Source: Gammaproteobacteria bacterium (GTDB taxonomy: Bacteria > Pseudomonadota > Gammaproteobacteria > SZUA-229). From it: a stretch of 37,191 bases of DNA. This document shows, one piece after another, positions 1-37,191 of this stretch; position 1 is the stretch's first letter; each line of letters opens with the position of its first letter. Below the pieces are notes generated by a model. It was not told the origin of the DNA, did not search any database, and worked only from the letters and a program-made list of their open reading frames with translations. Position numbers and translations under genes: made by a program. The DNA lies in the NCBI GenBank assembly GCA_030595185.1, contig JAUVDT010000010.1, positions 1 through 37,191 of the forward strand, given 5' to 3'.

Positions 1-358
1 TTGTCGCTGCAGCAAGCCGGCTATTATAACAACGTTTATGATAATAAAACAATCACTAATTTCATAAACTTTTTGTTGCTACAAGTAATAACACCCACTT
101 GCTTTCCTGTCTCTCGTCAGGAAGATGCGTATTATAGGGACCCTTGTCCTACCGTCAACACCTATTTGGCATTAATTTGAAATAAACTGGATTTAGTTAA
201 TTTTAGATCAATTAGTAATCACTTATACGCTAACATGATCACTAATTGAGCATTTATTACAAGCTTCTTTAATCCAATAAATTACTTCTACGAGCAATCT
301 CTTCTACTTAATGGATCAAATCACATAAAACACCCATTATTTAAAAGCACTAATACTT

Positions 359-1561
359 TTAAATACGCTGAATTCGGCTAAACACGGCTTTTAAGTATTC
401 GGTTTCTGGCATGACCGGATTGATTGGGTGATCTGGCCCCTGACCGCCCCACTCGATTATTTGCATTGATCTGTCGATATGGCGCGCGGCTTCATTGGTT
501 TTTTTGACAAGATCTGTTCGCGGCATGTGGTGTGAGCAGCTGCAAGAAACCAGGTAACCATCTGGATTTAGCAATTGCATGGCCGCCTGGTTGATGCGCT
601 TGTAGGCCTGGCTGCCAGTTTTGTAGTCTTTTTTCTTTTTGATGAAAGCCGGTGGGTCTACCACGATCAAATCGAATTTTTCGTTGGCTGTTCTTAAATC
701 TTTTAACACATCAAACGCGTTACCCTGAATCGAGGCGACTTTGTCTGCCACATTATTAAGCTCTGCATTGTGGTGCACGGCATCCAGGGCTTTTTCTGAA
801 GCATCAACGCAAAAGGATTCTGTCGCACCAGCCACGGCCGCACTTATGCCCCAACCACCAATGTAACTGAAGACATCTAATACACGTTTGCCTTTGGCGT
901 ATTGCATAAAGCGCTGGCGGTTCATGGCCTGGTCGTAGAACCAACCGGTCTTTTGGCCTTTCATTATTAACGCATCAAATAACACGCCATTTTCAGATAA
1001 TCTGGCGACTTCTGGTACGTTACCTTTTACTGACTCTATATATGAGTCCAGACCTTCGGCTTTTCGTGATGACGCATCGTTTCTTAATAAGATAGAGGAA
1101 GGCTCGAATACCGCATCCAGCATTTCGATAACATCTTGTTTCATCATCTCCATGCCGGCCGTTGATAGCTGCACAACTAATACATCATAAAAGCGATCGA
1201 CCACTAATCCTGGCAAACCATCAGCTTCACCAAATATAAGTCGATAGCATCGTTCTGCATAAAACTGTTCACGCAACGCAAGAGCGGCTCGAAATTTCTT
1301 TTTAAGAAATGAGCGACTCGGCTCACCATCCGTCCCGCGCTTTATTAAACGAGCGGCAATTAATGTGTTTGGGTTGATGTAGGCATAACCCAGTGCTTTG
1401 TTTGCTGAATCAGTTAATTGACACATCTGGCCCGGCTCAAAATCTTTTAATGGTGTAGCCGAGGTATCAATCTCATTACTGTAAATCCATAAATGACCAT
1501 TACGAATTCGACGGTCTTCATTTTTTTTCAGCTTTAAAACAGGGTAGTCAGTGTTGCTCAT
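359..1561 (-). CDS. rlmI: Class I SAM-dependent rRNA methyltransferase, RlmI-like (PUA domain + methyltransferase)
   Basis: Protein from MSNTDYPVLKLKKNEDRRIRNGHLWIYSNEID has a PUA-like N-terminus, then FSYIGGWGISAAVAGA (SAM motif) and VVDPPAFIKKKKD. The supplied ORF extends to 1789, but the extra N-terminus is unrelated and overlaps the yihY 3' end; the ATG at 1561 gives about 400 aa. Confidence 0.85.
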   Translation of the reverse strand: MSNTDYPVLKLKKNEDRRIRNGHLWIYSNEIDTSATPLKDFEPGQMCQLTDSANKALGYAYINPNTLIAARLIKRGTDGEPSRSFLKKKFRAALALREQFYAERCYRLIFGEADGLPGLVVDRFYDVLVVQLSTAGMEMMKQDVIEMLDAVFEPSSILLRNDASSRKAEGLDSYIESVKGNVPEVARLSENGVLFDALIMKGQKTGWFYDQAMNRQRFMQYAKGKRVLDVFSYIGGWGISAAVAGATESFCVDASEKALDAVHHNAELNNVADKVASIQGNAFDVLKDLRTANEKFDLIVVDPPAFIKKKKDYKTGSQAYKRINQAAMQLLNPDGYLVSCSCSHHMPRTDLVKKTNEAARHIDRSMQIIEWGGQGPDHPINPVMPETEYLKAVFSRIQRI

Positions 1562-1583
1562 TGATAGGTATTCCAATCTGTGA

Positions 1584-2414
1584 TCAAACCGCCAATCGAC
1601 GGCTTTTGTAATATTGCAGATAATAGCAAAGCTTGAAGCCATATAGGCATAAAACCCAGGATAAATATATCCAAAGCATGGTGAATAACAGCAAACTGAA
1701 TGAACCATAAATGGTCGTGTAGGCTCGGTTAATAAGAACGTAATAAATAAAGCCATTTTTTGCCAGTTGCCATAACCCCGCGACAACAACGGCAGAAAAT
1801 AATGCCGGCACGGTATCTACATGAGTATTTGGAGAGAATTTATAGATACTAAAAAAGAGCAAACACAACAGACCATACGATGACAGCGCATTAAACCAGG
1901 TTAATCGCGAAAAAACCTCTAAATAGACAGGTAATTGAGATGACACAAACAATGACGCACCCAATATAAAAGGCGCAATAATCATCACCGCAATAAAACC
2001 CACCATTGAATGAGATAATTTTCTATTGGGCACATCAAAAATACGGTTAACGATATCTGAATAATTCGCAAAAAATAACACCGAGGTAAAAACAATATAA
2101 ATCAAACCTACCCATCCCATATGAGAAGAATTTTCCAGGAAGCTATCAAGGTAGGTAATTATCTGCTGACTTTGCCCCGGCACCACAAAGCCCATCATCA
2201 CGGTTTTCATTTGCTCATAATAATCAGCAAACACCGGCATTTGGCTAAACACAGAAAATAGAATCCAAAACATGGGAATGACTGCAAATAAGGTATAAAA
2301 GCTAAGACTGGCTGCAAAATATGTCAGGTCATCGTTAAACGGCCGGATCGTAGCAACAAACTCAGGTAGCCGCTGAACATCTTTTTTTATTTCCTGAAAA
2401 ATCGGTTGCGCCAT
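1584..2414 (-). CDS. YihY/BrkB family inner membrane protein
   Basis: 276 aa, multiple TM segments, [21 protein letters not shown] and [24 protein letters not shown] typical of YihY/BrkB. Confidence 0.85.
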
Positions 2415-2487
2415 GCAATCTCATCCCTCTGTGATATATAGTATAAAGAATAACACTCTCACTCTAACTGCACCAACAGGCAACATC

Positions 2488-4542
2488 ATGTCCGATAACC
2501 ATCTCGCCAATGAAACCAGCCCGTACTTATTACAACATAAGGACAACCCCGTTCATTGGTACCCCTGGGGTGAGGCCGCATTAAAAAAAGCCAGAGATGA
2601 AAACAAACCCATTTTATTATCGATTGGTTATTCAGCTTGCCACTGGTGTCACGTCATGGCACATGAATCGTTTGAAGATGAGAAAACCGCTGCAATAATG
2701 AACGAACATTTTATTAATATAAAAGTTGATCGCGAAGAAAGACCGGATCTCGATAAAATATACCAAACCACTCATTCATTATTAACCCAACGCTCTGGTG
2801 GCTGGCCACTCACTATGTTTCTCACACCCGATGAACAGATGCCTTTTTTTGCCGGCACCTATTTCCCCGATGAACCAAGACATGGCATGCCTGCTTTTTC
2901 TGTTATTTTACAACGCGTGTCCGACGCTTATAAAAATGACCACGGCAATATCCAACAACAAAACATTGCCATTAAAGATGTCTTTAAAAAAATAAACACG
3001 CAAGATAACAATCGCACCGACAAGATAAATGCAATGCCTATTGATATTGCAAAAAATCAGCTAAAGAAAAACTTTGATGAAAAATACGGCGGCTTTGGAG
3101 CGGCCCCTAAATTCCCCCACCCTGGCAATATTGAATTTGCATTCAAACAATGGGCACACTCATTAGCAGACCACAGTGAAGACTTTGATATTCTCAACAC
3201 TGCAACATTTACTTTAGAAAAAATGGCCGAAGGTGGAATCTTTGATCAACTCGGTGGTGGTTTTTGTCGCTACTCTGTTGATAACCAATGGCAAATCCCT
3301 CACTTTGAAAAAATGCTGTATGACAATGGACCTTTATTAAGCCTTTATTCACAAGCCTATACCATTGTTGAATTAACAATCTTCAAAGAAACCGCTATTG
3401 AAACAGCTCAATGGACTATGCGTGAAATGCAATCTAAAGACGGTGGCTATTATTCCAGTTTAGATGCCGATTCAGAACACGTCGAAGGCAAGTTTTATGT
3501 ATGGACGCCAAATGAAGTTAAAAAACATATCCCAGAAGAACACTACACTACTTTTTCAGAATATTTTGGCCTCAATCTACCGGCTAACTTTGAAGATAAA
3601 GACTGGAACTTAATTAAAGCAATAAAAATTAATAAATTGGCAGAAAAATTCGACCTTGATATTCATCGATTAAAAGAACAACTGAGTTCAGACCGCCAGC
3701 TTTTACTCAAAGCCAGAAGCAAAAGAGTGAGACCGGATACAGATGATAAAATACTCACATCGTGGAACGCCTTAATGATTAAAGGTATGTCGATGACCGG
3801 CCGCATTTTCGAAAATGCCAGCTTCATTCATTCGGCTCAGCAAGCGTTAAATTTCATTCATGAAAAACTATGGAATGAAAACCATTTATTTGCCACACAT
3901 AAAGATGACAAGACCCAACACAATGCTTACCTTGATGATTATGCTTTTTTACTCGATGCCATCATGGAGTTATTACAAGCCGAGTGGAACAAAGACTATC
4001 TAAAATTTGCTACTGACCTGGCTGAGTGTTTATTAAAAGAGTTTGAAGACACTGAAAATGGTGGTTTCTATTTTACAGGACACCACCACGAATCGTTAAT
4101 TTTACGACAAAAAAATTACGCCGATGACGCAATACCGTCTGGTAATGGCATCGCAGCCATTGCTTTACTCAAACTGGGTTATTTTTTATCAAACACGCAT
4201 TACCTGACTGCTGCAGAAAATGCGATAAAAGCATCATTTGATAGCATCAAACAATCACCGATTGCTCATGCGACTTTATTACAGGCATTGGATATTTATC
4301 TTAACAATGGAATGACTACAATTATTATTCGGGGTGACGCTTTAGTCGCTAAAGAATGGCAGGCAAGCCTGAACAAGAAATTCAAACCCAATGTACAACA
4401 TTTTTATTTACCAGAAAACATTCACTTACCCATTGAACTAGTGGGAAAGAAAGCACTGCCAGAAACCTGCGCCTACATTTGTCATGGAACAAGCTGCTCA
4501 GAACCAAAGTTTTCTATTAATGAAGTATTAAGCACTATCTAA
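2488..4542 (+). CDS. Thioredoxin domain-containing protein, YyaL/DUF255 (SPATA20-like) family
   Basis: [82 protein letters not shown]. Internal ATG at 2488 fits the family N-terminus better than the ORF start at 2413, which overlaps yihY. Confidence 0.9.
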
Positions 4543-4574
4543 TGCCTTTCTATTACTTCAACAAATAAAATAAA

Positions 4575-5678
4575 CTAATCAGACTCAGGCTCCATATATT
4601 TTTCTTTGATACCGACTATAAGTTCAAGGTTATCAACGAAACACTTAACCAGTTCTGGATCAAAATGGCTACCTGAATTTTCTTTAATGAAAGAAACTGC
4701 ATCGTCAACAGACCAGGCCTTTTTATAAGGCCGCACCGAGGTAAGCGCATCAAACACATCTGCTAGAGCAGATATCCTACCCGGCAGAGGAATGTCAGTC
4801 CCTTTTAGATTATTTGGATAACCACTACCATCCCACTTTTCATGATGCGTTAATGCAATTTCTCTTGCCATTGACATCATCGGCGATTCATCACCTGATA
4901 AAATATCACCACCAATCTGCGCATGGGTTTTCATAATTTCCCATTCTTCTGGCTCAAATTTATCCGGCTTGAGCAATATGTGATCTGGTATTCCAATTTT
5001 TCCAATATCATGCATTGGACTTGCATTTAATAGTAAATCCAGCTCGTCTTCTGACATACCAACAGCCCTACCAATAATGACAGAGATATAACTCATGCGC
5101 ATAATATGTAGACCGGTTTCATTATCTCTATATTCAGCAGCTCGGCCTAAACGACGAACAACTTGCAAACGACTATCCTGCAATTGATGATGCGCTTCCT
5201 GTAACTCAGCCGTCCTCTCTTGCACCATACGTTCTAAATTAGAATTTTGATCTCTTAATAAAGCCTGTGCCTGTCTCATTTCTAATTGATTTTTAACACG
5301 TGCTAACAATTCATTTACAACAAAGGGTTTAGTAACAAAATCTCTTGCGCCCACATCCAAACCTTGCTGCCTGTATTCCTGAGCTTGTTGAGCCGTTAAA
5401 ACCAATATAGGTGGCAAAAAATCATCATTCAGATCATTGAGTTTTGTAATTAATTCAAAGCCGTCAATAAACGGCATATTAAGATCAATTAAAAATAAAT
5501 CGGCACCATGATTTTTATAAGCATCTACAACCAGGGTAGAGTCTTGTATTAATGTGACATTGGTATACCCCCCCATATCAAGCACTCTTTCTACCAGTTT
5601 AAGATTTGCAGCCTCATCATCTACAACGATGATGTGTCCAGATTTCAGATCTGTGGTTATCGATGTTATTTCATGCAT
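4575..5678 (-). CDS. Response regulator with HD-GYP domain (REC-HD-GYP, RpfG-like; probable c-di-GMP phosphodiesterase)
   Basis: N-terminal receiver (VVDDEAANLKLVERVL, LFLIDLNMP, TKPF); C-terminal HDIGKIGIPDHILLKP...THHEKWDGSGYPNNLKGTDIPLPGRISALADVFDALTS. Confidence 0.93.
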   Translation of the reverse strand: MHEITSITTDLKSGHIIVVDDEAANLKLVERVLDMGGYTNVTLIQDSTLVVDAYKNHGADLFLIDLNMPFIDGFELITKLNDLNDDFLPPILVLTAQQAQEYRQQGLDVGARDFVTKPFVVNELLARVKNQLEMRQAQALLRDQNSNLERMVQERTAELQEAHHQLQDSRLQVVRRLGRAAEYRDNETGLHIMRMSYISVIIGRAVGMSEDELDLLLNASPMHDIGKIGIPDHILLKPDKFEPEEWEIMKTHAQIGGDILSGDESPMMSMAREIALTHHEKWDGSGYPNNLKGTDIPLPGRISALADVFDALTSVRPYKKAWSVDDAVSFIKENSGSHFDPELVKCFVDNLELIVGIKEKYMEPESD

Positions 5679-5706
5679 AACTTTTCAACGCTCTAATAAT
5701 TAACAG

Positions 5707-8700
5707 CTAATCATTTTTTATATTTAAATGATGATAAACCGAATTCATTAATAACTTTATATCAACCGGCTTCGTTATATAACTAGCAAAGCCAGCATCC
5801 ATTCCTTTTTCTATATCTTTCGGCATTGCATTCGCACTAATAGCAATAACAGGATACGTTTCACCAAGATGCTTTCTTAATTCAGAAAGCACCGTATAAC
5901 CATCCATAGTAGGAAGGTTTATATCTAACAAAATAAGATCTGGTTTATTTTCCGCAACCAAATCAAGACCCAATATTGGCTCATGCACTGTAGATAAATG
6001 AAGGTTTTTATCTCTGGCAAAAACCTGCGCCATTAATCTAATATTAGCAGGATTATCTTCAATATATAAAACATTGTAGGACTTATCAACGGCCGGCCCT
6101 GCACTTAACTCTAGCAACTCAGCATTTAAAATAGATTCCATCTCACCTTGATAAAGATTAAGTTCAATAGAAAAAGTTGTACCTTTTCCTTCTTGACTCT
6201 GACAAGCAATACTTCCCCCCATCAGTTCAACCAGATTCTTAGTAATAACCAAACCTATTCCGCTTCCTTCTATGGTACTATTTTCAGAACCTAAACGATT
6301 AAATGGTTGAAATAGTCCATCTATTTGTCTCGCTGACAAGCCAGCCCCGGTATCTTCTATACTTATTTTATATAAATCGCCGGCCTCAGCGCAATGAATT
6401 CGTACCTCTCCATTATCAGAATTATACTTTACCGCATTACTTAATAAATTTAACAACACTTGCTTAAGGCGTAAGCGATCAGCTAAAACATGCACGCCGG
6501 AAGATAAAGATAAAATATCATCAATCTGTTTACCTTTTTCAATAAGTGAGATAACAACACCCTTTTTAACAGCCAGTATTGAAACTAAACTAATACTCTC
6601 TTTCAGCACCTCATCAAATGAAACCGGTTCAATCGACATTTGAGATTGACCTGACTCTATACTCGATAAATCAAGTACCTCATTAATTAATTCAAGCAAA
6701 TGTTCACCAGCATGCAGGATTTCTTTTACATTATCTTTTTGCCTGTCATTTGATCCGATAGATTCATCCATCTCCAATAATTGACCAAAACCAATAATTG
6801 CGTTCATCGGCGTTCTTAGCTCATGACTCATGCTCGATAAAAATTGTGATTTCGCTTTATTTGCACGCTCTGCCTGTTCTTTAGCATGCAATAATTCTTT
6901 TTCATTTTGCTTACGAGCACTGATATCTTTAAAGGTAATAACAACACCTTTAACTTCACCACTTTTTAAAATCGGCATACTCGAATACTCAACTATAATT
7001 GAGTCGTCATCAAAACATTTAAATCGTGTTTCAGTTCTCGAATTATATGAGTGCGTCAAAAATTCAGACTGATCAGTACCGTCTTCATTTTCCATAATAA
7101 CTTCAGACATAGTCTGACCAATTAAATCTTGTTGCACATAGCCCAACATGACACATGCAGCCTGGTTAACAAAAATTACATGACCACTATCATCAAGCCC
7201 AAACATTCCCTCACTCATTGAGTCCAATTGTGAGCGCATTAAGTCTTCAGATTCTCTTAATTGCTGCTGGGCTAGTTTACGTATTGAGATATCTTGCACA
7301 ACACCTAGCATTTGTATCGCGTTACCATCATCATCACGAATTACATTACCGCTTTCATGCAACCAGTGTAATGAGCCATCCTCCCATATCACTCGATGCT
7401 CTATATTGTATACAGTATCTTTTTCTATACATTCATTAATGGCAGTTTGCACCATATCACGATCATCTGGGTGAATTGCTGCAACAAAGTTTTCATAAGT
7501 AGTTTCAGTTTTAGGATCTTTATAACCAAACAATGGCGCAATACGATCAGACCAATACAAGTCTCCCTGCAATATATTCCAATCCCACGTTCCTATATTT
7601 GCAAAATGCTGACTAAGGTTTAAACGTTTCTCATTATTTACCAACTGAGTAACATCATTTCTTATAGAAACGTATTGATAAGGCACCCCCGTCTCATCTA
7701 GAAAAGGAACGATGGTTGAATCAACCCAATAGTTTGTCCCTTGTTTTGAGCGATTACACACCCGATCTTTCCAAACGTTACCAGCTGAAATAGTTTTCCA
7801 CAAGTTCTCAAAAAAAGCTGCATCATGATAACCGGATTTTAATACACTATGATTTTTACCTATTAATTCAGCGGCGCTATAACCACTAATTTCACAAAAT
7901 TTGTCATTCACATAAGTAATATCACCACTAATATCTGCAATGCTAACTATTGCATGATGATTAAGTGAAACATGCTGATTATCATTCAATAACAAGCTAC
8001 GATTTAAATTCTGATGTAAACGATGAGATTGTCTTGCGTATTTAAGGCGTGAAATAATAGCAATTTGAAATCTCTCTGGATCAACGGGTTTCGTTAAAAA
8101 GTATTCTCCGCCAAATTGCATTGCAATCCGCTGCTTATCAGGATTATCTTCTGATGAAAGATATATTATTGGGATATATGTATAGAAATTAAATTGCCGA
8201 ATAACCCGTGTCAATTCAATACCTGTCATTTCCGGCATATTGACATCTAATAAAAGCAAGTCCGGATGAAAATCTTTCATCACATCTAGGCATTTTAATG
8301 GCAATGATAATTGTTCAACAACAATACCCTCATTCTCCAGCAAGCTAGCGTGATATTGCATCGTGACAATATCATCATCGACAATCAAAACTCTGTATGG
8401 GTCTGATACTTGAGAATCTAACAAACGTTCAATCATCGCTGTTAGCTCCATCTTATTTATCGGCTTAGCTAACAGATATGAATTACCATTTCGTATCGCT
8501 GATAAACGATGATAAATATCTGACTTTTCAGAGACTCTAATGACAGGGCAAGTGAATAAAGATGGTGAATTTAATTGCTGTATGTCTTCTTCAAATAAAT
8601 CATAATCAATAATAACAAGTCTTGGGCTCCCCATGTCGCAAGCTGCCATCAAAGCAGCCACACTAATAAAACGCTTAACAAAAAATGATCCATTCTTTAA

Positions 8701-8787
8701 TGCAGAGGTTATTTCAGTGCTATTTTTGCCCTCTAAGACATAAAGCCAATGCTTATTCTCAGACAATGATTCATTAATAATATTCAC
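5707..8787 (-). CDS. Soluble hybrid sensor histidine kinase: receiver-like, REC, PAS repeats, HisKA, HATPase_c, REC
   Basis: REC (RVLIVDDDIVTMQ...LLLLDVNMPEMTG...TKPVD), PAS/PAC segments, H-box SSMSHELRTPMNAIIGFGQLLE, N/G boxes LLSNAVKYN, GSGIGLVITKNLVELMGG, C-terminal REC LLDINLPTMDGY...TKPVD. No TM segment seen. Confidence 0.93.
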   Translation of the reverse strand: MNIINESLSENKHWLYVLEGKNSTEITSALKNGSFFVKRFISVAALMAACDMGSPRLVIIDYDLFEEDIQQLNSPSLFTCPVIRVSEKSDIYHRLSAIRNGNSYLLAKPINKMELTAMIERLLDSQVSDPYRVLIVDDDIVTMQYHASLLENEGIVVEQLSLPLKCLDVMKDFHPDLLLLDVNMPEMTGIELTRVIRQFNFYTYIPIIYLSSEDNPDKQRIAMQFGGEYFLTKPVDPERFQIAIISRLKYARQSHRLHQNLNRSLLLNDNQHVSLNHHAIVSIADISGDITYVNDKFCEISGYSAAELIGKNHSVLKSGYHDAAFFENLWKTISAGNVWKDRVCNRSKQGTNYWVDSTIVPFLDETGVPYQYVSIRNDVTQLVNNEKRLNLSQHFANIGTWDWNILQGDLYWSDRIAPLFGYKDPKTETTYENFVAAIHPDDRDMVQTAINECIEKDTVYNIEHRVIWEDGSLHWLHESGNVIRDDDGNAIQMLGVVQDISIRKLAQQQLRESEDLMRSQLDSMSEGMFGLDDSGHVIFVNQAACVMLGYVQQDLIGQTMSEVIMENEDGTDQSEFLTHSYNSRTETRFKCFDDDSIIVEYSSMPILKSGEVKGVVITFKDISARKQNEKELLHAKEQAERANKAKSQFLSSMSHELRTPMNAIIGFGQLLEMDESIGSNDRQKDNVKEILHAGEHLLELINEVLDLSSIESGQSQMSIEPVSFDEVLKESISLVSILAVKKGVVISLIEKGKQIDDILSLSSGVHVLADRLRLKQVLLNLLSNAVKYNSDNGEVRIHCAEAGDLYKISIEDTGAGLSARQIDGLFQPFNRLGSENSTIEGSGIGLVITKNLVELMGGSIACQSQEGKGTTFSIELNLYQGEMESILNAELLELSAGPAVDKSYNVLYIEDNPANIRLMAQVFARDKNLHLSTVHEPILGLDLVAENKPDLILLDINLPTMDGYTVLSELRKHLGETYPVIAISANAMPKDIEKGMDAGFASYITKPVDIKLLMNSVYHHLNIKND

Positions 8788-8911
8788 AAATTTTTATACT
8801 CAAACAGGCTCAGCAACATTAATATCCGCGATACTATATGGTTAATCAGTTTTTGTACGAAACAAAACTTAGTATTAACAAAAATATAACAAAAACAGGC
8901 AATTTCAACTA

Positions 8912-8927
8912 TATTGTATATACAATA
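8912..8927. promoter_or_regulatory. Perfect 16-bp palindrome TATTGTATATACAATA upstream of parA
   Basis: Self-complementary sequence read directly; ends 15 nt before the ATG at 8943. Confidence 0.45.
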
Positions 8928-8942
8928 AAAAGATTAAAACCT

Positions 8943-9602
8943 ATGCATACTATATTAGTACTAAATTCAAAAGGTGGCTGTGGAAAAACGACGATTTCTA
9001 TTAATATCGCCAGTTTTTTTGCCTGCTGGGGTGTGCAAGTAGCATTAGCAGATTTTGACAAGCAACATTCCAGTACCGACTGGTTAAGAGCCAGACCCAA
9101 AGAATCACCACGAATACTATCTGTTGCGGCCTGGCAAGAAAACTATACCATTCCAGATGAGGCTGAATATGTCATCATGGACACACCGGCGGGAATCAAT
9201 GAAGACGAACTGGCTCAACTATTACGCAAAGCAGATACCATATTAATTCCTATTTTACCATCACCGCTAGATATACGAGCAGCTGGACGACTCATTCATG
9301 ACATCATGCAACAATATGATGACTTACCCTTAAAACCCAGAATAGGTATTATTGCGAATAGAGTTAGGCGTCAAACAAAAATATACAATTCTTTAAAACG
9401 CTTTCTTAGTAAACTCGATTTGGACTTTATCGCGACATTACGAGACACTCAAAACTACATTACAACAACTGATCTTGGTATTAGTTTGTTTGAATTACCA
9501 AACTGGAAAAAACAAAAAGACTTAGCCGGGTGGTGCCAACTCATCAACTGGATTAACTATAATAAAATTTTTGATGTTCCTGAATTTCAGGATACAGCTT
9601 AA
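8943..9602 (+). CDS. Orphan ParA/MinD-family ATPase, probably linked to the chemosensory cluster
   Basis: Deviant Walker A KGGCGKTT, DFDKQHSSTDWL, Walker B YVIMDTPAG. No ParB nearby. ATG at 8943 (MHTILVLNSKGG) preferred over the 35-aa upstream extension. Confidence 0.85.
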   Translation: MHTILVLNSKGGCGKTTISINIASFFACWGVQVALADFDKQHSSTDWLRARPKESPRILSVAAWQENYTIPDEAEYVIMDTPAGINEDELAQLLRKADTILIPILPSPLDIRAAGRLIHDIMQQYDDLPLKPRIGIIANRVRRQTKIYNSLKRFLSKLDLDFIATLRDTQNYITTTDLGISLFELPNWKKQKDLAGWCQLINWINYNKIFDVPEFQDTA

Positions 9603-9605
9603 GAA

Positions 9606-10088
9606 CTAAAGCCATTTTTGACGCCTTACATCAAGACTAATAACTTTCACTGCACCCGTTGCAATATTAAATGAAATTTTTCGAGAGACTTCGCCCCCTA
9701 ACGCTTCATGAGTTATTTTAAAACCACGCCTTGATAAACACCGGTGTGCCAATTTAATATTTTGCATCCCTATGCTTCGTTCATCATTTTTAACAATATC
9801 TGCAAACATATTACCAGCACCATAGACACCAACCATCATTTCTGACGGTTTAAGGTTGTATTTTTTCAGCCCGTCCATAAACAATAACAATGCTTCATCA
9901 CCATAATTACCATTCAATTCCCCATGGTCTTTATTAAGACGTTCAGGTAATTTAAAATGACACATGCCGCCTACTTTTAAGCGATCATTCCACATCGTAA
10001 TTGCGATACAAGAACCCAACAGGGTTTTAACGGTTTTATAATCTTTTCCAAAATAAAACTCACCTGGTAATAAAAATATTTCAGGCAC
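9606..10088 (-). CDS. cheD: CheD, chemoreceptor glutamine deamidase
   Basis: TLLGSCIAITMWNDRLKVGGMCHFKLPER, GAGNMF, GIQN-like (GMQNIKLAHRCLSRRG). GTG start overlaps the cheR stop (TAGTG). Confidence 0.92.
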   Translation of the reverse strand: MPEIFLLPGEFYFGKDYKTVKTLLGSCIAITMWNDRLKVGGMCHFKLPERLNKDHGELNGNYGDEALLLFMDGLKKYNLKPSEMMVGVYGAGNMFADIVKNDERSIGMQNIKLAHRCLSRRGFKITHEALGGEVSRKISFNIATGAVKVISLDVRRQKWL

Positions 10089-10894
10089 TATGCTTCAAGC
10101 CGGTATATTGAAGGTTTAATCATTTTTAGTTTATCGGTCACAGCGGTAAGCGTCTCTGAATGACCAATGATTAAATAGCCACCCGGATGAAGTTTTGAAA
10201 TCAATTCATCAACCAGCGTTCTTTTTGTTTCAAGATCAAAATAAATCATAATATTACGCAGCATAATCAAATCAAATTTACCGACTTCAGGTATGCGTCC
10301 ATTCAAATTCATATGCTGAAACTTAATACTATTAATAATTTTTTTATCGATCTGCATAACACCTTGTTGGGCACGCACACCTTTAAGACAGTACTTGATC
10401 AATAAATTTCGAGGTATTTTTTCAGACTCCTGCATTGAGTAAGTGGCTTGTGCGGCCTCTTGAAGTATTCTAGAACTGATATCCGTTGCTAAAATTTCCC
10501 AACGGCCGGGACCTAACTTATGATCTATAACCATACCAAGTGTATAAGGCTCTGCCCCATTAGAACAAGCTGCACTCCAGCATCTAAATTGTCGCCCCTT
10601 AAATGATGACAATATAGCTTCATCCAAAAACTCAAAGTGCTTTGGTTCTCTAAAAAAATAAGTTTCATTGGTTGTAAGCAAATCGATTAGCATTTGCTTT
10701 TCACTTGCGTACTCTGGTTTATGTACCAGATCAAAATAATCTCGAAAACGAGTCATTCTATAATGACGTAACCTTTTTGATAGACGATTAAGAACCAGCT
10801 GTTTTTTTGAATCAGCCATGCTGATTCCAGCCTCATCAAAGATAAAGCTTTGAAAACTCTTAAACTCCTTATCTGTTATTTCAAATATATTCAT
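10088..10894 (-). CDS. cheR: CheR, chemotaxis protein methyltransferase
   Basis: TTNETYFFREPKHFEFL, CWSAACSNGAEPYTLGM, DLIMLRNIMIYFD, GGYLIIGHSET. ATG at 10894 gives MNIFEITDKEF. Confidence 0.94.
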   Translation of the reverse strand: MNIFEITDKEFKSFQSFIFDEAGISMADSKKQLVLNRLSKRLRHYRMTRFRDYFDLVHKPEYASEKQMLIDLLTTNETYFFREPKHFEFLDEAILSSFKGRQFRCWSAACSNGAEPYTLGMVIDHKLGPGRWEILATDISSRILQEAAQATYSMQESEKIPRNLLIKYCLKGVRAQQGVMQIDKKIINSIKFQHMNLNGRIPEVGKFDLIMLRNIMIYFDLETKRTLVDELISKLHPGGYLIIGHSETLTAVTDKLKMIKPSIYRLEA

Positions 10895-10913
10895 AGAATT
10901 TAAACAACAGCAA

Positions 10914-10936
10914 AGCACCTCATTTCAGTCGGTGCT
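10914..10936 (-). terminator. Weak hairpin between cheW and cheR (possible attenuator)
   Basis: AGCACC / GGTGCT 6-bp stem with 11-nt loop; only a poor, interrupted T-rich tract follows on the minus strand. Confidence 0.3.
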
Positions 10937-10989
10937 CTTTATTCCCCTAAAAAAGAAACTTCAAATTAATAACTCGAGATTGCTTTCAG

Positions 10990-11520
10990 TTATTGTTCAG
11001 TACTACCAACTTGATCTAGCATAGATAGCTCTTCAATTGACAAGACATGATCAATGTTCAATAAAACAACAAACTTCTCATCGACCTTACCCATACCATG
11101 AATAAAATCAGTACGGATTTTAGCTCCAAAGTTTGGAGCGGATTCAATATTTTCAGGTGCAATATCCAGCACTTCATTCACCGCATCGACGACCACACCT
11201 ATTTCCATGCGCTCATCTTCATGCTGTATTTCAATGATGACCACACATGTTCTTTTTTCAACGGCTGTTGTTTCTTTACCTAGACGTAATGATAAATCCA
11301 CAACCGGCACAACACTGCCTCGCAGATTAATTACACCACGAATAAAATCAGGCATCATCGGCACCGTTGTCGGCTCATGGTATTCCAGTATTTCTTTAAT
11401 CACTAAAATACTAACACCATAAGTTTCCCCACCTAAAATAAAGGTAAGGTATTGATTAACATCATCACTAGATACATCAACAACATCACTACCGACAGTT
11501 GTCATTTCATTAGTAGACAT
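10990..11520 (-). CDS. cheW: CheW, chemotaxis coupling protein
   Basis: YLTFILGGETYGVSILVIKEILEYHEPTTVPMMPDFIRGVINLRGSVVPVVDLSLRLG. Confidence 0.94.
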   Translation of the reverse strand: MSTNEMTTVGSDVVDVSSDDVNQYLTFILGGETYGVSILVIKEILEYHEPTTVPMMPDFIRGVINLRGSVVPVVDLSLRLGKETTAVEKRTCVVIIEIQHEDERMEIGVVVDAVNEVLDIAPENIESAPNFGAKIRTDFIHGMGKVDEKFVVLLNIDHVLSIEELSMLDQVGSTEQ

Positions 11521-11534
11521 TACAGACCCCCTCC

Positions 11535-13238
11535 TTAACTAAAGCGCTCAAAATCAGTACCCTTACTTACATTAGGTGCATGATTAGCTGGAGCCGGAGC
11601 TGCAACCGAGGTATTCGAAGACGAAGGTGAACTAAAGTCAGTATTTGATGCACTACCGTCGCCATCACCTAATTTAAAGAAGCTAACAACATTCTGTAAC
11701 TGCACAGCTTGTGAACTCATTTCTTCCGATGTAGCTGCTAACTGCTCGGATGCAGAGGCATTGGTTTGTGCAACTTTATCTAGCTGGCCAACCGCTTCAT
11801 TCACCTGACCAACACCGGCCGCTTGCTCTTCAGAGGCTGCAGAAATTTCCTGCACCAGGTCTGCCGTTTTCTGAATTCCTGGAACGATTTCATTAAGCAG
11901 TGTACCTGCACGTTCAGCAACCATTACACTATTACTAGCTAGCGCTGATATTTCCTGCGCCGAATCCTGACTTCGTTCTGCCAATTTACGAACCTCAGCC
12001 GCTACAACAGCAAAGCCTTTTCCATGCTCACCTGCTCTAGCCGCTTCGATAGCAGCATTTAATGCCAGCAAATTGGTTTTATAAGCAATGTCTTCGATAA
12101 TATTAATTTTATCGGCGATTAATTTCATTGCGGCTACAGTTTCTTCTACCGCTTTACCACCTTCCTGTGCTTCAGATGAAGCTTTACTTGCCACAGAATC
12201 GGTTGTCTTAGAATTATCAGCATTTTGATTAATAGACGCACCCATTTGCTCTAATGATGCGCTGGTTTCTTCTATTGATGCCGCCTGCTCAGTAGCACCC
12301 TGACTCAATGTTTGGGCTGTTGCACTAATTTCCTCTGAGCCTGAAGAAATGTTATCAACCGAGCTACTCACTTCTAACATTACATTTTGAATTTTTTCTA
12401 CAAACCCATTAAATGCTTTAGCCGTCTGGCCAATCTCATCACTTCCAAAGTCTGGTAAACGTTGCGTTAGATCACCTTCACCCTGATCTAAATCAATAGC
12501 GGCAACACGCATAGCATTCATTGGCTTGGTGATTGAACGTGCCGCTAAAAACCCTGCCATCGCACCAATTAATAAAGCAATAATACTAATAACTAAAAGC
12601 GTCACAACAGCTGCCTTCTCATGCTCTAAAACAGTGGCAGCCGCATTAGCAGTAAATTTTTCAAGCTCATTTAATAACGACTCAAGCTCATGATTAAGGT
12701 TATCTTCTTCGATTTCAATTTTTTCTTCTGCTTCGCGCGCTTCAGCAACTTGACCGGCTCGTAATTGTTCAACAACCTCCAGCACATGCTTATCAAAACT
12801 ATCATGATGCTTTTCAATATTTTTGAATGATTCTGCAACATGTTCAAACTCTTTTATTTCTTCATCCGTCTTTACATGTTCAAGGACTGTTTCTACAAAT
12901 TTTTCAGCATCTTTTATCTCTAAATCTACTTTATGCGCTAACTCTTCAAACTCCTTTTCAAGTTCTTCAAATTTCTCTGCAGCATGCTTATCGGCCGACA
13001 TGGTTTCACCGTAACGAATCATGCGTTCAAAAATAATCGCTTGCTCCAACTGATGCTCAGTAATTTTCGTGACTTTATTAGTTAAAGGAATATCGTTATT
13101 AACAATACCCTCCAACTCAGAACCAATGGTGCTCATTGAACTTATTGATAGCACGGCTAGCACAATAATTGCTAACATCAGCACACCTGTACCCGAATAT
13201 ATTCGCGCGCCTACCTTCATGTTTTTAAAAAGTGTCAT
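11535..13238 (-). CDS. Methyl-accepting chemotaxis protein with periplasmic helical domain and HAMP
   Basis: Two TMs flanking a charged helical region, HAMP-like [28 protein letters not shown], hairpin [40 protein letters not shown]. Confidence 0.94.
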
Positions 13239-13334
13239 TATCTTCTCCTAATCCTTTTCTATTTGTGCATCATGACGACTACCCGTTGATTTTTTAGCCA
13301 AGGGTTGAACCACCACCGTGACTACTATTACTTG

Positions 13335-13406
13335 CTAACACTGGCCGACACCCATACTAAGCGTCATTGCTACTATCGATACTACTATTTTTTTATTGTA
13401 TTTCAA
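13335..13406 (-). CDS. Candidate unannotated small ORF, 23 aa, signal-peptide-like (MKYNKKIVVSIVAMTLSMGVGQC)
   Basis: TTG start at 13406 preceded by GGAAAGGTGAAAAA just after the cheA stop; product has a basic n-region and hydrophobic core; TAG stop at 13335-13337. Confidence 0.4.
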   Translation of the reverse strand: MKYNKKIVVSIVAMTLSMGVGQC

Positions 13407-13421
13407 TTTTTCACCTTTCCA

Positions 13422-15638
13422 TTAATTCGATGTCAGTTGTAACGCAGCCTCTGAGCTTGTCGTTAACATTGCACTTGATTCTTGATTAGCGGCTCGATTA
13501 ACCAATGCAGCTACATCTAAAATAACAGCCACATCACCAGAACCTAAAATGGTTGAGCCACTGATGCCTGATAACTGACTAAATATTTTACCGAGCGGCT
13601 TAATCACTGTTTGTAATTCACCTAATAATTCATCGACAACTATTCCAGCTTTCCTTCCGGCATATTGCACAACCACTATATTTTCACGAGTGACTGAATC
13701 AGTTTCATGCGCAAACATTTCTCTTAACCGGATAAACGGCAATACTTCACCTCTTAAACTAATATAGTTTCTATCCATTGAAGCAACTCTGTCTTCTTCT
13801 GAAAGCTCGACACATTCAATAACCATATCAAGTGGAATGACATAAGAGGCTTTCTCAACACCAACCAGGAATCCATCAATAATTGCTAGCGTTAATGGTA
13901 AGCGAATACTAATTGTTGTACCTACATCAATTTCGCTTTCAACATCAATAGTGCCACGCAAGGCCTCGATATTTCGTCTTACAACATCCATACCCACGCC
14001 ACGACCTGAAATATTAGTGACTTCTTTTGCGGTAGATAAACCGGCTTCAAATATTAATCGATAGGCCTCTGAGTCAGTTAACGTTTGATTTTCTTTTATC
14101 AAACCCTTTTCAAGCGCTTTGCTAATTAATTTCTCTTTATCCAGACCTTTACCATCATCAGTTACTTCAATAACGATACTGCCCGAATCATGATATGCGC
14201 TTAACTTCAGGTTACCTTGTAAGCTTTTTGATTTTTGCTGGCGCTCTTCAGGCGTTTCAATACCATGATCCATTGAGTTACGAACCAGGTGCATTAATGG
14301 ATCACCAATTTTTTCTACTACCGTTTTATCTAACTCGGTTTCAGCACCAATAATCGTTAATTCAATATTTTTTCCCAGATCTCGACTGACATCACGTACC
14401 ACGCGCTGGAACTTAGTAAAGGTTGCACCAATTTGCACCATTCTTAATCGCAATGCGCTATCTCGAATTTCTTCAACCAAACGCGCCGTGATGGAATTAG
14501 CTTCCATTAATTCTGGGTTTTCACTTCTTTCTGCTAATAGAAATGAACTTGAGTTAGCAATAACCAGCTCGCCTACCAGGTTAATTAACGCATCTAACTT
14601 ATCTGCGTCAACTCGTACTGACTTCACGTCGCCTTTTTTAATACGGCGAACTGTTTGTTGTTTTTCAACAGCAGCCTCTACTACATTTTTATCAACCACC
14701 CCTGCATCAACCAACATCTCACCTAAAGGTTTTACATTGCCTGAATCAGAAATAACTTTTTGTGCATTTAATGCACCTTGTAATTCTTTCGCTGTTAATA
14801 CTTTAGACTTAACCAGCATTTCACCTAACATTGTGTCTTCTTCAGGAAGCTCCTGTATTAACGCAAGGTATTCACTGATTAAACTATTCGGGGGCAAAAT
14901 TCGAATTTGACAGTCTTCTCTAACAAAATCAAAAACAGACTCTATTGACTCTTTACTTTCTTCTGTATCTAAACCGATTTCAAATCCCAGATAACACTCT
15001 TCTGCATCCATATCTTCTAATAAAGGAATATTTTCAACCAAAGTATTAATAGAAACGATTGTGCCGATACGTTTTAAATATTTAATAAAGGACTGCGGAT
15101 CCATGCCACTTTTTAAAACTTCGAGCCCAAATCGTAATGAAATATGCCAGTTATCATTATCGGCGCCCACAGTGTTATCACGTTCAATTTGCTCAACAAC
15201 TTCTACAACCTCAGAATCACTCGCTACTGACTCTGAACTTTTGCCCATACATTCATTAAGAACCTGAATAAGCTCTTTACTGGTTTTAAGTAAATCAGCA
15301 GGTAGAGCATCATCACTTTCGACAACAAAATTAACTAACGCCGCCATGTGATCACCCGATTGCAATAGTGCAGCAATGATCTCATTGTTTATTTTTATTT
15401 CTTCATCACGAATCATGTCTAAAAGACTTTCGGCAACATGTGTAAATGTCACTACATCATCAAAGCCAAATACACCGGCCGTACCTTTTATTGTATGTGC
15501 AGCACGAAACACCGCATTAACCGAGTCCATGTCATCAGGTTCATTTTCAAGATGCAGAAGTGCTTCTTCCATATCTTCTAATAACTCTTCAGCTTCTATT
15601 TGAAAACCTTGTTTAGCTGCTTCCATTTCATCACTCAT
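13422..15638 (-). CDS. cheA: CheA, chemotaxis histidine kinase (738 aa) with MshEN-like repeat between N-terminal and P3 regions
   Basis: P1 FRAAHTIKGTAGVFGF; P3 VDADKLDALINLVGELVIANS; P4 HLVRNSMDHGIETPEER, GRGVGMDVVRRNIEALRG; P5 CheW-like domain. Confidence 0.95.
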   Translation of the reverse strand: MSDEMEAAKQGFQIEAEELLEDMEEALLHLENEPDDMDSVNAVFRAAHTIKGTAGVFGFDDVVTFTHVAESLLDMIRDEEIKINNEIIAALLQSGDHMAALVNFVVESDDALPADLLKTSKELIQVLNECMGKSSESVASDSEVVEVVEQIERDNTVGADNDNWHISLRFGLEVLKSGMDPQSFIKYLKRIGTIVSINTLVENIPLLEDMDAEECYLGFEIGLDTEESKESIESVFDFVREDCQIRILPPNSLISEYLALIQELPEEDTMLGEMLVKSKVLTAKELQGALNAQKVISDSGNVKPLGEMLVDAGVVDKNVVEAAVEKQQTVRRIKKGDVKSVRVDADKLDALINLVGELVIANSSSFLLAERSENPELMEANSITARLVEEIRDSALRLRMVQIGATFTKFQRVVRDVSRDLGKNIELTIIGAETELDKTVVEKIGDPLMHLVRNSMDHGIETPEERQQKSKSLQGNLKLSAYHDSGSIVIEVTDDGKGLDKEKLISKALEKGLIKENQTLTDSEAYRLIFEAGLSTAKEVTNISGRGVGMDVVRRNIEALRGTIDVESEIDVGTTISIRLPLTLAIIDGFLVGVEKASYVIPLDMVIECVELSEEDRVASMDRNYISLRGEVLPFIRLREMFAHETDSVTRENIVVVQYAGRKAGIVVDELLGELQTVIKPLGKIFSQLSGISGSTILGSGDVAVILDVAALVNRAANQESSAMLTTSSEAALQLTSN

Positions 15639-15681
15639 GATGAAACCTCCAATACTCGTTCATAATATTTCACCAGAACAA

Positions 15682-15972
15682 TCATTTTTTCATAACAACC
15701 GGATCGCCAAAATGTGATGTCATATCAAACAAATCCAGTAAATCAATAACAGCCTGGCTATGCGCAACATAGGCCACTGTCTTTTTAGATTTTAAAGCCG
15801 TTTCTCTTAATGAAACCATTAGCTGCAAACCGGATGAATCTATTTCTGAAACATTTGATAAATTCACATTAATGTCGTCATTCTTAGAAAGTGTTTTTTC
15901 AAAAATCTCTTTCATTTCTGCGGCTTCATAAATGGTCATGTCACCGGGAACTTCTAATATAAATTCTTTCAT
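15682..15972 (-). CDS. STAS-domain protein (anti-sigma-factor-antagonist-like)
   Basis: MKEFILEVPGDMTIYEAAEMKEIFEKTL...VNLSNVSEIDSSGLQLMVSLRETA, with the DSSG motif of SpoIIAA-like STAS domains. Confidence 0.88.
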   Translation of the reverse strand: MKEFILEVPGDMTIYEAAEMKEIFEKTLSKNDDINVNLSNVSEIDSSGLQLMVSLRETALKSKKTVAYVAHSQAVIDLLDLFDMTSHFGDPVVMKK

Positions 15973-16000
15973 TTTCGTGACCACTCTTTGCTTTTAAAGC

Positions 16001-16366
16001 TTATGGTAAAATTAATTTTGAAACTGCTGATAGCATCTGATCTGGTTTAAAAGGTTTAACTACCCAGGCTTTTACTCCGGCAGCCTTACCTCTTTCTTTC
16101 ATATCTCCACCCGCTTCAGTCGTTAACATAATGACGGGGGTGAATTTATATTTAGGAAGCTTTTTCATTTCGGTTACAAATGTCAAACCATCCATCACCG
16201 GCATATTGACATCACTAACAACCAGATTTATTTTTGTACCATCAAGTTTACTCAACGCCTGCTGACCATCGCCAGCTTCAATCACATCATATCCTGCGCC
16301 TTTCAGCGAAATTGCAACAACTTGCCTTAATGATGCTGAATCATCTACTACTAAAATGGTAGCCAT
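16001..16366 (-). CDS. cheY: CheY-like single-domain response regulator
   Basis: ILVVDDSASLRQVV, LVVSDVNMPVMDGLTFV, VIMLTTE, WVVKPFKPDQML; 121 aa. Confidence 0.92.
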   Translation of the reverse strand: MATILVVDDSASLRQVVAISLKGAGYDVIEAGDGQQALSKLDGTKINLVVSDVNMPVMDGLTFVTEMKKLPKYKFTPVIMLTTEAGGDMKERGKAAGVKAWVVKPFKPDQMLSAVSKLILP

Positions 16367-16388
16367 TTAAACCTTCCTTCCCTTTAAT

Positions 16389-17531
16389 TTAAAAAAATGT
16401 TATTTCTTCTTCTTCTGCAGCAGAGTCTTCACCATGATGGTCATCATGCTGTTCTTGCGTGGTGTAATGTCGTTTCATATTCTCGACCCAGGCATTTACA
16501 TCAACCTCATTGGGTGCTTGCCCTGCATCGATGAGTTGAATAAAGGTATCCACTTCGTTCTGAAAATCTTGCTGATTTTGAATCACAGCAGCTGTTATTT
16601 GACTAACACGATCTTGAAACTGCAGATTAACAAGAACACCTGAAATTTCATTTTGAACCTCTGATGTTTTATTTTTTAATATTTCTTTTTGTCCACTCAA
16701 TTCAGACAACACCGAATGTAGCTTTGTCATTACATTACCAATAACAGCACGGCTATTTTCAAGTGCGACTTCATCTCTAGCAACAGAATCCGATGCCACT
16801 TTAACAACTTCTAAAATACTGTCTCTAACTAAAGCCACACCATCATTTATACGCTTGCCCGTTGAACCTGATTGAACCGATAAATTTCTCACTTCATCAG
16901 CGACGACAGCAAAACCTCGGCCACTTTCTCCGGCCCTTGCAGCTTCTATAGCGGCATTTAATGCCAAAAGATTAGTTTGTTTAGCCAAACTACCTACTTC
17001 TTCTGCCATTTTATCTAAATCTTCCATGTAACCACTCAGCCCCTGAATGGTCTCGAGCATTTCTGTTTTTGCTGCTGCCGCTTCTTCTAAAACGGATAAC
17101 ACCACACTCAATTGCACTTCACTACTCTGAACAACGGCACCAATATCCTCGCCATTTTCACCACTAACCATCTCCATGGTCTCGTTCATGTCATTAACAA
17201 TGCTTGCAAACTGCACGGTAATACCATTGATAGAGTCTTCAGTTTGTGTTCTAACGGTTTCAGCCTGACTGATCCATACCGGTATAATTTTTTGTGCAAG
17301 GTCATGAACCCAGTCTTTTTCAATTACTTGTGAGGAGTCGTTTTCCGCTAATTCAATTTCCGTTGATTTATTTGCTGTAGCTGATGATTTAATAAGAAAT
17401 GTTGCGATAGAAATAATCAATAAAATAACGATGAGAGCATCAGATACAAGACCTGATGTGAATATTGCCGCAACGGCAATAAACACCATGATTATTAATG
17501 AAAGATACTTTCTTAAAAATTGCATATTCAA
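16389..17531 (-). CDS. Methyl-accepting chemotaxis protein with an N-terminal TM hairpin and no large periplasmic domain
   Basis: Closely spaced TMs in the first 50 aa; signalling hairpin [37 protein letters not shown]. Confidence 0.9.
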
Positions 17532-17679
17532 CTCAAGCTATTCGTTATCTAGTTAGTTATATTTTTTTACTAAATTGAGTATAGACAGGTATTTAGCGCT
17601 TTCTATGAATTTGCGGATTTTTTATATATATTTACAGTTTAGTAACATCCGACAAGAGCCTTAGCTGTACTTTTATAAT

Positions 17680-17693
17680 TTGATATAAATCAA
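17680..17693. promoter_or_regulatory. FNR/ANR-type box TTGATATAAATCAA
   Basis: Perfect match to TTGAT-N4-ATCAA (extends to TTTGATATAAATCAAA at 17679-17694), in the intergenic space upstream of the mcp at 17531. Confidence 0.6.
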
Positions 17694-17738
17694 AAGCTTA
17701 AATAAACGTACAGTTTTTAAACACTTAACTCGACTGGA

Positions 17739-18371
17739 TTATTTCAATCCTGAAAAATAGAAGTCCATCATCGCTTTGGGAAACTGATTTAAGGACATTT
17801 CGCGGCCAACAGCACCTTTTTTTAGCGCTTCTTTTGGCATGCCATAAACAACGCAACTTGCTTCATTTTCACCCAGAGTTGGGCTACCTGATTGTTTCAT
17901 TTCTAACAAGCCAGATGCGCCATCATCCCCCATACCCGTCATAATGATACCCATGGCATTTTTACCGGCGCACTGCGCAACAGATCGAAATAACACATCA
18001 ACAGATGGCTTATGACGACTCACAAGAGGACCATCTTTAACGCTTATTTTATAAAGTGCGCCACTGCGTTTTATCATCATGTGTTTATCACCTTGAGCAA
18101 TATACGCATGACCAGCAAGCACGGTTTCACCATCGACACCTTCTTTTACAACAATTTCACAAACGCTGTTTAAGCGTTGTGCAAAAGCAGCTGTAAATGA
18201 ACCCGGCATATGTTGAACAATAACGATACCCGGGCTAACTCTTGGCATTTGCGTCAGTACTTTTTCCAGAGCTGTTGTCCCGCCTGTCGAGGTACCAATC
18301 GCTATAATGCGCTCTGTGGTTCTCAGCATGGCTGAATCGGCTGGTGCTTTTAACATGGCATCAGCTGTCAA
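17739..18371 (-). CDS. cheB: CheB C-terminal methylesterase domain (3' part of a frameshifted cheB)
   Basis: [60 protein letters not shown]. Continuous with the upstream ORF if the A10 tract at 18420-18429 is read as A9. Confidence 0.9.
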
Positions 18372-18405
18372 CTTAGCCCTTACTTCGGCTACCGGAGGAG
18401 CATTA

Positions 18406-18834
18406 CTAACAGGTTGAGATTTTTTTTTTGAGTTTTGCTTTTGATGCAGCTCTTATTGCATGAGCGATTTCTTTGGCTGATTCTTCAAGAAAGCCTTTTA
18501 CGCCTAGTTTAGGCTTCGTCACTATTTCCACTGCCCCAGCAGACATTGCCTGCATGGTCGTTTCTGCGCCTTTTTCAGTTAATGTTGAACACATAACCAC
18601 CGGGGTAGGGTGCTCTTTCATTACTTTTTTGAGGAAAGTGATGCCATCCATTCTTGGCATTTCTACATCAAGCGTAATGACATCGGGCCATTTTTTTTCC
18701 ATATGCTTGAACGCAAATATGGGGTCTTGCGCTGCCGCACACACCTCCATATCTGGCTGAGAGCTGATGATATCGGTTAAGACCTTTCTAACAACTGCAG
18801 AGTCATCAACCACGAGTACTTGTATTTTTTTCAT
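18406..18834 (-). CDS. cheB: CheB N-terminal receiver domain (5' part of a frameshifted cheB)
   Basis: [80 protein letters not shown]; ends KLKKKISTC* after the A10 tract. Confidence 0.9.
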
Positions 18835-18952
18835 TGGAGCCTTAAAAAGTATTTTTATGACATATTCTTCACATACTTATAGCTGCAATATCATGAAGTG
18901 CCAGTTACTCTTTAATAAATAAGACTTATATCAACTAAAATAAACGATCCTT

Positions 18953-19732
18953 TTAGACCCGTTGCTGTTTTTTAACTTTCTCCCACATCTCTATTAATTC
19001 CTCTTCAGATTTATCTGTCATGGCTTCCCCATCGCACATTGATTCAACTTGCCGAAATCGTGCTTCAAACTTATTACTGGCTTTACGCAATGAGTCCTCA
19101 GCATCAATTTTTAAGTGCCTTGACAAATTAACGACTGAAAAGAGTAAATCACCAATTTCTTCTTCTAAGTTACTTCTGTCATTGTTTTTAACAGCTGCTT
19201 TTACTTCTAACAATTCTTCATCAATTTTGTCGTAAACAGGCTCAAGCTCTTTCCAGTCAAACCCAACCTTTGCAACCTTAGACTGCATTTTCTGAGCGCA
19301 CTTTAATGCGGGTAACGCTTTGCTCAAACCGTCCAGAACACTCTTTTCAACTTCTTTCTTATTTTCCCGTTCTTGTTTTTTATTGTCTTCCCAGGCTTTA
19401 GAAAATGCTGCTTCATTTTCGTAAACCGTATCTGCAAACACATGTGGATGACGTCGTGTCATTTTTTCTACGATAGCTTCAACCACATCATAAAAAGTAA
19501 AATCACCTTGTTCTTCTGCCAGTCGTGCATAAAAAACGATTTGAAAAAGAAGATCCCCTAGTTCCAGCCTTAATTCAGACATATCGTTATTATCAATCGC
19601 CTCAGCCACTTCATAGACTTCTTCTATTGTGTAGGGAACAATGGATGCAAAGGTTTGTTTTAAGTCCCACGGACACCCTGTTTCCGGTGTTCTTAATGCC
19701 GTCATCAATTCTAATAACTTTTCTATTTGCAT
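18953..19732 (-). CDS. mazG: MazG nucleoside triphosphate pyrophosphohydrolase
   Basis: LMTALRTPETGCPWDLKQTFASIVPYTIEEVYEVAEAI, ELRLELGDLLFQIVFYARLAEE, duplicated EEIGDLLFSVVNLSRHL. ATG at 19732 (MQIEKLLELM) preferred. Confidence 0.92.
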   Translation of the reverse strand: MQIEKLLELMTALRTPETGCPWDLKQTFASIVPYTIEEVYEVAEAIDNNDMSELRLELGDLLFQIVFYARLAEEQGDFTFYDVVEAIVEKMTRRHPHVFADTVYENEAAFSKAWEDNKKQERENKKEVEKSVLDGLSKALPALKCAQKMQSKVAKVGFDWKELEPVYDKIDEELLEVKAAVKNNDRSNLEEEIGDLLFSVVNLSRHLKIDAEDSLRKASNKFEARFRQVESMCDGEAMTDKSEEELIEMWEKVKKQQRV

Positions 19733-19745
19733 TTTATTTTTCCAT

Positions 19746-19775
19746 AAAAAAAGCGAACCCAAGGGCTCGCTTTTT
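19746..19775 (-). terminator. Rho-independent terminator downstream of the YfaZ-like gene (possibly bidirectional)
   Basis: Minus-strand AAAAAGCGAGCCC-TT-GGGTTCGCTTTTTTT, one G.U pair, followed by a T-run. Confidence 0.75.
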
Positions 19776-19799
19776 ATTAATCAAACTATTCACTGTCGA

Positions 19800-20378
19800 T
19801 CAAAAACTAAGACGAATTCCAATATGAGATGAGTTATCAATCTTATATTCATTCAAGGCATCATCTTGTAATGTAACTGTTTTATAACCAATATAAGCCC
19901 TGGCACTAGGAGACACTTCCAGCTCTAAAGCAAAACGCGCCTCAGAAAAACTGCTTGTATCACCAAAGCCTGTAATAGTCGGTACAGTATATGCTTCAAC
20001 TAATATGGCAACTGGTGTTGATGAAGAAAACACATAACGCAATAGTCCACCAATACCCAGACCACCGCCCTGAACATCTGCAGCATCAACATCCACGAAA
20101 AAAGCTTTCACACCCACGCCAAACTGCAATGCACGTTTACTGCCAGCGCCATTTCCACTGATTAAAAATGAACCTGACAACATCACATCATCTGTTTCAT
20201 TAAAATAATAACCCCAGGCCACATCTGAACCACCATAACCAAAGGTAGATGATTTGTATAAATAGAGCACTTCGGCCGATTCATTTGCCACTCTAAATTC
20301 AAAGCCTTTTGCACTGCTCTGGAAGCTAGCAAGCATCATGAATAATACTGATATCACTAATGTATAAGTTGAACGCAT
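19800..20378 (-). CDS. YfaZ-like outer membrane protein
   Basis: Signal peptide MRSTYTLVISVLFMMLASFQSSAKG, GGGLGIGGLLRYVFSS, alternating beta pattern ending in F (GIRLSF). Confidence 0.65.
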   Translation of the reverse strand: MRSTYTLVISVLFMMLASFQSSAKGFEFRVANESAEVLYLYKSSTFGYGGSDVAWGYYFNETDDVMLSGSFLISGNGAGSKRALQFGVGVKAFFVDVDAADVQGGGLGIGGLLRYVFSSSTPVAILVEAYTVPTITGFGDTSSFSEARFALELEVSPSARAYIGYKTVTLQDDALNEYKIDNSSHIGIRLSF

Positions 20379-20393
20379 ATAATATTTTCCCAT

Positions 20394-20439
20394 AAAAAAA
20401 CGCCGAATATGAGGCGATTATACCCCAGAATCCGGCGTT
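20394..20439 (-). terminator. Rho-independent-type terminator downstream of the soeC-like gene
   Basis: Minus-strand AACGCCG ... CGGCGTTTTTTT; 7-bp stem, long loop, T-run. Confidence 0.6.
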
Positions 20440-20469
20440 GGATAATCTGTTAACTAAATCTGTGAAAAA

Positions 20470-21453
20470 TTACACAGTTTGGTAGTACAGATTTTGCGGA
20501 TGATTCGCTTGAGCAAAGAAGTACCAACGCTCAAAAATCAAGCCTGCATATTGAACAACAAAAGCAGCAACCAATAGACCACTGTCTGCTGTGTCTAAAC
20601 CCATTGCTAATAAGATCACAGGAATTGGGAATACCAATACCATGAAAATGTATTTAACAGATTTCAAAAAGGCTTTCGTTTTTCCGTGGAAGTACTCACG
20701 TGTATTGTAAGAACCACCCTGCATACCCATCGCTTTTTGCTGAATTTGCGGATGGCGAATACCAATCGCAGATTGCATTGACGATTTATGCTTGATACGA
20801 GAATTACGGAACAAAGACGCTAAGCGAGTCAGTAAAACAAGAACCGTTAAGATAATTGCCCAAACCGTGAAGAACTTAGTCATGTCTGCCGCATCATAAA
20901 AACTACTGAACGCCGCAGCCAGGGTGAAACCTGATGCAGTACCGAACAAAGCGTAATTAATAATCGTAAATGGCGTTGCCCATTCTTGCAAAAACTTAAT
21001 GCAAGCGTAGATCATGCCCGTGCAAACAAACAATATAAATGCTGCAATCGCACCAATACTACCGGCAACTAACAAGCTATAACTGAAGTTATTACCTGTC
21101 GCACTGCTGTAGATAATGCCGTCTAAACCAAACCAGTGCATCACACCGTAAATGGTAATCATCAGCATCATAAATGGTAATGCGATAACTTCACGAGATA
21201 ACCATGAAGTACGCCATTTAGTTGCCGAACGCCAGGCGCGTTCTGGATGACCTAAGTGAAAGACAGATGCGATCAAACCACCCATCATTAAAATAAGTGC
21301 AAACAAACTACCTAACCCAAAAAAGTTAGTGTCTGACATTGAAGGCAATAAATTCAGTTCAGTATAAGCCTGAGCTGAAAAAAGAGCCAAAAACAAACCC
21401 TGACCAGCACCGATCAAAGTCGTTAAAAATATTACTGAAAACGCAGGATGCAT
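20470..21453 (-). CDS. soeC: DmsC/NrfD-type molybdoenzyme membrane anchor subunit (SoeC-like)
   Basis: Polytopic membrane protein, HPAFSVIFLTTLIGAGQGLFLAL, FHLGHPERAWRSATKWRTSWLSREVIALPFM. AGGAG Shine-Dalgarno precedes the ATG at 21453. Confidence 0.75.
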   Translation of the reverse strand: MHPAFSVIFLTTLIGAGQGLFLALFSAQAYTELNLLPSMSDTNFFGLGSLFALILMMGGLIASVFHLGHPERAWRSATKWRTSWLSREVIALPFMMLMITIYGVMHWFGLDGIIYSSATGNNFSYSLLVAGSIGAIAAFILFVCTGMIYACIKFLQEWATPFTIINYALFGTASGFTLAAAFSSFYDAADMTKFFTVWAIILTVLVLLTRLASLFRNSRIKHKSSMQSAIGIRHPQIQQKAMGMQGGSYNTREYFHGKTKAFLKSVKYIFMVLVFPIPVILLAMGLDTADSGLLVAAFVVQYAGLIFERWYFFAQANHPQNLYYQTV

Positions 21454-21562
21454 AGCATTACTCCTGAGATTAAAAATTATGTTGGCCATTTATATTTAAA
21501 CAAACAATCCAACTACTATTTATTTTAGCTTCTTCATTCTCATTATTATGAGATTTAAAGTA

Positions 21563-21617
21563 AGGGGAAGTTTTTAAATCGCTTCCCCTCACCCTAGCCC
21601 TCTCCCAAAGGAGAGGG
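21563..21617. repeat. Two adjacent short palindromes (REP-like) upstream of soeC
   Basis: AGGGGAAG/CTTCCCCT (21563-21570/21582-21589) and CCCTCTCC-CAAA-GGAGAGGG (21598-21617). Confidence 0.6.
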
Positions 21618-21741
21618 GACTAAGTCAAAAACTAAAACTTAAATCTTGAAACCATTTACCAAACTTTCTAGAACGAAGGATCAACTCTCAAAAACTGTCT
21701 CAAAGAAACTACCTCTAAGAGGCCATCTCTAAGAAACGAGA

Positions 21742-21900
21742 GATTTTGTTCGCGAGCAAGGCGCGGGAATAGTTTGAGCGCGGAGCGTACACGTAGGCAG
21801 CTCTCACACATCCCTGTGTTTCACTGCACCTGAACATCCCTGTTCAATGTACGTGAGCACTCAAACTATTTCTGCAACGCCGCTCCCGGACAAAAGATCC
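21742..21900. repeat. Long imperfect inverted repeat enclosing two GGGA-loop hairpins, soeB-soeC intergenic
   Basis: TTTTGT..GAGC paired with GCTC..ACAAAA; AATAGTTTGAG (21768-21778) paired with CTCAAACTATT (21860-21870); inner hairpins ACACA-TCCC-TGTGT (21806-21819) and TGAACA-TCCC-TGTTCA (21831-21846). Confidence 0.7.
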
Positions 21901-21907
21901 ATTTCGA

Positions 21908-22633
21908 CTACCAGCTGGTTGAATCATCCAGAGTCGGAACATCCAATGGTTCAACTGAATGTTCTTTGTTTAGTGGGTTGTCCGCACGCTGCAACTCATC
22001 TTCATGATAATGCACTTTCGTCTTACGACGTGGCAAGTAATGATTCGATGGATTCGTTCCCCACTCAGGCATCAACTGGTAACCCGCGTTATCGCGAATT
22101 GCTTCTGATACTTCTGACTCTGGATCATGTACGTCACCAAACAAACGTGCGCTTGTTGGGCAAGCCATAACACAGGCTGGTTTACGTTCATTTTCTGGTA
22201 AAGATTCGTCATAAATACGATCCACACACAAAGTACATTTTTTCATGACTTTCTGATGTTCGTCGAATTCACGCGCACCGTATGGGCAAGCCCATGAGCA
22301 GTATTTACAACCGATACATTTGTCGTAATTTACTAATACGATACCGTCTTCATCACGCTTGAAGCTTGCACCTGTTGGGCAAACTGGAACACAAGGCGCA
22401 TCTTCACAATGTAGGCAAGACTTAGGAAAGTGCAGTGTTTCCGTTTTAGGGAAAGTACCAATTTCATAAGTTTGTACACGGTTAAAGAAAGTACCTGTTG
22501 GGTCTTTGCTGTACGGATTTTCATCCGTCATAGCACCAGCAGGGCCTGACGTGTTCCATTCTTTACATGAAGTTACACACGCGTGACAACCTACACAAAC
22601 ATTTAAATCAATAACAAGGGCTAACTGTGTCAT
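21908..22633 (-). CDS. soeB: 4Fe-4S ferredoxin subunit of molybdoenzyme (DmsB-type, SoeB-like)
   Basis: CVGCHACVTSCKEWN, CLHCEDAPCVPVCPTGAS, CIGCKYCSWACPYGARE, CTLCVDRI...CVMACP: four cysteine clusters. Confidence 0.85.
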   Translation of the reverse strand: MTQLALVIDLNVCVGCHACVTSCKEWNTSGPAGAMTDENPYSKDPTGTFFNRVQTYEIGTFPKTETLHFPKSCLHCEDAPCVPVCPTGASFKRDEDGIVLVNYDKCIGCKYCSWACPYGAREFDEHQKVMKKCTLCVDRIYDESLPENERKPACVMACPTSARLFGDVHDPESEVSEAIRDNAGYQLMPEWGTNPSNHYLPRRKTKVHYHEDELQRADNPLNKEHSVEPLDVPTLDDSTSW

Positions 22634-25534
22634 TTATTTAGCTCCTTTTTTAGCAAATTTTCCGGCGAAGTATCGAACGATCGAACGACGTTTTTCCATG
22701 CCCGGGAATAATGGCAATGTGTCAAATGTCGGGAAAGTTTCTTTTGGCTCGTCATCTTCTGCTTTATATACACGTACACGTACATCGTACCAACCCGCCT
22801 GACCTGTAATCGGGTCAGAGTTTGATACGTGTTCGCCACATTCATTTTTCGGTAGTTCTTCTGAGATCAGGTGATTCAGTAAGAAACCTTTATTTGATTC
22901 GTTGGCACTCTTATCCAGATTCCACGCACCACTAGCCTTACCGATTGAGTTCCAGGTCCAGATTGTTCCTGGCTCAACAGCTTCTGAATAACGCGCTAAA
23001 CAACGCACTTTACCGTGCATTGATTCAGCCCACATCCAGCCACCGTCTTCAATACCCTGCGCTTGTGCAGTTGAAGGGTGAATGTGCATGTAGTTATGCG
23101 TATGGATCTGACGTAACCAGGCGTTCTGCGAATCCCACGAATGGTACATCGCCATTGGACGTTGAGTTAGGGCATTTAATGGATATTTATGTTTATCCGT
23201 TAATTGCGACTCTAACGTCTCGCTGTAGAACGGTAGCGGATCAAAGTGCTCTCTTACGCGTTCACGCAAATGCTCTGGTGGTTGTTTACCTTTACGTTTG
23301 CCTTCTGCTGCTAAACGGAACTGCTGCAATACTTCAGAATAAATGTGAACATTTATCGGTTCTGCATAACGCGTTAAACTGTGATCTTGTGCCCAGGTTA
23401 AGTAACCTTTATTCCAGTTACGCATGTACTGGTAAGACTTCGGCAGGTGATGATGATAAACGCAATCGTTCTTCTCATACATTTCCCACTGACTTGGGTT
23501 CGGCTCACCTTTCATGAACTTCTCGCCGCCTTTACCACGCCAGCCAGATAAGAAACCGATACCAGAACCTGGTGCTGTTTCAAAGTTCACAACGAAATCA
23601 GGATAGTCACGGTATTTACGTGAACCATCTTTGTTAGTAAACGCCGGTAAACCTAAACGCGAACCTAACTCAATAATTACTTCCTGGAATGGTTTGCAAT
23701 CACCTTTTGGTGGTACAACCGGAATACGTACTGAATCAACCGGGCCTTCAAATTCTGAGATCGGACGATCAAGCATCGACATTACATCGTGACGCTCAAG
23801 GTAAGTTGTATCTGGTAGAACCAAGTCAGCAAACGCAACCGTTTCAGATTGGAACGCATCACAAACGATTAAGAATGGAATCTTGAATTCACCGTTCTCT
23901 TCTTTGTCGTTCAACATCTTACGCACTTCAGACGTATTCATGCTTGAGTTCCAGGCCATGTTCGCCATGAAGATCATCAGTGTATCAATTTTGTACGGGT
24001 CGCCGCGCCATGCGTTAGTGATCGCATTGTGCATTAAGCCGTGAGCCGATAATGGGAATTCCCATGAAAACGCTTTATCGATACGAACCGGTTCATTGTT
24101 TTCATCAACAAACAAATCATCTGGACTTGCTGGCCAACCCAAAGGCATACCATTTAATGGTGTGTTTGGCTTAACATCGTCCGGGCTGTTTGGCGGCTTC
24201 GCGCAAGGCGGAATAGGACGAGGGAATGGCGCTTTATGGCGGAAACCACCTGGGCGGTCAATCGTACCTAACAATGTCATTACTATAGATAATGAACGAA
24301 TCGTTTGGAAACCGTTAGAGTGAGCTGCCAAACCACGCATTGCGTGGAAAGAAACAGGATTACCCGTTACGGTGTCATGGTCATTGCCCCAAACATCAGT
24401 CCAGGCGATCGGTAACTCAATTTTCTCATCACGAGCCACAATACCCATTTCATGCGCAAGGCGTGTAATGGTTTCAGCAGGAATACCTGTGATCGCCGCA
24501 GCCCATTCTGGCGTGTACTCTTCAACGCGTTCTTTCAATAACTGCATTGAAGACTTAACAGCCGTACCATTCTCTAATGTGTAAGAACCTAACAGGAACG
24601 GATCAGCACCTTTAGTGTGTGTGATAACCGGCTTGTTCTCGTTACGATCCCACCACAGTTTATTCTCAGGATCGAAGCAGCCTTCGCCAACTTCCAGTTC
24701 CTTGTTACGAATAAACATACCAAATTCATCGCTGTCTGGATCCTGGTTTACAAGTTCCGCAGCATTGGTGTATTGAACAAGGAACTCACGGTCATACAAA
24801 CCTTGAGCAATCAAAACATTGGTGATGGCTAGTAATAACGCACCATCAGTACCTGGCTTGATTGGAACCCACTCATCAGCAATCGCAGAGTAACCAGTAC
24901 GAACAGGGTTTACAGAGATGAAACGACCACCATTGCGCTTGAATTTAGACAAGGCAATTTTCATTGGATTTGAGTGATGATCTTCCGCTGTACCAATCAT
25001 TATGAACAGACGTGAACGCTCTAGATCTGGACCACCGAATTCCCAGAAAGAACCACCGATGGTGTAGATCATGCCGGTTGCCATGTTCACAGAACAGAAA
25101 CCACCGTGTGCCGCGTAGTTAGGTGTTCCAAACTGTTTAGCAAACATACCCGTTAGAGCCTGCATTTGGTCACGACCTGTGAACAATGCAAATTTCTTAG
25201 GATCTGTGCCGCGTAAATGACGTAGACGTTCTTCCATTACATCGAAAGCTTTGTCCCAGCTGATTTCTTCAAAATCACCAGCTCCACGTTCCGCGCCTTC
25301 TTTACGCATTAATGGCTTAGTTAAACGTGCAGGAGAATATTGCTTCATGATGCCCGAAGCACCTTTCGCACAGATTACACCTTTGTTTAATGGATGATCC
25401 GGATTACCCTGGATATAACGAACTTCGTTATCGCGCAAAGTAACTCGGATACCACAACGACAGGCACACATGTAACAGGTAGTGTTCTTTACCTCTGTGC
25501 GACCGTCACCAGCATTAGCAGTTGTCGTATTCAT
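22634..25534 (-). CDS. soeA: Molybdopterin oxidoreductase catalytic subunit (SoeA-like sulfite dehydrogenase candidate)
   Basis: N-terminal CYMCACRCGIRVTL...GVICAKG Fe-S motif, GGSFWEFGGPDLERSRLFIMIGTAEDHHSNP, PDTTYLERHDVMS. Operon with DmsB- and DmsC-type subunits. Subfamily assignment is by recall only. Confidence 0.7.
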   Translation of the reverse strand: MNTTTANAGDGRTEVKNTTCYMCACRCGIRVTLRDNEVRYIQGNPDHPLNKGVICAKGASGIMKQYSPARLTKPLMRKEGAERGAGDFEEISWDKAFDVMEERLRHLRGTDPKKFALFTGRDQMQALTGMFAKQFGTPNYAAHGGFCSVNMATGMIYTIGGSFWEFGGPDLERSRLFIMIGTAEDHHSNPMKIALSKFKRNGGRFISVNPVRTGYSAIADEWVPIKPGTDGALLLAITNVLIAQGLYDREFLVQYTNAAELVNQDPDSDEFGMFIRNKELEVGEGCFDPENKLWWDRNENKPVITHTKGADPFLLGSYTLENGTAVKSSMQLLKERVEEYTPEWAAAITGIPAETITRLAHEMGIVARDEKIELPIAWTDVWGNDHDTVTGNPVSFHAMRGLAAHSNGFQTIRSLSIVMTLLGTIDRPGGFRHKAPFPRPIPPCAKPPNSPDDVKPNTPLNGMPLGWPASPDDLFVDENNEPVRIDKAFSWEFPLSAHGLMHNAITNAWRGDPYKIDTLMIFMANMAWNSSMNTSEVRKMLNDKEENGEFKIPFLIVCDAFQSETVAFADLVLPDTTYLERHDVMSMLDRPISEFEGPVDSVRIPVVPPKGDCKPFQEVIIELGSRLGLPAFTNKDGSRKYRDYPDFVVNFETAPGSGIGFLSGWRGKGGEKFMKGEPNPSQWEMYEKNDCVYHHHLPKSYQYMRNWNKGYLTWAQDHSLTRYAEPINVHIYSEVLQQFRLAAEGKRKGKQPPEHLRERVREHFDPLPFYSETLESQLTDKHKYPLNALTQRPMAMYHSWDSQNAWLRQIHTHNYMHIHPSTAQAQGIEDGGWMWAESMHGKVRCLARYSEAVEPGTIWTWNSIGKASGAWNLDKSANESNKGFLLNHLISEELPKNECGEHVSNSDPITGQAGWYDVRVRVYKAEDDEPKETFPTFDTLPLFPGMEKRRSIVRYFAGKFAKKGAK

Positions 25535-25945
25535 ATAATATCAATACCTATTGGGTCTTTTTTAGGGGGGCGAACCAGCCACCTCGTCGTTAACGACAAG
25601 CTAACTAGAATCGGTAGCCGCTATATAAGGGAGTATGGAGTATAGACAATCTATACAAAAAGCCCTTTATACAGCCCGCCAATACCGACTTTTTTAAAAA
25701 TCTTTAATGTTTTTCAGACGAGCGTCATCGCCCAGACTGAAAAATTCAGCCGTGCAGTCTGCCTGCAACCGAAGCAACAATCAAAATAGAATTTTTAATC
25801 GTTCGATAAGTAGTATTTATGTATATAAGAATTTGTTAATTTAAGAGCATTAGAATATACACTTACTCTTAATTTCGATTGAAAATTAAGCTAAACTTGA
25901 AACATATCAATCTTCGCGTGGTCAATAGGTCTATACTTATCGACA

Positions 25946-26932
25946 ATGATTATGAATAAGCTCTCTGATAAATTTGGCCGACACATAGAATATCTGCGAC
26001 TTTCCGTCACCGATCGTTGCGACCTGCGCTGTACATACTGCATGCCTAAAGGCTTCAATGATTTTGAAGATGCTGACAACTTACTCAGCTTCGATGAAAT
26101 AGAGCGTGTTATTAAAGCCTTTACAGAAATGGGCACCAAACGTATTCGATTAACCGGTGGTGAACCACTGGTACGCAAAGGCATCGATGAGCTAGCCCAT
26201 CGACTGGCCGCTTTACCTGGTCTTGAAGATTTATCACTCAGCACCAACGCCACTCGCATGAGTAAATACGCTACCGATTTAAAAGCCGCTGGCATTCAAC
26301 GATTAAATGTTAGCCTCGATACATTAGACGCCGACAAATTCAAACAGCTAACGAGCGGCAAATTATCGAAAGTCATCGATGGTTTAATGGCGGCTAAAGA
26401 AGCTGGCTTCAAACCTATCAAAATTAATATGGTGGTCATGAAAGGCGTTAATGATATGGACGTTGAGGACATGCTCAATTTTTGTATTGAGCACGGCTTC
26501 ACTTTACGCTTTATCGAAACCATGCCTTTAGGTGATACAGGTCGTAATGCACAAGACCAGTACATTGATTTAAAAATAATCAAACAAAGACTGGCAGAAA
26601 AATTCGATTTAATTCCCGGCGTTATGCCTGGTGGCGGCCCGGCTCGATATATGAACGTAGCCGACACTGATATCAATATTGGTTTCATCACACCAATTTC
26701 CCAGCACTTTTGCGATACCTGCAACCGAGTTCGCTTATCGGCTGATGGCACCATCTATACTTGTCTGGGCCAGGAGCATCATTTAGCACTGCGCCCATTA
26801 TTGCGTGCTGGCTGTACAGATGAAGAATTGAAAGAAGCTATTCAAACTGCGGTTGATTTAAAACCAGAAAAACATGAGTTTAATGAGAAGCCGGAAAAGC
26901 TGGTTAGATTTATGTCTATGACGGGGGGCTAG
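25946..26932 (+). CDS. moaA: GTP 3',8-cyclase MoaA (molybdenum cofactor biosynthesis)
   Basis: Radical-SAM LSVTDRCDLRCTYCMPKG, IRLTGGEPLVRKG, second cluster FCDTCNRVRLSADGTIYTCLG, C-terminal GG. Confidence 0.96.
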   Translation: MIMNKLSDKFGRHIEYLRLSVTDRCDLRCTYCMPKGFNDFEDADNLLSFDEIERVIKAFTEMGTKRIRLTGGEPLVRKGIDELAHRLAALPGLEDLSLSTNATRMSKYATDLKAAGIQRLNVSLDTLDADKFKQLTSGKLSKVIDGLMAAKEAGFKPIKINMVVMKGVNDMDVEDMLNFCIEHGFTLRFIETMPLGDTGRNAQDQYIDLKIIKQRLAEKFDLIPGVMPGGGPARYMNVADTDINIGFITPISQHFCDTCNRVRLSADGTIYTCLGQEHHLALRPLLRAGCTDEELKEAIQTAVDLKPEKHEFNEKPEKLVRFMSMTGG

Positions 26933-26949
26933 CGAAGCTAGCCAGTCAT

Positions 26950-27022
26950 AAGTCGAAAGTCTTTAGTCTAAAATCAAAAGCATGAGACTATAAACTTACG
27001 ACCACCGACTTACGACTTTTTT
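26950..27022 (+). terminator. Nested inverted repeat followed by a T-run, downstream of moaA
   Basis: AAGTCGAAAGTC (26950-26961) vs GACTTACGACTT (27007-27018), 11/12 paired, then TTTT; inner TAGTCT/AGACTA (26964-26969/26985-26990). Confidence 0.5.
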
Positions 27023-27025
27023 CTT

Positions 27026-27856
27026 ATGGCAAAGACAACAATAGACACTTGGAACCCAGAGTTCTTAAAACTCTCACCTATTTTTGAATCCATTCAAGAA
27101 GTCGCATTACCATTAACCCAGCTGGAACAATGGCCAACACTGGAACAGTTTTCTAGTGAATTCACAAAACGTAATATCCAGTCTCACAACAACATTCAAA
27201 TCAAGCCTGTCGAGCAAGGTGATACACCTGAAAAATTCGATGACCAATACGAATCAAGAATTTATCTAAAAGGCGAATTACAAACCCGTCTGAAAAACTG
27301 GCACGACTTCTTTAACGCCTCAGCCTGGTTACAGTTCCCAAAAATTAAATCAGCACTCAATGCATTGCACTTTGAGAACTCAATAAATAGAGAAGCCGGT
27401 ACTAACAGAAGCCCTTTAGAAAATGCGATAGCCTTATTTGATGAATGCGGTGCCGTTATTGTTGTCGATAATAAAAAGTATTTAGACCTGATCCAAAACC
27501 ATGAATGGAAAGAATTGTTTTGGAACAACAAGAAAGAATTCACTCAACATATTCAGTGCTACGTCTTTGGTCATGCTATGCATGAAAAAGCACTCACCCC
27601 CTATCTGGGAATGACCACGCATACCATCATTCTCACACGTGACAGCAATTTCTTTCAAAAAAGCCATCAGGAACAACTACAAGACATTGACCAAACCATT
27701 GCAAGTATATGGCTTGAAAAGAAAATAGAAAAAACAAAAGATCTACAACCGTTCCCTTTACTAGGCGTACCGAGATGGTGGAATGAGCAACAGGATGAAA
27801 CTTTTTATAACAACAAAGATTACTTCAGACCGCTAAGAAATAAAAAACTTGCATAG
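27026..27856 (+). CDS. DUF3025 domain-containing protein
   Basis: WHDFFNASAWLQFPKIKSALNALH, NRSPLENAIALFDECGAVIV, FGHAMHEKALTPYLGMTTHTIIL. Confidence 0.8.
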   Translation: MAKTTIDTWNPEFLKLSPIFESIQEVALPLTQLEQWPTLEQFSSEFTKRNIQSHNNIQIKPVEQGDTPEKFDDQYESRIYLKGELQTRLKNWHDFFNASAWLQFPKIKSALNALHFENSINREAGTNRSPLENAIALFDECGAVIVVDNKKYLDLIQNHEWKELFWNNKKEFTQHIQCYVFGHAMHEKALTPYLGMTTHTIILTRDSNFFQKSHQEQLQDIDQTIASIWLEKKIEKTKDLQPFPLLGVPRWWNEQQDETFYNNKDYFRPLRNKKLA

Positions 27857-27920
27857 AATGCTTCTAATACAGGCTATCAAATTATCTGGTTATAGATTCA
27901 ACTTAAGCCAATAATTTTTT

Positions 27921-28601
27921 TCACAAAACAAAACTATAACCAAATACCATAGAAAAATCCGAAATGGTATAGTCGAAATTGCCCGAAGTCACATCCGGCC
28001 CACTACTAACTATTCGTAAAAACCAGTCATTGTGCTGATACTCTAGAAATATTGCGATAGAAATATCGAAGTCATTTACATCCACGTCATAAATCTGGTT
28101 ATCTGTTTCCGTAAACTGAATATCACCGATTGCATCTAAATAACCAATACCGATACCCAGCCCCACCAACAATGCATCTTTTTTCCTGGCTCTAATCGAA
28201 TCAAAATAGTTATAAAAAACAACTGGAGTTACCGAAAAATAATTACCATCAACACCGGTACCAAGATCTACCTCAACACTTTGATTATTAATAAGCTGGG
28301 AATTCATTTCGAATTTTGAATAGGCATACTCAATGTAATAGCCAAACCGGCTATTACCTGAAAAGAACTTATATGGACTGTTTAATGACAGACTGTATGT
28401 AAAATACTCCCCCTCTGTCAATGTCCCGTTTGAATTAATAGATCCGGTATCATAAACATCGAGATCCAACGATTTCAATGCGACACCAATATTTACCGAA
28501 TAGTTATTACCATCTGACAGTTCTTCGCTATTAACCTTAAAGGTTAAAGATACCAAAATAATAAAAATAATAAAAACACTCTTAACATCTATTATTTTCA
28601 T
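27921..28601 (-). CDS. Predicted outer-membrane beta-barrel protein, function unknown
   Basis: N-terminal signal-like segment VFIIFIILVSLTFKVNSEE and alternating aromatic beta-strand pattern through the C-terminus. Confidence 0.6.
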   Translation of the reverse strand: MKIIDVKSVFIIFIILVSLTFKVNSEELSDGNNYSVNIGVALKSLDLDVYDTGSINSNGTLTEGEYFTYSLSLNSPYKFFSGNSRFGYYIEYAYSKFEMNSQLINNQSVEVDLGTGVDGNYFSVTPVVFYNYFDSIRARKKDALLVGLGIGIGYLDAIGDIQFTETDNQIYDVDVNDFDISIAIFLEYQHNDWFLRIVSSGPDVTSGNFDYTISDFSMVFGYSFVL

Positions 28602-28835
28602 AGCGGCACACCTTTAGCTTAAGTACTTTAAAGTTTAGTAGAAAATCATTTAAACTTAAAGAAAACACATCCATGTGTTCAAAAGATGACAACTCAACTA
28701 GTATTGAGGTTTATTAACCACATCAACACTATAGATCAGCACTATAAGCCCCGCATCACCCATATGGTGTAAATCTATACAATAAAATAGATTTATTTTT
28801 CAACCACCTTCTGAATTCATTAATATTAGTGAATA

Positions 28836-30701
28836 TTAATTCAATATTTCATCTAAGATTCTGGCCCAATGCGTATAGAACATATAATGCCCTTGTCCTT
28901 CTTGAACAAAGAATCCAGTTTCTTTTACATGCTCTTTAACACGCTCAGACAACACTTTTGGCACATGATGATCGCAATCGCCATACCATACTGTAACGGG
29001 CATTGTAATATCACCAGGCTCAAACCCCCAGTCATGCATTAACTGAATAATTTCAAATGATGATGCTTTTCCACCTTGCCGGAAACCTTCTTGCAGTGAC
29101 GCGAACATTTCACTTTTAAAGACATCGCATGACATTATTTTCTGATCTTCTTCCGCCATTTTTTCACTTAACTGACTAAAAAAACCAACTGGGTCATTAA
29201 TAACTCCTTTAACCAATACATCACTCAATAGTTTATAAAGCTTTGGCAGGTACTTTGCTAAACGAATATTCATTTTATATAAAGGAATCATTTCATCAAA
29301 ATCAGAAAACGATTTTGCAGGCATACCCGAACTAATTAAAACAACTTTTTTCAATCGGTGCGGTATTTCATGCGCACAAGCAAGAGCATAATTTCCACCC
29401 ATGGCATAACCTGTTAATGAAAACTTTTCTAAACTTAAGCTATCAGCCAGCTGAACTAAATCTTTCACCCAATTTACAAAACTCATTTCAGAATTAGGAT
29501 CTGACACACCAAAACCCGGTCTATCGATAACAATTAAACGCACCGACTTTTGTTTTGATATTTCATCAGCATCTAATGCTAATTCCAGTCGAGAACCTAA
29601 TACACTATGACAATGAATAACAGGTTCACCATTTGGGTCACCATACTCTTGCCATGCCATGTTCCTACCATCTTCAAGTTGCAACACTTGATAATTTTTT
29701 TGCCAAACATTTGTTTTTGTTAACAGCCCCTTTCTACCTCCAGGAATTATCCCTGGTATAGAATTAACAAAAGCACCCATGCCGTTATAAACCAGGCTAA
29801 CTAACTCAGCTTGACGTGTAGTTTGTGTTTTCTTTAATACCGATTTAACTTGCGTACGCACAGTATGCGATGAAACATTAGTTTCAGTTGAAATGTCTTT
29901 AATACTTAAACCACGCACGAGCTGAGAAGTCACTTCTAATTCTTTTTCAGTAAGACCATAAAGATCAACCATCTCCCGTGGCAACGACAAAGGCTGTGAT
30001 TTACGTTGTGCAATAAAAACAGCTACCGATGCCTTTTGTTGCATATCATGATGTTTCATAGGTGCTAAAAAAAGCATCAAACTATTTTTTGTTTTTTCAT
30101 TAGTCATTGATAGCGCTTGACCACGAGAAGTCGCTGGGTCCCGTTTTGACATGAGGGTAATCGAACTTAGAAGCTTTTCATTATTTTCAGGATTGGCTTC
30201 AAGCATGCCACCATTGATAAACAGCCCTGTATTTGCCTCCAATAATTCATCAGCCAGAGCATTACTCTCTATAACTTGAGCTGCATCATCCACAAGAACT
30301 AATGCTATTGGCAAACGATCTAAAAGCGACAAAACCACTTCATGCTGTTCACCAGCATCTATCAGACGCTTTGCGATTTTAATAGCTCGAACAAAATGCC
30401 CTATGAGTAAATCATTTACCTCACCAATTCCATCACTTTCAGCCTGACTGTCTTTATCATCGCTAATATTTGTAATCGACTTAAGTGTTTCAGAAATAGT
30501 CGCGCTAGATTCTTTTTCATCAACAATAGATATTCCAGAAATAGCACTTAAAGCATCTTGATTTTGATTGATTTGAGGTGATTGTTTTTCAATATGGTCG
30601 ACGTATTCTGCCAATGAATTAAGCAGGTCAGCCCATTTAGAAGGTTCCATTGCTGCATCATAGATTAAACCGATGAGCTGATTAACTTTATTATTTTCCA
30701 T
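28836..30701 (-). CDS. LuxR-type HTH regulator fused to a C-terminal alpha/beta-hydrolase fold with nucleophile Ser replaced by Ala
   Basis: HTH LTEKELEVTSQLVRGLSIKDISTETNVSSHTVRTQVKSVLKKTQ; hydrolase VRLIVIDRPGFGVSDP, SLTGYAMGGNYALACAHEIP, WYGDCDHHVP, GQGHYMFY. Confidence 0.88.
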   Translation of the reverse strand: MENNKVNQLIGLIYDAAMEPSKWADLLNSLAEYVDHIEKQSPQINQNQDALSAISGISIVDEKESSATISETLKSITNISDDKDSQAESDGIGEVNDLLIGHFVRAIKIAKRLIDAGEQHEVVLSLLDRLPIALVLVDDAAQVIESNALADELLEANTGLFINGGMLEANPENNEKLLSSITLMSKRDPATSRGQALSMTNEKTKNSLMLFLAPMKHHDMQQKASVAVFIAQRKSQPLSLPREMVDLYGLTEKELEVTSQLVRGLSIKDISTETNVSSHTVRTQVKSVLKKTQTTRQAELVSLVYNGMGAFVNSIPGIIPGGRKGLLTKTNVWQKNYQVLQLEDGRNMAWQEYGDPNGEPVIHCHSVLGSRLELALDADEISKQKSVRLIVIDRPGFGVSDPNSEMSFVNWVKDLVQLADSLSLEKFSLTGYAMGGNYALACAHEIPHRLKKVVLISSGMPAKSFSDFDEMIPLYKMNIRLAKYLPKLYKLLSDVLVKGVINDPVGFFSQLSEKMAEEDQKIMSCDVFKSEMFASLQEGFRQGGKASSFEIIQLMHDWGFEPGDITMPVTVWYGDCDHHVPKVLSERVKEHVKETGFFVQEGQGHYMFYTHWARILDEILN

Positions 30702-30764
30702 ATCTTTTATTTTTTCTGATTCTTATACCATAAACTAACAAATTATTTCTATCCGGGTTAACGC

Positions 30765-32027
30765 CTAAAACAAATGCCGACTATTCAATAACACATTAGA
30801 TTCACCTGTATCTATCGCATAACCAATATCAAGGCGTATATTCACTTTTACAAAAGCGGACACTTTCCAGCGAAAACCGACACCGATAGCCGGATGCAAA
30901 TCTGTAATATCGATATCATCAGCGCTTTCATAAGTATTACCCAAATCAAATAACACACCATAGCGATAGGCAGGGTCACGACTAAATGGAACTAAATATT
31001 CAATGTTCATTAACAACATTGCATTGCCAGTATAGGTATCTTTGTCATAACCGCGCAGTGTTCTACCCCCTAATGAGAACACCGTATCACCCAGGTAATC
31101 ACCTTCACTCACGCCAAGCTGTACTTGAACATTTAAATTATTCATAGGGTGAGATTTAAGACGGTAGTAACTTCTATAGAAAAGTAAGTGCGTCGTGTAA
31201 TCAACCTCATTAGATAAGAATCGGGTAGTATCAAGAATATAGCCGAAATCTTTTCCCCGACGATTAAACAAGTATCGGTTAATTTGTTTATAACCAAAAC
31301 GCAGTTCAAAAAAGTCACCTTGTAAATCAGGGCTTGATGTATCACCGGCTAATAAGGCTTCATTATTTCTCTGTTCGGTATATAAACCACCACCAATATA
31401 CCAACCACTACTTCGGCTTTTTAGATGCCTCCATCGATCGACATTAAAACCGTATTTGATTTCATTACGTAACTGTGGATCCGCATCTGATTCAATTGCT
31501 GCATCACGATACTCATTAAACAGTTCGAGTGTATAAGGTGAACCTTTAATACGAGGTATTTTATAAATCAGGCTCTGCCGAATATCATCCACACCCAGCA
31601 CACCTCCATATTCTCTTAATTTCAGACGCAGGCTTTGGTTGGTACCTGCAATATTATCCCAGTAAGCCCGCACACCGTAATGTACTGTTCTGTCTTCTTC
31701 ATCAATTCTTATTTCTGGCAAAATGAATAAATAATATTTTTCTTTTACATGAATAACTAATCTAATATCATTTTCAAAAACATCGTCTTCATCTGTATAA
31801 AGGAAGTAATCAACATCTTTAAATAAATTCAAATCCATAATAGATTGAACGTCTGCTTTAACCATTTCAATATTTAATTCGTCGCCTATTTTTGTTTGCA
31901 TCTCCTGCAATAGGACGACGTCACTGGTTTTTTTATTGCCAATGAATTCAATTTTGGTAATCACTGCTGCCATGACATGTGTCGACAACATAAACAACAC
32001 AACGAATAGTAAATATTTAAATTTCAA
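30765..32027 (-). CDS. Short Omp85-superfamily protein (single POTRA + beta-barrel)
   Basis: Signal peptide, ITKIEFIGNKKTSDVVLLQEMQTKIGDELNIEMVKADVQSIMDLNLFKDV (POTRA), LGGRTLRGYDKDTYTGNAMLLMNIEYLVP (xRGY motif), C-terminal F. Confidence 0.8.
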   Translation of the reverse strand: MKFKYLLFVVLFMLSTHVMAAVITKIEFIGNKKTSDVVLLQEMQTKIGDELNIEMVKADVQSIMDLNLFKDVDYFLYTDEDDVFENDIRLVIHVKEKYYLFILPEIRIDEEDRTVHYGVRAYWDNIAGTNQSLRLKLREYGGVLGVDDIRQSLIYKIPRIKGSPYTLELFNEYRDAAIESDADPQLRNEIKYGFNVDRWRHLKSRSSGWYIGGGLYTEQRNNEALLAGDTSSPDLQGDFFELRFGYKQINRYLFNRRGKDFGYILDTTRFLSNEVDYTTHLLFYRSYYRLKSHPMNNLNVQVQLGVSEGDYLGDTVFSLGGRTLRGYDKDTYTGNAMLLMNIEYLVPFSRDPAYRYGVLFDLGNTYESADDIDITDLHPAIGVGFRWKVSAFVKVNIRLDIGYAIDTGESNVLLNSRHLF

Positions 32028-32295
32028 ATTTACTTTTCCAACTTAAAAACATGCTGACAAATACCCTTTTTACGGCAAGACATCAATACACTATATATAG
32101 CATGCACATACTGATTCAAATAAATTCTATTCATTTCACCATTAAAATCACCGTTCTGATTGAAAAACACACCTTTTTATCCTTATTTTCTTGTTATCTG
32201 ATACTGAAAACGTCATTATGGCGTGATAAATATAAAAATGATTTTTTCATGAGACCTCATGCTCATAAGAAAAAACAGCAATAAATGGGCCTCAA

Positions 32296-33288
32296 ATGAA
32301 TATTAACAAAGTCTGCGTTTTGGGTGGTACCGGTTTTGTCGGTAGTGCAATTGTTTCTAAACTGGCTGCGATGGGTATTAAAACGCGCCTTATTAGCAGA
32401 CACCCTGAACGTCACCGTGATTTATTAGTGCTGCCCAATGTCGAAGTTGTTGAAGCCGATGTTAACGACTTCAACCGCCTCTCTTATTATTTACATAATA
32501 TCGATGCTGTTATTAATCTCATCGGAATTCTTAATGATAATACTTTAGATGGCGCAGGCTTCAGAAGAATGCACATCGATTTCCCAAAGTTACTTGTACA
32601 AGCCTGCCAAAAAAATAACATTAAACGTCTCGTACATATGAGCGCGTTACATGCCGATGCAGGCACAGCACCTAGCCACTATTTACGCTCTAAAGGTGAA
32701 GGTGAGAATCATTTACATATATACAGTGATAAGGGTATTCAAATCACCACTTTTCGCCCTTCTGTTATCTTTGGCCCAAATGATGACTTCTTTAATCGCT
32801 TTGCAAAACTACTGAAAGTCACACCTTTGATTTGCCCAGTGCCCCGCGCCAATAGTCGTTTTGCACCGGTCTTTGTCGGCGATGTGGCAGATTCAATCGT
32901 TAAACACTTAACCGACCCTAACAGCAATGGTCTAAGAATCGACCTTTGTGGCCCGCACACTTACAGCATGATGGAAATCATGCAATACACGGCATCTGTC
33001 TTAGGCATAAAAAGAAAATTCATCGCTCTGCCCGACCGCCTTTCAAGGCTAATGGCGCACATGTCTGATATCGCGAATAGCATCCCTCTAATATCACCCG
33101 CAATGAACATGTTAATACCCGGCTTTAAAGAAGCACGTTTTTCAATTGATAACTACCGCTCTTTATTGGTCGATAGCGTATGCGACGACGCTGAAACACA
33201 GAAAACAGCAATTGAAGACATTGTTCCCCAATACCTTGGTGAGCAAAATAGCCAACATCGCTACGACAAATTCAGAAGTGGCGCTTAA
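32296..33288 (+). CDS. NAD(P)-binding, complex I NDUFA9-like atypical SDR protein
   Basis: KVCVLGGTGFVGSAIVSKLAAMGIKTRLISRHPE, DAVINLIGIL, HMSALHADAGTAPSHYLRSKGEGE, TTFRPSVIFGPNDDFFNRF. Confidence 0.87.
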   Translation: MNINKVCVLGGTGFVGSAIVSKLAAMGIKTRLISRHPERHRDLLVLPNVEVVEADVNDFNRLSYYLHNIDAVINLIGILNDNTLDGAGFRRMHIDFPKLLVQACQKNNIKRLVHMSALHADAGTAPSHYLRSKGEGENHLHIYSDKGIQITTFRPSVIFGPNDDFFNRFAKLLKVTPLICPVPRANSRFAPVFVGDVADSIVKHLTDPNSNGLRIDLCGPHTYSMMEIMQYTASVLGIKRKFIALPDRLSRLMAHMSDIANSIPLISPAMNMLIPGFKEARFSIDNYRSLLVDSVCDDAETQKTAIEDIVPQYLGEQNSQHRYDKFRSGA

Positions 33289-33394
33289 AACGCCGCTGCG
33301 AGTCTGGAAAAACAATAACCTTGTTGATTAATAGTTGAAATCAAGACTGATCTAGTTCAATCTCTGTTGATCTAACAGCCATCGCGTTATTATT

Positions 33395-34861
33395 TTGACT
33401 TCTATCGACACCAAACAACAACTCATTAGCGCCTTCTGCGACTTTTTACCTGCCACGGCGGTACTTTTCAAAGATGAAGACCTGCATCCCTATGAGTGTG
33501 ATGGTCTATCGGCTTATCGCCAGATACCAATGATTGTAGTACTTCCTGAGTCCATCAACGAAGTACAACGCATCATTAAAATTTGCCATCAAAAGAACAT
33601 TCCGGTTATCGCACGTGGTGCTGGTACCGGTTTATCCGGCGGTGCATTACCCCTTGCTGATGGCGTACTTCTGAGCTTAGCGCGATTTAAAGAAATCATT
33701 AATATTGATCCGTTAGCTCGCACCGCACGAGTACAACCTGGTGTTCGCAATCTAGCCATTTCTGAAGCCGTAAAAGAACACGGCCTTTATTACGCACCCG
33801 ACCCTTCTTCACAAATTGCCTGCACCATCGGTGGTAATGTGGCGGAAAACTCGGGCGGCGTGCATTGCCTTAAATACGGCCTGACCGTACACAATATTTT
33901 AAAATTAGATATCGTAACCATTGATGGCGAATTAATTACCATCGGCAGTGAAGCGCTTGATAGCCCCGGTTATGATTTGCTTGCACTGATGACAGGCTCG
34001 GAAGGCATGCTGGGTGTTATCGTTGAAGTCACGGTTAAATTATTACCGATACCTGAACAAGCTAAAGTCATCATGGCTTCATTCGATGACGTATTCAAAG
34101 CGGGTAACGCCGTTGCCAATATCATTTCTGCTGGCATTATTCCTGCCGGTCTTGAGATGATGGATAAACTAGCGATTAAAGCCGCCGAAGATTTTATTCA
34201 TGCCGGTTACCCTTTAGATGCCGAAGCCATTTTATTATGTGAACTGGATGGCAGCAGCATAGAAGTGAATGAACTCATTCCTCTGGCTGAAAAAGTACTG
34301 CAAGAAAGCGGCGCAACAGAAACGCGTTTAGCCAAAGACGATATTGAACGCGCACGATTTTGGCAAGGCCGTAAATCGGCATTTCCAGCGGTTGGCCGCA
34401 TGGCACCCGACTACTATTGCATGGATGGCACCATTCCCAGACGCGAACTCGCCAATGTATTAAAACGCATTACCGACTTATCAAAAGAATACGACTTACC
34501 GGTTGCCAATGTTTTTCACGCGGGCGACGGCAATATGCACCCATTAATTCTTTATGATGCAAACATTGAAGGCGAGCTGGAACGCACTGAAGAATTCGGT
34601 GCTAGAATTCTTGAAGCCTGTGTTGAAGCCGGTGGCACCATTACCGGTGAGCACGGTGTCGGCATGGAAAAAATTGACCAAATGTGTGTACAGTTTAAGA
34701 GCGCAGAGCTATCTCAATTTCATGCCATCAAAAATGCTTTCGACCCTGATGGTTTATTGAACCCCGGCAAAGCTGTTCCAACATTACACCGCTGTGCTGA
34801 ACTCGGCGCGATGCACGTACACCACGGCAGACTTGCTCACCCTGAATTACCACGTTTTTAG
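33395..34861 (+). CDS. glcD: Glycolate oxidase FAD-linked subunit GlcD
   Basis: PVIARGAGTGLSGGALPLADGVLLSLARF, DPSSQIACTIGGNVAENSGGVHCLKYG, VFHAGDGNMHPLILYD, GTITGEHGVGMEK; TTG start. Confidence 0.94.
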   Translation: MTSIDTKQQLISAFCDFLPATAVLFKDEDLHPYECDGLSAYRQIPMIVVLPESINEVQRIIKICHQKNIPVIARGAGTGLSGGALPLADGVLLSLARFKEIINIDPLARTARVQPGVRNLAISEAVKEHGLYYAPDPSSQIACTIGGNVAENSGGVHCLKYGLTVHNILKLDIVTIDGELITIGSEALDSPGYDLLALMTGSEGMLGVIVEVTVKLLPIPEQAKVIMASFDDVFKAGNAVANIISAGIIPAGLEMMDKLAIKAAEDFIHAGYPLDAEAILLCELDGSSIEVNELIPLAEKVLQESGATETRLAKDDIERARFWQGRKSAFPAVGRMAPDYYCMDGTIPRRELANVLKRITDLSKEYDLPVANVFHAGDGNMHPLILYDANIEGELERTEEFGARILEACVEAGGTITGEHGVGMEKIDQMCVQFKSAELSQFHAIKNAFDPDGLLNPGKAVPTLHRCAELGAMHVHHGRLAHPELPRF

Positions 34862-34869
34862 AATCAAAT

Positions 34870-35940
34870 ATGACCGATCAAAGTAAAACAATACAACAAC
34901 AAATTCAAAACGCGTTTGAAAATAAAACTGCGTGCCGCATTATTGGTGCAAACAGCAAACAATTCTTAGGCAATGAATCGAATGGCGAAACCGTTTCTAC
35001 AAAAAACCATACCGGCGTAATCAGTTACGATGCCAGCGAACTGGTGATGACAGTTCGTAGCGGAACCAGCCTAAAAGAAATCAACGATGTGTTATCTGCA
35101 AACAATCAAAGTCTGCCTTTTGAACCACCGGGTTTTTCATATGACGCTACTATCGGCGGCACCATTGCTTGTAACTTATCAGGCCCTGCAAGACCTTATA
35201 CCGGCGCGGCGCGTGATTTTGTTTTAGGTACACGCATCATCAACGGCAAAGGTGAAGACTGTCGCTTCGGTGGACAGGTAATGAAAAACGTAGCCGGTTA
35301 CGATGCCTCACGTTTAATGTCTGGTGCTTATGGCACGCTCGGTGTCATCCTGGACGTTTCATTAAAAGTATTACCCACCGCACAAACAGAAGTCACCATT
35401 AAAATAGAACAGCCTGTTGATGTCGCTATTCAAACCATCAACCAACTCTCGACTAAAAACTTACCCATTAGTGCCAGCTGTTATTTTGATAAGCACCTTT
35501 ACATCCGCTTAAACAGCAGCGAACAAAACACCTTAGCCGTTAGCAAACGTATTTGCCAACAAACTTCTGGTGTAGAAATCGAGAACAGCAAAGAATTCTG
35601 GCACAGCATTCGCGAACAAGAACACGAGTTTTTCAAAACAGAAAAAAGTATTGCGCGAATTTCATTACCATCCACATGCAACAATATTAATTTCGATGAC
35701 GAACAACTCATTGAATGGGGCGGTGCATTACGCTGGTTAAAATCGGACCTGGATATTGCAACGATTCGAGATCAAGTACAAAAACTAGGCGGCCACGCTG
35801 CCGCATATAAAAACTTTGAATCTCATATTGAGTTCTTTCAGCCACTTGATGCCGGCTTAAAAACATTACATCAACGCCTTAAACAAGGTTTTGACCCCGC
35901 TGGTATTTTAAACCCCGGCCGCCTGTATAAAGAGCTATAA
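34870..35940 (+). CDS. glcE: Glycolate oxidase FAD-binding subunit GlcE
   Basis: LPFEPPGFSYDATIGGTIACNLSGPARPYTGAARDFVLGTRIINGKGE, VMKNVAGYDASRLMSGAYGTLGVI, FDPAGILNPGRLY; 8 nt after glcD. Confidence 0.93.
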   Translation: MTDQSKTIQQQIQNAFENKTACRIIGANSKQFLGNESNGETVSTKNHTGVISYDASELVMTVRSGTSLKEINDVLSANNQSLPFEPPGFSYDATIGGTIACNLSGPARPYTGAARDFVLGTRIINGKGEDCRFGGQVMKNVAGYDASRLMSGAYGTLGVILDVSLKVLPTAQTEVTIKIEQPVDVAIQTINQLSTKNLPISASCYFDKHLYIRLNSSEQNTLAVSKRICQQTSGVEIENSKEFWHSIREQEHEFFKTEKSIARISLPSTCNNINFDDEQLIEWGGALRWLKSDLDIATIRDQVQKLGGHAAAYKNFESHIEFFQPLDAGLKTLHQRLKQGFDPAGILNPGRLYKEL

Positions 35941-35943
35941 AAC

Positions 35944-37155
35944 ATGCAGACAAAGATTTCCCCTGAATTTAATACCACACTAGCCGGGCAACGCGCTGAA
36001 GAAATTTTACGCAGCTGCGTGCATTGCGGTTTTTGTACGGCCACTTGCCCCACTTACCAGTTATTAGGTGATGAACTTGACTCACCCCGCGGCCGCATTT
36101 ACCTCATTAAACAAGTACTCGAAGGTAACGATGTTTCAAAAAGCACACAGCAACATCTTGACCGCTGTTTGGTTTGTCGCTCATGTGAAACAACCTGCCC
36201 ATCAGGCGTTGAATATTCACACCTGCTTGAAATTGGAAGAAACATTGTCGACAAAAAAGTAAAACGTTCTTTATTTGAAAAGATACAACGCCAGCTACTT
36301 TGTTTGGTATTACCGTATCCAAAACGTTTTTCTTTTGCGATGAAACTTGGCCGACTATTCAAACCAATATTACCCGGCAAAATAAAACACAGCATTCCTG
36401 AGATTACTGGCAACACCATTTGGAACAACTGCTCTCAATTACGGCGAATGATTGTTTTAAATGGCTGCGTACAGCCATCACTTAGCCCGCAAATAAATGC
36501 AGCAACATCACGCGTATTAAATCGCTTAGGTATTGAATTAATTAACAAACCGCTTGCACAATGCTGCGGCGCAGTTAACCAACATTTAAATGACGAAGAA
36601 ACAGCTCTGCAATTTATCAAACAGAACATTGACGAATGGTATCCATTACTTGAATCCAATAGAGCCGAGGCCATCGTCATTACCGCCAGCGGTTGCGGAG
36701 CCATGGTAAAAGAATATGAATACTTACTTCGAAATGATAAAGATTACGCAGAAAAAGCAAAATTGATTAGTAAGTCTTGCAAAGATATTTCTGAAATCAT
36801 CGCTAATGAAGACCTAAGTAAACTTGAAATAGATGCCAGTAAGAATATATCTTTCCATAGCCCCTGCACATTACAACACGCACAAAAACTCAATGGCGTT
36901 GTTGAGGGTATTTTAACTAAAGCCGGTTTCACACTTAATGTAATTAAAGACTCACATTTATGCTGTGGTTCCGCGGGAACATACTCTATTTTACAAGCTG
37001 AAATCAGCCAACAATTAAAACAAAATAAATTACAAATGTTAGAACAGGATAAACCTAATTTAATCGCCACAGCCAATATAGGTTGTTTACATCATTTAGA
37101 TTCTGGTACAGAAACAAAAGTCATTCACTGGATTGAGTTATTAGATAGAACATAA
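35944..37155 (+). CDS. glcF: Glycolate oxidase iron-sulfur subunit GlcF
   Basis: CVHCGFCTATCPTYQLLGDELDSPRGRIYLIK, CLVCRSCETTCPSGVEYSHLLE, CCGxxG-type motifs (QCCGAVNQH, CCGSAGTYS). Confidence 0.94.
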   Translation: MQTKISPEFNTTLAGQRAEEILRSCVHCGFCTATCPTYQLLGDELDSPRGRIYLIKQVLEGNDVSKSTQQHLDRCLVCRSCETTCPSGVEYSHLLEIGRNIVDKKVKRSLFEKIQRQLLCLVLPYPKRFSFAMKLGRLFKPILPGKIKHSIPEITGNTIWNNCSQLRRMIVLNGCVQPSLSPQINAATSRVLNRLGIELINKPLAQCCGAVNQHLNDEETALQFIKQNIDEWYPLLESNRAEAIVITASGCGAMVKEYEYLLRNDKDYAEKAKLISKSCKDISEIIANEDLSKLEIDASKNISFHSPCTLQHAQKLNGVVEGILTKAGFTLNVIKDSHLCCGSAGTYSILQAEISQQLKQNKLQMLEQDKPNLIATANIGCLHHLDSGTETKVIHWIELLDRT

Positions 37156-37191
37156 ATACAGCGTTGTATAAACCTTTGTTATAATTACCAG

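Follow-up and report, generated by a model that had tools for sequence, protein, structure and literature searches.

The window analysed here is a 37,191-nt stretch of draft contig JAUVDT010000010.1, in which a soeB-like and a soeC-like gene are separated by a long inverted repeat enclosing two hairpins with GGGA loops. Is this an RNA device peculiar to the soe operon, or one copy of something more widespread? The first-pass annotation placed the repeat at 21742-21900, starting 7 nt past the soeB stop codon. The inverted repeat is real, and its 11-bp arm (AATAGTTTGAG/CTCAAACTATT) and both GGGA hairpins are present in the sequence and in the minus-strand minimum-free-energy fold, but those limits are too short: the full element occupies 21730-21910, with TA at each end, and its first TA lies inside the soeB stop codon TAG. 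The features referred to below are as follows.

22634-25534: soeA (ORF coordinates agree).
21908-22633, minus strand: soeB-like Fe-S subunit (Pfam Fer4_11), whose stop codon TAG holds the terminal TA of the element.
21730-21910, minus strand: whole element, TA to TA, 181 bp (128 + 53).
21849-21910, minus strand: 5′ arm of the palindrome, pairing with the 3′ arm; ~80-94% in alignment with arm-only copies of relatives.
21875-21880, minus strand: side motif GCGTTG, 24 nt before the apex (ERIC: 17 and 26).
21849-21856, minus strand: 5′ side of the apical motif, TCACGTAC, near-invariant in alignment A1; position and motif as ERIC TCACTTAC.
21796-21848, minus strand: apical insert of 53 nt with both GGGA hairpins, missing at orthologous sites.
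21831-21846, minus strand: hairpin TGAACAGGGATGTTCA (TGAACA-GGGA-TGTTCA) in the insert, from sequence and fold.
21806-21819, minus strand: hairpin ACACAGGGATGTGT (ACACA-GGGA-TGTGT) in the insert, from sequence and fold.
21782-21795, minus strand: 3′ side of the apical motif, TACGTGTACGCTCC, near-invariant in alignment A1; ERIC counterpart GTAAGCTCC.
21756-21762, minus strand: side motif GCCTTGC, 19 nt after the apex (ERIC: 20).
21730-21795, minus strand: 3′ arm of the palindrome, pairing with the 5′ arm; ~80-94% in alignment with arm-only copies of relatives.
20470-21489, minus strand: soeC-like membrane anchor, DmsC family (Pfam PF04976), the next gene downstream.

The minus strand of the element folds at -70.6 kcal/mol (z -4.9; 0/200 shuffles as good) and the plus strand at -72.3 kcal/mol (z -6.7; no shuffle as good). 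BLAST with the element against 58 relatives gave matches in 21/58 genomes, nearly all consisting of query positions 8-59 and 112-168 as adjacent arms with the interior missing. Since the arms of relatives adjoin in this way, the window element is a 128-bp imperfect palindrome whose apex carries an insert of 53 nt. Removal of these 53 nt (21796-21848) turns the apex into CTCACGTAC-TACGTGTACGCTCCGCG, exactly that of relatives L013 and L015, and leaves 128 bp from TA to TA.

The insert is present at the soeB-soeC site only in the window's own genome (G000), five other genomes having the palindrome there without it. GGGA hairpins occur in none of the orthologous or paralogous arm elements inspected, and a search of the own genome, a 69% complete draft, revealed no further close copy of the insert. 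The two GGGA loops had been taken as a sign of selection on RNA structure, an argument that finds no support, the hairpins being private to this genome's copy; as a conserved feature the loops are ruled out, sitting as they do in an insert unique to one genome. The meaning of the structure, judged by these comparisons, lies in the arms, and the GGGA hairpins are probably secondary cargo. A soe-dedicated RNA regulator, in which the GGGA hairpins bind CsrA/RsmA or make GNRA-type contacts, is accordingly scarcely credible to us: both insert loops read ACAGGGAUGU, which we take to be close to the CsrA consensus, and Rfam RsmV matches the element below threshold (19 bits against a gathering score of 100), but the hairpins are missing at all orthologous sites, no CsrA gene (PF02599) was found in the own assembly (69% complete) and, in relatives, this loop is also found in other hairpins that have nothing to do with soe.

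These other hairpins form a separate repeat with a CAGGGATG loop, often following CCCGAAGGG, seen in relatives (G015:C186:7918, L359; G029, L025) and once in the own genome (G000:C74:4247, L352). The insert's hairpin at 21806-21819 shares a 19-nt identity, GTGAAACACAGGGATGTGT, with the copy in G029 (L025). The double ACAGGGATGT pattern was found in one other genome of 40 searched, in a different family and with an unlike spacer, and ACAGGGATGT itself is far commoner than its backward control (30 genomes). Assignment of the window element to a known RNA family was rejected, all Rfam matches being subthreshold.

The arms, by contrast with the insert, recur. That the element might be a dispersed repeat had been offered as one option among several, and it was borne out: covariance model R1 detects at least 10 loci in the own genome, including one tandem pair, and is positive in 46/54 family genomes (models were calibrated on short random sequence). 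Covariation is strong, with double-sided changes at 25/38 consensus pairs in an alignment of 20 arm elements and a score of 0.385 against 0.169 for shuffled and at most 0.125 for slid alignments. The gap-pgk interval is the site of most of these 20 elements, and some follow groEL or soeB. The window's genome belongs to a gammaproteobacterial family other than Enterobacteriaceae and Vibrionaceae, and one element of that taxonomic family is identical to that in MAG JAQICG010000206.1; a plasmid or phage origin of the window element was rejected, no match being obtained.

The nearest described counterpart is ERIC (IRU, RU-1), which like the window element is an imperfect palindrome with TA ends, intergenic and multicopy. 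The ERIC consensus of Delihas measures 127 bp from TA to TA, against 128 bp for the window element without its insert, and carries GCGTT 26 and 17 nt before the apex TCACTTACTTATGTAAGCTCC and GCCTT 20 nt after it (PMC2759123). Without its insert the window element has GCGTT 24 nt before and GCCTTG 19 nt after its apex TCACGTACTACGTGTACGCTCC, so that the GCGTT/GCCTT side motifs are common to both at matching distances, as is the asymmetric TCAC/GCTCC apex (TCAC-NTAC-N-GTAN-GCTCC). A single base-pair swap separates the window apex TCACGTAC..GTACGCTCC from ERIC TCACTTAC..GTAAGCTCC, the apex stem being TTAC/GTAA in the former and GTAC/GTAC in the latter, while the other arm sequence is unalike; own-genome copy L036 has the ERIC apex letters, TCACTTACTT..GTAAGCTCC, with side motifs at 25 and 19 nt. 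The window copy also differs in its 53-nt insert and in a host outside Enterobacteriaceae and Vibrionaceae, the distribution of ERIC described to date (PMC10969869). Because the host range is different and the apex agrees only in part, we file it as ERIC-type rather than as ERIC. Model R2, built from 60 diverse sequences with ERIC excluded, matches the window element at 21732-21906 (97 bits, E 3e-29; sole match in the window) and, run against 16 kb, hits the E. coli ERIC precisely at the element (E 1.8e-4), a score that is not wholly independent since R2 includes enterobacterial non-ERIC copies (L075, L147, L194). ERIC goes undetected by R1, whose training set came only from the window's own family.

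Searched in species genomes, the exact apex pattern (TGCTCACGTACN{2,6}GTACGCTCCGC, 22 fixed bases) occurs in more than 119 stretches from many phyla, against ~0.15 expected by uniform-base arithmetic, with hosts including Mesorhizobium, Rickettsia, Listeria, Nitrospirae, Fulvivirga, Klebsiella and Pseudomonas. Nearly all matches are long palindromes with arms of their own. R1 aligns full-length to most of these loci, which were picked by their apex, so its scores on them are not independent; the same loci hold extra R1 matches without the exact pattern (e.g. L129:5740, L079:5512, L078:5960 and 6086). Of 81 loci, 11 have both side motifs, GCGTT ahead of the apex and GCCTTG behind it, against 0.0006 expected per locus from shuffled sequence, and many alphaproteobacterial copies lack exact side motifs. 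R2 is positive in 94/299 sampled Pseudomonadota genomes. Copies like the Klebsiella version are present in nearly all complete E. coli genomes, at a median of 4 places each; the K-12 copy (L194:4326-4424) lies unannotated between ffh and rpsP, in sense orientation. A 22-nt RNA containing the core, TTCGGTGCTCACGTACTTTTAG, was read from two Thalassospira loci (PMC6413936), so such elements can be transcribed; this small-RNA paper was the only relevant one found when open-access papers were searched for the core string.

Frames from those Rickettsia loci that carry the exact 22-base apex pattern gave NCBIfam matches to RPE3 (7e-24) and RPE5 (1e-20), the two RPE families compared here. R1 aligns to these loci over its full length; a difference is that RPEs also insert in frame inside genes. 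RPEs are described as Rickettsia-specific (PMC10969869, PMC2229807), and no earlier statement of an ERIC-RPE link was found in the open-access literature searched. On balance, we lean towards a single superfamily of mobile palindromes that would take in ERIC, RPE3, RPE5, the window element, the unannotated E. coli element 3′ of ffh, and palindromes without annotation in Mesorhizobium, Listeria, Nitrospirae and others. Retention of two asymmetric motifs (GCGTT/GCCTTG and TCAC/GCTCC) across phyla while the arms vary freely would imply a shared recognition factor, for which a transposase or an RNA-processing enzyme is the candidate. Such a common architecture would merge repeat families that have been treated as separate, and would supply a defined motif for finding the missing transposase. 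Two further repeats were compared. Correia/NEMIS of Neisseria has sizes of 107 and 155 bp, a 50-bp internal segment apart, together with TA ends and mRNA processing (PMC2229807), an analogy only, with no motif in common found. The printed sequence of YPAL (RU-2) of Yersinia contains a AAGGATGG hairpin and a ..CATGGATG.. segment (PMC2759123), reminiscent of the CAGGGATG loops of the insert; this is a lead only.

At the soeB-soeC site itself, a palindrome lies directly 3′ of soeB in 4/4 genomes of the genus and in G005 and G024 of another genus. The earlier description of an element that splits a compact soeABC operon is thus right for this genus and two relatives, while other family members have a short spacer or another palindrome there. 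That other palindrome (G008, G009, G018, G025 and G029; L203, L204, L208, L210 and L211) has GCGTT..GCCTTG side motifs and a GACA/CTCAC-type apex. In G017 the site has no palindrome and retains a small flanking stem, which looks like an internal loss; it offers no clean TA site, and no clean TA empty site was found for the window copy. Between congeners whose SoeB is ~95% identical, the arms of the element differ wholesale, although each arm pair is complementary and the flanks are alike, and the arms of the window copy resemble those of gap-pgk elements in other genera more than those of its G002 orthologue. Such differences suggest arm replacement, by template switching or conversion, so covariation alone is not to be read as selection on RNA.

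These arm differences bear on a rival account, namely that the element is a neutral, selfish MITE with ERIC-type structure and no function in the soe operon, where the 3′ end of a gene tolerates insertion and template switching keeps the arms complementary. Wholesale arm change between close relatives with kept flanks is what it would lead one to expect, as is L017 (G034), a single copy that looks like a hybrid of the two tandem elements found between gap and pgk in L015 (G030). Template switching would, however, erase the asymmetric side motifs and the apex, both of which survive, and the gap-pgk and soeB-soeC sites are retained across several genera. We regard this account as rather unlikely, though a genuine contender, and the positions of copies relative to genes pull in both directions.

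Mobility shows in G149: ~20 copies or more, nearly identical to one another and bounded by TAGGCC...GCCCTA, lie there in both orientations, and the control pattern gave 0. Near-identical, TA-flanked copies indicate that the family is mobile. A search of G149 by TIR pattern turned up no transposase sharing these ends, and its sole DDE_3 fragment has no such ends nearby. As terminal TA is not dominant over all old copies under the automatic end-finder, we restrict the claim of TA ends to the window copy and the recent copies. The recent G149 copies between tandem genes number 4 sense and 10 antisense, an absence of sense bias that suits a neutral element. Retained copies elsewhere (recent bursts excluded) are biased to sense 3′ positions, which does not: between tandem genes 36 are sense and 12 antisense (p = 0.0007, an optimistic value given simple ORF calls and a sample partly clustered by genus, with many Mesorhizobium). 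A further 30 lie between convergent and 7 between divergent gene pairs. In the cross-phylum set the distance from stop codon to core has its mode at 58-60 nt, where the stop codon meets the element end.

An intrinsic terminator or attenuator after soeB could also be suggested by the hairpin's stability and its place just 3′ of a stop codon, and by the favouring of convergent pairs among retained copies. This is very improbable: RNA of the window copy has no U run after the outer stem (...ACAAAAUCUCUC), the other strand is equally palindromic, and the element sits between co-oriented neighbours, e.g. gap-pgk and soeB-soeC.

The element has ERIC architecture and is multicopy, its relatives have moved recently, and retained copies show a sense bias. 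The reading that we consider likely is of an ERIC-type non-autonomous MITE at the TA of the soeB stop codon, which acquired its insert later and has been kept as a putative mRNA 3′ hairpin. A TA-targeting transposase acting in trans would have moved the element into the stop codon, and the 53-nt hairpin insert would then have been gained in the apical loop. Surviving copies would mostly be those directly 3′ of a gene in sense orientation. Co-transcribed with soeAB, the element would fold as a long RNA hairpin and might separate decay of the upstream soeB and soeA mRNA from that of the downstream soeC mRNA, by analogy with ERIC in Yersinia, which is reported to be co-transcribed and to have an orientation-dependent effect on the stability of upstream mRNA (PMC2229807). 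A role in soeAB:soeC stoichiometry or in 3′-end protection is possible, and the sense bias 3′ of genes fits it. For the window, a recurring element kept at soeB-soeC and gap-pgk sites takes the place of an operon-specific riboregulator; more widely, whether ERIC-type hairpins are merely tolerated or are selected as mRNA 3′ elements would become testable.

Two neighbouring features may be recorded. One is a CCCTCTCC/GGAGAGGG hairpin repeat in the gap from the element to soeC (21585-21619, minus strand); it resembles Rfam whalefall-1 below threshold (22.8 bits against a cut-off of 37), and G002, but not G001 or G003, has a similar one at the corresponding place. On the other side, a moaA-like molybdenum cofactor gene (25946-26932, plus strand; PF06463, radical SAM) adjoins the soeABC cluster divergently, SoeA being a molybdopterin enzyme.
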